Position numbers and translations under genes: made by a program
Part shown: piece by piece, positions 1-64,000 of the stretch
How the letters are laid out: every line of letters begins with the position of its first letter
Position numbering within the stretch: position 1 is the stretch's first letter
Notes under the pieces: generated by a model
Seen by the model: only the letters and a program-made list of their open reading frames with translations
Told to the model about the DNA's origin: nothing
Databases searched by the model: none
Assembly (NCBI GenBank): GCA_021806645.1
Contig: JAJZQX010000003.1
Coordinates: 124,001-188,000, forward strand
Origin: Myxococcales bacterium
GTDB taxonomy: Bacteria > Myxococcota > Myxococcia > Myxococcales > Anaeromyxobacteraceae
DNA length: 64,000 nt
Direction: 5' to 3'

Positions 1-1
1 C

Positions 2-679
2 CTACTTGTCACCCCGGTCGCCGACGAAACGATCCTTTTCGTCCCTGAAGAGGACGTTGAAGGTGGTGAGCGAGCCGTAGCACCGGGTCACGTACTGCTG
101 CAAGTCCACCTTCTCGGCGTCGGTCAGCTTCTGGTGGGCGTTGAGCTTCGCCTCGAGCACCCGGAGCCGATCGCGGATCATCACCACCTTGTGCAGCAGG
201 GCGTCGAGCGGGATCTCCTTGGGCTGCGCCGCCGGATCGCCCGGCTTGAGGACGATGGTGCCACCTTCCCACTTGTTGGCCAGCCGGACCTCGGCCGTCT
301 CCTCCTGCAGCACGTCGCGGATCGCCTGGGCGAACTCTTCGCGGGTCATGTCGGTCAGCTCCTCCCGAAGCGGGGTGGGCACCGGCGAGGGCCGGGCCAC
401 CGGGACGTAGGTGGTCACTGGGTGGGGCTCGCCGGGGCGGTGCACCACCACCGGGCGCAGCGTGGGAGCGCGGCGGTGGCGCTCCGCCTCGGGCGGCGGC
501 GCGGTCGGGACGGCGGCGTCGCGGGCCAGGTGCCGCTCGCAGGCCGGGGCGGTGGCCGGGACGTCGCCGATGCGGACCAGCAGCCGGCAGGGGCCGACCG
601 GGCCGCGCTGGTCGTCGGCCATGTGGCGCCAGAGCCGGCAGCCCCCGCAGGTGGCGGGGCCAGCGGGGACCTCGGTCAC
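2..679 (-). CDS. Small protein with N-terminal cysteine cluster, function unknown
   Basis: 225 residues, complete. The GTG start overlaps the cmk stop by four bases (GTGA), so it is probably the last gene of the psd-hisS-cmk operon in this window. The N-terminus holds a C11-x2-C14 pair and further cysteines near 31 and 47, which could bind zinc or an iron-sulfur cluster. A low-complexity Pro/Ala/Arg stretch follows (about 55-105), then a charged, probably helical C-terminal half with a TREEFAQAIRD segment. No signal peptide or membrane segment is visible. I do not recognise the family. The metal-site idea is inference from cysteine spacing only. Confidence 0.7.
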   Translation of the reverse strand: MTEVPAGPATCGGCRLWRHMADDQRGPVGPCRLLVRIGDVPATAPACERHLARDAAVPTAPPPEAERHRRAPTLRPVVVHRPGEPHPVTTYVPVARPSPVPTPLREELTDMTREEFAQAIRDVLQEETAEVRLANKWEGGTIVLKPGDPAAQPKEIPLDALLHKVVMIRDRLRVLEAKLNAHQKLTDAEKVDLQQYVTRCYGSLTTFNVLFRDEKDRFVGDRGDK

Positions 680-1398
680 CGGCGCGCCTCGCGCGCCTCG
701 CGCGCCGCGAGGCGGGTCTCCACCTCGCGGGCCAGCTGCTCCACCACGCCGGCGAGATCCAGCTCGGAGGAGTCGAGGATGCGGGCGTCGGGGGCCGGCT
801 TGAGGGGCGCCACGGCCCGCTCGCTGTCGTTCTTGTCGCGCCGGCGCTGGTCCTCCCGCACCTGGTCGAGGGTGGACGGGTCGCCCTTCTGCTGCAGCTC
901 GGCGAAGCGGCGCTGCGCCCGCTGCCCCTCCCCGGCGGTGAGGAAGATCTTCAGGTCGGCGTCGGGGAAGACCACCGTGCCGATGTCTCGCCCCTCCATG
1001 ACGGCGCCCCGGTTCTCGGGAGCGAGCGCCAGCCGCCGCTGCAGCTCCAGCAGCCCGGCGCGCACCACCGGCCGCGCCGAGACGGCGCTGGCGCCGAGCG
1101 ACATGGGGGGCGTCCGGATGGCCTGCGAGACGTCCTCGCCGCCGAGCAGGACCTGCTGCCCGCCGCCGGGCGTCACCGGGGGCGCGAAGCGGATCTGGAG
1201 CGCCGGGAGCATCCGCGCCAGCCGCGCGTCGTCGTCGAAGGCGATCCCCTGCCGGCTGGCCGCCAGCGCCACGGTCCGGTAGATGGCGCCGGTGTCTACC
1301 AGCGCGAAGCCGAGCCGGACCGCCAGCAGCCTCGAGGCGCTCGACTTGCCCGCGCCGGCGGGGCCGTCGATGGCGACGATGAAGGGGGGCGCGCTCAT
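676..1398 (-). CDS. cmk: Cytidylate kinase
   Basis: Phosphorylates CMP and dCMP with ATP in the cytosol. 240 residues, slightly longer than the usual 220-230. The Walker A GPAGAGKSS lies near residues 13-21, and the NMP-binding and lid region GRDIGTVVFPDADLKIFLTA is intact. The C-terminus is an Arg/Glu/Ala-rich tail whose coding DNA contains GC-rich near-repeats (about 680-715). The ATG overlaps the hisC stop (ATGA), and the stop overlaps the next start (GTGA), so translation is probably coupled on both sides. Family assignment is firm. Confidence 0.95.
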   Translation of the reverse strand: MSAPPFIVAIDGPAGAGKSSASRLLAVRLGFALVDTGAIYRTVALAASRQGIAFDDDARLARMLPALQIRFAPPVTPGGGQQVLLGGEDVSQAIRTPPMSLGASAVSARPVVRAGLLELQRRLALAPENRGAVMEGRDIGTVVFPDADLKIFLTAGEGQRAQRRFAELQQKGDPSTLDQVREDQRRRDKNDSERAVAPLKPAPDARILDSSELDLAGVVEQLAREVETRLAAREAREARR

Positions 1399-2501
1399 GG
1401 CGACGGCACCGCGGCCAGCACCCGGGCCAGCGCGGCCAGGGCGCGCGTGTTCTCGGCCGGAAGCCCCACGGTGAAGCGGAGCGCCGACGGGAAGCCGTAG
1501 CCGGCCACCGGGCGGACCACGATCCCCTCGCGCAGCAGCGCCTCGAACAGCTCCTTGCCGCTCCTTCCCGGGAAGTCGGCCAGCAGGAAGTTCCCCTGCG
1601 ACGGGGCCACCGTGGCGCCGAGGGCCTTCAGCCCCGCCTCCAGCCGGGGCCGCTCCTCGCGCACCAGCGCCCGGCTCCTCTCGACGTGGTCGGTGTCGGA
1701 GAGGGCGGCCACGCCGGCCGCCTGCGCCACCAGGCTGGTGTTGAACGGGGCGCGAACGCGGTCGATGAAGCCGACCAGCTCGGCCCGGGCCACGCCGTAG
1801 CCGAGCCGGAGCCCGGCCAGGCCGTAGATCTTCGAGAAGGTGCGGAGGATCACCAGGTTCGGGTACCGCTTGCGGAGCGCCAGCGAGTCCTGGAAGCCGG
1901 GCGCGTCCACGAACTCTAGGTAGGCCTCGTCGAGCACCACCAGCGTGGACTTGGGCATGGCGTCGAGGAACGGGACCAGCTCGCGCTCGGTGAACCAGGT
2001 GCCGGTGGGGTTGTCGGGGTTGGCGAGGAAGACCACCTTGGTGCGCGAGTTGACGCGCGCCTTGAGGCCGTCCAGATCGTAGTGGAAGCGCGCCTTCATG
2101 GGCGCCTCGACCAGCGTCCGGCCGTGGGCCTGCGTCGCCAGCCGGTAGGCCACGAAGCTCTGGGCCGAGGTCACCACCTCCTCGCCGTCGAGGACGAAGG
2201 TGCGGACCATCAGCTCGATCAGCTCGTTGGAGCCGTTGCCGACGAAGACCTCCTCGAGCGTGACGCCGAGGTGGGTGGCCAGGGCATGGCGCAGCAGGTA
2301 GGCCGAGCCATCCGGGTAGAGGTGGACCCGGGCGGCCGCCTCGCGCGCGGCAGCCAGCGCCAGGGGCGATGGGCCGAGCGCGTTCTCGTTGGAGGCGAGC
2401 TTGGCGACGCCGGTGATTCCCAGCTCGCGCTCGACCTCCTCGATGGGCTTGCCGGGGACGTAGGGGGTCAGCGAGGCAACGTTGGGCGGGACGAGGGCCA
2501 T
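1395..2501 (-). CDS. hisC: Histidinol-phosphate aminotransferase
   Basis: PLP-dependent class I/II aminotransferase of histidine synthesis, converting imidazole-acetol phosphate to histidinol phosphate. 368 residues, normal length. Visible motifs are ANPDNPTGTWF, the PLP lysine in RTFSKIYGLAG (S-K-I-Y), the Arg-containing LRLGYG, and a C-terminal RFTVGLPAEN. It is not in a his operon; it sits between accA and cmk, overlapping cmk by ATGA. A related aromatic or phenylalanine aminotransferase role cannot be excluded from sequence alone, but the HisC-type N-terminus (LTPYVPGKP) favours HisC. Confidence 0.9.
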   Translation of the reverse strand: MALVPPNVASLTPYVPGKPIEEVERELGITGVAKLASNENALGPSPLALAAAREAAARVHLYPDGSAYLLRHALATHLGVTLEEVFVGNGSNELIELMVRTFVLDGEEVVTSAQSFVAYRLATQAHGRTLVEAPMKARFHYDLDGLKARVNSRTKVVFLANPDNPTGTWFTERELVPFLDAMPKSTLVVLDEAYLEFVDAPGFQDSLALRKRYPNLVILRTFSKIYGLAGLRLGYGVARAELVGFIDRVRAPFNTSLVAQAAGVAALSDTDHVERSRALVREERPRLEAGLKALGATVAPSQGNFLLADFPGRSGKELFEALLREGIVVRPVAGYGFPSALRFTVGLPAENTRALAALARVLAAVPSP

Positions 2502-2540
2502 GGCGCGCCCGGCGTCATACCACGGCGCCCGGCCGCCGCC

Positions 2541-3509
2541 CTACTCGTCCGAGGTGAAGACGCCGATGGCCCGGTATTTCCGGTAGCGGTCGGCGACGAT
2601 CTGCTCGGGCGAGAGCTGGCGCAGCTGGGCCAGGTGGCGGCGGATGGCCTCGCCGACGTTGCGGGCCGCCTGGGCGTGGTCGCGGTGGGCGCCCCCGAGC
2701 GGCTCCTGCACGATCTCGTCGGTGATGCCGAACCCGGCCAGGTCCCGGGCGGTCAGCTTGAGCGCGTCGGCGCTCCTCTTGGCCTGCCCGGCGTCGCGGT
2801 AGAGGATCGAGCTGCAGCTCTCGGGCGAGATGACGTTGTACCAGCTGTACTGGAGCATCAGGATGCGGCTGGTGACGCCCAGCCCCAGCGCGCCACCCGA
2901 GGCACCCTCGCCGATGACCGTGGAGATGGTCGGCACCGAGAGCCCGGACATCACCTCGAGGTTGACGGCGATGGCCTCGGCCTGGCCGCGCTCCTCGGCG
3001 CCGATGCCCGGATAGGCGCCCGGCGTGTCGATGAAGATGAGGACCGGCAGCCGGAACCGCTCGGCCAGGTCGAAGAGCCGGCGCGCCTTCCGGTAGCCCT
3101 CGGGGCGGGGCATCCCGAAGTTGCGCACCATGTTCTCCTTGGTGCTGCGCCCCTTCTGGTGGCCCATGAAGAGCACCGGCGCCCCGTCGAAGCGGGCGAA
3201 GCCGGACACGATGGCCCGGTCGGCGCCGAAGCGCCGGTCGCCCTCGATCTCGAAGAAGTCGGTGAAGAGGTACTTCAGGTAGTCGAGCGTGTAGGGCCGG
3301 TTGGGATGCCGGGCCAGCTGCACGATCTGCCAGGAGGTGAGGTCGCTGAAGATCTCGGCCTGCAGCTTGCGGGCCTTCCGCTCCAGCTTGAGGATCTCGT
3401 CGGAGAAGTCGACCTTGGCGCCGCCGGAGAGCTCCTTGAGCTCCGCGATCTTGGACTGCAGCGCCAGCAAGGGCCGCTCGAAGTCGAGGGCGATGGTTGG
3501 CTTGATCAC
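2541..3509 (-). CDS. accA: Acetyl-CoA carboxylase carboxyltransferase, alpha subunit
   Basis: Alpha half of the carboxyltransferase that transfers carboxylate from biotin to acetyl-CoA, the first step of fatty acid synthesis. 322 residues, full length. The helical N-terminus is followed by the crotonase-like core with GYRKARRLFDLAERF, the GAYPGIGAEERGQAEAIA signature and GEGASGGALGLG. The start is GTG at 3509. A TATAAG hexamer (3516-3521 on the complement) lies only a few bases upstream, so a very short or leaderless transcript is possible; no clear -35 is seen. accD is not in the window. Confidence 0.95.
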   Translation of the reverse strand: MIKPTIALDFERPLLALQSKIAELKELSGGAKVDFSDEILKLERKARKLQAEIFSDLTSWQIVQLARHPNRPYTLDYLKYLFTDFFEIEGDRRFGADRAIVSGFARFDGAPVLFMGHQKGRSTKENMVRNFGMPRPEGYRKARRLFDLAERFRLPVLIFIDTPGAYPGIGAEERGQAEAIAVNLEVMSGLSVPTISTVIGEGASGGALGLGVTSRILMLQYSWYNVISPESCSSILYRDAGQAKRSADALKLTARDLAGFGITDEIVQEPLGGAHRDHAQAARNVGEAIRRHLAQLRQLSPEQIVADRYRKYRAIGVFTSDE

Positions 3510-3539
3510 GGGCGCCTTATATCACGCCGCCCAAACGCG

Positions 3540-4448
3540 TCACTCCGGCGAGCGCCACGCGTTGACGCGCCGCGCCAGCTCGCCGGCGTCGATCGGCGGG
3601 GCCAGCCACTCGACGTTCGGCTCCCGCCGCAGCCAGCTCAACTGGCGGCGCGCGTACTGCCGGTGCGCCACCTGCACCAGCCGGATCGCCTCCTCGAGGG
3701 CCAGGCGGCCCAGGGTCACCTCGACCGCCTCGGCGTAGCCGATGGGGAGCCGGGGCGGCAGCGCGCCGCCGAACCGGCTCACCAGCCAGCGCGCCTCGTC
3801 GAGCAACCCGCCCGCGAACATCGCCACGACCCGGGCGTCGAGCCGGGCGCGCAGCTGGTCCCGCGGCGGATCGAGCGCCAGGAAGAGGGCGCGGTGGCGC
3901 TGCGGCTGGAAGGCGTGGGCGGCGTGGAGCGCAGACTGGGTCCGACCGCCTGCGGCGATCTCGAGCGCCCGGACGACCCGGATCAGGTCGTTGGGGCCGA
4001 TGCGGGCCGCGGCCCCTGGATCGACCAGGGCGAGGCGGGCGTGGAGCGCCGGCCGCCCCAGCTCGGCCGCCTCGGCGGTGAGCCGGGCCCGCAGCGACGG
4101 GTCGCGCCCGGGCGCCTCGATGACGCCGTGGAGGAGCGCCCGCAGGTAGAGCCCGGTGCCGCCCACCACCAGCGGCACCCGCCCCCGCGCGGCGATCCCG
4201 GCGATGGCGCCGTCGGCCAGCGCCACGAAGCGCGCCGCGTCCATCCCCTGCCCCGGCTCGGCCACGTCGAGCAGGTGGTGAGCCACCGCCGCCCGCTCGG
4301 CGGCGCCAGGCTTGGCGGTCCCGACGTCGAGGTGGCGGTAGAGCTGCTGCGAGTCGGCGTTGACGATCTCGCCGCCGACCCGCCGTGCCAGCTCGACGCC
4401 GAGGGCGGTCTTGCCCGAACCGGTGGGGCCGGCCAGGACGACGATCAA
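3540..4448 (-). CDS. miaA: tRNA dimethylallyltransferase
   Basis: Transfers a dimethylallyl group to A37 of tRNAs that read UNN codons. 302 residues from a TTG start whose bases overlap the stop of the upstream thioredoxin gene (TTGA). An upstream extension of this frame is discarded because it runs through that gene in another frame and is low-complexity Arg/Gly/Pro. The Walker A GPTGSGKT begins seven residues from the start, followed by NADSQQLYRHLDVGTAKP and a C-terminal tRNA-binding helix region containing TRQYARRQLSW-like VAHRQYARRQLSWLR. Usual length is about 300. Confidence 0.93.
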   Translation of the reverse strand: MIVVLAGPTGSGKTALGVELARRVGGEIVNADSQQLYRHLDVGTAKPGAAERAAVAHHLLDVAEPGQGMDAARFVALADGAIAGIAARGRVPLVVGGTGLYLRALLHGVIEAPGRDPSLRARLTAEAAELGRPALHARLALVDPGAAARIGPNDLIRVVRALEIAAGGRTQSALHAAHAFQPQRHRALFLALDPPRDQLRARLDARVVAMFAGGLLDEARWLVSRFGGALPPRLPIGYAEAVEVTLGRLALEEAIRLVQVAHRQYARRQLSWLRREPNVEWLAPPIDAGELARRVNAWRSPE

Positions 4449-5065
4449 GGCTTCGTCGCGCCGGGGGCGACGGCGGCCCTCTTGATGCCCAGCGCCGCCT
4501 CGACCTTGGCCCGCAGTAAGGCGCTGGCGTCCAGGGTGTAGCCGCGCTCGATGGCGATGATGTTGCCGTCGCGACCGACGAGGAACACCGACGGCAGCGG
4601 CGCCTGGTCGCCGAGGTAGCGCCGCGCCAGGAGGTTGAAGCGGTCGGAGAGGACCGGGTAGGCGGCGCGGTGCTCGGCCACCAGCCTCCTGGCGGCGGCG
4701 ATCCCGTCCTCCTCCCTGTCGATGCTGATGCCGATGACGCGCAGCCCGAGCGACCGGTAGCGCGTGTCGAGGTCCACCAGCAGCGGCAGCTCCTTCCGGC
4801 AGGGTGCGCACCAGGAGGCGAAGAAGCTGATCAGCACCACCCTGGTGTCACCGTCATCCGGCTCCTCGCCCACCAGCGACGCGAGCGAGAGCCAGCTCAT
4901 GCCGGCCGCCTCCGGGTTGAGCACCCGCAGCGAGAAGCCGGGCGCCGGTGCGCCGACCACCGCCTCGTCCTGGTCGGCATGGACCTGGTCCGCCGCGACC
5001 GGGACCGCCATGGCCAGGCCGGCCAGGATGGCCAGGGCGCGTGCCGGCGTCGTCCAGCCCGTCAC
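4445..5065 (-). CDS. TlpA/ResA-like exported thiol-disulfide oxidoreductase
   Basis: 206 residues. The GTG start overlaps the hisS stop (GTGA). An N-terminal hydrophobic signal segment (about 8-25, ending VPVAADQ) predicts export to the periplasm. The thioredoxin fold carries the redox motif WCAPC (C86 and C89) after VVLISFFAS, and a cis-Pro region LPSVFLVGRDG. Redoxin-type proteins of this class reduce periplasmic disulfides, for example in cytochrome c maturation; the exact substrate cannot be told here. It lies between two tRNA-related genes, which gives no functional hint. Confidence 0.85.
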   Translation of the reverse strand: MTGWTTPARALAILAGLAMAVPVAADQVHADQDEAVVGAPAPGFSLRVLNPEAAGMSWLSLASLVGEEPDDGDTRVVLISFFASWCAPCRKELPLLVDLDTRYRSLGLRVIGISIDREEDGIAAARRLVAEHRAAYPVLSDRFNLLARRYLGDQAPLPSVFLVGRDGNIIAIERGYTLDASALLRAKVEAALGIKRAAVAPGATKP

Positions 5066-6321
5066 GGCGCCACCTCCCGCAGCCTGGCCGCCAGCCCGGA
5101 TAGCCTCACCGGCGTCTCGGTCCGCGTGACCATGTCCTTCAGCTTGCCCTCGCCGGCCGCCAGCTCCTGGCCGCCCAGCACCAGCGCGAAGCGCGCCCCG
5201 ACCCGCTCGGCCTGCTTGAACTGGCGCGCCAGCTTGCCGCCCCGCGCGTCCAGGTCGCAGGCCACGCCCGCCTTGCGCAGCTCCGAGGAGAGCCGCAGCA
5301 CGGCGGCCGCCCCCTCGGCGTCGGCCGAGATCAGGAAGACCGCCGCCCGGCGGGCCGGGATGGGCCGCCCCAGCGCCTCGAGGATGAGCGCCAGCCGCTC
5401 GACGCCGAGCGCGAAGCCGACGCCGGGCGTGGGCGGACCGCCCAGGGTCTCCACCAGGCCGTCGTACCGCCCGCCGCCGGCCACCGCCGACTGGGCGCCG
5501 AGGGCGTCGCTGGTGAACTCGTAGGCGGTCCGGACGTAGTAGTCGAGGCCGCGGACCAGCCGCGGCTCCACCCTGTAGGCCACCCCGAGCGCGTCGAGCC
5601 CGGCGCGGACGGCGGCGAAGTGCTCGCGGCAGGGCTGGCAGAGCCGCTCCAGCAGCCGCGGCGCCCCCTGCAGCACCGGCTGGCAGCCGGGCACCTTGCA
5701 GTCGAGGACGCGCAGCGGGTTCTTCTGCGTCCGCTCGCGGCAGTCCCCGCAGAGGGTGCCGGCGTGCCCTTCGAGGTAGCCGCGCAGGTCGGCGAGGTAG
5801 GCCGGCCGGCAGGCCGGATCGCCCACCGAGTTGAGCTGGAGCGCCGCGCTCACCCCCAGCCGTGAGAGCCAGTCCTGCACCATGGCGATCTGCTCGGCGT
5901 CGATGGCCGGCTCGGCGATCCCGAAGGCCTCCACGCCGATCTGGTGGAACTGGCGGTAGCGCCCCTTCTGCGGCCGCTCGCGCCGGAACATCGGCCCCAT
6001 GTAGAACCACTTCTGCGGCCCGTCCACGTAGGCGCCGTGCTCGATGAAGGCGCGGATGGTGCCGGCCGTCCCCTCCGGGCGCAGCGCCAGCCGGTCCTCG
6101 CCCTTGTCCTCGAAGACGTACATCTCCTTGCCGACGATGTCGGTCTGCTCGCCGACGCCACGGGCGTAGAGGGCGTGCGGCTCGACCACCGGCGTGCGCA
6201 CCTCGCGGTAGCCGTAGAGGGCGAAGACCTCGCGGGCCACCGCCTCCAGCTCCTGCCAGCGCCCCACCGCGCCCGGCAGGACGTCGTTCATCCCCTTCAC
6301 TGCGTTGATCTTGATGCTCAC
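5062..6321 (-). CDS. hisS: Histidine-tRNA ligase
   Basis: Class II aminoacyl-tRNA synthetase charging tRNA-His. 419 residues, normal length. Motif 1 region at the N-terminus (VKGMNDVLP), LRPEGTAGTIRAF, motif 2 around FRRERPQKGRYRQFHQ, the histidine-A motif RGLDYYVRTAYEF, and motif 3 GFALGVERLAL are all present, then a C-terminal anticodon-binding domain. GTG start preceded by an AGGGAG ribosome site; only 15 bases separate it from the psd stop. Its stop overlaps the next gene. Confidence 0.96.
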   Translation of the reverse strand: MSIKINAVKGMNDVLPGAVGRWQELEAVAREVFALYGYREVRTPVVEPHALYARGVGEQTDIVGKEMYVFEDKGEDRLALRPEGTAGTIRAFIEHGAYVDGPQKWFYMGPMFRRERPQKGRYRQFHQIGVEAFGIAEPAIDAEQIAMVQDWLSRLGVSAALQLNSVGDPACRPAYLADLRGYLEGHAGTLCGDCRERTQKNPLRVLDCKVPGCQPVLQGAPRLLERLCQPCREHFAAVRAGLDALGVAYRVEPRLVRGLDYYVRTAYEFTSDALGAQSAVAGGGRYDGLVETLGGPPTPGVGFALGVERLALILEALGRPIPARRAAVFLISADAEGAAAVLRLSSELRKAGVACDLDARGGKLARQFKQAERVGARFALVLGGQELAAGEGKLKDMVTRTETPVRLSGLAARLREVAP

Positions 6322-6336
6322 GCATTCTCCCTGGAG

Positions 6337-7188
6337 CTAGCCCGGCTCGCCGATCGGCTCGCCGACCCGCACCTTCTCCCCCGGCGCCAGCCGCCCGGAG
6401 AGAGTCACCCGCCCCGGCTCGAAGACCAGGATGACGGTCGAGCCCATCTCGAAGGCGCCCAGCTCGGCCCCCTTCTCCACCGGCTGCGGCGGCGCGTACT
6501 CGCCGCGCTGCATCCCGTCGGCCCCGGGCTGATCGGTGACCGGCACCGTGCCGTCGTAGCTGGCGCGGACCCGCCCCACCACCGTGGCGCCCACCGCCAC
6601 GATGGCCACCAGGCCGAGCGGTGATTCGAGCAGCGTCACCAGCCGCTCGTTGACTGTGAAGAGCCCGGGGACGTTGGCGACCGAGGCGGCGTTGACCGGC
6701 CAGAGCTCGCCGGGGACGTAGCGCCAGCCGGCGACGGCTCCGCCGAGCGGGAAGTGGATCCGGTGGTAGTCCTGCGGCGAGAGGTAGATGGTGAGCCACC
6801 GCCCGCCCTCGAGGCGGCGTGCCAGGGCGGCGTCGCCCAGCAGCGCTTCGAGCGAGTAGTCGAGCCCCTTGGCCTGGATCATCCGTCCGCCGATGGCCAG
6901 CCCCACCTCGGAGACCCGGCCGTCCACCGGCGAGACCGGCACGCCGTCGCCCGGGGCGATGGGGCGCAGCCCCGGCAGGAGCGGCCGGGCGAAGAACTGC
7001 CCGAAGGTCCGGTAGGTCCCGAGCGGCGGGCTGGCCGCGAGGTCGATGTCGTACCAGGAGGCGAAGGCGCGCATGGCGGCGCGCAGGACCGGGCCCGGCC
7101 CTTGCCAGTCCGTCAGCCGGCCGACCAGCCTGGAGAGGGCGTTCTTGGGAACGGCACGCATCGCCGAGATGAAGAGACGGTCGCTCAT
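6337..7188 (-). CDS. psd: Phosphatidylserine decarboxylase proenzyme
   Basis: Makes phosphatidylethanolamine from phosphatidylserine at the inner membrane. 283 residues from the ATG at 7188; a longer in-frame extension is rejected because it overlaps the divergent amidotransferase gene in antisense. Motifs: SPVDGRV (Asp89), YHRIHFP (His142), and the self-cleavage site EMGST with the pyruvoyl-forming Ser250; the usual LGST appears as MGST. First gene of the minus-strand operon that continues into hisS. No phosphatidylserine synthase is adjacent. Confidence 0.93.
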
Positions 7189-7239
7189 GGGGGAGGCGGA
7201 GTCTAGCAGAGCCTCCGCCGGCGCCGGTAGGATGCGCCG

Positions 7240-7980
7240 ATGTGCCGCCTCTTCGGCCAGCATGCCCCCCCGGAGCTCGATCGCTGCGTGCCGCTCTGCA
7301 GCGCGCACAACGCCCTGCGCTTCCAGAGCCACAGGCACCCGCACGGCTGGGGGATCGCCTGGTACCAGGCCGGGCGGGTCCGGGTGGAGCGCGGCCTCCT
7401 CCCGGCCCACGCCGACGAGGCCTTCGTCGAGGCGGCCCGGGCCGCCCGCTCGCGGGTGGTGATCGCCCACGTGCGCGACGCCAGCGTCGGGCCGGTGACC
7501 GAGGCCAACACCCACCCCTTCATTCACGACCAGTGGATCTTCGCCCACAACGGGACGGTGGCCCGCTTCAGGGACGTGGCGCGCGTCCGCGCCCGGCTCG
7601 AGGCCGAGATCGACCCGGTCTTCCGCCGGGCGCTGCGCGGCGAGACCGACAGCGAGCGCTGCTTCCTGATCTTCCTGACCCGGCTGGCGGCGCGCCGGGG
7701 CGCGGCGGGGGTGACGCTGGCCGAGGTGAAGACGGCGCTGCGCGCCACCACCGAGACCATCCGCCGCGTCGCCGACCTGAGCTCGGCCAGGCCCTCCTCG
7801 CTCAACTTCCTGGTCAGCGACGGGCGCGTGCTGGCCGCCAGCCGCCATGGGCGCGACCTGCACGTGTCCGAGGCTGCCGGGGACGAGCATGTCTTCGCCG
7901 TCGCCAGCGAGCCCATCGGCGCCGCCGACTGGAAGGTGGTGCCGGAGGGGGCGGTGGTCGGGTACGAGGGGGATGGGTGA
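7240..7980 (+). CDS. Class II glutamine amidotransferase (YafJ/EgtC-like)
   Basis: 246 residues. The N-terminal nucleophile is Cys2 (MCRLFG), exposed after Met removal, as in Ntn-type GATase II. Further family motifs are [29 protein letters not shown] and FAHNGTV. Preceded by AGGA seven bases before the ATG. It is a stand-alone glutaminase domain; these enzymes hydrolyse gamma-glutamyl amide bonds, but no ergothioneine or other partner gene is near, so the substrate is unknown. It is divergent from psd and convergent with the DUF4139 gene, and so is probably monocistronic. Confidence 0.85.
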
Positions 7981-8001
7981 CGAGCGGCTCGGAGACCGGG
8001 C

Positions 8002-9669
8002 TCACTCCAGCCCCTGGATCGGGAAGTCCTTGGGATACCGGACCTCGTAGCGCAGCTCGACCACCCGGGTCTCGTTCGGCCCCAGCTTCAGCTCCCAGCG
8101 CTTCACGCCCGGGCGATCCGGGTCCTCGCTGGTGGCCGGCGTGGTCCCGTCCAGCAGCTTCACCTTGATCGTCTCGTCGCGCGACACCGGCACCAGATCG
8201 AGGAGGGTAAGCGTGGTGGCCGTCGCGTAGCGGTTCTTGACGGTGGTCCGCACGTGGTAGCGCCAGGCCTGGTCGCCGCCCAGCAGCCCCCGGGTCTCGT
8301 GCCGCCGTTCCACCACCTTGCGCTCCAGCTCGAGGCGCGGATCGGCTCCGAAGGCCAGCTTCAGCTCGCCGCCCGGGGGCGTGGCGGCGAGCGGAGCGCG
8401 GCCGACGAACTCGTCACCGAGCGAGATGCGGGCCAGGCCGGGCAGGAAGGGGACGCCGGTGTCGTTGGTGAGCGTGGCGGTCAGGAAGGCGGTGGCGTCG
8501 CCGCGCGGCGCGGCGGTCCGGGTCACGGTGGCGCGCAGGGCGTGCCGGGCCAGCGGCACGGTGCGGCTCCGGCCCGAGCCGTCCACCGTCTCGCGGCGCG
8601 GCGTGGTCCAGGTGGCGGCCAGCAACCCCATGCTCGCCTCGGCCTGCTCCGGCGCGAGGTCCGCCACCTCCTCGGCCATCACGCTCCCGTCGGCCTCCGC
8701 CTTGCGCAGCTCCATGGGAGCCGGGGCGGCGGCCATCACCGGCGCGTTGGCTCGCCTCGACCGGACGGCCATGGGCACGGGGCGCGCCCGCTCCAGCCAG
8801 CGCGGCTCCAGCTCGGGCACCGTGAGCCCGCGTCCAGGCTCGGCCGTCGAGACGGCCAGCCGCGCGTCGGTCCAGTCCTCGCCGGTCCGCTGCGACACGT
8901 CGCCCAGCAGCGCCAGCTCGACGGCACCGGTCTCGGGCGTGAGGCGCGCGTCCCACACCGGCCTCCAGCCGGCGTTCTGGACCAGGTAGCTCACCGCCAG
9001 CTCCAGCGACCCGCCGCGCTCGGCGCTCAGCTCCACCGCGACCCGCGCGCTGGTCCCGCTCCGCTTGGCCTGCAGCTTGGCCAGGTCGTCCCGGGCCGCC
9101 GCCAGCTTCCGCGCCAGCTCGCGCCGGGCCACCTCGGCCCGCCGCACGTCGGCCGCGGCGGCGTCGAGCGAGGTCTCGACGAAGGCCATCAGGTCGGCCC
9201 ACTCCCGGGCGCTCACCCCGCGCACCGCGAGGTTCTTGCTCCGCTCCTCCGAGTAGCTGGAGCGCAGCGACTCGACGAACCTGGAGCGCGCCCTGGCCAG
9301 CGCGATGCGGTCCTCCAGCGCCCGGTCCTCGCCTTGCAGCTGCTCCAGCCTGGCCTCGGCGGCGCGCACCTCGGGGAGCGCCAGCTCCGCCTGCGTGACC
9401 CGCTCCACGCTGACCCCACCGACCCGGGCCCGGGCCGTCCCCTTCCCCTCGACGCGGAGCGAGTCGTCGTCCAGGCCGGCCGGCAGCCCGGAGAGGAGGA
9501 CGCGGGTCTCGCCGGCCGTGACCACCACGCGGGCCAGCCGCGTGACGCGAGCCCAGCCGCGGTAGACGGTGACGGCGTCGATCTTCGACGCGGTGGCGAG
9601 GTCGGTGGCGACGGCTCGCTCCGGGGTGATTGCGGCGAGCAGCAGGACGAGGGCGATCCGTCGGGACAT
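8002..9669 (-). CDS. DUF4139 (mucoidy inhibitor MuiA-like) exported protein
   Basis: 555 residues from the ATG at 9669, with AGGAG six bases upstream. An N-terminal signal peptide (about 1-22, ending AVA) is followed by the DUF4140-like domain beginning SKIDAVTVYRGWARVTR. A coiled-coil region with many Glu/Ala/Arg residues (about 100-190) comes next, then the beta-rich DUF4139 domain to the C-terminus (LGPNETRVVELRYEVRYPKDF). Proteins of this family are exported and of unclear biochemistry; the MuiA name comes from a mucoidy phenotype. It lies downstream of tsaE with a 53-base gap. Confidence 0.85.
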   Translation of the reverse strand: MSRRIALVLLLAAITPERAVATDLATASKIDAVTVYRGWARVTRLARVVVTAGETRVLLSGLPAGLDDDSLRVEGKGTARARVGGVSVERVTQAELALPEVRAAEARLEQLQGEDRALEDRIALARARSRFVESLRSSYSEERSKNLAVRGVSAREWADLMAFVETSLDAAAADVRRAEVARRELARKLAAARDDLAKLQAKRSGTSARVAVELSAERGGSLELAVSYLVQNAGWRPVWDARLTPETGAVELALLGDVSQRTGEDWTDARLAVSTAEPGRGLTVPELEPRWLERARPVPMAVRSRRANAPVMAAAPAPMELRKAEADGSVMAEEVADLAPEQAEASMGLLAATWTTPRRETVDGSGRSRTVPLARHALRATVTRTAAPRGDATAFLTATLTNDTGVPFLPGLARISLGDEFVGRAPLAATPPGGELKLAFGADPRLELERKVVERRHETRGLLGGDQAWRYHVRTTVKNRYATATTLTLLDLVPVSRDETIKVKLLDGTTPATSEDPDRPGVKRWELKLGPNETRVVELRYEVRYPKDFPIQGLE

Positions 9670-9722
9670 GGCTTGCTCCTGAAGTGGACTGGACCTGTGA
9701 ACGCGCCAGCCGCGAGGTCGAT

Positions 9723-10271
9723 CTACGGTTTCTTCTCCGGCACCCGTCTCGGCACCCGTCTCCGCCCCGGCCTGGCCCCGGTATTCGCCGCCAGCACCTC
9801 GGCCAGCGCCGCATGCCGGGAGCCGGTCCCGGTGAGGGCGATTCGCCTGGAGTCGAGGTGCCCGGCCACCTCCTCCAGCCGGATCTCCAGCCGCTCGGCC
9901 GGCGCCCATCCGGAAACCTTGTCGGCCCACTCGACCACCAGCGCCCCGTCGCCGCCCACCAGGTCCATGAAGCCGGTGGCGTAGAGCTCGTCGAGATCGG
10001 CCAGGCGGTAGAGATCGGCGTGGTGAAACGGCAGCCGCCCCCGGTAGGTCTGGACGATCGCGAAGGTGGGCGACGATACGTCCCCCTCGTCCACGCCGGC
10101 CCCGGCGCAGGCGCCACGGACCAGCTGGGTCTTGCCGGCGCCGAGGTCGCCCACGAGCGCCACCACGTCGCCCGGCTGGAGCGCCGCCCCGAGCCGCCGG
10201 CCGAGCTGCCACGTCGCCCGGGCCGAGCGGGAGGTGAGCCGCCTCACCAGGCTCGACCTCACCCCGGTCAC
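9723..10271 (-). CDS. tsaE: tRNA threonylcarbamoyladenosine biosynthesis ATPase TsaE
   Basis: ATPase partner of TsaB-TsaD in making the t6A37 tRNA modification. 182 residues from a GTG that overlaps the nnr stop (GTGA); a second in-frame GTG at 10262 is possible. The Walker A is GDLGAGKTQL, followed by SSPTFAIVQTY, HHADLYRL and VVEWADK, which are the family landmarks. The C-terminus is extended by an Arg/Pro/Lys-rich tail beyond the usual 150-160 residues. The nnr-tsaE pairing is a common bacterial arrangement. Confidence 0.93.
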   Translation of the reverse strand: MTGVRSSLVRRLTSRSARATWQLGRRLGAALQPGDVVALVGDLGAGKTQLVRGACAGAGVDEGDVSSPTFAIVQTYRGRLPFHHADLYRLADLDELYATGFMDLVGGDGALVVEWADKVSGWAPAERLEIRLEEVAGHLDSRRIALTGTGSRHAALAEVLAANTGARPGRRRVPRRVPEKKP

Positions 10272-11797
10272 CGGCCCCACCGGGCCCAGACCTTCCCGAT
10301 CGCCTCGCCGAGGTCGCCGGCCAGCAGGCCGCGCTCGCCGAGCCGCGCCGCGACCAGGTCCCCGGCGGCGCCGTGGACCCACGCAGCCACCCGGGCGGCG
10401 TCGAACGGGCCCAGCCCGCCGGCCAGCAGCGCGCCACAGAGCCCGGCCAGCACGTCGCCGGTGCCGCCGGTCGCCATCCCGGCGTTGCCGGTCGGGATCA
10501 CCGCCGCTGGCATGCCGGAGCCGGCCACCACCGTCCTCGCCCCCTTCAGCACCACCACGGCGCCCCACGCCGCCGCCCTGGCCATGGCCAGCCCGATCCG
10601 GTCCCCCTGCACCGCCCCGGCCGTCAGGCCGCAGAGCCGCGCCAGCTCGCCCGGGTGCGGGGTCAGGATCACCGGCGCCGGGAGCTGCCGCAGCCAGGCC
10701 GGCTCGGGTTCGAGCGCGTTGAGCGCATCGGCGTCGAGCACCGCGGGTCGCCCGGCGGCGGCCAGCCAGTCGCGCAGCAGCCGCCCGGTCTCGGCGCCGC
10801 GGTGGAACCCAGGGCCGGCCACCAGGGCGTCGGCCCGGCCGGCCAGCTCGGTGAGCGCCGGGAGGTCGCCGGCCCCGAGCGGTCCGCTCCCGGGCAGCGC
10901 CACGCTCAGCGCCTCGGGCCGGCCCGCCAGCGCGAGCGGCAGCAGCTCGGCCCGCGCCGCCAGCGTCACCAGGCCGGCGCCGCCGCGCAAGGCCCCGAGC
11001 AGCGCCAGGTGGGCCGCGCCGGTCTTGCCCGGCGAGCCGGCCACCACCAGCACCCGCCCCGCGTCGCCCTTGTGCGCCGCCGGGTCGCGTCGCGGCAGCA
11101 GCCCCCGGGCCTCCGGCTCCTCGAGCAGCCGGCACTGCTCGGCGACCTGCTCGACCGCGGCCGCCGGCAGGCCGATGTCGGCCACCGTCACCGTCCCGGC
11201 CAGCGTCGCGCCCGGGAAGAGGACCAGCCCGCGCTTCTGGAGGCCGAAGGTCACCGTGGCGTCGGCCTCGACGCACGGCCCGAGCGGCCGGCCGGTGTCG
11301 GCGGAGAGGCCGGAGGGGACGTCGACCGAGAGCACCCGCGAGCCGCCGCGCCGGGCCGCGGCGATCGCCTCGATGGCGGCGGCGAAGCGCCCCTCGGCCG
11401 GCCGCGACAGGCCGGTTCCGAAGACGGCGTCGATCACCAGGTCGTCGGGGCCGGCGCCGAGCGGCGCCCCATCGACGAAGGGGAGGACCGTCACCCCGGC
11501 CTCCAGCGCTCGCCGCGCCATCGCCGCCGCGTCGCCGGTGAGCTGGCCGGGCGCCACCACCGCGACCAGGCGAACGCGCCCGGAAGGCTGGAGCAGGCGG
11601 GCCGCGACCCAGCCGTCGCCGCCGTTGTTCCCGCCGCCGCAGACCACCACGAAGCGGCCGTCGGGGCGCGCCAGGCGTACGGCCGCCTCGGTCACCGCCC
11701 GGCCGGCCCGCTCCATGAGCTCGAGCGAGGGCACGCCCAGCCCGCCGATCGCGGCGCGGTCGATGGCCCGCATCTCGGCGCCCCCGACCAGCCTCAC
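10268..11797 (-). CDS. nnr: Bifunctional NAD(P)H-hydrate epimerase / ADP-dependent dehydratase
   Basis: Repairs hydrated NADH and NADPH. 509 residues. The N-terminal YjeF-type epimerase domain (about 1-215) has LELMERAGRAV, CGGGNNGGDGWVAARLL and VIDAVFGTGLSRP. The C-terminal ribokinase-like dehydratase domain (about 230-505) has VVAGSPGKTGAAHL, LTPHPGELARL and GGTGDVLAGLCGALL. Both activities look intact. GTG start overlapping the acpS stop, and stop overlapping the tsaE start, so it sits in the middle of a tightly coupled operon. Confidence 0.95.
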   Translation of the reverse strand: MRLVGGAEMRAIDRAAIGGLGVPSLELMERAGRAVTEAAVRLARPDGRFVVVCGGGNNGGDGWVAARLLQPSGRVRLVAVVAPGQLTGDAAAMARRALEAGVTVLPFVDGAPLGAGPDDLVIDAVFGTGLSRPAEGRFAAAIEAIAAARRGGSRVLSVDVPSGLSADTGRPLGPCVEADATVTFGLQKRGLVLFPGATLAGTVTVADIGLPAAAVEQVAEQCRLLEEPEARGLLPRRDPAAHKGDAGRVLVVAGSPGKTGAAHLALLGALRGGAGLVTLAARAELLPLALAGRPEALSVALPGSGPLGAGDLPALTELAGRADALVAGPGFHRGAETGRLLRDWLAAAGRPAVLDADALNALEPEPAWLRQLPAPVILTPHPGELARLCGLTAGAVQGDRIGLAMARAAAWGAVVVLKGARTVVAGSGMPAAVIPTGNAGMATGGTGDVLAGLCGALLAGGLGPFDAARVAAWVHGAAGDLVAARLGERGLLAGDLGEAIGKVWARWGR

Positions 11798-12177
11798 ACG
11801 CCCTCCAGCACCACCACCGCGGCGGCCACGCCGGCGTCGTGCGTGATGGTGAGGTGGGCGCGGGTCACGCCCAGCCGCCCGGCCTCCGCGGCGGCGCGGC
11901 CCGCGAGCACCAGGGTGGGGGCGAGCCCCTCGCTGCGCGTCACCTCGAGGTCCTGCCAGCGAACCCCGAGCGGCGCCCCCAGCGCCTTGACGGCCGCCTC
12001 CTTGGCGGCGAAGCGGGCGGCGTACCGGGAGGCTCGATCGTGCCGCGCCTCGCAGAAGGCCCGCTCGGCCGGCGTGAAGCAGCGGGCCAGGAACCGCGTG
12101 GACCGCCCGGCCGGGCCGTCCAGGATCCGGGCGATCCGCCCGACCTCCACCACGTCCATGCCCAGCCCGAGGATCAC
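11794..12177 (-). CDS. acpS: Holo-[acyl-carrier-protein] synthase
   Basis: Transfers 4'-phosphopantetheine from CoA to acyl carrier protein. 127 residues from a GTG overlapping the pdxJ stop (GTGA). Signature residues: [10 protein letters not shown] near the start (metal-binding Asp), [11 protein letters not shown], and the [17 protein letters not shown] motif with the second acidic ligand. Length matches the trimeric AcpS type. The pdxJ-acpS-nnr order is a frequent proteobacterial arrangement. Confidence 0.94.
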
Positions 12178-12902
12178 GGCCGCGCCCGCGCCAGCAGCTC
12201 CTTCATCTCGCGCACCGCCCGCTCCAGCCCGACGAGCACGCCGCGGGCCACGATGGCGTGGCCGATGTTGAGCTCCTCGATCTCGCCGATGGCGGCCACC
12301 GGGAGCACGTTCTGGTAGTTGAGCCCGTGGCCGGCCGCCACCTGCAGCCCCAGCTTCGCCGCCGCCTTGCACGCGTCCACCAGCCGCGCCAGCTCCTTGC
12401 GCCGATCGCTGGCCAGCCGCGCGTCGCAGTAGCGGCCGGTGTGGAACTCGACGGTGTTGGCCTCGGCCCGGTGGGCCGCCTTGACCTGGTCGAGGTCGGC
12501 GTCGATGAAGAGCGAGACCTCGATGTCGGCGTCACGCAGGGTCTTCACCACCCGCCGCACCTGGTCGCGCCCGCCGACGGCGTCGAGCCCGCCCTCGGTG
12601 GTCAGCTCCTCGCGCCGCTCCGGCACCAGCGTCACCATCTCGGGCTTCACCTCGTAGGCGATCTTCACCATCTCCTGGGCCGCCGCCATCTCCAGGTTGA
12701 GCCGGGTGCTCACCGTCTTGCGCAGCACCAGCAGGTCCCGGTCCTGGATGTGACGCCGGTCCTCGCGCAGGTGGATGGTGATCTGGTCGGCGCCGGCCAG
12801 CTCGGCCAGCGCCGCGGCCGTCACCGGGTCGGGGTAGGTGGCGCGTCGCGCCTGGCGCAGCGTGGCCACGTGATCGACGTTGACTCCGAGACGTGCGGAC
12901 AT
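12174..12902 (-). CDS. pdxJ: Pyridoxine 5'-phosphate synthase
   Basis: Condenses 1-deoxyxylulose 5-phosphate with 3-amino-2-oxopropyl phosphate in vitamin B6 synthesis. 242 residues, TIM barrel. Visible motifs: [63 protein letters not shown] and [13 protein letters not shown] start; 27 bases separate it from the glmM stop. PdxA is not in the window. Confidence 0.96.
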
Positions 12903-12929
12903 CGAGGTAGTCTAGTGCCGGGAGCCGGA

Positions 12930-14333
12930 TTAGCCCAGCGCGCGCCTGATCTCGGCGGCGATCCGGTCGGCGTGGGCCTGGATCCGCTTCCGGTCCGGAC
13001 CCTCCACGAGGACGCGCAGCTTGTTCTCGGTCCCGGAGGGGCGCACCAGCACCCGCCCCTCCCTCCCCAGCGCCTTCTCGGCCGCCACCACCGCGGCTGC
13101 CACCCCGGGCAGCCCGGTGAGCGGCCGCTTCTCGCGCACCGGGACGTTGACCAGCACCTGCGGGAAGGGCCGGAAGCAGGCGGCCAGCTCGGAGAGCGGC
13201 TTCCCCTCCCGCTTCATCACCGCCAGCACGTTGAGCGCCGCGGCCACGCCGTCGCCGGTGGTGACGTGATCGAGGAAGATCAGGTGGCCCGACTGCTCGC
13301 CGCCGAAGTTGTAGCCGTGGCGGCGCATGGCCTCGACCACGGCGCGGTCGCCCACCGCGGTCCGCAGCACCTTGCCCCCCATGGGCTCGAGCGCCGCCTC
13401 CAGCCCCATGTTGGACATCACCGTGGCCACCACCGTCCTCTTCGCAAGCTGCCTGCTGGCCAGCAGCGCCCGCCCCACCAGGGCCATGATGGCGTCGCCG
13501 TCCACCACCCGCCCACGCTCGTCGGCGAGGATGACGCGGTCGGCGTCGCCGTCGAGCGCGAGGCCGAGGTGGGCCTTGTGGCGCGTGATGGCGCGGGCCA
13601 TCCCCTCGGGGTGGACCGCCCCGCAACGGTGGTTGATGTTCTTGCCGTCGGGCGCGACGTTGATCGCCACCACCCGGGCTCCCAGCTCCTCCAGCACCGC
13701 CGGCGCCACCTGGTAGGCGGCGCCGTGGGCGCAGTCGACCACCACGGTGACGCCGTCGAGCGTCAGGTCGCGGGGAAAGAGCGACTTCAGGAAGACCACG
13801 TAGCGCCCGATGGCGTCGTCCACCCGCTTGGCCTTGCCGATCCGGTTGGCGGTGGGGCGCAGCCCGTGGAAGTCGGCCGAGCCGGCGCCGGCCCCGTCGA
13901 GCACCAGCTGCTCGATCCGCAGCTCGATCTGGTCCGGCAGCTTGAAGCCGTCGCGCGAGAAGAACTTGATGCCGTTGTCCTGGTACGGGTTGTGGCTGGC
14001 GCTGATCACCACGCCGGCGTCGGCGCGCATCGACTCGGTGATGAAGGCGATGCCCGGCGTCGGCAGCGGGCCGGTGAGCATCACGTCCACGCCCATCGAG
14101 CAGATGCCCGAGGCGATGGCCTGCTCCAGCATGTAGCCGGAGAGGCGCGTGTCCTTGCCGATGACGATCCGGTGGCGGTGCGGGCCCGAGCGGACCACGT
14201 GGGCCAGCGCGCGGCCGAGCTGGAGCGCCAGCTCGGCGGTCATCGGGTAGACGTTGGCGACGCCCCGGACCCCGTCGGTGCCGAAGAGGCGGCGGGTGGC
14301 GGCGCTGCTCGGCGAGGTGGTGGCGGTGGACAT
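12930..14333 (-). CDS. glmM: Phosphoglucosamine mutase
   Basis: Interconverts glucosamine 6- and 1-phosphate on the path to UDP-GlcNAc, peptidoglycan and LPS. 467 residues. The phosphoserine loop [16 protein letters not shown], metal loop LDGDADRVI, sugar-specificity loop [10 protein letters not shown] and phosphate-binding loop [15 protein letters not shown] are all intact. The N-terminus [14 protein letters not shown] is typical. It lies 12 bases downstream of folP; ftsH-folP-glmM is a widely conserved operon order. Confidence 0.96.
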
Positions 14334-14345
14334 GGGGGGCCGAAT

Positions 14346-15191
14346 CTACCGCAGGTCGGCCCGGCCGCCAGCCTTCCTGAGCGCGGCCGCCACCAGCGCC
14401 GCCTGCCTGGCCGGCGCCAGGTCGTGGACGCGGACGAACTCGACGCCGGCCAGCACCGCGGCGGTGACCGCCGCCAGCGTCCCGGGGAGGCGGTCCCCGA
14501 CCGGGGCGCCGGTCAGCTCGCCGATGAACCGCTTGCGCGACGGCCCGACCAGCAGCGGCCGGCCCAGCACCCGGAGCTCGGCGACCCGCGCCAGCAGTTC
14601 CACGGTCTGCGCCGGGGTCTTGGCGAAGCCGAGCCCCGGATCGAGGATGATCCGCTCCAGGGGAATCCCCGCCGCCGCGGCCCGGGCCAGCGCCTGCCGC
14701 AGCTCGGCCGCCACCTCGCCGAGCAGGTCGGCGTAGGTGGCCCGGTTCGCCATGTCGGCGGGGGTGCCCCGCATGTGCATCACCACCACCGGGACACCGG
14801 CCGCTTCCACCGCCGCCGCCAGGACCGGATCGGAGAGACCGCTCACGTCGTTGACCAGGTCCGCGCCCGCCTCGAGTGCCGCCTTCACCACCACCCCCTT
14901 GCAGGTGTCGACGGAGATGGGGATGCGGAAGCCGCGCGCCCGCAGCCGTTCGATGACCGGCACCACGCGCCGGCGCTCCTCGCCGGCGCTCACCGGGGGC
15001 GCGCCGGGGCGGGTCGACTCGCCGCCGAGATCGACCAGGTCGGCCCCCTCCTCCGCCAGCCGCTCGGCGTGGGCCACCGCGGCGTCGAGCGCCAGGTAGC
15101 GGCCGCCGTCCGAGAAGGAGTCGGGGGTGGCGTTGACCACCCCCATGAGAAAGGGGCCAGCCCCTTCGAAGAGCCTGGCTCCGATCTTCAT
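14346..15191 (-). CDS. folP: Dihydropteroate synthase
   Basis: Joins 4-aminobenzoate to dihydropterin pyrophosphate in folate synthesis; the target of sulfonamides. 281 residues from the ATG at 15191, 22 bases after the ftsH stop. The longer in-frame start inside ftsH was rejected because it adds only Arg/Pro-rich sequence. Motifs: GVVNATPDSFSDGG, DLGGESTRPGA, VDTCKG, VNDVSGL, ILDPGLGFAKT and GPSRKRFIGELTG. Confidence 0.95.
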   Translation of the reverse strand: MKIGARLFEGAGPFLMGVVNATPDSFSDGGRYLALDAAVAHAERLAEEGADLVDLGGESTRPGAPPVSAGEERRRVVPVIERLRARGFRIPISVDTCKGVVVKAALEAGADLVNDVSGLSDPVLAAAVEAAGVPVVVMHMRGTPADMANRATYADLLGEVAAELRQALARAAAAGIPLERIILDPGLGFAKTPAQTVELLARVAELRVLGRPLLVGPSRKRFIGELTGAPVGDRLPGTLAAVTAAVLAGVEFVRVHDLAPARQAALVAAALRKAGGRADLR

Positions 15192-15213
15192 CCGCACGGT
15201 GGACCCAGGGCCG

Positions 15214-17130
15214 CTAGGCCTTGCCCGGGGCGGGGAGGCCCGGAGCGGCCAGGCCCGGAGCGGCCGCCAGCGCCGCGGGGCTGGCACGCTCCGCCACCTG
15301 GGTGGTGGCCATCGGCTTCACCGGCGGCGTGCGGGTGAGCGCGCCGCCCGACATCAGCACGTCGATGTCGGCGGTGTCGATGGTCTCGTACTCCATCAGC
15401 GCGTCGGCGATCTTCTGGAGCGTGGGGCGGTGCTCCTCGAGCACGGCCCGGGCCCGGGAGTACTGCCCCATGACGATCCGGTGGACCTCGGCGTCGATGG
15501 CGCGGGCGGTCTCCTCGGAGAAGGCCTGCACCTGCGACATCTCGCGCCCCAGGAAGATCTCGCCCTCCTTCTTGCCGAAGGCCAGCGGTCCCATCTCGCT
15601 CATGCCCCACTCGCAGACCATGCTGCGAGCCAGGGCGGTGGCCACCTCGATGTCGTTGCCGGCGCCGGTGGTCTTCTGGTCGAAGGTCAGCTCCTCGGCG
15701 ATGCGGCCACCCATGAGGATGGCGATCTGGTTGAGGGCGAACTCCTGGTTGATGTTGAGGCGGTCTTCCTTGGGGAGCTGCTGGGTCAACCCGAGGGCCC
15801 GGCCGCGGGGGATGATGGTGACCTTGTGGACCGGGTCGGTGCCGGGGAGGATCCGCGCCACCAGGGCGTGGCCGGCCTCGTGCACGGCGGTGGTCATCTT
15901 CTCGCGCTCGGAGATGACCATGGAGCGGCGCTCCGAGCCCATCATCACCTTGTCCTTGGCGAATTCGAAGTCGGGGCCGGTGACCTTCTCCTGGTTGCGG
16001 CGCGCCGCGTAGAGGGCCGCCTCGTTGACCAGGTTCTCGATGTCGGCGCCGGAGAAGCCGGGCATCCCCCTGGCCAGCGTGAGCAGGTCGACGGTCCCGT
16101 CGATGGGGACCTTCTTGGTGTGGACCTTGAGGATGCCGATCCGGCCGTTGAGATCCGGGCGCGGCACCACGATGCGCCGGTCGAAGCGGCCGGGGCGGAG
16201 CAGGGCCGGGTCGAGGACGTCCGGCCGGTTGGTGGCGGCCACCAGGATCACCCCGTCGTTCGACTCGAAGCCGTCCATCTCCACCAGCAGCTGGTTGAGC
16301 GTCTGCTCCCGCTCGTCGTGGCCGCCGCCGAGGCCGGCGCCGCGGTGACGCCCGACCGCGTCGATCTCGTCGATGAAGATGATGCAGGGAGCGCTCTTCT
16401 TCCCCTGCTCGAAGAGGTCGCGGACGCGGCTGGCCCCCACGCCGACGAACATCTCGACGAAGTCCGATCCGGAGATGGAGAAGAACGGCACGCCGGCCTC
16501 GCCGGCCACGGCGCGGGCCAGCAGCGTCTTCCCGGTGCCCGGGGGGCCCATGAGGAGCACGCCCTTGGGGATGCGGCCTCCGAGCCGGGTGAACTTCTTG
16601 GGGTCCTTGAGGAAGGAGATGATCTCCTCCAGCTCGTCCTTCGACTCGTCGATACCGGCGACGTCGGCGAAGGTGACCTTGTTGTGGTGCTCCGTCATCA
16701 GCTTGGCGCGCGACTTGCCGAAGCTCATCGCCTTGCCGCCACCCGACTGGAGCTGCCGCATGAAGAAGAAGAAGAGCAGGAAGATGAAGACCAGCGGAAG
16801 CCACTGGAAGGCCGCCTGCACCCAGAACGACGCCTGCTCCGGCTTCTCGTACCGGAGGGTCACGTCCTTGGAGAGGAGCTTCGTGGACACCACCGCCGCG
16901 GCGTCGAGAGGGCCGGTGGTGGTGAACTCGGAGCCGTCCCGCAGGTGCCCGGAATAGTCGAGGTCCTTGACGGAGACGTCCTTCACGTCGCCGGAATCCA
17001 CCTTGGCCATGAACTGCGACCAGTTGAGCGGCTTCACCGGCGTGCTCTTCTGGTCGAAGACCTTCCAGAGCGCGACGAACATCACGATGAGGAAGAACCA
17101 GAGAAGCGCTGTCTTGTAGGACTGTTTCAA
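15214..17130 (-). CDS. ftsH: ATP-dependent zinc metalloprotease FtsH
   Basis: Membrane-bound AAA+ protease for quality control of membrane and short-lived cytosolic proteins. 638 residues. Two transmembrane helices (about 8-24 and 107-124) flank the periplasmic domain. The Walker A GPPGTGKT is at 195-202, Walker B IIFIDEID near 250-257, second region of homology near [17 protein letters not shown], and the zinc motif HEAGH at 417-421. The start codon is TTG at 17130, with GGGAG ten bases upstream. A TATAAC hexamer (17172-17177, complement) in the 77-base gap after tilS may be a -10 element; no convincing -35 is seen. Confidence 0.97.
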
Positions 17131-17207
17131 GGCTTGCGAACTCCCGCGGGCGAGGTGACGCTGACCGGTTGGTTATAGCAGTCGGAGCCTCCGCGCGCAG
17201 CCGGGGT

Positions 17208-18539
17208 TCACCGCGGCAAGGTCACCGTCGCGTCGAGCCAGGCCGCCCCCTCCGCGACCACCCCCAGTTCGGGGATGGCCAGGACGCGGCCGCCACCATC
17301 GGTGAGCAGCAGCAACCCGGCGCGCCGCTCGCGGGCCACCTTCCGATCGATGAGCCACGCCTTGAGCGTCTTGCTCCCGCGACCTCCGGCCGGACGGAAG
17401 CGGTCGCCCGCCCGCCGGGTGCGCGCCGCCAGCGGCCACGCCACGGCCGCTCCCCTGGCCACCTTCACGACCAGGGTTCGGCCCAGCGCCTCCAGGCGGT
17501 AGCGCCCTGGCCCCGGGATCGGGACCGGCTCCACCGGCACCTCCGCGGGCGCGTCCCGCCGCCCCCGGCCGCGGGTCACCACCAGCACGCCTCCGCGGCG
17601 GCGTGCCACCAGGCCGGCGCGCATTTCCACCTGCCGGTCCCCCACCCCCTCCAGCAGCCCGAGGACCCGTTCGACGTGAGCGGCCTCGGGGGCGGCCGCT
17701 CGCCCGCCCGCGTCGATGGCCAGCCGGCGGATCACCCTCCGGCTCACGGCTCGCGAGACGCGGCGCAACGTCGCCAGCGCGATCTCGGGCGACGCCTTCG
17801 CCAGGGCCCGGGCTCGCGCGGAGAGCGCCCGTTCGTCGTCACGGAGCAGGTCGGCGGTGCGGGCCAGGGCCACCTCCAGCGCCGGGTTGATCTCCAGCAG
17901 GCGCGGCCAGAGCTCCAGCCTGAGCCGGTTGCGCGTGTAACGCGGGCTGGCGTTGGTCGGATCGTCCCGCCAGTCGAGCCCTCGCCGCACCAGCCACTCG
18001 ATCCCCTCGCGGCGGGGCCGATCGATGAGCGGGCGCACCACGGGGCCCCGCCTGGGCGGAATGCCCGAGAGCCCGAGGGCCCCCGCCCCGCGCAGCAACC
18101 GGAGCAGCACCGTCTCGGCCTGGTCGGTCTGGGTGTGGCCGGTGGCGATCCGCGCCGCGCCGACGCGGGCCGCCTCCCTCCGGAGCGCCGCGTACCGCGC
18201 TCGCCGCGCCGCCGCCTGGACGTTCCCGGCCCCCACCACCACCTTCACCGCCCGGAGTGGGACCCCGAGCCGCTCGCAGGTCGCCCGCGCCGCTTCCGCC
18301 TCGGCGCCGATCCCGGCTCGCAGCCCGTGGTCGACGAAGAGGGCGTGGACCGGTCCCACCTCGCCGGCGTCGCGCAGCGCCGCCAGCGCGGCCACCAGCG
18401 CGGTCGAGTCGGGCCCGGCGGAGAGCGCCACCAGCACCGGCTCATCGCCGGCGATCAGCCGGCGGCGGCGGATCGTGGCGAGGACCGACGCCGGGTAGGG
18501 ATCGAGCCCCCACTCGCCCTGACGGCCGGCACCGGTCAT
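17208..18539 (-). CDS. tilS: tRNA(Ile)-lysidine synthase
   Basis: Converts C34 of the CAU-anticodon tRNA-Ile to lysidine so it reads AUA. 443 residues: N-terminal PP-loop ATPase with ALSAGPDSTAL (SGGxDS variant with Ala), ATGHTQTDQAETVLLRLLRG, then the substrate-binding and C-terminal domains with the FRPAGGRGSKTLKAWLIDRKV motif. ATG at 18539. First gene of the tilS-ftsH-folP-glmM run, which is a common order. The expected Ser-Gly-Gly is Ser-Ala-Gly here, a conservative change. Confidence 0.93.
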   Translation of the reverse strand: MTGAGRQGEWGLDPYPASVLATIRRRRLIAGDEPVLVALSAGPDSTALVAALAALRDAGEVGPVHALFVDHGLRAGIGAEAEAARATCERLGVPLRAVKVVVGAGNVQAAARRARYAALRREAARVGAARIATGHTQTDQAETVLLRLLRGAGALGLSGIPPRRGPVVRPLIDRPRREGIEWLVRRGLDWRDDPTNASPRYTRNRLRLELWPRLLEINPALEVALARTADLLRDDERALSARARALAKASPEIALATLRRVSRAVSRRVIRRLAIDAGGRAAAPEAAHVERVLGLLEGVGDRQVEMRAGLVARRRGGVLVVTRGRGRRDAPAEVPVEPVPIPGPGRYRLEALGRTLVVKVARGAAVAWPLAARTRRAGDRFRPAGGRGSKTLKAWLIDRKVARERRAGLLLLTDGGGRVLAIPELGVVAEGAAWLDATVTLPR

Positions 18540-18697
18540 GGGTACCCCATGTCGAGCGAGGCTAAGCGAGGCATGGTCCGCTCAATTGCGGCGGAAAACC
18601 GGGGCAAACGTTCCTTTTCCGGCAACCCCGGCCCGGCGACGTGAGCGCGCCGTCGGGCGGTTCGAATCCCACGGAACAACAAAAGGATACCGCCAGG

Positions 18698-18726
18698 TTG
18701 TCCCGCGCCCGCGGGAGGGCTAGATT
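18698..18726 (+). promoter_or_regulatory. Candidate sigma70 promoter for a small RNA
   Basis: TTGTCC at 18698-18703 and TAGATT at 18721-18726 are separated by exactly 17 bases. Each hexamer matches the consensus at four of six positions. The predicted start is near 18733-18734. No reading frame follows before the strong terminator at 18774-18807, so the likely product is a short RNA. Prediction only. Confidence 0.5.
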
Positions 18727-18733
18727 TCGGCCC

Positions 18734-18807
18734 GTTGGGCTCGGGGGTCCCCCCCCTCCCCCTCTGGGCCCACGGAGGGCCGGCAGAAGTGCCGGCTCTC
18801 CTTTTTT
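18734..18807 (+). ncRNA. Candidate small RNA of about 74 nt
   Basis: Bounded by a plausible promoter (18698-18726) and a strong intrinsic terminator (18774-18807). The 5' part can fold into a G/C-run hairpin: GGGC (18737-18740) pairs with GCCC (18768-18771), and G and C runs lie inside. No open frame with a ribosome site is present. It lies in the 427-base gap between divergent tilS and the small TIGR04563-like gene. It resembles no family that I can name; a myxobacterial regulatory RNA is possible. The rest of this gap (18540-18697) shows nothing I can support. Confidence 0.45.
18774..18807 (+). terminator. Strong intrinsic terminator
   Basis: A 12-bp stem (18774-18785 with 18790-18801, one G-T pair) with a GAAG loop is followed directly by six T (18802-18807) on the plus strand. 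It ends nothing coding, since the gene upstream (tilS) runs the other way, so it implies a non-coding plus-strand transcript. Confidence 0.85.
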
Positions 18808-18901
18808 CGACGGTTCGACAGGCCGGGCCATCGGCCAGATCCCACGCCGACCAGCCCCTGGCACCGGGCGCTGTCCGAGCGTCGAAGCCGCTCCACCAAT
18901 C

Positions 18902-18930
18902 TTGACCCTTCCGACACAGCATCGTACAAG
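18902..18930 (+). promoter_or_regulatory. Candidate sigma70 promoter of the small TIGR04563-like gene
   Basis: TTGACC at 18902-18907 and TACAAG at 18925-18930 with a 17-base spacer. The predicted start near 18937 leaves a leader of about 30 bases before the ATG at 18967, which has GGAG at 18958-18961. Confidence 0.6.
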
Positions 18931-18966
18931 TGCCTCGGTTGTCCAACGGTCCTAGATGGAGCGACG

Positions 18967-19179
18967 ATGTCCGGCACCGACAAGCGCAAGCAGTCACTCT
19001 ACTTCCCGGAGGACATGCTGAACGAGATCCAGATCGAGGCCAACCGCCAGGATCGGTCGCTCTCCTGGATCGTGCAGCAGGCCTGGCGGATCGCCCGCGG
19101 CGAGATCATGCGCTTCCCTTCAGTCAACGACGTCCTCTCCGGCGTCGCCCGCGAGGACGAACGCGAAGAGAAGACCTAG
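18967..19179 (+). CDS. Small TIGR04563-like protein, possible ribbon-helix-helix fold
   Basis: 70 residues with its own promoter and a GGAG ribosome site five bases before the ATG. The N-terminal KRKQSLYFPEDMLNEI strand-helix followed by EANRQDRSLSWIVQQAWRIA looks like a ribbon-helix-helix (Arc/MetJ-type) fold, so DNA binding is possible. The tail is acidic. I recall proteins of this kind as the TIGR04563 family seen in myxobacteria; that name is from memory. Its location just after a candidate small RNA may be coincidental. Function unknown. Confidence 0.8.
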   Translation: MSGTDKRKQSLYFPEDMLNEIQIEANRQDRSLSWIVQQAWRIARGEIMRFPSVNDVLSGVAREDEREEKT

Positions 19180-19313
19180 CACGCCTCGGCCCGCCGCTCA
19201 TCTCGCCACGCCCGGTCGGGTTCCCGGCCGGGCGTCGTCGATTGTCCCGCGGTGGTAGCGGACCGCATTGCCGGCTCGGAATCTCCAAGGCGCGGTACTA
19301 GACTGCCCGGACG

Positions 19314-20594
19314 ATGCCCAACAACGATCCGAGAGACCGGGATCCGTGGTCGGCCGACCCGGCCGACCCGGCCGGCCATGCGGGCGATTCCACCGGCTAC
19401 GAGCCCCCCTTCGAGTTCGAGGAGCCGAGCCCTTCACGGGCTCACGCCACCGCCGACGACCTCGCCGAGGCGGGGGCCCGTTCGCCGCGTCCCCCCCATC
19501 GCTCCTCCTCCTGGAGGGTCGCCATCGTCGCCGGCGTCGTCGTGGTCGCCGCCGCGGCGCTGCTCGTCTACCGCGCCCACCACCGCCGGGAGGTGCTGGC
19601 CCAGGGGACGGCGATCGCGGGGGCGGCGCTCCGGCTCGACACCGCGGCCGGATACCGCACGGCGGCCGACACCCTGGAGCCTCTGGCGCGGCTCGACCCG
19701 CGAGAGGCCGCGTCGATGCGGGCCTTCGCGCTGGCGATGCTGGCCAGCGATTACCGCGAGGCGGATCTGGGCGCGGAGGCCGAGGTCCTCCTCGCCGCTC
19801 CAGGGCGTGCCGAGCGCGTCCCGGCCTATGCCGACCTCGCGGCCGCGGCGCTCTTCCTGGGACGTGGCGCGGTGGGCGACGCCGCCACCTTCGCCGGACG
19901 CGCGGGCGAATCGCCATGGTCGGGCGCGCTGCTGGCCCGGATGGCCCTCCTGGCCGGCAACCCCGGAGCGGCATTCGAACCGCTCCAGCGCTCCCTCGCC
20001 GCCGACCCCACGCTGACGGCCTTGCTGGCCATCGAGGGCGACCTGGCCCGCCGCGTTCACCACGACGTCCACGCCGCCCGGACCAGCTACGCGGCGGCCC
20101 TCGCCTCCTCTCGCAACCACCCGCGCGCCACCTACGGCCTCGCCAAGCTGGCGCTGGCCTCGCAGATCCCGCTCGGCGAGGCCATCCCGCCGCTTCGCGC
20201 CCTCTTCCATGACACTCCGGCCACCCCTCGCAACGAGCGGGCGCGGGCCGCGCTCCATCTCGCGGCGCTCGAGCTGCGCGCCGGAGATCGGGCCGCCGCC
20301 AACGCCACGCTCGACGCCGTCGAGGGGATCGATCGCCCCGCACGCGCCTGGGCCGGGCTGGCGGCGCTGATCGCGGCCACCGATCGGAGGAGGTACCGGG
20401 CGGTGAAGGGGCCGCCGCCGCTCTTCGTCACCGCCAGCGACGACGACCCGCTCGAGGCGCCGGCCGTCGATCCGACCCCACCGCCTGCGGCGCCCAAGGC
20501 CGCCCCCCGACCGGCCGCCAAGCCAGGCCGGAAGGCCCCTCCGCCGTGGAAGAAGACCCGGACCAGGAAGCCGCCCGCCAAGAGGGCTCGGTAA
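19314..20594 (+). CDS. Membrane-anchored helical repeat (TPR-like) protein
   Basis: 426 residues. An acidic, Pro-rich cytosolic N-terminus (1-66), one transmembrane helix (about 68-86) and an Ala/Leu-rich helical region (about 95-355) that reads like tetratricopeptide repeats, for example AARTSYAAALASSRNHPRATYGLAKLALA. The C-terminal tail of about 45 residues is rich in Pro, Ala, Lys and Arg (KPGRKAPPPWKK) and strongly basic, reminiscent of histone-like tails. Topology suggests the repeats lie outside the cytosol. No specific family recognised; partners unknown. Confidence 0.8.
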   Translation: MPNNDPRDRDPWSADPADPAGHAGDSTGYEPPFEFEEPSPSRAHATADDLAEAGARSPRPPHRSSSWRVAIVAGVVVVAAAALLVYRAHHRREVLAQGTAIAGAALRLDTAAGYRTAADTLEPLARLDPREAASMRAFALAMLASDYREADLGAEAEVLLAAPGRAERVPAYADLAAAALFLGRGAVGDAATFAGRAGESPWSGALLARMALLAGNPGAAFEPLQRSLAADPTLTALLAIEGDLARRVHHDVHAARTSYAAALASSRNHPRATYGLAKLALASQIPLGEAIPPLRALFHDTPATPRNERARAALHLAALELRAGDRAAANATLDAVEGIDRPARAWAGLAALIAATDRRRYRAVKGPPPLFVTASDDDPLEAPAVDPTPPPAAPKAAPRPAAKPGRKAPPPWKKTRTRKPPAKRAR

Positions 20595-20704
20595 CTGGTG
20601 CCCTAACCGGTCCTGCTCGATCGGCCGGCAAGCTCCTGCCACCCAGTTGGGCAGCCTTCCAGGCCGGTCCGCCAAAGGGCCTGGAATCCCGCCACCCGCG
20701 TGCC

Positions 20705-20720
20705 CGGCACACGGGCTGCA
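20705..20720 (+). promoter_or_regulatory. Candidate sigma54 promoter of amt
   Basis: CGGCACACGGGCTGCA fits the -24/-12 pattern TGGCACR-N4-TTGCW at all but two defined positions, with GG at 20706-20707 and GC at 20718-20719 exactly ten bases apart. The predicted start is near 20731, about 34 bases before the amt GTG. Ammonium transporter genes are often NtrC/RpoN controlled, which supports the call. Confidence 0.6.
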
Positions 20721-20764
20721 CGTGCCGCGCGCACCTGCTCGCCGCCCGTTCACCCGGAGGATTC

Positions 20765-22087
20765 GTGAGACTGCTCGCCGCCGCCCTCGCCGCCGCCACC
20801 CCCTCGCTCGCCACCGCCGCCGTCGGCGCCGGCGGCCTCGACAGCGGCGACACCGCCTTCGTCCTCCTCAGCGCCGGCCTGGTGCTCCTCATGACCCCGG
20901 GGCTGGCCTTCTTCTACGGCGGCCTGGTGCGTGCCAAGAACGTCGTCCACACCATGAACATGTCGCTGGTCTGCATGGCCTTCGTGGGCGTGCTCTGGGC
21001 GCTGGTCGGCTACAGCCTCGCCTTCTCGCCAGGCGGCGGCCTCGACTGGTTCGTCGGCGGCCTCGCCTGGGCCGGCCTGGTCGGGGTCGGGGCCAGGCCC
21101 GAGCCGTCGCTGGCCGCCACCGTCCCGCACGGCGCCTTCATGCTCTTCCAGGCCATGTTCGCCATCATCACGCCCGCCCTCATCTCTGGCGCGATCGTCG
21201 AGCGGGTCCGGCTCAAGGCCTTCATCCTCTTCACGCTGCTCTGGAGCCTGGTGGTCTACGCGCCGGTGGCCCACTGGGTGTGGGCGCCGGGCGGCTGGCT
21301 GCGCGGGCTCGGAGCCCTCGACTTCGCCGGCGGCACCGTGGTGCACATCAACGCGGCCGCGGCCGCGGTGGTGGGCGCCGCCCTGCTCGGCAGGCGGAGC
21401 GGCCTCAAGGCCCCGACGGTGATCCCCCACAACGTCCCCTTCGCCATCCTCGGCGCCGGGCTGCTCTGGTTCGGCTGGCTCGGGTTCAACGGCGGCAGCG
21501 CGCTCGCCGCCAACGGACTGGCCGCCTCCGCGTTCGCGAACACCTTCTTCGCGCCGGCGGCCGCCGCGGCCACGTGGGCCCTCATCGAGCTCATGCTCCA
21601 CGGCAAGGTGTCCGGCGTCGGCCTGGCCTCCGGCGCGGTGGCCGGGATGGTCGCCATCACGCCGGCGGCCGGCTACGTCACGCCGCTCTCGGCGCTCCTG
21701 CTCGGCGCCGCCGCGGCCGCCGCCTCCTTCACCGCCGTCCGCTACCGGCCACGCCTCGGCCTCGACGACTCACTCGACGTCTTCGCCGTCCACGGCGTCG
21801 CCGCCACGCTCGGCGCCCTGCTGACCGGACTGCTGGCCAGCAAGGCGGTCAACCCCGACGCCGCCGACGGCAGCCTACGGCTGCTCGGCGTGCAGGCCAT
21901 CGGCGTGGCCGCAACCTTCCTCTGGTCCGGCGCCCTCTCCTTCCTGATCTTCAAGCTGGTCGGCCTCGTCACGCCGCTGCGCGCCGACCAGCAGGACGAG
22001 TGGACCGGGCTGGACCTGGCCGACGCCGGCGAGCGGGCCTACGTCACCTCGGAGACCGAGTCGTCGCCGCACGCCGCGGGCGCATAG
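20765..22087 (+). CDS. amt: Ammonium transporter
   Basis: Amt/Rh-type channel for ammonium uptake in the inner membrane. 440 residues from a GTG with GGAGG four bases upstream; a longer frame reading into the preceding gene was discarded. The start precedes a signal-like hydrophobic N-terminus (about 1-20), then roughly eleven membrane helices. Family marks: FFYGGLVRAKNV, the pore histidines in GGTVVHINAA and DVFAVHGVAATLG, and WFGWLGFNGGSA. No PII (glnK) gene is adjacent, which is unusual. A terminator follows at 22116. Confidence 0.94.
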   Translation: MRLLAAALAAATPSLATAAVGAGGLDSGDTAFVLLSAGLVLLMTPGLAFFYGGLVRAKNVVHTMNMSLVCMAFVGVLWALVGYSLAFSPGGGLDWFVGGLAWAGLVGVGARPEPSLAATVPHGAFMLFQAMFAIITPALISGAIVERVRLKAFILFTLLWSLVVYAPVAHWVWAPGGWLRGLGALDFAGGTVVHINAAAAAVVGAALLGRRSGLKAPTVIPHNVPFAILGAGLLWFGWLGFNGGSALAANGLAASAFANTFFAPAAAAATWALIELMLHGKVSGVGLASGAVAGMVAITPAAGYVTPLSALLLGAAAAAASFTAVRYRPRLGLDDSLDVFAVHGVAATLGALLTGLLASKAVNPDAADGSLRLLGVQAIGVAATFLWSGALSFLIFKLVGLVTPLRADQQDEWTGLDLADAGERAYVTSETESSPHAAGA

Positions 22088-22115
22088 GCGGAAGCCCCTC
22101 CGTCGATCTCGCCGG

Positions 22116-22151
22116 CCCGCTCCAGGACACCGGAGCGGGCTCTTGCATTTC
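22116..22151 (+). terminator. Intrinsic terminator after amt
   Basis: A perfect 9-bp stem (22116-22124 with 22133-22141, GCCCGCTCC/GGAGCGGGC) with an 8-base loop is followed by the T-rich TCTTGCATTT. It lies 28 bases after the amt stop. The rest of the gap to 22330 shows only the GGGAGGAG ribosome site of the next gene. Confidence 0.7.
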
Positions 22152-22330
22152 ACCACCCACCACGACGGCGCCTGCTCGCCCGCCAATCAGCGCCCTGCTC
22201 GACCCGGACGCACCACCGGCGCCGATCCGGCGGAACCCCGGGAAACACGCCCGTCCCGCCCTCGGCACGCTCGCTGCAACCTCTCCCGTTGCGCACGCAG
22301 CACTCACGCGCACCTGGGAGGAGCACCCCG

Positions 22331-23101
22331 ATGAAGCAGGCCTTCAAGACGGCCGTCGCCGCCGCGGCAGTCGCCACCGCCACCGTCGCCTCGGCGACGC
22401 CTTCGACGACGTACTGGACGCCGGCCACCACCTACGTCCAGCCCTACCTCGTGCCGCACCTCACCTACGACACCTACTTCGGCGAGAAGGGGGCCTACCC
22501 GATCGACACCGGCATCACCATCGGTGTGCTCCCCTGGGAGAAGCTCCAGGGCGAGATCGGGTTCGATCTGCTCTACCCGGGCGACACGCAGAACGGCTTC
22601 CAGCTCAACGCCAAGCTCGCGATCCCGGAAGGCTCGTTCGGCGAGTACTTCCCGGGCCTCTCGCTGGGTGTGGCGAACGTCGGGTTCAAGAAGGACGTGA
22701 GCGACTACTACACCATCCACGGCTTCGTCGCCAAGACGCTCCCGATTGTCGGCAACCTCGGCGTCGGCGGCTACTACGGCGCGGGCAGCAAGCTGCTCTG
22801 GACCGGTACGACCGGCACCAAGCGGGCTGGCGCGCTGGCGGCGTGGACGAGCCCCGACATCAACGTCAACGTCACGGGGCTCGACAAGATCGTGGTCGTG
22901 GCGGACGTCATGACCGGGAGGAACGTCCTGGGCGCTGGTGGACCTGGGGTCTACTTCTACTTCACCCCGGCCATCGACGTGCTGGTGGGACCGGTCTTCT
23001 TCTTCGACAAGGCGCTGCAGCCCGGCGGCTCCAGCATGCTCTGGACCGTCCAGCTCGACGTCGACTTCGATCTGCGGAAGCCAGCCGCACCGGCCAAGTA
23101 G
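22331..23101 (+). CDS. Exported protein, likely outer-membrane beta-barrel
   Basis: 256 residues from the ATG at 22331, preceded by GGGAGGAG. A classic signal peptide covers about 1-24 (Lys, Ala-rich core, VASA before TPST). The mature part is Gly/Tyr/Phe-rich with alternating strands (GVLPWEKLQGEIGFDLLY, GVYFYFTPAIDVLVGPVFFF) and ends in a short basic tail. This pattern fits an outer-membrane barrel or porin-like protein, but I cannot name a family. It follows amt with a terminator between them, so it has its own control. Confidence 0.75.
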   Translation: MKQAFKTAVAAAAVATATVASATPSTTYWTPATTYVQPYLVPHLTYDTYFGEKGAYPIDTGITIGVLPWEKLQGEIGFDLLYPGDTQNGFQLNAKLAIPEGSFGEYFPGLSLGVANVGFKKDVSDYYTIHGFVAKTLPIVGNLGVGGYYGAGSKLLWTGTTGTKRAGALAAWTSPDINVNVTGLDKIVVVADVMTGRNVLGAGGPGVYFYFTPAIDVLVGPVFFFDKALQPGGSSMLWTVQLDVDFDLRKPAAPAK

Positions 23102-23133
23102 CGCGAAGGTACTCGGTAGCGCGGGGGCGCTTC

Positions 23134-23169
23134 GCGGGGCGTCCGGGCCAGCGCGGCCGGGCGCCCCGC
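23134..23169. terminator. GC-rich hairpin between convergent genes
   Basis: GCGGGGCG at 23134-23141 pairs with CGCCCCGC at 23162-23169, and the inner bases extend the stem. It sits between the convergent exported-protein and PilZ genes and may end transcription from both sides. There is no T-run on either side, so the call is weak. Confidence 0.4.
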
Positions 23170-23182
23170 GGTTCCTTGGCGC

Positions 23183-23671
23183 TCAGGTCGTGAAGAGCCC
23201 GAGCACGGTGTCGATGACGAACATCTCCAGCCGCTCCAGATCGGCGGCGGACAGGTCCAGGTACTGGGCCGCGATGCGGATCGAGCCGCTCAGCGGCTTC
23301 ACCTCGGTGACGCGGGCGCGGCAGGCGAGCGACTCGGCGCCCGGCAACCGCAACGTGACGCCCACCAGTTCCCCCAGGGCCGGCGGCCTGGCCAGCATCG
23401 CCGAGAAGCCGGCCGTCGAGAGGTCGAGCGTCACGGTCCGCTGGCTCATGCCCCGGACCTCGATGTCGACCTGGAGCGCCCGCGCCACCCGCAGCGCGCG
23501 CCGCGGCGTCTCGCCGGGTTTGAGGGTGAGCTTGTGGGCCGCGAGCATGGCCCGCGCCAGCTCGTCCCGCCGCGTCAGGTAGGTGGCATGCTCACCCTGC
23601 TTGAGCGCACCCTGCCGCGCCCGCTCGTGCAGGTCGCGGAAGTTGCGCAGCCAGTCAGCCAGCCCGCCCAA
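23183..23671 (-). CDS. PilZ-domain protein
   Basis: 162 residues, with a TTG start three bases after the HU stop. A helical N-terminus (about 1-45) precedes a PilZ domain with the c-di-GMP binding pattern RRALR (57-61) and DLSTAG (83-88). In this family such proteins bind cyclic di-GMP and control motility, polysaccharide or gene expression. The placement directly after an HU gene suggests co-transcription. Its target cannot be inferred. Confidence 0.85.
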   Translation of the reverse strand: MGGLADWLRNFRDLHERARQGALKQGEHATYLTRRDELARAMLAAHKLTLKPGETPRRALRVARALQVDIEVRGMSQRTVTLDLSTAGFSAMLARPPALGELVGVTLRLPGAESLACRARVTEVKPLSGSIRIAAQYLDLSAADLERLEMFVIDTVLGLFTT

Positions 23672-23674
23672 GGT

Positions 23675-23947
23675 CTACAACGCCTTCTTGAGTTCGGGGG
23701 CCGGCTTGAAGTTGACCGTGCGAGTCGGCGCGATCTGGATCTCCGCGCCCGTGCGCGGATTGCGCCCCACCCGCCCGGCCCGCTTCTTCACCGCGAAGGT
23801 GCCGAAGCCGGGCATGACGAACCGCTTGTCCTTGCGGATACCCTTGGCGAGCTGCTCGAAGACCGCGTCGACCAGCTGGGCCACGTGGCGCTTGGAGAGA
23901 TCCGGGTGGGCGCCCTGCACCTTCTCGATGAGGTCGGCCTTGGTCAT
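23675..23947 (-). CDS. HU-family DNA-binding protein
   Basis: 90 residues, exactly the usual size of HU or IHF subunits. It begins MTKADLIEKV, has the signature GFGTFAVKKRAGRVGRNPRTG in the DNA-binding arm, and ends KPAPELKKAL. Nucleoid protein that bends or wraps DNA. A promoter with 17-base spacing is visible upstream (23977-24005), and AAGGA lies ten bases before the ATG. HU versus IHF-type cannot be settled by eye. Confidence 0.93.
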   Translation of the reverse strand: MTKADLIEKVQGAHPDLSKRHVAQLVDAVFEQLAKGIRKDKRFVMPGFGTFAVKKRAGRVGRNPRTGAEIQIAPTRTVNFKPAPELKKAL

Positions 23948-23976
23948 GTCGTCGACATCCTTGATGTGGGGGTTGG

Positions 23977-24005
23977 ACGCTAGCGAGCCGACCCCGGGCC
24001 GTCAA
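23977..24005 (-). promoter_or_regulatory. Candidate promoter of the HU gene
   Basis: On the minus strand, TTGACG (24000-24005) and TAGCGT (23977-23982) are 17 bases apart, with a predicted start near 23970 and a leader of about 23 bases. The -35 is near consensus; the -10 matches three of six. Confidence 0.5.
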
Positions 24006-24020
24006 GCCACGATGAAAGGA

Positions 24021-24050
24021 CAAGCGATCTACGCTCCGTTCTATCGCTTG
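24021..24050 (-). terminator. Possible terminator of the kam operon
   Basis: CAAGCGAT at 24021-24028 and ATCGCTTG at 24043-24050 form a perfect 8-bp stem overlapping the last codons of kce. On the minus strand it is followed by TCCTTTC, a weak T-rich tail, before the HU promoter. Confidence 0.35.
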
Positions 24051-24862
24051 ATCCCCAGCAAGACCCGTGCCTCCGCCGGCGTGGCCGGTCGCCGCCCGGC
24101 CTTCGCCGCCAATCCGGCCGCCGCGCTCACCAGCTGCTCGTTGCCCGAGGCGAGCACGCCCTTCGAGATGTGGAGGTTGTCCTCCAGCCCTACGCGGACG
24201 TGCCCGCCGAGCCGGAGCGCCACCTCGGCCATGGGCAGCTCGAAGCGGCCGATGCCGGCCACCGACCAGTGGACCGCCTCGGGCAGCCCCTCGACCAGGA
24301 AGCGCAGGTTCCGCTCGGTGCCGGTCATGCCACCGGGGACGCCGAGCACGAACTGGACGTGGTAGGGCTGCGCCAGGTGGCCCTCCTTGAGGAGCCAGGC
24401 CAGCGTGTCGAGCATGCCGGCGTCGTAGACCTCGCACTCCGGCACCAGCCCGCGCTCGCGCAGCCGGGTGGCCACCTTGACGATGTCGGGGCGCGAGTTG
24501 ACGAAGACCTCGTCGCCGAAGTTCATGGTCCCCATGTTGAGCGTGCCCATCTCGGCGCCCGGCACCAGCGACCCGAGCCGCTCCTCGATGGGCATCCCCA
24601 CGGCGCCACCTGTGGAGCACTGGATCACCACGTCGCTACCGGACGCCCGGATCCGATCGACGATCTCGCGGAAGTGGCCGGCCTCCTGTGAGGCGCGGCC
24701 GTCCGGCCAGCGGGCATGGAGGTGGACCACCGCCGCCCCGGCGCGCGCCGACGCCACCGCCGCCGCGGCGATCTCGGCCGGGGTGTAGGGGACCGCCGGG
24801 TTCTGCTCGCGCCGCACCTCGGCCCCCACGACCGCCGCCGCGATGATGACCGGATCACCCAT
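24041..24862 (-). CDS. kce: 3-keto-5-aminohexanoate cleavage enzyme (BKACE family)
   Basis: Cleaves 3-keto-5-aminohexanoate with acetyl-CoA to 3-aminobutyryl-CoA and acetoacetate in lysine fermentation. 273 residues, TIM barrel. The zinc-binding VVHLHAR (His47, His49) and [21 protein letters not shown] near the C-terminus are typical. The ATG overlaps the kal stop by eight bases. The family includes enzymes for other beta-keto acids, but the kamD, kamE and kal neighbours fix the lysine assignment. Confidence 0.9.
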
Positions 24863-25262
24863 GGCTCACCCTCCCGCCGGCCTTGAGCCGCTGCTTGTCC
24901 TTCGGCACCACGCAGGTCCCGCTGGCGCGGCAGACCAGCACCGGCTCCGCCAGCAGCTCGGCGGCGCTGTCGTTCAGGTCGGGGCGCGGCGCGATCACCT
25001 TCCAGGCCTCGAACTTCATGGCGCGCGAGGTGGCCCCCACCCGGACCATCTCGCCGGTGGCCTCCACGTAGTCGCCGGCGTGGACCGGGGCCAGGAACTC
25101 CACCGCGTCGTAGGCGCGGAAGAGCCCTTCGTCGCCGTCGTGGCGGATCAGCAGCTCGGTGGCCACGTCGCCGAAGAGCGCCAGCAGCCTCGCCCCGTCC
25201 ACCAGGTTCCCGCCGTAGTGGGCATCGGCCTGGGACATCCTAGACCGCACCGTCGCCTTCAT
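24855..25262 (-). CDS. kal: 3-aminobutyryl-CoA ammonia lyase
   Basis: Removes ammonia from 3-aminobutyryl-CoA to give crotonyl-CoA. 135 residues, a hotdog fold: [29 protein letters not shown] then a strand [28 protein letters not shown]. The ATG overlaps the kamE stop (ATGA). Hotdog proteins are diverse, but position between kamE and kce makes this the expected Kal. Confidence 0.88.
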
Positions 25263-26029
25263 CCGTGCAGCTCCTTTCCCATGCGCCGCAGCACCTCGCC
25301 GACCAGGTAGTTGGCCACGTCGGACGGCCTGGTGCCGGGTCCGAAGCCGGCGTCGTAGCCCAGCTCTAGCGCCAGCTTGTGATCGATGCGCGGCCCGCCC
25401 AGCAGCAGGATCACCTGCGACCGGCGCCCCAGCCGGGTGAGCTCGTCCACCAGCCGGCGCGCGTTGTCGCGGTGCACGTCGCGCTGGGTGACCACCTGGG
25501 AGACCAGCACCGCGTCGGCGCCCCGCTCCACCACCTCCCTGGCCAGCGCCGCGTTCTCGACCTGCGCGCCGAGGTTGACCGCCTCGAAGCAGGGGTAGCG
25601 CTCCAGCCCGTAGTCGCCGGCGAAGCCCTTCATGTTCATGATGGCGTCGATGCCGACGGCGTGGGCGTCGGAGCCGGTGCAGGCCCCCAGCACCACCAGG
25701 CGGCGGCCGACCTCGCGCAGCGCGAACTCGTTCAGCTCGTCGAACCCCTTCTTGCGCGTCACCACCTCGGCCACCTGCAGCGTCGAGAGATCGACCGCCA
25801 CCTCGGTCCGGCCGTAGACGACGAAGAAGGTGTAGCGCTCGGCCGCGGCCTCCATCGAGGCCACCAGCACCTGCGTCAATCCGAGCTTGCGCGCCACCTC
25901 GGCGGCCGCCTCGCGGGCCCTCTCGCCGGCCGGCACCGGCAAGACGAAGGAGAGCTGCAGCACGCCGTCGTCCTGCCGGTCGCCGTACGGGCGCACCAGC
26001 GTCCCGGCCGCGGGGGGACGGGCCGTCAC
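25259..26029 (-). CDS. kamE: Lysine 5,6-aminomutase beta subunit
   Basis: B12-binding subunit of the adenosylcobalamin- and PLP-dependent aminomutase that moves the terminal amino group of lysine or beta-lysine. 256 residues from a GTG overlapping the upstream lipoprotein stop (GTGA). The cobalamin motif is D121-A-H123-A-V-G126 in a Rossmann-like domain. The following [14 protein letters not shown] holds Lys134, the likely PLP Schiff-base lysine known for this subunit family. C-terminal [20 protein letters not shown] is also typical. Confidence 0.92.
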
Positions 26030-26547
26030 GTCCCACCCCCGAGCCGCGAAGACCGCACCACGGCGCGCCAGTCCTCGAGGAGGCGCTGGCTCACCGGCGA
26101 GCGGCCGGTGAAGGTGAGCCAGTGCTGCGCCCGGCCGGAGCAGACCACGTAGGCCCAGCCGTGGGCCGATCCCTGGTCTGCCTCCTGCTGGACCGCCGGC
26201 TGCCCGCCGAGCACGCTCGGGTGGCGCTGCACCCGCGCCAGCCCGGCGTCCCGCTCCTTGAGCGCGGCCTCGCCGGCCGCCAGGCAGGCCTTCCCGTCCC
26301 CGCCGCGCTCCCCGGCGACCCAGGCCTCCAGCCTGGCGCTCCCCTCGGGCGGCACCAGCGTCACCTTCTGGCCGTCGCCGCTCGCCTCCCAGGACGACGG
26401 CGCCTCGAAGGAGATGGCGCCCACCGAGTAGACTCGCCACCCGGCGCGCTCCGACGGGCGCGACTCGGGCGTCCCTCGCCAGCCAAGGCCGGCGCACCCG
26501 GTGGCGAGCAGCAGAGGGAGCCAGGGGATGATCCTGCTCGAGGTCAT
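26026..26547 (-). CDS. Lipoprotein encoded between kamD and kamE
   Basis: 173 residues. The N-terminus is a lipoprotein signal: basic start, hydrophobic core, and lipobox ATGC with Cys18. The mature part ([17 protein letters not shown] and later [22 protein letters not shown]) has a beta-rich, PsbP-like feel but I do not recognise it confidently. It overlaps kamD by ATGA and kamE by GTGA, so it must be translated with the aminomutase subunits, yet it is exported. Its role in lysine use is unknown. Confidence 0.85.
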
Positions 26548-28115
26548 GCCGCCTCCATCTCGTCGAGGAGCGGGTTGAAGTAGTCGGGAGCCCGCGCCAC
26601 CACGCCGTCGAGCCCCTTCCCTCCGGTCTCGCGGCGCGCCACGTCGCCGAAGCGGGCCTTCCCGATGGCGGCGAAGAGGCCGTCGGCGGCCACCTCCTCC
26701 AGCAGCTGGCGAGCCCGGTGGAGCGTCGCCGCGGCCCGCGACTCCACCATGCCGCCGGGCTTGAGCTGCAGTTCGGAGCCCATCGACCGCCAGGCCCGGT
26801 AGACGTAGTCGGCCCCCTTGAGCGCCTGGTAGCGGTCCGCCAGGGAGGGGTTATGCATGGCCTCGGTCATCATGCCGAGCAGCTGGATCCCCTGCCCCGA
26901 CACCCAGCCGACCACGTCGGCCATCAGGTCGTAGCCGTGGCTGAAGAAGATGTCGCCCTGCTTGTGCTTGGTGGGCGGCATGTACTTGAGCGGCGCGTCG
27001 GGGAAGAGGTGGCGCACCAGCAGCGCCTGGGCCAGCTCGCGCGCGATGGTGTCCGGGCGAGCCGGGTCGATCTCGAAGCTGTGGCCCAGCCCGAGGAGCC
27101 GGTCGGGCAGCCCGGCCCGGTGGGCGAAGGACTCGTTGACGAACTGCGAGGCGATGACGGTGTGGGCCGCCTCGTCGGCGTCGGCGGTGGTGATGTAGTT
27201 GTCCTCCCCGGTGTTGACGAGGATGTCGGCCAGGGCGCAGATGCGCCGCGAGAAGTGCTGGTCGCAGAGCGTCCGCTTCATGTTGATGTCGCGGAAGAGG
27301 ATGCCGTACATGGCGTCGTTGAGGAGCATGTCGAGCCGCTCCCACGCCGCCGCGAAGGCGATCTCCGGCATGCAGAGGCCCGAGGAGTAGTTGGTAAGGT
27401 GGAGGTAGCGCTTCAGGCGGCGCGACTCGTCGTCGAGCGCCTCGCGCATGATGCGGAAGTTCTCCTGGGTGGCGTAGGTCCCGCCGAACCCCTCGGTGGT
27501 GGCGCCGTGCGGCACGTAGTCGAGGAGCGACTGCGCCGTGGAGCGGATCACCGCGATGACGTCGGCCCCGGCCTGCGCCGCCGCCCGCGCCTGCTCGACG
27601 TCGTCCCAGATGTTGCCGGTGGCGACGATCAGGTACTTGTGCGGCCGGGGGCCGGTCCCCAGCTCGGCCTTGAGTGCGTTGCGACCGGCCACCCGCCCCT
27701 TCAGCTCGGCGACCGCGGCTCGCGCCTCGCGAGCCAGCGCCTCGCGCAGCGCCCGATCGTCGGCGGCCGGCAGCGGCGCCGGGTGCTCCGGCAGGCTGGC
27801 GATGGCCTCGACGATGGCGACCGGGTCGCGCGCCCCTTGCCGCATCACGTAGCCGAGCCACCAGGCGGCGCCGCGGCCGAGCAGCCCTCGCCGGTGCAGC
27901 TCGTCCACCGCCAGGTTCACCTGCGGCACGCCGCGCGGACCGGCGCCGTGGAGCCCGAAGAGCCGCAGCACCGTCCGCTCGATGGCCACGGTGGTGTGGC
28001 CCTCGACGAAGCCGAGCACCGGCGCGGTCACCTGGTCGGCCAGCGCGCGGCACCGGACCACTTCACTGGCATCGAGGTGGAGATCCGGGACGTGGCGGCC
28101 ATCGGCGAGGAGCAT
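26544..28115 (-). CDS. kamD: Lysine 5,6-aminomutase alpha subunit
   Basis: Large PLP-binding subunit of the KamDE aminomutase. 523 residues from the ATG at 28115; a TTG 36 bases further up would add twelve residues. Family features seen: VIAVIRSTAQSLLDYVPHGATTEGFGGTYATQENFRIMR, YLHLTNYSSGLCMPEIA and MYGILFRDINMKRT (each in the expected order), then PTKHKQGDIFFSHGYDLMADV. Length matches the 515-525 known. Downstream come the lipoprotein, kamE, kal and kce. kamA and kdd are not in the window. Confidence 0.93.
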   Translation of the reverse strand: MLLADGRHVPDLHLDASEVVRCRALADQVTAPVLGFVEGHTTVAIERTVLRLFGLHGAGPRGVPQVNLAVDELHRRGLLGRGAAWWLGYVMRQGARDPVAIVEAIASLPEHPAPLPAADDRALREALAREARAAVAELKGRVAGRNALKAELGTGPRPHKYLIVATGNIWDDVEQARAAAQAGADVIAVIRSTAQSLLDYVPHGATTEGFGGTYATQENFRIMREALDDESRRLKRYLHLTNYSSGLCMPEIAFAAAWERLDMLLNDAMYGILFRDINMKRTLCDQHFSRRICALADILVNTGEDNYITTADADEAAHTVIASQFVNESFAHRAGLPDRLLGLGHSFEIDPARPDTIARELAQALLVRHLFPDAPLKYMPPTKHKQGDIFFSHGYDLMADVVGWVSGQGIQLLGMMTEAMHNPSLADRYQALKGADYVYRAWRSMGSELQLKPGGMVESRAAATLHRARQLLEEVAADGLFAAIGKARFGDVARRETGGKGLDGVVARAPDYFNPLLDEMEAA

Positions 28116-28187
28116 GACGCGAGGTGTAGGCCGCGCCGGAGCGGACGGCAAGCGATTCCCGGCCCCGCCGCCATCCGCTGGAGCGGA

Positions 28188-29501
28188 TCAGGCGGGCCTT
28201 GCCGCCCACCAGGCCCGGGCGGCGGCGGCCAGCTCCTCGGGGGTGTTGAGCTCCGGTTGGTCGAGCACCAGGTCGAGCAGGTGGCGCAGCCCCTCGCCGA
28301 CCTGCGGCCCCGGCGGACAGGCGAGCAGCGCCATCAGGCCACGGCCGTCGAGCTTCAGCGCGCCGGTGTCGAGCGGCGCCCCCGAGGCCAGCGCCGCCTC
28401 GCAGCGCTCCCGGAGCCGCCTCGCGGCCAGGGCCGCCTTCGGGCGCCGGGCCGCCGGCAGCGCCGCCACCTCGGCCTCCCGGAGCGACAGCAGGGGCTGG
28501 GCCCGCCCCGGCCCCACCCCAGCCAGCCAGCGGCGCACCACCGGGGGGGAGACCGGATCCTCGGGTTCGCCCTCGCGCAGGCAGGAGTGGCGCGCCGCCA
28601 GGGCCGCCACCTCGGCCGACAACCGCCTCGGGAAGCGGAGCGAGGAGAGCAGCGCCTCGATCCCGGCCACCGGCGCGGCGTGGAAGAGGGCGGCGAGCCG
28701 CAGGGGCAGATCGGGCGGTTCTCCGTCGATGGAGGCGGCCATGACCCCGAGATGACGGAGCCGCGCCGGGGGGAGCGCGGCCAGCGGCGGCGCCAGGACC
28801 TCCAGCAGGCCGGTCGAGCCGAGCAGGCCGAAGGCCCGGGCCACGTCGCGCGACACCGCCAGCCGGCCCAGCTCCTCGGCCATCCGCTCCCGCGACACCT
28901 GCCGGACCACCGGCAGCGCGCCGCGGATGGCGTCGCGCGTGGCCGGGTGGAGCTGGAAACCGAGCTGCCCCGCGAAGCGGACCGCCCGCAGCGGGCGAAG
29001 GCCATCCTCGGCGAACCTCAGGCGAGCGTCGCCGACGGCGCGGAGCAGCTCGCCCCGCAGATCGCGCTGGCCGCCGAACGGATCGACCAGCTCTCGCGCC
29101 AGCGGGTCGAAGGCCATGGCGTTGACGGTGAAATCGCGCCGGGCCAGGTCGGCCTCGAGGTCGGTGTGGAAGGTGACCGAGCCGGGGCGGCGACCGTCGG
29201 TGTAGGCCCCCTCGCCGCGGAACGTGGTCACCTCCACCTTGAGCTCGTCCTGCAAGAGGATGGTGACGGTGCCGTGGTCGATCCCGGTCGGGATGACCCG
29301 CGGGAAGAGCGCCATCACCTGCTGCGGCGTGGCCGGCGTGGCCAGGTCGAAGTCGAGCGGAGAGCGCGGCCGGCTCAGCAGCAGGTCGCGCACCGCCCCG
29401 CCCACCACGTAGGAGCGATGCCCCTTGGCGGCGAGCCGGGTGAGCACGCCGAGCACGGCGTCCGGGAAGGCGGCGCGACGGAGCGGCGCGGGAAGTGGCA
29501 T
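28188..29501 (-). CDS. tRNA nucleotidyltransferase / poly(A) polymerase family protein
   Basis: 437 residues from the ATG at 29501; a GTG at 29552 is also open. The class II nucleotidyltransferase core is clear: SYVVGGAVRDLLLSRPRSPLDFDLATPA with the catalytic DFD, then RRDFTVNAMAF, LVDPFGGQRDL and RFAEDGLRPLRAVRFAGQLGF. A C-terminal helical or HD-like part lacks an obvious HD pair. Function is CCA addition to tRNA or polyadenylation; the motifs alone do not separate these. It lies between pepN and kamD with small gaps. Confidence 0.88.
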   Translation of the reverse strand: MPLPAPLRRAAFPDAVLGVLTRLAAKGHRSYVVGGAVRDLLLSRPRSPLDFDLATPATPQQVMALFPRVIPTGIDHGTVTILLQDELKVEVTTFRGEGAYTDGRRPGSVTFHTDLEADLARRDFTVNAMAFDPLARELVDPFGGQRDLRGELLRAVGDARLRFAEDGLRPLRAVRFAGQLGFQLHPATRDAIRGALPVVRQVSRERMAEELGRLAVSRDVARAFGLLGSTGLLEVLAPPLAALPPARLRHLGVMAASIDGEPPDLPLRLAALFHAAPVAGIEALLSSLRFPRRLSAEVAALAARHSCLREGEPEDPVSPPVVRRWLAGVGPGRAQPLLSLREAEVAALPAARRPKAALAARRLRERCEAALASGAPLDTGALKLDGRGLMALLACPPGPQVGEGLRHLLDLVLDQPELNTPEELAAAARAWWAARPA

Positions 29502-29585
29502 CGGCCCGGAGCCTACCGCAAACGCACCCGGTGGCTCAGGGGCACGCGCCACGACCCCGCCGCCGATCGCCCCCGCCCCACTCCG

Positions 29586-32126
29586 CTACCGCCTGAGCCA
29601 GCCAGCCAGCGCCGGCCCGGCCCGCTCCGCCAGCTCGACGTCCTCGGCCAGCCGCTCCAGCGTCTGCGCCACCGCCGCCCTGGCGGACCCGATCGGCTGC
29701 GCGGTGAAGAAGGCCCGCGCCTCGTCGAGCTGGCGGCGCGTGGTGAGCTGCCCCGCCGCCTCGACCACCCGGCGCATGAGCATCGGCGCGTTGGCCAGCC
29801 GCTCGGACACCGCCGGCCACTCGGCCCGCAGGCGAGCCCAGGTGGGCTGACACGCCACCGGGTTGGCCAGCAAGGTGGCGACGAACGAGGCCCAGTCCTG
29901 CAGCGGCACGCCCTCGCCGAAGAGGAGCGCCAGGGACCGCTCCACCAGCGCCGGCTCCTCGAACGTCGCCAGCCCGAGCAGCCAGCGTCGCCGCCAGGCC
30001 GGCTCCAGCTCCCGCTCGAAGCGGGCCTTGAATTGCTCGAACCGCCGCGGGTCGCCGCCTCGCGCCGCCAGCGTCACCGCGGCGTCCACCAGGTTGGGGT
30101 CGAGCGCGCCCCGATCGCCGGAGGCGAACCTCTCCAGCCTGGCCGTCGCCTCCCCGATGGCGGCCTCGTCCCGCCCCACCACGCCCACCGCCTTGAGCAG
30201 CGCTGCCCGGCGCAGCCGCTCCAGGTCCCCCTCCCCCGCCGCCGCGTCCCAGCCGGCGGCCCGGAACGCGTCGCCGTACCGCTCGCGCACCCTCGCGGCC
30301 AGCCGCGGCCGGTCCTCCGCCGCCACCAGCCGGTGGTCGATGGCCGAGAGCCGGGCCACCAGCTCGTCGAGCACGGCGTGGTCGGTCTCTCCGGCGAAGG
30401 CCAGCGCCAGCGTCAGCCACGACTCGACCGGCCGCTCGCCGCAGCGCACCAGCGCCCACTCGTCGGCCAGCAGGGCCACCCGCTCGGCCGGCGCCAGCTG
30501 GTCGAGGTGGCTCGCCAGCCGCTCGCGCAGCGCCTCGTCGAGGGCCACCCGGTAGAAGCCGGTGGCGCCGGCGTTGGCCACCAGCCAGTCGGGCGGCGCC
30601 TCCAGCGTCACCGTCTCGGCGGCGCCGCGCAGCACCAGCCGCCGCTCGCGCACCTGCCCACCGGCCGCGTAGCGCAGCACCACCGGCACCGGCCAGCGAA
30701 CCGCCGGCTCGGCGTCACCCGGGCGTGAGAGGAAGCGGCGCTGCGCCAGGCCGAGCGTGGAGCCGTCGAGGGTGGCCGACAGCACCGGGAAGCCGGGCGA
30801 GTCGATCCAGGCCTCGGCCAGCTCCAGCACCGGCTCGCCGGAGGCCTCGCCCAGCGCGCGCCAGAGATCGGCCGCCACGGCGTTGCCACGCTGGTGGCGC
30901 CGCATGTAGCGCCGGATGCCGTCGCGGAACCGCTCGCGTCCGAGGTAGCCCTCCAGCATCCGCAGCACCGCCCCGCCCTTCTCGTAGGTGATGAGGTCGA
31001 AGGCCTCGGTCGCCTCGGCCACGGTCCGGACCGGCGCGTGGACCGGGTGCGTGGAGCGGAGCGCGTCGAGCGCCAGCGCCGAGGCCTTCCCCTGGTCGAA
31101 CCCGAGCCAGACACGCCACTCGGGCCGCCAGTCGTCCACGATCAGGGCGGCGATCCAGGTGGCGAAGGCCTCGTTGAGCCAGAGGTCGTCCCACCAGGTC
31201 ATGGTGACCAGGTTGCCGAACCACTGGTGGGCCAGCTCGTGCGTCACCACCTCGGCGACCCGCTTGCGCTGCGCCAGCGAGGCGGTGACCGGATCGAGGA
31301 GCAGCGCCACCTCGCGGTAGGTGATCAGCCCGGCGTTCTCCATGGCGCCGGCCTCGAACTCGGGGAGGCCGACCTGGTCGAGCTTGCCGAACGCGTAGGG
31401 CAGGCCAAAGTAGTCCTCCAGCCGTGGCAGTGCCTCCCGCGCCACCTCCTGGCCGAAGGCGAGCAGCGCGGCCTTCTCCGGGCTGGCCCAGGTCCGCGTG
31501 GCCACGCCGCGCACCTCGCCGGCGGGGCCGGAGGCGAGCGAACCGACCACCAGCGCCACCAGGTAGGTCGGGAGCGGCGGCGTCTCGGCGAAGCGGTGGC
31601 GAAGCCGGTCCCCGACCGGCTCGACCGCCTCGGCCGCGCCGTTGGAGAGCACCACCGCGCCGGCCGGGGCCTCGACCGTGAGCCGCCACGGCGCCTTGAA
31701 GCCCGGCTCGTCGAGGCAGGGGAAGACCCGCCGCGCGTCGGCCGCCTCGAACTGCGTGGCGGCCAGCCCGGGGCCGGCCAGGTAGAGGCCGCGCAGCCCG
31801 TCGCAGAAGCGGCCGCGCCAGGCGAGGCGCAGCGCGACCGGCCCGGCCGGCAGCGGCCGCGCGAAGGCGAGCCGCAGGGTCTCGCTCACCGCCACGGGCG
31901 TCACGGTGGCCGGCTGGCGCCCTCCGCCCGCCTCGGCCACGGCGCTGGTCACCTCCAGCTCGATGGCGTGGAGCACCAGCTCGGCCGCCGGGCTGTCCAG
32001 ACGGAGCGAGAGCGTCAGCTCGCCCTGGAAGCGGCGCCCCTCGACGTCCACGGAGAGGAGGGCGTCGTAGCGGAGCGGGCGGACCTCGAGCGGGAGCCGG
32101 TAGGCGGCGTCGGTGATGGGGGGCAT
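29586..32126 (-). CDS. pepN: M1-family aminopeptidase (aminopeptidase N-like)
   Basis: Zinc aminopeptidase removing N-terminal residues from peptides. 846 residues. The GAMEN substrate motif is at 260-264 and the zinc motif HELAH at 296-300, with the third ligand Glu319 in WLNEAFATW. An ERAP1-like C-terminal helical domain follows. No signal peptide, so cytosolic. It starts three bases after the map stop, giving a peptidase pair: Map removes initiator Met and this enzyme trims peptides. Confidence 0.93.
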   Translation of the reverse strand: MPPITDAAYRLPLEVRPLRYDALLSVDVEGRRFQGELTLSLRLDSPAAELVLHAIELEVTSAVAEAGGGRQPATVTPVAVSETLRLAFARPLPAGPVALRLAWRGRFCDGLRGLYLAGPGLAATQFEAADARRVFPCLDEPGFKAPWRLTVEAPAGAVVLSNGAAEAVEPVGDRLRHRFAETPPLPTYLVALVVGSLASGPAGEVRGVATRTWASPEKAALLAFGQEVAREALPRLEDYFGLPYAFGKLDQVGLPEFEAGAMENAGLITYREVALLLDPVTASLAQRKRVAEVVTHELAHQWFGNLVTMTWWDDLWLNEAFATWIAALIVDDWRPEWRVWLGFDQGKASALALDALRSTHPVHAPVRTVAEATEAFDLITYEKGGAVLRMLEGYLGRERFRDGIRRYMRRHQRGNAVAADLWRALGEASGEPVLELAEAWIDSPGFPVLSATLDGSTLGLAQRRFLSRPGDAEPAVRWPVPVVLRYAAGGQVRERRLVLRGAAETVTLEAPPDWLVANAGATGFYRVALDEALRERLASHLDQLAPAERVALLADEWALVRCGERPVESWLTLALAFAGETDHAVLDELVARLSAIDHRLVAAEDRPRLAARVRERYGDAFRAAGWDAAAGEGDLERLRRAALLKAVGVVGRDEAAIGEATARLERFASGDRGALDPNLVDAAVTLAARGGDPRRFEQFKARFERELEPAWRRRWLLGLATFEEPALVERSLALLFGEGVPLQDWASFVATLLANPVACQPTWARLRAEWPAVSERLANAPMLMRRVVEAAGQLTTRRQLDEARAFFTAQPIGSARAAVAQTLERLAEDVELAERAGPALAGWLRR

Positions 32127-32129
32127 GGG

Positions 32130-33107
32130 CTATTCCAGGGTGAGGATGTCGGCGCCGTCCTGGGTGACCAGCACGGTGTGCTCGAACTGCGCGGAGCGCA
32201 GCCCGTCGGTGGTCACCGCCGTCCAGCCGTCGTCCCAGATGGCGTCGTCCCAGCGCCCCTCGGTGATCATCGGCTCGATGGTGAAGGTCATCCCCGGCTC
32301 CATGAGGCGGCGGGCGCGCGGGTCGACGTGGTGGGGAACCTGGAGCGCGGTGTGGAAGGTGTCGCCGATCCCGTGGCCACAGTAGGAGCGGACCACCCCG
32401 AACCCGGAAGCGGCGGCGTGCGGCTCGATGGCCCGGCCGATCTCCATGATGGCGCGCCCCGGCTTGACCGCCGAGATGCCGCGCTCCAGGCACTCGCGGG
32501 CCACGCGCACCAGCCGCTTCCCCGCCTCGTCCACCTCGCCGACCAGGTAGGTGGCGGAGCAGTCGCCGTGCATGCCGTCGAGCCAGATGGTGATGTCGAG
32601 GTTGACGATGTCGCCGTCGGCCAGCGGCCGGCTGTCGGGGATCCCGTGGCAGATCACCTCGTTGACCGAGGTGCAGATCGACTTGGGGAAGCCACGGTAG
32701 TTGAGCGGGCTCGGATACCCGCCCAGCCGGATGATCTCGTCGTGGCAGATGCCGTCGAGGTCGTCGGTGGTGATGCCGACCCGGACCGCCTCTCCGCCGA
32801 TCCGCAGCACGCGGGCCGCGGCCTGGCAGGCCCGCCGGAGCCTGGCCTGCTCCTCGGGCGTCTTGACGTCGCGCCCCTGCCCCCTGGGGAAGCCGGTGAG
32901 GGCGTAGTCGGGGCGCGGGATCTGGAGTGGGACGGCGCGGGCCGGCGTGACCCGCCCCGGCTCGAGCGCCGGCCGCCTCGGCCGCGGCGCGGGCCTGGTC
33001 TGGCCGGCCTCGTCGGAGCCGAGGTGGCACTTCTTGTATTTCTGGCCGCTGCCGCACCAGCAGAGGTCGTTGCGTCCCGGCCTGGGTCCCCTGGCGACCT
33101 CGCTCAT
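32130..33107 (-). CDS. map: Methionine aminopeptidase type I with N-terminal SEC-C zinc motif
   Basis: Removes initiator methionine. 325 residues, longer than the plain 250-residue form because of a SEC-C motif at about 13-28 (NDLCWCGSGQKYKKCH) and a linker. The pita-bread core has the metal ligands in VNLDITIWLDGMHGDCS (Asp pair), GHGIGDTFH, and FTIEPMI plus a final Glu in FEHTVLV. SEC-C-Map fusions occur in several bacteria; the motif may bind ribosome or SecA-like partners. Upstream of pepN by three bases. Confidence 0.94.
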   Translation of the reverse strand: MSEVARGPRPGRNDLCWCGSGQKYKKCHLGSDEAGQTRPAPRPRRPALEPGRVTPARAVPLQIPRPDYALTGFPRGQGRDVKTPEEQARLRRACQAAARVLRIGGEAVRVGITTDDLDGICHDEIIRLGGYPSPLNYRGFPKSICTSVNEVICHGIPDSRPLADGDIVNLDITIWLDGMHGDCSATYLVGEVDEAGKRLVRVARECLERGISAVKPGRAIMEIGRAIEPHAAASGFGVVRSYCGHGIGDTFHTALQVPHHVDPRARRLMEPGMTFTIEPMITEGRWDDAIWDDGWTAVTTDGLRSAQFEHTVLVTQDGADILTLE

Positions 33108-33159
33108 GCCATGGGTTTATGGCGAGACGGTCCGCGGGGCAAGGCGATGGTCTCGCTTC

Positions 33160-35379
33160 TCAGATCCCGCCGTCGCCGCGCAGCCGGATGATCTCGGCCA
33201 GCACGCCGCCGGCGGTGAGCGGGCCGCCCACCCCCGCCCCCTGCACCAGCAGCGGCCGCTCGGCGTGGCGGGAGGTGGTGAAGGCCACGAAGGCCTCGAC
33301 GCCGACCAGCCGCGCCGCCGGGTGGCTGGCGTCGACCGCGGCCGGCCCGACCCGGATCGAGGCCCGCCCGCCCGCGGCCGGCTCGATGGTGACCAGGTAT
33401 CGCAGGACCTTCCCGGTGGCCCGCAGCCGCTCCACCTCGGCGGCCAGCACCGCGTCGTGGTGGCGCAAGGAGGCGATCAGCTCCACCGGCGCGAGCAGCG
33501 CCAGCGGGACGAACGGCTCCACCGCCACGCCGGCCAGCTCGACGTCGAAGCCGGCCTCCCGCGCCAGGATGAGCGCCTTCCTGGCCGAGTCGAGCCCGGA
33601 GAGATCGTCGCGGGCGTCGGCCTCGGTGTAGCCGAGCCCCACCGCCCAGCGCGTCGCCATGGAGAGCGGCACGCCCTTCTGCACCTCGCTGGCGAGGTAG
33701 CCGAGCGTCCCGGACAGCGCCCCCTCGATCCGCAGGATCCGGTCTCCGGCCTGCACCAGCTTGCGGAGTGTGTCGAGCACCGGGAGGCTGGCGCCCACCG
33801 CGGTGTCGTAGGAGAAGTGGCGATGGAGTTGCCGGCGGGCCTCGCGCAGCTCCCGCGCCCGCCTCGCCGGAGCAGCCAGCGGCCGCTTGTTGGAGGAGAT
33901 GACGTCGATGCCGCGCCGGAAGGCCTGCTGGTAGACCTCCTCCATCCCCTCGGCGGCGGTCAGGTCGATCAGCACAGGATCGGGCAGCCGGGCCAGGCGG
34001 TCGAGCAGGGCCGGGGCGCGAGCGGCGTCGATGGGCCCGGTCTCCGGCGCCTCGGCCAGCCGATCCCGCCACGCCGCCAGCTCCACGCCGCGCTCGTCGA
34101 AGAGGGTGGCGCGCCGGTCGGCCACGCCGGCCAGGCGCAGCACCAGGTCGTGGTCGGCCTCCAGGGATCCGCGCAGCGCCGCCAGCTGGTCGAGCAGGGC
34201 ACCGCCCACCTTCCCCTTCCCCAGCACCAGCAGCGACAGCCCCTTGCCGGCGTAGGCCCGCTCCACGGCCTCACCGCCGGCCGCCAGCGCCGTCCGGCCC
34301 CGGAACTCGGCCACCAGGTCGGAGAGCCGGTCCACGTCGATGAGGAAGGCGTCGTGGCCGTGCGGCGAGTCCATCACCGCCAGCCGCGCCCCCGGCACCA
34401 GCCGCGCCACCTCGCGCTGCTCGGCGGGCCAGTAGAGGATGTCGGAGTCGATGGCCACCACCAGGGTCCGGGGGCGGAGGCCGCGCAGCACCTCGTCGAA
34501 GTCTCCGCGGCCGCGGCTGACGTCGTGGGTGTCCATGGCGCGGGTCAGCGCCACGTAGCTGGCCGGGTCGAACCGCTCGACCAGGGCCCTCCCCTGGTGG
34601 CGCAGGTAGCTCTCGATGGCGAACTGGTCGGCCGACTGGGCCCGGCGGCCGAAGCGCTCCTCGAAGGAGGGAAAGCTCCGGTAGGAGAGCATGGCCATCA
34701 TGCGGGCCGCGGCCAGCCCCGCCTCGGGCGGCTCGGCCTCGTCGTAGTCGCCGCCGCGCCAGCGCGGATCGGCGAAGACGGCCTGCCGCTGCGCCTCGCC
34801 CAGCCCGATGGCCCAGGCCGAGTGGCGCGCCGTGGAGGCGATGAAGACCTGCGCCTCCACCAGCTCTGGGTGGAGCAGCGACCACTCCAGGACCTGCATG
34901 CCGCCGAGCGAGCCGCCCATCACCAGCTTGATCCGCCGGACCCCCAGCGCCACCGCCAGCCGGTGCTGGACCCGCACCATGTCACGGACGGTGATGGCGG
35001 GGAACGCGCCGTGCCACGGGCGGCCCGTGGCCGGATCGACGTCGGCCGGGCCGGTGGTCCCGTAGCAGCTGCCGAGGATGTTGGCGCAGAGGATGAAGTC
35101 GCGGGCCGGGTCGAGCGCCCGGCCCGGCCCGAACATGCGCGTCCACCACCGGTCGGCGTCGGCCGAGCCGGTCAGGGCGTGGCAGATGATCACCGCGTTG
35201 GCGCCCTCGGCGTCCAGCTCGCCCCAGCTCCGGTAGGCCACCCGCACGCCGGGGAGGACGCCGCCCAGCTCCAGCGGGAACGGCCCCGGGAGCTGGTGGA
35301 AGCGCGTCTCCGGGGCGACGAAGGCGGCTCGTCCGGCGCCGGGGGCCGGCCGATCGGCGCTTGCGGATCTGTCCGTCAT
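33160..35379 (-). CDS. Fusion of homoserine O-acetyltransferase (MetX) and homoserine dehydrogenase
   Basis: 739 residues from the ATG at 35379. Residues 1-360 are a MetX alpha/beta hydrolase: nucleophile Ser157 in GGSLGG, Asp in VVAIDSD (311 or 313), and His342 in SPHGHD. After a short linker (about 360-378) a homoserine dehydrogenase begins with the NAD motif LGKGKVGG (387-393), then VISSNKRPLA, EGALSGTLGYL and GYTEADARDDLSGLDSARKALIL, which resembles the ThrA-type dehydrogenase. Thus one chain would make homoserine and then acetylate it on the way to methionine. No stop or shift is visible between the halves. Confidence 0.9.
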   Translation of the reverse strand: MTDRSASADRPAPGAGRAAFVAPETRFHQLPGPFPLELGGVLPGVRVAYRSWGELDAEGANAVIICHALTGSADADRWWTRMFGPGRALDPARDFILCANILGSCYGTTGPADVDPATGRPWHGAFPAITVRDMVRVQHRLAVALGVRRIKLVMGGSLGGMQVLEWSLLHPELVEAQVFIASTARHSAWAIGLGEAQRQAVFADPRWRGGDYDEAEPPEAGLAAARMMAMLSYRSFPSFEERFGRRAQSADQFAIESYLRHQGRALVERFDPASYVALTRAMDTHDVSRGRGDFDEVLRGLRPRTLVVAIDSDILYWPAEQREVARLVPGARLAVMDSPHGHDAFLIDVDRLSDLVAEFRGRTALAAGGEAVERAYAGKGLSLLVLGKGKVGGALLDQLAALRGSLEADHDLVLRLAGVADRRATLFDERGVELAAWRDRLAEAPETGPIDAARAPALLDRLARLPDPVLIDLTAAEGMEEVYQQAFRRGIDVISSNKRPLAAPARRARELREARRQLHRHFSYDTAVGASLPVLDTLRKLVQAGDRILRIEGALSGTLGYLASEVQKGVPLSMATRWAVGLGYTEADARDDLSGLDSARKALILAREAGFDVELAGVAVEPFVPLALLAPVELIASLRHHDAVLAAEVERLRATGKVLRYLVTIEPAAGGRASIRVGPAAVDASHPAARLVGVEAFVAFTTSRHAERPLLVQGAGVGGPLTAGGVLAEIIRLRGDGGI

Positions 35380-35420
35380 AGTGGAGGGACGGCGAAGATA
35401 ACGGCGCCTCGGCTGGGGTG

Positions 35421-35936
35421 TCAAGAACCGCTCGAACCGCCCCGGTCCGGCGCCCGGCGGACCAGGCGGGCCACCAGCAGGTCGGCCAGCGGCCCGAGCC
35501 GATCGGGGTGGAAGGTCGGCAACGGGCGCGGCGGCGGCTCGTCGGAGACCACCGCGAAGACCTTCCGATCGAGTTCGCAGAGGAAGTCGCGCGCCACGCG
35601 CCGCCGGTGCACCTCGATCCGCGGCAGCGGTTCCCCCCGCCACCCCTCGGCGAGGATCAGGTCACAGGGCGGGAGCAGGCGGGCCAGGGCCCGCGCCCCA
35701 CCGGCCGGCGGTCCGAAGAGGGCCAGCCCGCCAGGCCCCTCGATGGCCGCGGCGATGGCGCCGGCGCGCCGGAGCAGGTCGGTGTCCTTGCCCGGCACGT
35801 CGAACGAGTGGCGGTGGCGGGTGTGCTTGAGCACCGCCACGGAGAGGCCGCGCCGGCGCAACAGCGGGATGAGCCGAGTGAGCAACCGGGTCTTGCCGGC
35901 GCCGCTCGGCCCCGAGATGGCCACCAGCGGGGTCAC
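35421..35936 (-). CDS. mobB: Molybdopterin-guanine dinucleotide biosynthesis protein MobB
   Basis: GTP-binding adaptor thought to assist attachment of GMP to molybdopterin. 171 residues from a GTG overlapping the moeA stop (GTGA); an ATG at 35957 inside moeA would add seven residues. Walker A GPSGAGKTRLL, then VAVLKHTRHRHSFDVPGKDTDLLRRAGA and ILAEGWRGEPLPRIEVHR, all typical of MobB. MobA is not in the window. Co-transcribed with moeA. Confidence 0.9.
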   Translation of the reverse strand: MTPLVAISGPSGAGKTRLLTRLIPLLRRRGLSVAVLKHTRHRHSFDVPGKDTDLLRRAGAIAAAIEGPGGLALFGPPAGGARALARLLPPCDLILAEGWRGEPLPRIEVHRRRVARDFLCELDRKVFAVVSDEPPPRPLPTFHPDRLGPLADLLVARLVRRAPDRGGSSGS

Positions 35937-37108
35937 CAGGCGTCGTCTAGCAGCCATGCCGTCACCTCCGCGCCCGCGGGCAGCTCGCCCTGGTCGGCGC
36001 CGACGGCCAGCAGCGCGTCGGCCAGCGCCGGGCCACGCACCTGGGCCGTGTCGCGCCCGAGCGGTGCGACCTCCCCCCCGGGTGAGAGCCGTGCCCAGAG
36101 CAGCCGCGCCCGCCCCGGCTTCCCGCTGGCCGGCTCCGTCAGCCGGAGCGGCAGCGCCCGCCGGAACGGCGCCGCCGACCCCGCCATGGTGAGCAGCAGC
36201 GGCCGGGCGAAGACCTCGAAGGCGACCAGGCAGGCCGAAGGACTCCCCGGCAGGCCGATGGCGGGGCGCCCGTCGAGCCGCGCGAAGAGGAACGGCTTGC
36301 CCGGCTTCATCGGCACGCCGTGGACCAGCAGCTCGGCCCCGAGCCCGCGGAGCGCGGCCGGCACCAGGTCGCGCTCGCCCACCGAGACGCCGCCGATGGT
36401 GATGACCGCGTCGTTGAGGATCGCGGCCGAGGCGATCACCGCCGACACCTCCTCCAGCCGGTCGCGCACCGCCACCCGCTCCACGTCCGCCCCCAGCTGG
36501 CGGCAGAGGGTGGCCACCGCGAGGCCGTTCGAGTCGGGCGTCCGCCTCGAGACCACCTCGTCGCCCGTGGAGATGACCGCGACGCGCGGCCGCCGCACCA
36601 CCTCGACCCGCTCGACGCCGACCGCCGACAGCAGCGCCAGCTGCCGCGCCCCGAGCCGGACCCCGGCCGGGAGCGCCTCGCCGCCCGCCATCACGTCCTC
36701 GCCGGCCAGCCGGACGTTCTCGCCCGGTCGAGCCGCGGCGCGGAAGCGGACCCGGTCGCCGGCGATCTCGACCGACTCCTCGCGCACCACCGCGTCCGAC
36801 CCCGCCGGCAGCACCGCGCCGGTGAAGATGCGGGCCGCCTCGCCGATGGGGAGCGGTTCCGGGGAGGCGCCGGCGTAGATCGACGCGTGAAACGGCAGCT
36901 CGGCCGGGCCGGTCACCTCGGCGCTCCGGACGGCGAACCCGTCCATGGCCGAACAGGTGGACGGCGGAGCGGCGACGCGGGCCGGAACCACCGCCGCGAG
37001 GTAGCGCCCCAGGGCGTCCTTCAGCGCCACCTCCTCGCCAGGGAGTGGAGACTGAGTCGCGATGATCCGATCGCGGACCGCCAGGAGCCGTTTCACGGAG
37101 CGCATCAT
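35933..37108 (-). CDS. moeA: Molybdopterin molybdenumtransferase
   Basis: Inserts molybdate into adenylated molybdopterin. 391 residues. MoeA motifs: STCSAMDGFAVRSAEV near the start, RIFTGAVLPAGSDAVV, VISTGDEVV, ITIGGVSVGERDLV and GLPGSPSACLVAFE. The two adjacent ATG codons at 37108 and 37105 are equally possible starts. Divergent from the Cys-rich Crp/Fnr regulator, whose upstream region holds GATC-type inverted repeats. Confidence 0.94.
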   Translation of the reverse strand: MMRSVKRLLAVRDRIIATQSPLPGEEVALKDALGRYLAAVVPARVAAPPSTCSAMDGFAVRSAEVTGPAELPFHASIYAGASPEPLPIGEAARIFTGAVLPAGSDAVVREESVEIAGDRVRFRAAARPGENVRLAGEDVMAGGEALPAGVRLGARQLALLSAVGVERVEVVRRPRVAVISTGDEVVSRRTPDSNGLAVATLCRQLGADVERVAVRDRLEEVSAVIASAAILNDAVITIGGVSVGERDLVPAALRGLGAELLVHGVPMKPGKPFLFARLDGRPAIGLPGSPSACLVAFEVFARPLLLTMAGSAAPFRRALPLRLTEPASGKPGRARLLWARLSPGGEVAPLGRDTAQVRGPALADALLAVGADQGELPAGAEVTAWLLDDAW

Positions 37109-37149
37109 GCCACGCGCGGTGGCCCCGACCGGCCCGCAATGCTTGCGCT

Positions 37150-37198
37150 GGATCAGGCTTGATCCGGGGCAAGGCGCAACCCGTGCACCGGATCAAGC
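37150..37198. promoter_or_regulatory. Inverted-repeat operator region between moeA and the Crp/Fnr gene
   Basis: GGATCA-GGCT-TGATCC is a perfect palindrome at 37150-37165. Its right half belongs to a longer repeat, GCTTGATCCGG (37157-37167) and CCGGATCAAGC (37188-37198), 11 bp arms with a 20-base centre. TTGAT and ATCAA are Fnr-type half-sites, though their spacing is not the standard four bases. This is a plausible autoregulatory or Fnr-like site for both divergent genes; it could also be a hairpin in the leader. Confidence 0.5.
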
Positions 37199-37281
37199 CA
37201 TTTCCCTCAACATTTCACGGGCCTACCTCATGCAAGTGGATTCCGGTCAAGTCCGTAACTACACCCCCTACGGAGGTCCAG

Positions 37282-37938
37282 GTGCTCTCCAAGCAACCGG
37301 TCAATGACTGCAACTGCTGCGGCTTTGGAATCGCCTCGCAGGGGAAATGCCGGCTCACCCCGAGCACCCGGGAGCCGGGCTCCACCATCTGTGCCCAGGG
37401 GGAGCGACCCCGGACCGTCCACTTCGTCAAGGAGGGCTTCGTCGCCCTCTCCAGCGTCAGCCCCAGGGGGGCGGAGCTGGGGCTCACGCTGCGAGGCCCC
37501 ACCTCGCTCCTCTGCACCGAGGCGCTCCACGGCGAGGCCTCGCCGTACGAGGTTCGCGCCCTCTCCCGGGTGCGGCTCTGCGGCATCGGAGGCGACGCGC
37601 TCTCGCAGTGGGTCGGCCCGGAGAAGGGGGCGTCGCGCGTGGTGCTCGACCTGCTCCTCAACGAGGCGCGGCAGCAACGGGACGAGGTCAACTGGCGGCA
37701 GGGCGACTGCCTCGCCCGCGTGGCCCGCTTCGCCCTGGCCCACGCCCGCTTCCTCGCCGAACGGCCCAACGCCGTGCGCAAGCAGGTGGTGGCGCGGCTG
37801 CTCGGCATGCGCCCGGAGACCCTCTCACGGTGCCTGACGCGGCTCGAGGCCGACGGGCTGGTCGACGCCTCCCGCGGCGTCCGGGTGCTCGACGCAGCCC
37901 GGCTGGCCACGGTGGCGGCCGAGGAGCTGGCGGCGTAG
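37282..37938 (+). CDS. Crp/Fnr-family regulator with a cysteine-rich N-terminus
   Basis: 218 residues from the GTG at 37282, chosen because GGAGG lies five bases upstream (37272-37276); the frame stays open further up. The first 40 residues hold five cysteines (10, 12, 13, 23, 37), suggestive of an iron-sulfur or other redox site, unlike plain Crp. A cyclic-nucleotide-fold domain follows, then a helix-turn-helix around [29 protein letters not shown]. Next to molybdenum-cofactor genes, so control of anaerobic respiration is a reasonable guess. Metal binding is inference. Confidence 0.87.
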
Positions 37939-38003
37939 GCTCTGGGGCTGTCACGGCGGTCCTGGTGCAAACAGGCCGCCCACGCTCTGACGGGAGCACG
38001 CAC

Positions 38004-38195
38004 ATGTTCGGTCTGAGGATGCCGGAGCTGCTGATCATCGGGTTCATCCTGGTGCTGCTGTTCGGCGCCAGCAAGCTGCCGGCTCTCGGCGCCGGGCTGG
38101 GCCAGGGGATCCGGAGCTTCAAGAAGGCGTTCGGCGGCGAGGACGAGAAGGACCAGAAGGACCCGCCGGCCAACGACCAGCAGCCCAAGGCGTAG
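38004..38195 (+). CDS. tatA: Twin-arginine translocase TatA/E subunit
   Basis: 63 residues. One N-terminal membrane helix (about 7-22) in [11 protein letters not shown]-type sequence with the typical FGASKLP hinge, an amphipathic helix [12 protein letters not shown] with the conserved FKK, and a charged tail. Forms the Tat export pore. GGGAG lies about eight bases before the ATG. TatB and TatC are not in the window. Its presence near molybdenum-cofactor genes fits, since many molybdoenzymes are Tat substrates. Confidence 0.93.
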
Positions 38196-38263
38196 CCGGT
38201 CCAGAGCCCAGGTGAGGTGGGCGCTGCGCCGGTCCGGCCGCGCGGTCCCACCCTCGGCGCGCC

Positions 38264-39400
38264 ATGCCGGCCACGGTCTTCCGCCAGCTGAGGAGCTACC
38301 TCCGGTTCGACGGGGAGGACGAGTTCCGGCTCCGCGCCTTCCACCCGCTGGCGGCCCCGTCGTTCCAGGCGGTGGCCGAGGCTTTCTACGCCCGCATCCT
38401 GGCACACGAGGAGGCCAGCCGCGTCCTGCAGGGCGGCGAGAGCCTGGTCGGCCGCCTCAAGGTCACACTGGCGGCCTGGCTCGACACCCTGCTGCTCGGA
38501 CCCTGGGACGACGCCTACTGGGAGCACCGCAAGCGGATCGGCCAGGTGCACGTCCGCATCGGCATGCCGCAACACCTCATGATCGGCGCCATGAACGTGG
38601 TGCGCGCCGAGCTCGACCGGGTGGCGACGGCGCGCCTGCCCGCCGGGCCGGGGCTGCAGGCGACCCGCGCCGCCCTCGCCAAGATCCTCGACCTCGAGCT
38701 GGCCATAATGCTCCACACCTACCGCGACGACCTGCTGGCCCAGCAGGCCCGCGTGGAGCGGCTCAGCACCTTCGGCCAGCTGGTGGCCTCCATCGGCCAC
38801 GACCTGCGCAACCCGCTGGGCGTCATCGAGACCTCGCTCTTCATCCTGCGCGGCCGCCTCGCCGAGGACGAGCGGGCCCGCAAGCACGCCGATCGGATCA
38901 AGGAGCAGCTCGACATCGCCAACCGCATCATCACCAACCTGCTCGACATGATCCACGACAAGCCGCTGGCCCGGGAGCCGGTGCGGCTGGCGGAGCTGGC
39001 CGAGGCGGCGATCGGGGCCATCGCCCGCCCCGCCGAGGTGAAGGTGGAGCTGGCCGGCCTCGCCGAGCTCCCCGCGGTGGAGGCGGACGCCGTGCAGCTG
39101 CGGCAGGTGCTGGTCAACCTGCTGGAGAACGCGGTCCACGCCGCCTCGCCGTCCGGCACGGTCACGGTGCGCGGCCGGCGCGAGCCCGGCGCCGTGGCGG
39201 TGGAGGTCGAGGACACCGGGCCGGGCGTCGATCCGGCCACCCGCCGGCGGCTCTTCGAACCCCTCATCACCACCAAGAGCCGTGGCATCGGCCTCGGCCT
39301 GGCCCTCTGCCGGCGCATCGCCCTGCGGCACGGCGGCGACGTCTCCTACGCGGAGCGCCCGGGGGGCGGCGCCCGCTTCACGCTGCGCCTGCCGGCCTGA
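38264..39400 (+). CDS. Globin-coupled sensor histidine kinase
   Basis: 378 residues. The N-terminal part (about 10-155) looks like a protoglobin-type sensor globin: [21 protein letters not shown] and [12 protein letters not shown], where His96 is the expected proximal heme ligand. The kinase core has the phospho-acceptor His179 in [11 protein letters not shown], then N-box [16 protein letters not shown] and [11 protein letters not shown]-binding motifs. No membrane helix, so a cytosolic gas (O2, NO or CO) sensor. The next gene six bases later is a receiver-kinase, and an NtrC-type regulator lies just beyond. Confidence 0.85.
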
Positions 39401-39406
39401 GCCAGG

Positions 39407-40540
<1,134 letters not shown>

Positions 40541-40609
40541 CGCTGCCGTCTCCAGCTCGTCGATCGTCGATCCGTGCCGCCGCTGGGCCGTTCCGGACCG
40601 CCCGGCGCG

Positions 40610-42040
40610 CTAGGCCTCGTCGTCGCCGTCGGGACGCGCCACGTAGTGCCCCTCTTCCCGCTCCTTGTACTCCTTCTGGCGGTACTGGATCTTCCGGACG
40701 CTGATGCCGAGGATCTCGGCGGCCCGCGACGTCGAGCCTCCCACCATCTCCAGCGTGCGGACGATGGCCTCGCGCTCGATGTCGTAGAGCGTGGCGCCGG
40801 GGATGAGCGCTCCGGGGGAGCGATCGCTGCGCGGCCGCAGCCCACGCAGCGTGGGCGGCAGGTCGTCGCCGTCCAGCTCGGTTCCCTTGCAGAGCACCAC
40901 CGCCCGCTCCACCACGTTCTCCAGCTCCCGGACGTTCCCGGGCCAGTCATGTGAGAGCAGCGCGTTGAGCGTCCCCGCGGCGAGCGCCTTGATCTCCTTG
41001 CCGTAGGCCTTGGCGTACTTGGCGATGAAGTGGGTGACCAGCGCCGGGATGTCCCCCTTGCGATCCCGCAGCGGCGGAAGGGTCACCGCCACCACGTTGA
41101 GCCGGTAATAGAGGTCCTCGCGGAACCCGCCCGTCTTCACCATCCCGGCGAGGTCGCGGTTGGTGGCCGCCACCAGCCGCACGTCCACCTTGAGCGTGCG
41201 GGTGCCGCCGACCCGCTCGAACTCCCGCTGCTGCAGGACCCGCAGCAGCTTGACCTGCAGCGCCGGTGAGACCTCGCCGATCTCGTCGAGGAAGAGCGTC
41301 CCGCCATCGGCCAGCTCGAAGCGCCCTTCCTTCAGCCCGATGGCGCCGGTGAAGGCCCCCTTCTCGTGGCCGAAGAGCTCCGACTCCAGCAGCGTCTCGG
41401 AGAGCGCGGCACAGTTCACCTTGATGAACGGCTTGTCGGCGCGGGGCGACTCCTCGTGGAGCGCCTGGGCCACCAGCTCCTTGCCGGTCCCCGACTCGCC
41501 GAGGATGAGCACGGTGGCCCGGGTTGGGGCGGCCCGCTTCACCACGTCGAAGACCGCCTGCAGCTCGGGGGCATCTCCGACGATGTTGTGGAAGCTGTAC
41601 CGATCACGCACCCGCTCGCGCAGGTTCTGGGCGTCGCGCTGCAGCTTCAGCTTCTCCAGCGCCTTGGCCAGCACCACCTGCACGGCGTTGAAGTCGAGCG
41701 GCTTGACGAGGTAATTCTCGGCGCCGGCCCGCATCGCCTCGACGGCCGCCTCGACCGAGGCGAAGGCGGTCATCATGACGAAGACGGCGTCGGTCCCCTG
41801 CTCGCGTGCCCGCTTCAGCAGCGTGATCCCGTCGAGCCGCGGCATGCGAACGTCGGCCAGCACCACCGACGGCCCGAACCCGGGCAGCAGCGAGAGCGCC
41901 TCCTCGCCATCCGCGGCCTCGAGGACCTCGTACCCCTCTTCCGCCAGCATCGTGCGGAGCGCGACGCGGGCGTTCTGCTCGTCGTCGACGACCAGGATCC
42001 GTTCCTTCGCAACCCTCGTTCCCAGGCTGGGAGTGGTCAT
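40610..42040 (-). CDS. NtrC-family sigma54-dependent response regulator
   Basis: 476 residues. Receiver domain with DD at 19-20, phospho-Asp63 (ADVRMP) and Lys in YLVKPLD; central AAA+ domain with Walker A GESGTGKE, the sigma54-contact loop GAFTGA, Walker [12 protein letters not shown] and the arginine-finger region; C-terminal Fis-type helix-turn-helix ending [14 protein letters not shown]. Activates RpoN promoters by ATP hydrolysis. Convergent with the receiver-kinase gene, its likely partner. Which promoters it serves is unknown; the amt promoter at 20.7 kb is one RpoN candidate but there is no direct link. Confidence 0.93.
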
Positions 42041-42147
42041 GCCGTCGCACCACCTTCAAGAGCGCAAAGACTGCGTGATGGACGGTTCTATGCCCGGTCC
42101 GGCGGAAAAGATCCAGCGCGCTCGCGTGAATCGAAGGTCCGGACCGC

Positions 42148-42888
42148 TCACGGTTTTGCGCGGTCAGCTCCGCGACTTACCCCGGACTGGGGAACCGGGA
42201 CTCGGCCGATTCGTCCGTAAGGACGCCACTTGAACCGGGCGCCGAGCCCCTCGGCCACGGCGCGGCAGTCGGGCTCCGAGAGCCCGTCCACCCCGACGGC
42301 GCTGGCGGCCACCTCCCCCAGGCGAGCCGTCGCCGAACGGATGAAGTCCTTCACGGCGGAGTAGGCCGCCTCGCCGTACCTGCTCGGGCAGAGCCGCGCG
42401 TAGGTGGCGGCGTCGGCGGCGTTGAGCGAGACCGAGACCGCGTCGAGGCCGGCGGCCTGGAGCTCGGGCACCACGTCACGCCCCTCGCGCAGGCTGGCCA
42501 GGCCGTCGGTGTCGAGCCGGACGCGCCCGACCCCGGCCGCCTTGAGCCGGCGCGTGAGCTCCAGCACCACCTCGAGCCGGCGCGTCGGCTCGCCGAAGCC
42601 GGTGAAGACCACCTCGCTGCGCCCCGCCAACCCGGCCGCACGCGCCGCCGACCAGATCGCCTCGACGTCCGGGTTTCCCTTGAGGCGCAGGTCGAAGTCG
42701 CCCACGGTGAAGTCGTCGTCGCCGATCTTCGGGCAGAAGACGCAGGCCAGCGTGCAGCTGCTGGTGATGTTGAGGTAGAGGGCATCGCCGAGCGGATAGG
42801 CGAGGACGGGCGGCGTGGTGGGCGGGCTGGACACGGGCGAGCCGGTGATAACAGGGGGCTGACTCGCGCGCCAGCGCGCCGGGCGCAC
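42148..42888 (-). CDS. Radical SAM protein, TatD-associated type
   Basis: 246 residues from the GTG at 42888, which has AGGGG about eight bases upstream; a GTG at 42834 would give 228 residues. The iron-sulfur motif is C45-TLA-C49-VF-C52 (CX3CX2C), preceded by LYLNITSSC and followed by EVVFTGFGEPTRRL. This matches the small radical SAM family (TIGR04038, from memory) often found with TatD nucleases; no tatD is in the window. The reaction is unknown. Confidence 0.8.
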   Translation of the reverse strand: MRPARWRASQPPVITGSPVSSPPTTPPVLAYPLGDALYLNITSSCTLACVFCPKIGDDDFTVGDFDLRLKGNPDVEAIWSAARAAGLAGRSEVVFTGFGEPTRRLEVVLELTRRLKAAGVGRVRLDTDGLASLREGRDVVPELQAAGLDAVSVSLNAADAATYARLCPSRYGEAAYSAVKDFIRSATARLGEVAASAVGVDGLSEPDCRAVAEGLGARFKWRPYGRIGRVPVPQSGVSRGADRAKP

Positions 42889-42936
42889 CCCGTGACCCCT
42901 GGCCAGCCGCTGGGCGAGGGATCAGGGACCGCGGTG

Positions 42937-43263
42937 TCACGGCCCCTCGGAGACCTGCCCGCTGCAGCCGACGCAGTAGCGCGCCTCCGGGATGGCCCGC
43001 ATGCGCTGGAGCCCCATCGGCCCACCGCACGCCAGGCAGGTTCCGTAGGAGCCCTGCTCGATCCGCCGCAGCGCGGCCTCGATCTCGGCCAGCTCGCGGC
43101 GGACCTCCTCGCCGACCGGCTCCGGGATCGCCTCGGTGTCGAACCAGTGGCTCCCGGAGGCCGCGCCGGCCGTGCGCGAATGCTGGCGCAGGCGGTGGCG
43201 CCGCGTCAGAAGGAACTCGCGGGCCTCGGACTCGAACTGGACCATCGGTCGACGACGTAGCAT
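42937..43263 (-). CDS. DksA/TraR-type zinc-finger protein
   Basis: 108 residues from the ATG at 43263 (an ATG at 43245 gives 102). A coiled-coil N-terminus (FESEAREFLLTRRHRLRQ... EVRRELAEIEAALRRIEQGSYG) leads to the four-cysteine finger CLAC...CVGC with the expected spacing. Family members bind the RNA polymerase secondary channel or act as transcription modulators. Stop is 49 bases before the radical SAM start, so co-transcription is possible. Confidence 0.85.
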   Translation of the reverse strand: MLRRRPMVQFESEAREFLLTRRHRLRQHSRTAGAASGSHWFDTEAIPEPVGEEVRRELAEIEAALRRIEQGSYGTCLACGGPMGLQRMRAIPEARYCVGCSGQVSEGP

Positions 43264-43393
43264 GTGGCGTGCCGCCACGTTCCCCTTGGAATCCGGGGTG
43301 CTCCCATCGCGAAACCTGCGTCCGCCCCCTGGTGCGCGCACCGATTGCGCGGGGCCCTGGCCCCCACGGGGCGTGGCCGGAATGCCGCCGGAA

Positions 43394-44740
43394 TCACCCG
43401 GGCAGGGCGCGGCGGACGGGTCCGTCTCGCACCGTGTCGATCATGGGGCCGGTCGGCAACCGCGTCTTCGGGTCGAGCCGCCGCACCAGCGGCCGCTCCC
43501 AGAGGTCCCGGCCCCGTGCGGGCGTCGCCACCCGCCCGAACCCGCCATCCTGGAGCTCGACCAGCGTGCCGGGCGGATGGCGTCCCAGCGCGTTCACCAG
43601 CGCCTGCGCCAGCGCCGCGTGGTAGAGCCGGCCACCGGCCTTGAGCATCGCCCCGAGCGCATCGGCGCGGGTGACCTTGGCGCCATAGAGCCGGATGACG
43701 TTGGCGTAGTCCTCCGCCAACCGCAAAGCCGCGCCGATGGCCGAAGGCGGGCCAGCCGGATCGGCCTGGTCGAGGTGGTGCTCCAGCACGCCGCGGACCC
43801 GCCGCAGCTTGGCCTCGGAGAAGCCGCGCTGCCGCAGCACCAGGCGCGCACCTTCGACGGGGTGGCGCGCCATGGCCACGGGCCCTTCCCCGACCGACGG
43901 CGCCAGGTAACCGACGTCGTGGACCAGGCCGGTGATGCCGAGATCCTGGAGCAGCCCCGACGGGAAGCCGGCCGTCTTGCCGATCAGCAGAGCCACCATC
44001 GCCACCTCGACGGCGTGGGCGGCATGCGGCGGGCAGTCGGGAAAGCCGAGCCAGAAGGCGGGCGCCTCGATGCCGGACTCGAGCGCCTCCACCACGGCGC
44101 GCCGGATCGGCAGCGGGTTTAGCACGCGCCCGGCGGCGAGGTGATCCCAGCCCTCGGTGGTCAAGTCGAGCAGCAGCCTGAGGACCTGTTCCGGGGCCCG
44201 AGCCGGCGGCGCCTGGTCCGAGCGGACCGCCTGGAACCGGTAGATGCCATGCAGTTCCACCGCACCGAGCCCTTGCTCCAGCAGCCACTGGCCGAGCGTG
44301 CCTCGCGGCCACTCCGCGGCGGGCGGGCCGGCCAGCCCCTTCACCAGTGTCCGGATCTGGGGGCCCGTGAGCGGCGAGTGGAACACGAGCCCGCCGGTGT
44401 TGTGGCGCCGCAGCTCCGTGCCCAGCCCGCCGGCCCCCGGCTTGTTGTCGGTCCGGACGCGGAGGTCGTTCAGGTAGACCTGGTCCTCGACCGTCACCAG
44501 GCTGACGGTGCCGAGCGCCTCGCCAAGAGAGGCCAGCAGCCGCATCAGCTCGGCCACCGGCGCGTCGAAGGCGCGGTTGTCGGGGCTGTGGACTCGGGTC
44601 AGCTTGAGCAGGCCGGCGAGCAGCTGCACCAGCTGCTCGCCCCCTTCGCGGATCTTCTGCGCCAGTTCGCGGTCCTCGCCGGCGCGAGCGCGACCGAGGG
44701 CACGGCCGAGGCTCGACTGCGCCCGGTCCAGCTCATCCAT
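43394..44740 (-). CDS. HD-domain phosphohydrolase-like protein
   Basis: 448 residues. The N-terminal half (about 1-190) is helical and unrecognised. A HD-type domain follows: His242 in AHAVEV, the HD pair His274-Asp275 in LVHDVGYLA, then RHPVEGARLVL and VLEHHLDQ. The order recalls HD-GYP c-di-GMP phosphodiesterases, but the GYP signature is absent, so activity is uncertain. The ATG overlaps the stop of the HEAT-like gene by eight bases, so the two products are probably used together. Confidence 0.75.
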   Translation of the reverse strand: MDELDRAQSSLGRALGRARAGEDRELAQKIREGGEQLVQLLAGLLKLTRVHSPDNRAFDAPVAELMRLLASLGEALGTVSLVTVEDQVYLNDLRVRTDNKPGAGGLGTELRRHNTGGLVFHSPLTGPQIRTLVKGLAGPPAAEWPRGTLGQWLLEQGLGAVELHGIYRFQAVRSDQAPPARAPEQVLRLLLDLTTEGWDHLAAGRVLNPLPIRRAVVEALESGIEAPAFWLGFPDCPPHAAHAVEVAMVALLIGKTAGFPSGLLQDLGITGLVHDVGYLAPSVGEGPVAMARHPVEGARLVLRQRGFSEAKLRRVRGVLEHHLDQADPAGPPSAIGAALRLAEDYANVIRLYGAKVTRADALGAMLKAGGRLYHAALAQALVNALGRHPPGTLVELQDGGFGRVATPARGRDLWERPLVRRLDPKTRLPTGPMIDTVRDGPVRRALPG

Positions 44741-46415
44741 GGCGGGCTCCCTGGCGGCGGCGCGCCAGCACGGCGAAGCAGTGGCGCCGGAAGACCTCGT
44801 CGTCGGCCCCCTTCGCCAGCGCCTCGATCCGGGCCTGGGCTTCCGGGGACGGGTGTGCGGCCAACCCGGAAACGGCAGCCACCCGGAGGGGCCCGTCCTG
44901 CTTCGATCCGGTCAAGGCCTTCAGCAGGGCGCCGCGCGGCCTGAGCCACTCGTCGAAGAGCGGCGCGGCGCGCCCCGGATCGAGCCGGGCCAGCGCCGAC
45001 CCGAGGGCGTCGGCCTCGGCGATGGAGCACGCCTTGCGGCTCAACAGGGCCTCCTGGACCGACTGGAAGGCGGCGGCTTTCCCGCTGCTCGCCAGCACGT
45101 GTGCCACGCCGATCCGGACGGGTTCGCGTGGCGCGTGTAGGAGCCGCAACAGCCGCTGCACCGGCACGTCGCCGCCGGCCCCCTCGAGCGCTTGCAGCGC
45201 GGCCACCTGCAGCCCCTCGTCGGCGTGGTCGAGCAGCGCCACCGCCGCCCGCGCCGCGAAGCCGGGCGCCTTGGCGCCGATGGCGTGGACCAGCGCGCGC
45301 GCCACCATGGGGTCGAGGGTGGTGAGCCGGCCGACGACGCCGGCGGCGTCGGCCGGGAGCCGGGCCTCGGTGATGAGGACGAGGACGTGTCGGCGCCCCT
45401 CGTCCGTCTCGGCGGCCAGCAGGTCGAGCGCCGCCTCCGCGGGGACCAGCGGCACCAGCTGCAGGGCCTCGGGAGGCAGCTGCCGGCTACCGGCCGGCAC
45501 CGAGGCCAGCACGGCGTCGAGCAGCCTGGGATCGCCCAGCGTCCGGATCAGCTCGTCGCGCAGCTCGCCGGGCGGGAGCTGCCCGACCATCTTCGCCAGC
45601 TCGGCCAGCGGCGCCAGCGCGGCGTCGGCGACGAAGTAGTCCCTGAGTTCGAGCAGGAAGAGGTGGAGCTCTCGCCCCGGGACCGCGCCGCTCCCTGCCT
45701 CGGTGACCAGGCGCCTGGCCAGCCGGATCGCCCCGTCGGCCAGCGTCTCGGCCCCCTCGCTGGCGTGGAGCACGGCCAGCGCCCCGGCCGGCACCTCTCG
45801 CCAGGCGATCGGCCCGGGCGGCGGCAGGAGCGGGAACGGCGCGTCGAACCCGGCTGGCGGGCGGCTCCCCTCGCCTCGAGCGTGACGAACCCCCTCGGGC
45901 TCCGGGTTGTCCTCCTCCGGCGTGAACCCCTCGACGGCGGAGAAGCCGATCCCCTTGAACTCGCCCTTGCGCAGCAGCGTGATCACGTCCTCTTCCTGCT
46001 GCCGGACCCCGACGTAGCGGACGGCGAGGATCTCCAGGAAGGACAGCAGTTCGTCCCACGCGACGTTGGGACGGAAGGTGAGCCGTCGCACGCCGTCGCG
46101 GAAGAGCCGGAAGGCGAGCGAGCGTTCGCGGTCTTCCTCGCGGTAGACCACCTCGCCGTCGCACAGCAACTCGAACGGGTGCACGTCGAGGACCAGGTCG
46201 CCTCCCTCGGTGGCCGCGGCCGCATGGGACTGGTAGTCGGCCAGGAACTGCCGGACCACGGCGTTGGTGGGGGCGTAGAGGGTGAAGGAGCGGGCCGCCT
46301 TGGAGAGCGCGGTGACGAACTGCATGGCCACCTCGCCCCGGCCGCCGGTGGCCAGCGGCGCCGGGGGCTGGGCCTCCTGCGGGTAGCCGCCTCTCGGCGG
46401 CGTCTGTGGCGCCAT
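44733..46415 (-). CDS. HEAT-like repeat protein paired with the HD protein
   Basis: 560 residues. An N-terminal domain (about 25-170: FVTALSKAARSFTLYAPTNAVVRQFL, HPFELLCDGEVVYREEDRE) resembles the N-terminus of the downstream HD protein in style (TRVHSPDNRAF, VTVEDQVYLND), suggesting a shared sensory fold. The C-terminal half is Ala/Leu-rich helical repeats (RAAVALLDHADEGLQVAALQALEGAG). No signal peptide. Such pairs may form a scaffold for signalling; the function is unknown. The 248-base gap to emrA shows no gene. Confidence 0.7.
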   Translation of the reverse strand: MAPQTPPRGGYPQEAQPPAPLATGGRGEVAMQFVTALSKAARSFTLYAPTNAVVRQFLADYQSHAAAATEGGDLVLDVHPFELLCDGEVVYREEDRERSLAFRLFRDGVRRLTFRPNVAWDELLSFLEILAVRYVGVRQQEEDVITLLRKGEFKGIGFSAVEGFTPEEDNPEPEGVRHARGEGSRPPAGFDAPFPLLPPPGPIAWREVPAGALAVLHASEGAETLADGAIRLARRLVTEAGSGAVPGRELHLFLLELRDYFVADAALAPLAELAKMVGQLPPGELRDELIRTLGDPRLLDAVLASVPAGSRQLPPEALQLVPLVPAEAALDLLAAETDEGRRHVLVLITEARLPADAAGVVGRLTTLDPMVARALVHAIGAKAPGFAARAAVALLDHADEGLQVAALQALEGAGGDVPVQRLLRLLHAPREPVRIGVAHVLASSGKAAAFQSVQEALLSRKACSIAEADALGSALARLDPGRAAPLFDEWLRPRGALLKALTGSKQDGPLRVAAVSGLAAHPSPEAQARIEALAKGADDEVFRRHCFAVLARRRQGARHG

Positions 46416-46663
46416 CGACCCTCCCTCTCAAGAGTGAACCTCCCCAGGCGAGGGGCGTCAAGCAAACCGGCCGGGCCGTCCCACTCCCCGGCGGGCCGTA
46501 CGCCAGCTCACGACGCTAGCCCGCATGGCGATCGGCTCCGGGCCAGCGCGGTGGGGTTGGACCTCCGCGCGCGTGGTGTCGTGCCAGGGGGGCCAGGCCC
46601 GGGCGAATGGCGACGCCGCGCGGCGCCCACTGGACCCCAGGGCTGGTGCGAGGGGACCTTGCG

Positions 46664-47821
46664 CTATCGCACCTTCACCGTCACGAAGGCGGAGAGTCCG
46701 GCCAGCAGCGGCAGCCCGGCCGGTGGATCGACGAGCGCGATCCGGACCGGGACGCGCTCGACCACCTTCACGAAGTTGCCCGAGGCGTTGTCGGGTGGCA
46801 GCAGCGCGAAGCGGGCCCCGGTCCCGCCGGAGATGCTCTCGACCCGGCCACGGAGCCGCCGGCCCGGATAGGCGTCGATCTCGACCTCCACCTCCTGCCC
46901 GGCGCGCAGGCGCTTCAGCTGGGTCTCCTTGAAGTTGCCCACCACGTAGGCCTGGTTCGGCACCACCTGCCCGACCACCTGGGCCGCGGCGAGGAGCGCA
47001 CCCTCTCGCGCCACGAACCGCGTGACGGTCCCGTCGGCGGCGGCCAGCACCCTGGTGTAGGAGAGCTGATTTCGTGCCAGGTCGAGCGCGGCCTGCGCGC
47101 CTCGGACGCGCGCCCGGGCCACGGCGATCTGCGCGTCGATGGGCGTCGACGTCTCCAGCCGGCCGGCCGCTTCCTGCACCCGCCCCTCCGCCGCCCGGCG
47201 GGCCTCTTCGGCGCTGGAGAGCTGGGCGCGGGCTGACGCTAGGGCGGCCACGGCGCCCGCGCGCTGGGCGGTGGCGGCGTCGAACCGCTCCTGCGAGACA
47301 GCGTCGGCGGCGTGGAGCGCCTCGAACCGCTTCCAGTCGGCCTCGGCGCGCCAGGCCTCGGCCTCGGCGTGGACCAGGCCCGCGCGCGCCGCCTCGACCA
47401 GGGCCCCGGCGCCGGCGACCGTGGCCGACGACGCCGAGAGGCCGGCCCTGGCGCTGGAGAGCCCGCCGCGCGCGCGCGCCTCCGCCACCGAGGCCTGCGC
47501 CGCGGACGACTCGAGCTCGGCCGCGGCCTGCTGGACACGGGCGGCGAGGTCGGCGGGATCGAGCTCGAGGAGCACGTCCCCCTTCTTGACCGGCTGGTCG
47601 TCCTTCACCAGCACCCGCAGGACCTGGCCCGGGATGCGCGGCGCCACCGCCACCACGTCTGCCTCGACATGCGCGTCGTCGGTGGTCTCGGAGCCGGCGG
47701 TCAGCAGGGCATGCAGGCCCCAGGCGAGGACGATGGCGCCGGCCACAGCGCCGGCGATGGCGAAAGGACGGCGCCGGGACGGCGCGGGAGCGGAGCTGGA
47801 ACCCTCGGAGCCGGGAGTCAT
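46664..47821 (-). CDS. HlyD/EmrA-type membrane fusion protein
   Basis: 385 residues from the ATG at 47821, overlapping the MFS stop (ATGA). One membrane helix (about 20-42), then TTDDAHVEADVVAVAPRIPGQVLRVLV, the typical EmrA start of the periplasmic part. A long Ala-rich coiled coil (about 100-250) and a lipoyl/beta-barrel region with YTRVLAAADGTVTRF follow. It carries drugs from the MFS pump towards an outer-membrane channel. No TolC-like gene is adjacent. Confidence 0.9.
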   Translation of the reverse strand: MTPGSEGSSSAPAPSRRRPFAIAGAVAGAIVLAWGLHALLTAGSETTDDAHVEADVVAVAPRIPGQVLRVLVKDDQPVKKGDVLLELDPADLAARVQQAAAELESSAAQASVAEARARGGLSSARAGLSASSATVAGAGALVEAARAGLVHAEAEAWRAEADWKRFEALHAADAVSQERFDAATAQRAGAVAALASARAQLSSAEEARRAAEGRVQEAAGRLETSTPIDAQIAVARARVRGAQAALDLARNQLSYTRVLAAADGTVTRFVAREGALLAAAQVVGQVVPNQAYVVGNFKETQLKRLRAGQEVEVEIDAYPGRRLRGRVESISGGTGARFALLPPDNASGNFVKVVERVPVRIALVDPPAGLPLLAGLSAFVTVKVR

Positions 47822-49425
47822 TCGACATGCACCTCGATGCGGGGGGCCACCCCGGCGCCCTGCCGCTTCACCTTGAGGAACAGGAGGAGCGGCATGACGG
47901 CCAGGAAGAGCAGCCCGGTGATCAGGAAGACCTTCTCGTAGGAGAGGACCGCGGCCTGGCGGAGCGCCGTGAGGTCGAGCGCCCGCAGCGCCGCCGCCTC
48001 GGCGCTGACCGGATCGTAGCCACCCGCCAGGAAGGCCGACTTCATGGCGCCGAGCCGCGCCAGCACCTCCGGCCGCTCCGGAGTCAGGTGGGCGACCACG
48101 GCGTGGCGCGCCACGGAGGTGTTGCGGACGAGCAGGGTGGCGAAGACGGCCAGCCCGGACGAGGCGCCGATCTGGCGCAGCAGCGAGTTGAGACCCGTGG
48201 CGTCGGTCAACCGCTCGCGTGGCACGTTCGAGAGCGCCGCGGTGGTGAGCGGCACGAAGAGGCAGGCGAAGCCGATCCCCTGCACCAGCAGCGTCCCGAT
48301 GACGTCGGGCGAGGTGGTCTGGAGCGTGAAGTGGCTCTGCTGCCAGGCGCCCAGCGCGGTGCAGAGGATACCGAAGGCGACCACCACGCGCGGAGAGACC
48401 CTGTTGTAGAGCCGCCCCACGATGGGCGTCACCACCATCATGACGAGCGTGCGCGGCATGAGCGCCAGCCCGGACTGCATGGCGGTGAAGCCGAGCTGCT
48501 CCTGCATGAAGAGCGGGAGCAGGAAGACGCTGGACAGCAGGATGGCGAACATCACCGCGCCGATGACCGTCCCGGAGGTGAAGACCGGGTCCTTGAAGAG
48601 CCGCAGGTTGACGGCCGGCACCGGCGCGGTAATCTCGCGCCAGGCGAAGGCTGCCAGGCCGAGCACGGCCACGATGGTCAGCGCGGTGATGGCCCGCGAC
48701 TCGAACCAGTCGTCGCGCTGCCCCTCCTCGAGGACGTACTGGAGCGTGGCCAGCCCGACGCAGAGCAAGGCGATCCCCTGCCAGTCGAAGTGCTTGCGAA
48801 CCTCGACCGCGGCCGCCTGGTTGGCCTGCCTGATGTCCTCGGGCTCGTGGACGAATCGCCAGACCATGATCAGGCCGAGCGCGCCGACCGGGAGGTTGAT
48901 GAAGAAGATCCAGGACCAGTGGTAGTTGTCGACGATCCAGCCGCCCAGGGTCGGCCCGATGGCCGGGCCGATCATCACCGCCATGCCGAAGAGCGCCATC
49001 GCCATGCCCTGCTCGTGAGGCGGGAAGGTCTGCCGCAGGATGGCCTGCTCGGTCGGCTGCAGGGCGCCGGCGCCGAAGCCCTGGATGGCGCGAAACAGCA
49101 CCAGCGACGAGAGGCTGGTGGCCACGCCGCACAGGGCGGAGCCGGCCAGGAACAGGACCAGGCTCACCACGTAGACGCGCTTCTGGCCGAAGAGCCGGCC
49201 GAGGAAGGCGGTGAGCGGCATCACCAGGACCGTGGCGATGGCGAAGCCGGTGGAGATCCAGGTGATCTCCTGCACCGTGGCGCCCACCGCGCCGCGGATC
49301 TGCGGGATGGCCACGTTGACGATGGAGGCGTCGATGGCCCCCATGAGCGTGCCGAAGGTCACCGAGACGGTGACCAGCCACTTGTTGACCGGCGGACGGG
49401 GGCTTGGCACGCGACCGTGGAACAA
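47818..49425 (-). CDS. DHA2-family drug efflux MFS transporter (EmrB/QacA type)
   Basis: 535 residues, about 14 membrane helices. Motif A-like FLGRLFGQKRVYVVSLVLF, motif D1 GTLMGAIDASIVNVAIP, WISTGFAIATVLVMP, and motif C MIGPAIGPTLGGWIVDNYHWSWIFFIN. A TTG at 49425 gives this length; a GTG at 49410 is an alternative. Proton-driven export with the overlapping EmrA gene. No repressor gene is next to it. Confidence 0.92.
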   Translation of the reverse strand: MFHGRVPSPRPPVNKWLVTVSVTFGTLMGAIDASIVNVAIPQIRGAVGATVQEITWISTGFAIATVLVMPLTAFLGRLFGQKRVYVVSLVLFLAGSALCGVATSLSSLVLFRAIQGFGAGALQPTEQAILRQTFPPHEQGMAMALFGMAVMIGPAIGPTLGGWIVDNYHWSWIFFINLPVGALGLIMVWRFVHEPEDIRQANQAAAVEVRKHFDWQGIALLCVGLATLQYVLEEGQRDDWFESRAITALTIVAVLGLAAFAWREITAPVPAVNLRLFKDPVFTSGTVIGAVMFAILLSSVFLLPLFMQEQLGFTAMQSGLALMPRTLVMMVVTPIVGRLYNRVSPRVVVAFGILCTALGAWQQSHFTLQTTSPDVIGTLLVQGIGFACLFVPLTTAALSNVPRERLTDATGLNSLLRQIGASSGLAVFATLLVRNTSVARHAVVAHLTPERPEVLARLGAMKSAFLAGGYDPVSAEAAALRALDLTALRQAAVLSYEKVFLITGLLFLAVMPLLLFLKVKRQGAGVAPRIEVHVE

Positions 49426-49469
49426 GCCACGGCCAGGGGCGGCGCGTCAAGGTATGCGAACCTCCGCGC

Positions 49470-49746
49470 TCAGGGAGGGCTGTAGCCGTAGCCCCCGGTC
49501 TCGATCCGGACCAGTACCCCCCGCTCGAACTCGAGGTCACGGACGAAGGTCCTGGGGCCGAGGTCGTCGGTCCAGACCTCCACGGTGGACCCGGCCGAGC
49601 CGCCCGTCACCTGCCAGGCTCCGCGGCTGCGCTCGACGACCTCGACCCGTTCCGGCGACTGGAGCAGGCGCTCCCGGTGGCGGCAGGAGAGCTCGACGAG
49701 GCGCTGCTCTGCGGGTGGTCGCCTCGGCGCGCCGGCTGCTGGCCAT
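49470..49746 (-). pseudogene. Short gene apparently split by a frameshift
   Basis: The minus-strand frame ending at 49470 reads as convincing protein (SPERVEVVERSRGAWQV, then VEVWTDDLGPRTFVRDLEF, RIETGGYGYSPP) but has no ATG; the nearest in-frame start is a GTG at 49610 giving 46 residues. Upstream, another frame opens at the ATG at 49746 (MASSRRAEATTR). A single-base change near 49710-49730 would join them into roughly 90 residues. No family recognised. Could be a sequencing error or a decaying gene. This fills the 551-base gap between emrB and cysG together with the promoter at 49871-49933. Confidence 0.4.
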
Positions 49747-49870
49747 CCTCAGGCGCCACCGGCCGGAGCTGGTCGGCCCGCCGGTGCTCGCGGCGGTGGG
49801 CCAGGCGCTGGCGCGCCGAGAGCTGCCGGCGAGCTGAGGCGGGGCGACGGAACCCCCGACAATCTGCTTC

Positions 49871-49933
49871 AACGGAATTTCATCCGTTTCAATTGACAAG
49901 GGCCGCGTCCGTTATCTAGGATGTTTGTCCGTT
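49871..49933 (+). promoter_or_regulatory. Promoter with TCCGTT operator repeats for siroheme/sulfite reductase operon
   Basis: TTGACA at 49893-49898 and TAGGAT at 49917-49922, 18 bases apart. TCCGTT occurs at 49883-49888, 49908-49913 and 49928-49933, and its complement AACGGA at 49871-49876 forms a 6-6-6 inverted repeat with the first copy. Copies sit before the -35, inside the spacer and over the start site, as expected of a repressor operator. The cysD promoter at 56374-56420 has the same layout. Confidence 0.75.
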
Positions 49934-49976
49934 CTCATCCGACCCTGAACGAGCTGGCGACGCCAGCGAGGACCGA

Positions 49977-51353
49977 GTGAACCACCCCCCAGAATCCTCC
50001 GCCCCCGAGCTGGCACCGCTCTTCCTCAAGCTGGCCGGCAAGCCCGTGGTGGTGGTGGGCGGAGGTGCCGTGGCCGCCGGCAAGCTGGCGCAGCTGGCCC
50101 GCTGCGGCGCCGACCTGACCGTGATCGCGCCGGAGGTCCTGCCCGAGATCGATGCCGCCCGGGTCCGGATCCTGCGGCGCGGCTTCGAGCCCTCCGACCT
50201 GGACGGCGCCTGGCTGGTCGTGGCAGCGGCGACGCCGGAGGTCAACCGGGAGGTGGCCGCCAGCGCCGAGGCGCGCCGGATCTTCGTCAACGGCGTCGAT
50301 GACCCGGTCAACGCCAGCGCCTACTCCGGAGGGGTGATCCGGCGTGACGGGGTCACCGTGGCGCTCTCCACGGCTGGCCGGGCTCCCGCCCTGGCCGGCC
50401 TGCTGCGCGAGGGGATCGAGGCGCTGCTCCCCGAGCGGCTCTCGGGCTGGCTGGAGCGGGCCGAGGCGCTGCGCGCCCGCTGGCGGGCCGATCGGGTCCC
50501 CATGGCCGACCGGCGGCCGCGCCTGCTGGTGGCGCTCAACCAGCTCTACGGCTGCGCGGTGGCCCCGGTGACGCGCCCGGCGGCGGGGGACGACACGCCC
50601 TCGGGCGGCTTCGTGTCGCTGGTCGGTGCCGGCCCCGGCGACCCGGGGCTGCTCACCGTCAAGGCGGTGAAGCGGCTCGAGGAGGCCGACCTGGTGCTCT
50701 ACGACGCGCTGGTCTCGGGCCAGGTCCTGCGCCACGCCCGCAAGGCCCACTGCTTCTTCGTCGGCAAGCGCTCGGGCCGGCCCAGCGTCAAGCAGGCCAC
50801 CATCCACCGCATGCTGGTGGCCGCGGCGGCCCACGGCAAGCGGGTGGTCCGGCTCAAGGCCGGCGACCCCTTCGTGTTCGGACGCGGCGGCGAGGAGACG
50901 CTGGCGCTGGCCGAGGCCGGCGTGCCGCACGAGGTGATCCCCGGGATCTCCTCGGCCCTGGCGGCGCCGGCGCTGGCCGGCATCCCGGTCACGCACCGGG
51001 GCCTCGCCTCCGGCTTCACGGTGGTCTCGGGCCACGCCGAGGAGGCCTACGGTCCGGTGCTGGCCGCGCTCCGCCCCGGCGCCACCACGCTGGTGGTGCT
51101 GATGGGGCTGGGGACCCGGGGGCCGCTGGTGGAGATGCTGCTGCGCCTCGGCTGGCCGGGCCGGACCCCGGCCGCCGCCGCCATCGCCGCCTCGACGCCC
51201 GAGGCCTTCACCTGGATCGGCGAGCTGGCCGATCTGCCGGCCGCCGCCCTGCCGCCGTCGCACGGGCCCGGCACCCTGATCATCGGCCCGGTGGTGGCGC
51301 TGGCGCGCGACGCCGGCGCCGCCGCCCGCCCCGTCACCCGGGCCCGGGCCTGA
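49977..51353 (+). CDS. cysG: Siroheme synthase (precorrin-2 dehydrogenase/ferrochelatase + uroporphyrinogen methyltransferase)
   Basis: 458 residues from a GTG with GAGGA four bases upstream. The N-terminal Rossmann part (about 15-115: VVVVGGGAVAAGKLAQL, VNGVDDP, STAGRAPALAGLLREGIE) is the Met8-type dehydrogenase and chelatase. The C-terminal SUMT domain (about 205-445) has VSLVGAGPGDPGLLTVKAVK, VRLKAGDPFVFGRGGEE, VIPGISSALAAPALAGIPVTHRG and LVVLMGL. It makes siroheme for the sulfite reductase 15 bases downstream. Same organisation as enterobacterial CysG. Confidence 0.94.
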   Translation: MNHPPESSAPELAPLFLKLAGKPVVVVGGGAVAAGKLAQLARCGADLTVIAPEVLPEIDAARVRILRRGFEPSDLDGAWLVVAAATPEVNREVAASAEARRIFVNGVDDPVNASAYSGGVIRRDGVTVALSTAGRAPALAGLLREGIEALLPERLSGWLERAEALRARWRADRVPMADRRPRLLVALNQLYGCAVAPVTRPAAGDDTPSGGFVSLVGAGPGDPGLLTVKAVKRLEEADLVLYDALVSGQVLRHARKAHCFFVGKRSGRPSVKQATIHRMLVAAAAHGKRVVRLKAGDPFVFGRGGEETLALAEAGVPHEVIPGISSALAAPALAGIPVTHRGLASGFTVVSGHAEEAYGPVLAALRPGATTLVVLMGLGTRGPLVEMLLRLGWPGRTPAAAAIAASTPEAFTWIGELADLPAAALPPSHGPGTLIIGPVVALARDAGAAARPVTRARA

Positions 51354-51368
51354 ACCCGAGGAGCGAAC

Positions 51369-53192
51369 ATGACCGTCATCGGAACCACCCGGCAGCGCCC
51401 CACCTTCGCCGACCCTCGCGACCTGGACGTCTTCGTCGAGCAGCTGGACCGCTACCAGCGCGGCGAGATCACCGCCGACGAGTGGCGGGCCTTCCGGCTG
51501 CTGCAGGGGACCTACGACCAGCGCCAGGTGGGCGACGTCCACATGGTCCGGACCAAGCTCCCCCAGGGGGTGGTGACGGCGGAGCAGCTCGAGGCCCTGG
51601 CCGAGGTGACCGAGCGCTGGTCGCGCGGCTTCGGCCACATCTCGACCCGCCAGAACCTGCAGCTCCACTTCGTGACCGGGCGGGGCGCCGAGGCTGCCCT
51701 GAAGCGGCTGGCCGAGGCCGGGATCACCTCGCGCGAGGCCTGCGGCAACACCGTCCGCAACGTCACCGCCTGCCCGTTCGGCGGCGTCGCCGAGGGCGAG
51801 GTCTTCGACACCACCCCGTACGCGGAGGCGGTGACCCGGCACTTCCTGCGCCACCCGCTGGCGGCCGCCCTCCCCCGCAAGTTCAAGATCGCCTTCGAGG
51901 GGTGCGCCGAGGATCACGCCGCCGCCTCCATCCACGATCTCGGCTTCTTCGCCCGCCGGCGCGAGGGCCGGCGCGGCTTCGAGGTGCGGGTGGGTGGCGG
52001 AACCGCCACCCTGCCGGTCTCGGCCCGCACGCTCCTCGAGTTCGCGCCGGCCGGCGACCTGCTGGCCGTCACCGAGGCGGTCATCCGGGTCTTCCACCGG
52101 CTCGGCGATCGCCAGAACCGCGCCTCCAACCGGCTCAAGTACCTGGTGCGGAAGCTCGGCTTCGAGGGCTTCGCCCATGAGGTCGAGCAGGCGCTCGCCG
52201 TGGTCAGGACAGAAGGTGCTCCACCGCTCCCGTTCGACCCGGAGCGCCCACCCGAGGAGGGTCCTCCTGCCGGCGCCCGCCCGCCTCCGCCCGCCCCCGC
52301 GGCGATCGCGGCCCGGGTCTGCGGACAGACACCGCATGGCGCCGGGCTGCTGCCCGCGCCACGGCCCGAGCCGTCCCCTTCGGCGGCAACCCTCGCTTCC
52401 TTCCTCGAGACCAACGTCCGGGCGCAGCGAGGCGGCCGCCACGTGCTGGTCACCGTGACCGTCCCGCTCGGCGATCTCACCTCGGCCCAGCTCGCGGTGC
52501 TGGCCGACCTGTCCCGTTCCTACGCCGACGGGACGGTGCGCTTCACCCGGACGCAGGACGTGGTGCTGCGCTGGGTCCTCGCCGAGGAGGTCCCCGCGCT
52601 CCAGGAGCGGCTGGCCGCGGCCGGCCTCGGCCTCGACGGCGCCGGCGGGCCGGCCGACGTGGTGAGCTGCCCCGGGGCCGAGAGCTGCCGGCTGGCGGTG
52701 ACCCACTCGCGCGGACTCGGGCGCGCCCTCGAGGCCCACGTCCGTGCCCACCCGGCGCTGGCGCGGCAAGCCCCGGACCTCGACCTCAGCGTGAGCGGGT
52801 GCCCAAACGGCTGCAGCCAGCACCACCTGGCCGCCGTCGGCTTCCAGGGGAGCGCACGCAAGGTGGGCGCGCAGGCCGTCCCGCAGTACTTCGTGCTGGT
52901 GGGCGGCGGCCTCTCCGCACAGGAGGCGCGCTTCGGCCGGCTGGCCGCCAAGATCCCGGCCCGGCGCGTCAGCCAGGCGCTCGATCGGCTGGTGGCGCTC
53001 TACACCGCCGAGCGGCAGCCCGGAGAGGGGGCCCCGGCCTTCTTCGAGCGGGTGGCGCTGGCGCGGGTCAAGCAGGCGCTGGCCGGGCTCGAGCAGCTCA
53101 CGCCAGAGTCCCTCACCCCCGAGGATCTGGTGGACCTCGGTGAGACCCAGGCCTACCGGACCGACACGCTGGAGGGCGAGTGCGCGGTGTGA
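51369..53192 (+). CDS. Siroheme nitrite/sulfite reductase, assimilatory
   Basis: 607 residues, GAGGAG five bases before the ATG. Two ferredoxin-like/NIR-SIR repeats: first half with GHISTRQNLQLHFV, second with VRFTRTQDVVLRWV. The cluster and siroheme cysteines are C434-x5-C440 and C478-x3-C482 (SGCPNGC). A Pro-rich linker (about 284-340) joins the halves and is longer than in typical family members I know. Sequence alone does not separate sulfite from nitrite reductases; cysG, cysD, cysN and cysH context says sulfite. The electron donor is not encoded here. Confidence 0.9.
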   Translation: MTVIGTTRQRPTFADPRDLDVFVEQLDRYQRGEITADEWRAFRLLQGTYDQRQVGDVHMVRTKLPQGVVTAEQLEALAEVTERWSRGFGHISTRQNLQLHFVTGRGAEAALKRLAEAGITSREACGNTVRNVTACPFGGVAEGEVFDTTPYAEAVTRHFLRHPLAAALPRKFKIAFEGCAEDHAAASIHDLGFFARRREGRRGFEVRVGGGTATLPVSARTLLEFAPAGDLLAVTEAVIRVFHRLGDRQNRASNRLKYLVRKLGFEGFAHEVEQALAVVRTEGAPPLPFDPERPPEEGPPAGARPPPPAPAAIAARVCGQTPHGAGLLPAPRPEPSPSAATLASFLETNVRAQRGGRHVLVTVTVPLGDLTSAQLAVLADLSRSYADGTVRFTRTQDVVLRWVLAEEVPALQERLAAAGLGLDGAGGPADVVSCPGAESCRLAVTHSRGLGRALEAHVRAHPALARQAPDLDLSVSGCPNGCSQHHLAAVGFQGSARKVGAQAVPQYFVLVGGGLSAQEARFGRLAAKIPARRVSQALDRLVALYTAERQPGEGAPAFFERVALARVKQALAGLEQLTPESLTPEDLVDLGETQAYRTDTLEGECAV

Positions 53193-53562
53193 CGCCCGCC
53201 CGCGCCGCGCGGGGGGGCCTCCCCGGCTTCGGTCTCTCCACCGGCTTCACCATCTTCCACCTGGGGCTGGAGGACGCCGATCCGAAGCTGGAGGAGGCGG
53301 CCGCCATGCCGGGCGCTTCACCAAGGCCGAGCTGGTGACCATCGACGCCGTCTTCGGGGGCTGGGCCAAGGCGCAGCCAACCCACTCCGGCGACGGCGGC
53401 GTCTTCGACCAGCTCTACACGCCGGGACCTCAGGTCTTGCCGGACTGCGGCCTCAGGTGGAGGCCGCACTCCCGCTTCTCCGAGCCCCGCCAGCGGCCGG
53501 CGCGCGGATCCTCGCCCGGCCGCACCGGCGAGGTGCAGGGGGCGCAGCCGATGCTGGGGTAG
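53189..53562 (+). pseudogene. Frameshifted small gene after sulfite reductase
   Basis: A GTG at 53189 overlaps the sulfite reductase stop (GTGA), as at other operon joints here. It reads GFGLSTGFTIFHLGLEDADP and then hits a stop after about 44 codons. In a neighbouring frame from about 53310 the coding character resumes: GRFTKAELVTIDAVFGGWA, then THSGDGGVFDQLYTPGP. A single indel near 53310 would join them into about 80 residues. The later part of the frame to 53562 lies antisense to cysH and is probably not used. No family recognised; the position suggests a small sulfur-assimilation protein. Confidence 0.5.
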
Positions 53563-54137
53563 CCGCGGGCGTGCAGCGGGTTGACCGGCACCCCCTGGCT
53601 TCTCAGGTGATCCCATACCTGCTGGCTGGTCCAGCCGGTCAGCGGGTTGACCTTCTCGAGGCCGAACCGGCCGTCCCATTCGACGGCCCTCGCGTTGGCC
53701 CGCTCCGGCGTCTGGTCGCGCCGGATGCCGGTCACCCAGGCGCCGAGGCGCGAGAGGGCGGAGCGCAGCGGGCGCACCTTGCGCAGGTCGCAGCAGCCGT
53801 CGGCGTCGACCTCCCAGGGCGGTGGCGCGGCGGCGTCGGCCGGCGGCGCGGCGGGCCGCTCGGCGCGGATGGTGAGGCCGTAGCGCGCCTCCAGGTCCCG
53901 CCAGAGCTGGTAGGTCTCGGGGAAGAGGTAGCCGGTGTCGAGCGTGAAGACGTCGACCGGGAGCCGGGCGCGGGCGATGACGTCCACCAGCAGGCAGTCC
54001 TCGGGGCCGAAGCTGCAGGCCAGGGCGATCCGGCCGGGATGGCGCGCCGCCGCCGCGGCCAGGACCTCCTCCGGCGCCCTCCCCTCCAGCGCCTCGGCCA
54101 GCCGTCGCAGGTCGTCGGCGGCGCCGGCGCCCCTCAC
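53430..54137 (-). CDS. cysH: Adenylyl-sulfate (APS/PAPS) reductase
   Basis: Reduces activated sulfate to sulfite. 235 residues from a GTG overlapping the cysN stop (GTGA). PP-loop type core: ACSFGPEDCLLVD, FTLDTGYLFPETY, TGIRRDQ and EWDGRFGLEKVNPLTGW. Cysteines 115-116 (CCDLRKVRPL) and 198-201 (GCAPC) make the CC...CxxC iron-sulfur site that marks APS reductases, and Cys224 in KRECGLH is the catalytic cysteine. No cysC is present nearby, which also favours APS as substrate. Confidence 0.93.
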   Translation of the reverse strand: MRGAGAADDLRRLAEALEGRAPEEVLAAAAARHPGRIALACSFGPEDCLLVDVIARARLPVDVFTLDTGYLFPETYQLWRDLEARYGLTIRAERPAAPPADAAAPPPWEVDADGCCDLRKVRPLRSALSRLGAWVTGIRRDQTPERANARAVEWDGRFGLEKVNPLTGWTSQQVWDHLRSQGVPVNPLHARGYPSIGCAPCTSPVRPGEDPRAGRWRGSEKRECGLHLRPQSGKT

Positions 54138-55411
54138 AGGATCATCCCCGCGGCCACGGTGTCGTTGGAGGCCTCGTCGATGACGATGAAGGCGCCGGTG
54201 GCCCGGACCTCGGCGTACCGGTCGGCCGCGATGGGCTGCGCCAGCCGGAGCGAGACGCGGCCGAGGTCGTTCATGGCCAGCCCCTCGGCCGGGACCTGCT
54301 CCAGGGCCGTGAGGTCGAGCCGCCAGGCGATGCCGGTCACCTGCGCCCGGATCTCCCGGGTGGTGTGGCGCACCAGGTAGCGGCGAACCAGCGAGAGCGG
54401 CCGCTCGGCGAGCCAGCAGAGCATCGCCTCCACCTCGCGAACCGGCGCCGGGGCTTCGGCGGGGCGCACCAGCAGGTCGCCGCGCGAGACGTCCACCTCG
54501 TCCTCCAGCTGCAGGAGCACCGACTGCTCGCCGACCGCCTCGCGCAGGGCGACGTCGCCCAGCCAGATGGCCTTGACGCGCGAGGTCCGGCCCGAGGGCA
54601 GCACCTGGACCTCGTCGCCCACGGCGACGCCTCCCGACTCGACGCGGCCGGCGAAGCCACGGAAGTCGTGGTGCGCCTCCGAGTGCGGCCGGCAGACCCA
54701 CTGGACCGGGAAGCGGAACGGCTCCGCCCCCTCGACATGGGCCGCCGGCGTCCGCTCCAGCACCTCGAGGAGCGTCGGGCCATGCCACCAGCCCAGGTGG
54801 TCGCCCCGCTCCACCACCATGTCGCCGGCGAGGGCCGACATGGGGATGAAGCGGACGTCCTCGATCCCGAGCCTGGCCGCGACGGCCAGGGCGTCAGCCT
54901 GGATGCGGTCGAAGACCTGCTCCGACCAGCCGACCAGGTCCATCTTGTTCACGGCCACCACCAGGTGCGGGATGCCAAGCTGGTGGGCGATGCAGGCGTG
55001 GCGCCGGGTCTGGGTGAGCACCCCCTTGCGCGCGTCCACCAGGACGACGGCCAGGTGCGCGGTCGAACCGGCCGTCACCATGTTGCGCGTGTACTGCTCG
55101 TGCCCCGGGGCGTCGGCGATGATGTACTTGCGCCTCCCGGTGGAGAAGTACCGGTAGGCCACGTCGATGGTGATCCCCTGCTCCCGCTCGGCGGAGAGGC
55201 CATCGGTGAGCAGCGACAGGTCGACTCCGGCGTGGCCGCGCCGCTTCGAGGTCCGCTCGATGGCGGAGAGGGCGTCGGCCAGCACCGAGCGGGTGTCGAC
55301 CAGCAGCCTCCCGATGAGCGTGCTCTTGCCGTCGTCCACCGAGCCACAGGTGAGGAAGCGCAGCAGGCCTAGGTCCAGCGGCGCGGAGAGCTGTTCGGCG
55401 GCGGAGATCAA
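54134..55411 (-). CDS. cysN: Sulfate adenylyltransferase subunit 1 (GTPase)
   Basis: GTPase subunit that couples GTP hydrolysis to APS formation. 425 residues from a TTG overlapping the cysD stop (TTGA). EF-Tu-like motifs: Walker A GSVDDGKSTLIGRL, DAPGHEQYTRNMVTAGS, and VNKMDLVGW; then barrels with PVQWVCRP. The length shows it lacks a fused APS kinase (CysC) domain. With CysD it makes sulfate adenylyltransferase. Confidence 0.95.
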   Translation of the reverse strand: MISAAEQLSAPLDLGLLRFLTCGSVDDGKSTLIGRLLVDTRSVLADALSAIERTSKRRGHAGVDLSLLTDGLSAEREQGITIDVAYRYFSTGRRKYIIADAPGHEQYTRNMVTAGSTAHLAVVLVDARKGVLTQTRRHACIAHQLGIPHLVVAVNKMDLVGWSEQVFDRIQADALAVAARLGIEDVRFIPMSALAGDMVVERGDHLGWWHGPTLLEVLERTPAAHVEGAEPFRFPVQWVCRPHSEAHHDFRGFAGRVESGGVAVGDEVQVLPSGRTSRVKAIWLGDVALREAVGEQSVLLQLEDEVDVSRGDLLVRPAEAPAPVREVEAMLCWLAERPLSLVRRYLVRHTTREIRAQVTGIAWRLDLTALEQVPAEGLAMNDLGRVSLRLAQPIAADRYAEVRATGAFIVIDEASNDTVAAGMIL

Positions 55412-56373
55412 AAATAGCCCTCCTTCTTTCGCTGCTCCATCGAGGCGTCCGAGGTCTGGTCGTCGAGCCGGGTCGCACCCCGCTCGGTGACCGTGGTGGT
55501 GGCCGTCTCGACCACGATCTCCTCGACGGTGGTGGCGCTCGACTCGACCGGGGCGGTGCAGGTGATGTCACCCACGGTGCGGAAGCGGACCGAGACCTCC
55601 TCGACCAGGTCGCCCGGACGGGACGGCGTCACCTCGGTGACCGGCACCATGGCGCCAGCACGCCGGACCACGAGGCGGCGATGGGCGAAGTAGATGGAGG
55701 GGAGCGCGAGCCGCTCGCGCGCGATGTACTGCCAGACGTCGAGCTCGGTCCAGTTGGAGATGGGGAAGGCACGGATGTTCTCGCCCCTCCGGATCCGGGC
55801 GTTGTAGAGGCTCCAGAGCTCGGGGCGCTGGTTCTTGGGGTCCCACTGCCCGAACTCGTCGCGAAACGAGAAGACCCGCTCCTTGGCGCGCGCCTTCTCC
55901 TCGTCGCGCCGGGCCCCGCCGATGCAGGCGTCGAAGCCGAACTCGGCGATGGCGTCGAGCAGCGTCACCGACTGGTGCTTGTTGCGCGGCTCGAGCGGGT
56001 GGCCGAGGACCACCTTACCCTCGCGGATGGAGTCCTCCACCGAACGGACCAGCAGCCGCTCGCCCAGCTCGGCGGCGCGGCGATCCCGGAAAGCCACCAC
56101 CTCGGGGTAGTTGTGGCCGGTGTCGACGTGCAGGAGCGGGAACGGGAACCGGGCCGGCCGGAAGGCCATCTCCGCCAGCCGCAGCAGGCAGACCGAGTCC
56201 TTGCCGCCCGAGAAGAGCAGCACCGGGTTGGCGCACTGGCCCGCCACCTCGCGCAGCACGTGGACCGCCTCGCTCTCCAGCCAGTCGAGGTGATCGAGCG
56301 CCGCGCGCCGCCCGGACGGGGCGGGGCGCCGGACGGAAGGTCTGGCAAGGGGGCCTGGATGCGTGTCCGTCAT
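55408..56373 (-). CDS. cysD: Sulfate adenylyltransferase subunit 2
   Basis: Catalytic subunit forming adenylyl sulfate from sulfate and ATP. 321 residues. PP-loop LLFSGGKDSVCLLRLAEMAF, HVDTGHNYPEV, IGGARRDEEKARAKER(V), and NWTELDVWQYI. The ATG at 56373 has a TCCGTT operator copy directly before it, and the predicted start of transcription is only about six bases upstream, so the message may be nearly leaderless. First gene of cysD-cysN-cysH. Confidence 0.95.
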   Translation of the reverse strand: MTDTHPGPLARPSVRRPAPSGRRAALDHLDWLESEAVHVLREVAGQCANPVLLFSGGKDSVCLLRLAEMAFRPARFPFPLLHVDTGHNYPEVVAFRDRRAAELGERLLVRSVEDSIREGKVVLGHPLEPRNKHQSVTLLDAIAEFGFDACIGGARRDEEKARAKERVFSFRDEFGQWDPKNQRPELWSLYNARIRRGENIRAFPISNWTELDVWQYIARERLALPSIYFAHRRLVVRRAGAMVPVTEVTPSRPGDLVEEVSVRFRTVGDITCTAPVESSATTVEEIVVETATTTVTERGATRLDDQTSDASMEQRKKEGYF

Positions 56374-56420
56374 AACGGATGGCGCATCCTAGAAAACGGA
56401 GGCACGTCTTGTCAAACGGA
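56374..56420 (-). promoter_or_regulatory. Promoter with TCCGTT operator repeats for cysDNH
   Basis: On the minus strand: TTGACA (56410-56415), 18 bases, TAGGAT (56386-56391). TCCGTT copies lie at 56415-56420 (touching the -35), 56395-56400 (in the spacer) and 56374-56379 (over the predicted start, abutting the ATG). TCCGT-TATG-ACGGA across the start codon is a perfect palindrome. Layout matches 49871-49933 almost base for base. The remaining divergent gap to icd (56421-56622) shows nothing else I can support. Confidence 0.78.
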
Positions 56421-56622
56421 TGGCGCGGACGATGTCCTCGGGCGTCGAGCCGCGACCGTGCGACGAGTTGGTCACACTTTACGTTACATGGGCCGGCGAG
56501 GCGCGGCCAGGCCGGGGACCGCGCCGGAGCTAGGGCCCCAGCGCGGGAAAACACCGTGGCCACGCCCTGCGGCGAGCGCCGGTTCTGGCCCGGACCGGTC
56601 CAGATTGCGCCGCTCCAATGCC

Positions 56623-56651
56623 TTGACAGGTGGGCTCACTCTTGATGTTTA
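56623..56651 (+). promoter_or_regulatory. Possible promoter of icd
   Basis: A perfect TTGACA at 56623-56628 lies 63 bases before the icd ATG. No good -10 follows at 17 bases (TGTTTA, 56646-56651), so the element is only suggestive. A GGAG ribosome site is at 56683-56686. Confidence 0.4.
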
Positions 56652-56691
56652 GCTTCCCCGGCCAAGAACGCCGCACCTTCCTGGAGACTGA

Positions 56692-59916
<3,225 letters not shown>

Positions 59917-59943
59917 CCCCGGCGCCCAGCGCCTGGAGCAGGG

Positions 59944-59973
59944 AGGCCCCGGCCGCATCGGCGACCGGGGCCT
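59944..59973 (+). terminator. Hairpin terminator after mdh
   Basis: AGGCCCCGG (59944-59952) pairs perfectly with CCGGGGCCT (59965-59973) around a 12-base loop, 28 bases after the mdh stop and just before the convergent iron-sulfur gene. Only CGTTGCG follows, so there is no real T-tract; it may serve both strands. Confidence 0.5.
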
Positions 59974-59991
59974 CGTTGCGTCCGCACCCCT

Positions 59992-61281
59992 TCAGGCGAA
60001 GCGCCTGATCAGGGTCTCGAGGTAGCGGGACCGGACCTGTTCGGTCGCCAGCAACCGCTGGGCCGGCGGCAGGCGCAGCACGGCGCCGAGGAAGGCGGCC
60101 ATGGCCCGGTGGCTCCAGAGGGTCCGGTTGTCGAAGAGCAGGTGCTGGAGCGTGCCCCGCTCGATGGCCATGAGCACGGCCCGGTGGGCGCCGTTGAGCG
60201 GGGTGAGCGTCCGGGCCGGCCGCGGCTCCAGGGTGAGCGCCCCGGGCCGGCAGGTGCGGACGCAGACCCCGCAGCCCAGGCAGCGGTCCACCTCGAGGCG
60301 GGCCACGGTCCGCCGCGGCTGCCGGGGATCGTTGGCCGAGACCGCCGCCAGCGCCTCGACCGGGCAGGCCCGGACGCAGCGCTCGCAGCCGGTGCAGGCG
60401 GCGGCGTCGACCGCGGGGAGGAAGGCGGTGGTGTGGATGGGGTGGGCGGCGGCGAAGCGCCGAGCCGCGATCATCGCCTCGCAGCAGCAGCCGCAGCAGT
60501 TGCAGATGAAGTTGACCGACTCGCGGACGTTCTCGCCGAACTGGACCAGGCCGAGATCCCGCGCCTGGGCCAGCAGGTCGAGCGCCTCCGGGACGTCGAC
60601 CCGCCGGGCGTGGCCGTGCTTCACCAGCGACTCGGCCGAGGCGTTGAAGGTCATGCAGATGTCCTGCGGCGCCGCGCAGGCCCGGCCGACGTGCTCCATC
60701 TTGTGCCGGCAGTAGCAGCGGCTGATCCCGAGGTGGCTGGCGGTCAGGATCACCTCGCTGGCCCGCTCGAAGTCGAGGACGTGCAAGGCGTTCCCCGAGG
60801 AGAGGGCCGGCTCGCTGACGAAGGCCCGGCCGACCTGGGTGGTCCCCTCGGCGAAGAGAGCCCGGACGAAGTCCTCCTCGACGTTGAGGTACTGGTAGAA
60901 GAACTCGGCCAGCGCCTTCTGGTCGAGGTCGGTCCGGGTCCGCATCAACGAGAACTCGAAGAAGCCGGCCATGGGCGGGGGGAGGACGAAGCGGCGTCCC
61001 TCGGGGGTCTCCAGGTCGAGCAGCAGGGCCCTCGAAGAGAGCTCGTCCAGCACCCGGGTCGCCTCGCCCTCCCCCACCTTCCAGATGGCCGCCGCCTTCG
61101 CCACGCCGAAGGGCTTGATGGGCAGCGCGGCCACCAGGGCGGCCTCCCGCTCGCTGAAGAGGATGGAGAGGATTCGGAACAGGTGCTCCGACGGGGGAGC
61201 GCCCTGCGGGAAGCGGTTGAGCCGATCGGTGAGCCGGTCGTAGACCGATCTCGTATGGTGGTGGGCCATGAGGCTGCCCAT
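59992..61281 (-). CDS. Multi-cluster iron-sulfur (ferredoxin-type) protein
   Basis: 429 residues; an ATG at 61269 is an alternative start. The N-terminal 110 residues look like a winged-helix (AALVAALPIKPFGVAKAAAIW). A middle region has clustered cysteines: CYCRHKMEHVGRACAAP and the striking CNCCGCCCEAM. Two ferredoxin 4Fe-4S motifs follow, CTGCERCVRACP and CLGCGVCVRTCRPG. No signal or membrane segment. Probably an electron-transfer or reductase subunit; divergent from an acyl-CoA dehydrogenase that could donate electrons. Partner and substrate unknown. Confidence 0.8.
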   Translation of the reverse strand: MGSLMAHHHTRSVYDRLTDRLNRFPQGAPPSEHLFRILSILFSEREAALVAALPIKPFGVAKAAAIWKVGEGEATRVLDELSSRALLLDLETPEGRRFVLPPPMAGFFEFSLMRTRTDLDQKALAEFFYQYLNVEEDFVRALFAEGTTQVGRAFVSEPALSSGNALHVLDFERASEVILTASHLGISRCYCRHKMEHVGRACAAPQDICMTFNASAESLVKHGHARRVDVPEALDLLAQARDLGLVQFGENVRESVNFICNCCGCCCEAMIAARRFAAAHPIHTTAFLPAVDAAACTGCERCVRACPVEALAAVSANDPRQPRRTVARLEVDRCLGCGVCVRTCRPGALTLEPRPARTLTPLNGAHRAVLMAIERGTLQHLLFDNRTLWSHRAMAAFLGAVLRLPPAQRLLATEQVRSRYLETLIRRFA

Positions 61282-61289
61282 GGTACCCC

Positions 61290-61319
61290 GTTGACTCGGG
61301 AATCAACACGATCGAATCT
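61290..61319 (+). promoter_or_regulatory. Candidate promoter with inverted repeat for the acyl-CoA dehydrogenase gene
   Basis: TTGACT (61291-61296), 17 bases, GAATCT (61314-61319), predicting a leader of about 55 bases. GTTGA (61290-61294) and TCAAC (61303-61307) form an 18-bp imperfect palindrome over the -35, a likely operator. It lies between divergent starts, so it could control both genes. Confidence 0.5.
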
Positions 61320-61380
61320 GTGCCCGAGCCGCCCCGTCCAGGCCGGCCTCACGCCGCCCTCACCGCCCCACGGAGCGCCC

Positions 61381-63084
61381 GTGTTCCTGCTCGACCCCCG
61401 TCACCTGCCGGCCCGGCCGGCCGACCCCGCCACCGCCAACCTGCTCGAGAAGACCGTGCAGTTCTTCGAGCGCAAGGGGAAGGCGCGGCTGCGGGAGGAC
61501 GACCTGGCCCGCTCCTGGTATGCCGACTTCCTCGACTTCTCCCGGCGGGAGGGACTGCTGGCCACCTTCCTCACCCCGGCCTCGTGCGGCGGCGACGGCG
61601 CCCGCTGGGACACCGGGCGCAACTGCGCCCTCAACGAGGTGCTCGGCTTCTACGGCCTGCCCTACTGGTACACCTGGCAGGTCACCATCCTCGGCCTGGG
61701 GCCCCTCTGGATGAGCGACAACGAGCCGCTCCGCCGCCGCACCGCCGCGCTGCTGGGCCAGGGCGGGATCTTCGGCTTCGGCCTCTCGGAGAAGGAGCAC
61801 GGGGCCGACATCTACTCCACCGACATGGCGCTGGTTCCGGACGGCCCGGGGCGGTGGCTGGCCCGCGGCGAAAAGTACTACATCGGCAACGGCAACGAGG
61901 CGGCGCTGGTCTCGGTATTCGGCAAGGTGGCCAGCAGCGGCGAGTACGTCTTCTTCGCGGTCGACCCAAAGCGCCCCGGCTACCGGCTGGTCAAGAACGT
62001 GGTGGCCAGCCAGTCCTACGTGGCCGAGTTCGTCCTCGAGGACTACCCGGTGACCGAGGCCGATCTGATCCTGCGCGGCCAGGCGGCCTGGGACGCGGCC
62101 CTCAACACCGTCAACGTCGGCAAGTACAACCTCGGCTGGGCCTCCATCGGCATCTGCACCCACGCCCTCTACGAGGCGATCCGACACGCCGCCAACCGCC
62201 GGCTCTACGGCAACGCCGTGACCGACTTCGGCCACGTGCAGCGGCTCTTCACCGACGCCTGGGCGCGGCTCACCGCCATGCGGCTCTTCGGCCTGCGCGC
62301 CTCCGACTACTTCCGCGCCGCCTCCCGCCAGGACCGGCGCTACCTGCTCTTCAACCCGGTGATGAAGATGAAGGTCACCACCGAGGGCGAGAAGGTGATC
62401 GACCACCTCTGGGACGTCATCGCCGCCAAGGGGTTCGAGAAGGACACCTACTTCGAGTTGGCGGCGCGCGACATCCGCGCCCTACCCAAGCTGGAGGGGA
62501 CGGTCCACGTCAACATCGCCCTGATCGTCAAGTTCATGAAGAACTACTTCTTCGCCCCGGCCCCCCTGCCCGAGGTGCCGCGACGCGACGAGCCGGCCGA
62601 CGACCCCTTCCTCTGGGACCAGGGGCCGGCCAGCGGCCTCGGCAAGATCACCTTCCGGGATCCCGCGCCCGTCTTCGCCGGCTGGCCCCAGCCCAACGTC
62701 GCCCTCTTCCGCGAGCAGGTGGCCGCCTTCAAGGCGCTGCTGGCCCAGGCCACTCCCACCGAGGCGCAGTCCCGGGACGTCGACTTCCTGCTGGCCATCG
62801 GCGAGCTCTTCACGCTGGTGGTCTACGCTCAGCTGGTCCTGGAGAACGCCGCCCTCCGCGCCGACCAGGGGATCGACGGCGACACCGTCGACCAGATCTT
62901 CGACGTGCTGGTGCGGGACTTCTCGCGCCACGCCGTCGACCTGCACGGGAAGGCGGCCTCCACGCCGGCACAGCAGGAGCTGGCCCTGCGGCTCATCCGC
63001 AAGCCGGCCCAGGATCCGGCGCGCCAGGCGCGCATCTGGGCCCGGGTCCACGCCCTCAAGGACGGCTACGAGATGAGCCGGTAG
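61381..63084 (+). CDS. Acyl-CoA dehydrogenase
   Basis: FAD enzyme oxidising acyl-CoA to enoyl-CoA. 567 residues from a GTG with GGAG five bases upstream; longer open frame upstream is antisense to the iron-sulfur gene and rejected. Core motifs: GIFGFGLSEKEHGADIYSTDM, GEKYYIGNGNEAAL, NVGKYNLGWASIGICTHALYEAIRHA, and FGHVQRLF. Longer than the 380-residue classic type because of a C-terminal helical extension (about 430-567). Substrate chain length not predictable. Divergent from the iron-sulfur protein. Confidence 0.88.
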   Translation: MFLLDPRHLPARPADPATANLLEKTVQFFERKGKARLREDDLARSWYADFLDFSRREGLLATFLTPASCGGDGARWDTGRNCALNEVLGFYGLPYWYTWQVTILGLGPLWMSDNEPLRRRTAALLGQGGIFGFGLSEKEHGADIYSTDMALVPDGPGRWLARGEKYYIGNGNEAALVSVFGKVASSGEYVFFAVDPKRPGYRLVKNVVASQSYVAEFVLEDYPVTEADLILRGQAAWDAALNTVNVGKYNLGWASIGICTHALYEAIRHAANRRLYGNAVTDFGHVQRLFTDAWARLTAMRLFGLRASDYFRAASRQDRRYLLFNPVMKMKVTTEGEKVIDHLWDVIAAKGFEKDTYFELAARDIRALPKLEGTVHVNIALIVKFMKNYFFAPAPLPEVPRRDEPADDPFLWDQGPASGLGKITFRDPAPVFAGWPQPNVALFREQVAAFKALLAQATPTEAQSRDVDFLLAIGELFTLVVYAQLVLENAALRADQGIDGDTVDQIFDVLVRDFSRHAVDLHGKAASTPAQQELALRLIRKPAQDPARQARIWARVHALKDGYEMSR

Positions 63085-63140
63085 GGCGGGCCGCGGCGCA
63101 TGGGACGGGGCCGGTCCACGGCCGAGGCCCGGCTCCCGAG

Positions 63141-64000
63141 CTACGGCACCGGCCAGGTGAAGAGGCCGCCCCGCCAGCTGGCGGTGAAGCTCTTCTGCTC
63201 GGTGAACCAGAGGGCCCTGGCGACCGGGTCGAGCGCCATGGCCTGCGGGCCATCGAATTGCCCTGGCGCCAGCAGGTCGATCCCGCCGGTGTCTAGGTTG
63301 ATCCGGTAAAGCGACCGCCAGGAGACCGAGCTGCCGGTCCTCCCCATGGCCAGGGCGGTCCGGTCGCCGGCCGGGGTCAACCCCGGTTCGATCACCAGCT
63401 GCGAGAGGTCGATGGCTGCGACCTCCGTCAGGCTCCCCGAGGCGACGTTCAGGTCCACCCGGTAGAGCTTGCCGTAGTAGTCGCCAGGGGGACTGGAGAC
63501 GCTGGCCGTGAGGGCAGACATCCCGGGGACCTCCGGGACCACGAAGGTCGGCGAGCTCAGCCCGGTGGCCACCGGCACCGCGCCGCTGCCGTCGAGGAAG
63601 ACCCGCCAGACGGTCCCGGTGCCGGCGTCGGCCACCAAGGCGAAGGTGGCGTCCTCGACCGCGATGGCCGCCGGGTTGGTCAGGCCGCTGGCCAGCGGCG
63701 CCCCGACCGTCCAGCTGGCGCCGCCGTCGGTGAGCCGCAGGACCCGGCCGAGCGCCTGGCCGGCGCCGTTGGCGGCGCCGCAGTCGGTGACCAGCAGCTG
63801 CGTCGGGCTCTGCAGCGCGATGGCCCCACCCCCGAACTGGAAGTTGAGGCCGGTCCCCACCGTCGGGTAGAGGGTAGCCACGGCCCCGGTGGCCGGACCG
63901 AGCCGGAGGATCTGGCCGGCGTTGGCGCAGTTGCTCGCCCCGTTGCAGGCGGCCACCAGCACCGTGGCGCCGCCCGCCTCGAGCGCCAGGCCGGCGGGCC
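63141..64000 (-). CDS. Beta-propeller (NHL-like) protein, 5' end outside the window
   Basis: Partial: the frame stays open to 64000, so at least 286 residues are seen and the start lies beyond. Repeats such as GRVLRLTDGGASWTVGAPLASGL, GTVWRVFLDGSG, GKLYRVDLNVASG and SLYRINLDTGGIDLL with intervening AIAVEDATFALVADAG fit a six- or seven-bladed beta propeller of the NHL or PQQ kind. An exported or secreted protein is likely, but the N-terminus is not visible. It converges with the acyl-CoA dehydrogenase gene. Ends ...WRGGLFTWPVP. Confidence 0.8.
   Translation of the reverse strand, partial: PAGLALEAGGATVLVAACNGASNCANAGQILRLGPATGAVATLYPTVGTGLNFQFGGGAIALQSPTQLLVTDCGAANGAGQALGRVLRLTDGGASWTVGAPLASGLTNPAAIAVEDATFALVADAGTGTVWRVFLDGSGAVPVATGLSSPTFVVPEVPGMSALTASVSSPPGDYYGKLYRVDLNVASGSLTEVAAIDLSQLVIEPGLTPAGDRTALAMGRTGSSVSWRSLYRINLDTGGIDLLAPGQFDGPQAMALDPVARALWFTEQKSFTASWRGGLFTWPVP

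Follow-up and report, generated by a model that had tools for sequence, protein, structure and literature searches.

A single-chain MetX–homoserine dehydrogenase fusion in Anaeromyxobacteraceae and its counterparts in other lineages

Fusions of the aspartate pathway and the present locus

Bifunctional aspartokinase–homoserine dehydrogenases, such as ThrA and MetL of E. coli, are well-known fusions of the aspartate pathway. Homoserine dehydrogenase (HSD) sits where the threonine and methionine branches part, and HSD of the ThrA type is normally fused to an aspartokinase that bears ACT domains. Substrate tunnelling was not favored for these aspartokinase-HSD fusions by Fondi et al. (PMC1885841), who also described an aspartokinase-LysA fusion in Xanthomonadaceae. 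Genes for HSD and for homoserine O-acetyltransferase (MetX), which opens the methionine-specific branch, have been reported as neighbors, e.g., hom-metXC in Hyphomonadaceae (PMC4239095).

The stretch of DNA analyzed here (64,000 nucleotides from a Myxococcales bacterium of the Anaeromyxobacteraceae; hereafter the window) carries a gene (33160..35379, (-) strand, ATG to stop) whose single unbroken frame joins an N-terminal MetX to a C-terminal HSD. The product resembles ThrA and MetL in that its HSD half is of the same type and C-terminal, in being an aspartate-pathway fusion, and in the existence of separate HSD copies that could serve each branch; unlike them, it has MetX rather than aspartokinase as partner, and no ACT domain. 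Further, the two steps that it would join are consecutive (HSD then MetX), whereas the aspartokinase and HSD steps of ThrA and MetL are separated by aspartate semialdehyde dehydrogenase. With monofunctional MetX (e.g., 2b61, from H. influenzae) it shares the fold, the Ser-Asp-His triad and the HALTG motif, but it differs in bearing an HSD and in its nearest tree relatives, which are cyanobacterial and Chlorobi MetX. Neighboring hom and metX genes bring the same two functions together, but as two genes and two proteins, and aspartokinase-LysA, while also a lineage-restricted aspartate-pathway fusion, consists of other enzymes and belongs to the lysine branch. No account of a MetX-HSD fusion was found in the open-access literature searched, and the pair is not described by any of the NCBIfam models that match the protein.

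Coding frame, domains and conservation within the family

Translation of 33163-35379 on the (-) strand yields 739 stop-free amino acids, and the coordinates first proposed for this gene (33160-35379) are exact once the stop codon is counted. A consensus scan detected one promoter-like element, TTGACA-18-TATCTT (35395..35424, (-)), against a mean of 0.0 in shuffled sequence; it ends 15 nt before the ATG, and comparable elements lie upstream of most relatives' fusion genes. Because this element intervenes between the ATG and an in-frame upstream GTG at 35643, the latter is an unlikely start. The earlier note had held that a missed stop or an internal start between the domains would speak against a single chain; 19 relatives show no such stop, and their codon alignment contains no start codon at a conserved position in the linker.

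The MetX half (residues ~20-361; 34297..35322, (-)) contains Pfam Abhydrolase_1, an alpha/beta-hydrolase domain, at residues 61-346, above cut-off, and scores 402.1 bits with the NCBIfam MetX equivalog NF001209 (cut-off 331). As the stricter MetX model TIGR01392 gave 416 bits and did not reach its cut-off of 500, both the substrate and the acyl donor of this half are predictions. The triad (Ser157, Asp313 and His342) is invariant in 22 aligned fusions and aligns with that of 2b61; the PDB relatives of this half, 2b61 among them, are MetX enzymes, and the predicted fold agrees. In a MetX tree, it groups with the cyanobacterial and Chlorobi enzymes. The original naming of this half as MetX is correct.

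The HSD half (residues ~380-739; 33163..34242, (-)) matches Pfam NAD_binding_3 (387-524) and Homoserine_dh (533-731), both above cut-off, and aligns over residues 380-733 with the HSD region of PRK09436, a ThrA model, at 306 bits, which is below the whole-protein cut-off because the fusion has no aspartokinase part. Consistent with this, no Pfam AA_kinase or ACT domain was matched anywhere in the 739 residues, setting the protein apart from the ThrA/MetL class. Five residues invariant in the 22 aligned fusions (Lys498, Glu586, Asp592, Asp597 and Lys601) align with Lys117, Glu208, Asp214, Asp219 and Lys223 of yeast HSD, the PDB relative of this half; we take these yeast residues to be those of the active site. 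In an HSD tree, the half is placed among the aspartokinase-HSD enzymes. The profile alignment, domains, active-site residues and tree placement together agree with the description of this half as ThrA-like, and the further claim of an intact single-chain fusion holds: one stop-free frame, both domains matched, and catalytic residues present.

Between the halves lies a linker (residues ~362-379; 34243..34296, (-)) that varies in both length and sequence in the codon alignment of 19 relatives, and whose predicted local confidence (pLDDT) is below 50 at residues 364-374. Simple Nei-Gojobori estimates of dN/dS, made between the window gene and five of its relatives, were 0.16-0.47 for MetX, 0.28-0.62 for HSD and 0.4-1.1 for the 18-residue linker; by these estimates, both halves are under purifying selection, while the linker drifts. 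A structure model built on a shallow alignment, whose best PDB matches are MetX-family structures, has pLDDT mostly above 90 in the MetX half, low values in the linker, and an HSD half less certain, too much so for the arrangement of the domains to be read.

The fusion is present as a single open frame in 19 of the 24 Anaeromyxobacteraceae genomes (source genome counted), among them one-contig genomes, and is therefore not an artefact of assembly. Named carriers include Anaeromyxobacter sp. PSR-1 and A. oryzae. Two more genomes carry a broken copy, due to a frameshift in one (G012) and a contig break in the other (G016), and the remaining three, which have no match, are 66-80% complete.

Genome context and a predicted role in the methionine branch

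Apart from the fusion, nothing in the source genome matches MetX, and a MetA-family protein was likewise not found; an O-acetylhomoserine sulfhydrylase, MetY (L122), scores above the TIGR01326 cut-off. The presence of MetY fits the acetyl product predicted for the MetX half, and we infer that acetyl-CoA is its preferred acyl donor. Two other HSDs are encoded, one of them with an ACT domain (near G000:C6:1420-3036), and aspartokinase is absent from all three HSD frames. The other, a divergent HSD of ~352 aa without an ACT domain (G000:C3, L127:1231-2289, (-)), immediately follows the genes for pyruvate dehydrogenase E1 and E2.

The reading that best accounts for these data, to which we assign a probability of roughly 0.85, is that the protein is bifunctional and reserved for methionine synthesis. 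Its C-terminal HSD would reduce aspartate semialdehyde to homoserine, which the N-terminal MetX would convert to O-acetylhomoserine, usable by the MetY-type sulfhydrylase, with the fusion keeping the two activities close together and in a fixed ratio. In this scheme, an HSD of the kind that is fused to aspartokinase would have lost this partner and its ACT domains and gained MetX; as both are absent, the fusion is probably free of threonine feedback, and the separate ACT-type HSD probably serves threonine. The points in favor, all drawn from sequence, are the single frame with both domains, the invariant catalytic residues, the 19 intact family copies, the purifying selection on both halves, the sole MetX without a MetA-family match, the presence of MetY, an ACT domain that the fusion lacks but another HSD carries, and the position of HSDs of this clade beside metX in related genomes. 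The earlier suggestion that homoserine is directed to methionine, "away from threonine", would likewise fit this gene content, in which MetA is missing and an ACT-type HSD is available for threonine; both activities and the division of labor between the HSDs are to be read as predictions.

Counting against a methionine-branch role, the gene is not part of a methionine operon, and no methionine riboswitch of a known kind accompanies it. Its neighbors in the window encode MobB, MoeA, an M24 (methionine-aminopeptidase-like) peptidase and an M1 aminopeptidase, with no methionine-synthesis genes among them, and the flanking genes differ among the relatives looked at; no riboswitch or other Rfam RNA was matched in the window or at five related loci. 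The next gene downstream (window:32130-33107, (-)) encodes the M24 peptidase, which is SEC-C-tagged, and is followed by the M1 aminopeptidase gene.

Related fusions and alternative readings

A search for the order MetX-then-HSD, which the earlier note had proposed, recovered it also in three myxobacterial and nine Acidobacteriota genomes. The note's view of the pairing as unfamiliar is upheld in that the pairing is unusual, but it is not unique to the Anaeromyxobacteraceae lineage, since MetX-HSD fusions of two other kinds exist. The Acidobacteriota fusions (nine of 347 sampled genomes) have the same domain order in one frame of 740-880 aa, with a MetX of different lineage and an HSD outside the ThrA class, and fall on separate branches of both the MetX and HSD trees (quick trees, no bootstrap). 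These proteins (L176-L184; e.g., L177:4298-2022) also have a C-terminal extension beside their different class of HSD. No single-frame fusion was among the matches listed for a sample of 395 Bacteroidota genomes, the three best spanning candidates being adjacent genes with stops between them, and no match spanned both halves at E <= 1e-80 in a sample of 398 Pseudomonadota genomes.

The clade of the window's HSD half contains only Myxococcota in the sampled set (support 100/99), and it also occurs in f4, another family of the same order with mostly large genomes, and in f17. In these relatives, the HSD occurs in four arrangements: fused to an aspartokinase, in a gene adjoining metX (G110, G146, G068, G056 and G154); attached to a degenerate aspartokinase that lacks the KFGGSS and GRNGSDY motifs, again adjoining metX (G026 and G084); free, immediately after metX (G106 and G145); and as the C-terminal part of a MetX fusion ordered like the window protein (G073, G101 and G102, three genomes of another myxobacterial family). 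Since the gene order metX-then-HSD matches the domain order, fusion of neighboring genes is a natural route. The MetX of the G073/G101/G102 group belongs to a lineage far from that of the window fusion, while its HSD is related: monophyly of the fused MetX domains of the two myxobacterial groups was rejected (p = 0.0006), whereas that of their fused HSD domains was not (AU p = 0.288), implying either (i) two fusions, or (ii) one fusion whose MetX half was later replaced. Although the HSD result would allow a single ancestral fusion, the MetX data run against it, and the HSDs of the G073/G101/G102 group sit beside the pseudo-aspartokinase HSDs (modest support, 81/75), so that we regard the second course as doubtful.

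That fusions of MetX and HSD with different ancestries occur in several lineages suggests that coupling the two steps is useful, and the more demanding proposal of channelling, already raised when the fusion was first noticed, can draw both on this repeated origin and on the fact that consecutive reactions share one chain. Transfer of homoserine from HSD to MetX that bypasses the cytosolic pool, though plausible, nevertheless seems unlikely to us, given the variable linker, a structure model that leaves the packing of the domains unsettled, and relatives in which separate adjacent genes suffice. The linker would fit simple tethering with fixed stoichiometry equally well, and co-expression and proximity plausibly suffice. 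Similarly improbable is a broader scheme for the recurrent pair, whereby the methionine branch would capture nascent homoserine by direct transfer or active-site cross-talk, and control of HSD would come to lie with MetX instead of with aspartokinase and its ACT domains. That one half might have lost catalysis, or serve chiefly a structural or regulatory purpose, leaving a single enzyme, is brought to mind by the degenerate aspartokinases of the same HSD clade, which indicate that partner domains can decay yet remain fused; the invariance of the catalytic residues of both halves in 22 fusions, the purifying selection on both, and the status of the fusion as the genome's only MetX make this very improbable, and the bifunctional, methionine-dedicated enzyme remains our preferred reading. 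If so, such fusions would be natural systems in which to test channelling or proximity where a pathway divides, as well as ready-made systems for producing O-acetylhomoserine and methionine, and annotation by one half would conceal the other predicted activity.

Several further loci bear on the partners of these domains. Four encode aspartokinase-HSD proteins in which the aspartokinase is truncated or lacks catalytic motifs, mostly beside metX (L132:5816-8329, L133:5394-8879, L145:242-3016 and L144:4428-6410); these appear to be pseudo-aspartokinases still attached to an apparently intact HSD. In another (L158, genome G033, ~6428-7816), a MetX falls inside the fused clade of G073, G101 and G102 with no HSD within the surrounding 14 kb, the HSD half having probably been lost secondarily. 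Finally, in three loci from Bacteroidota and Acidobacteriota (L188, L190 and L191), metX immediately precedes or overlaps an aspartokinase gene without HSD.
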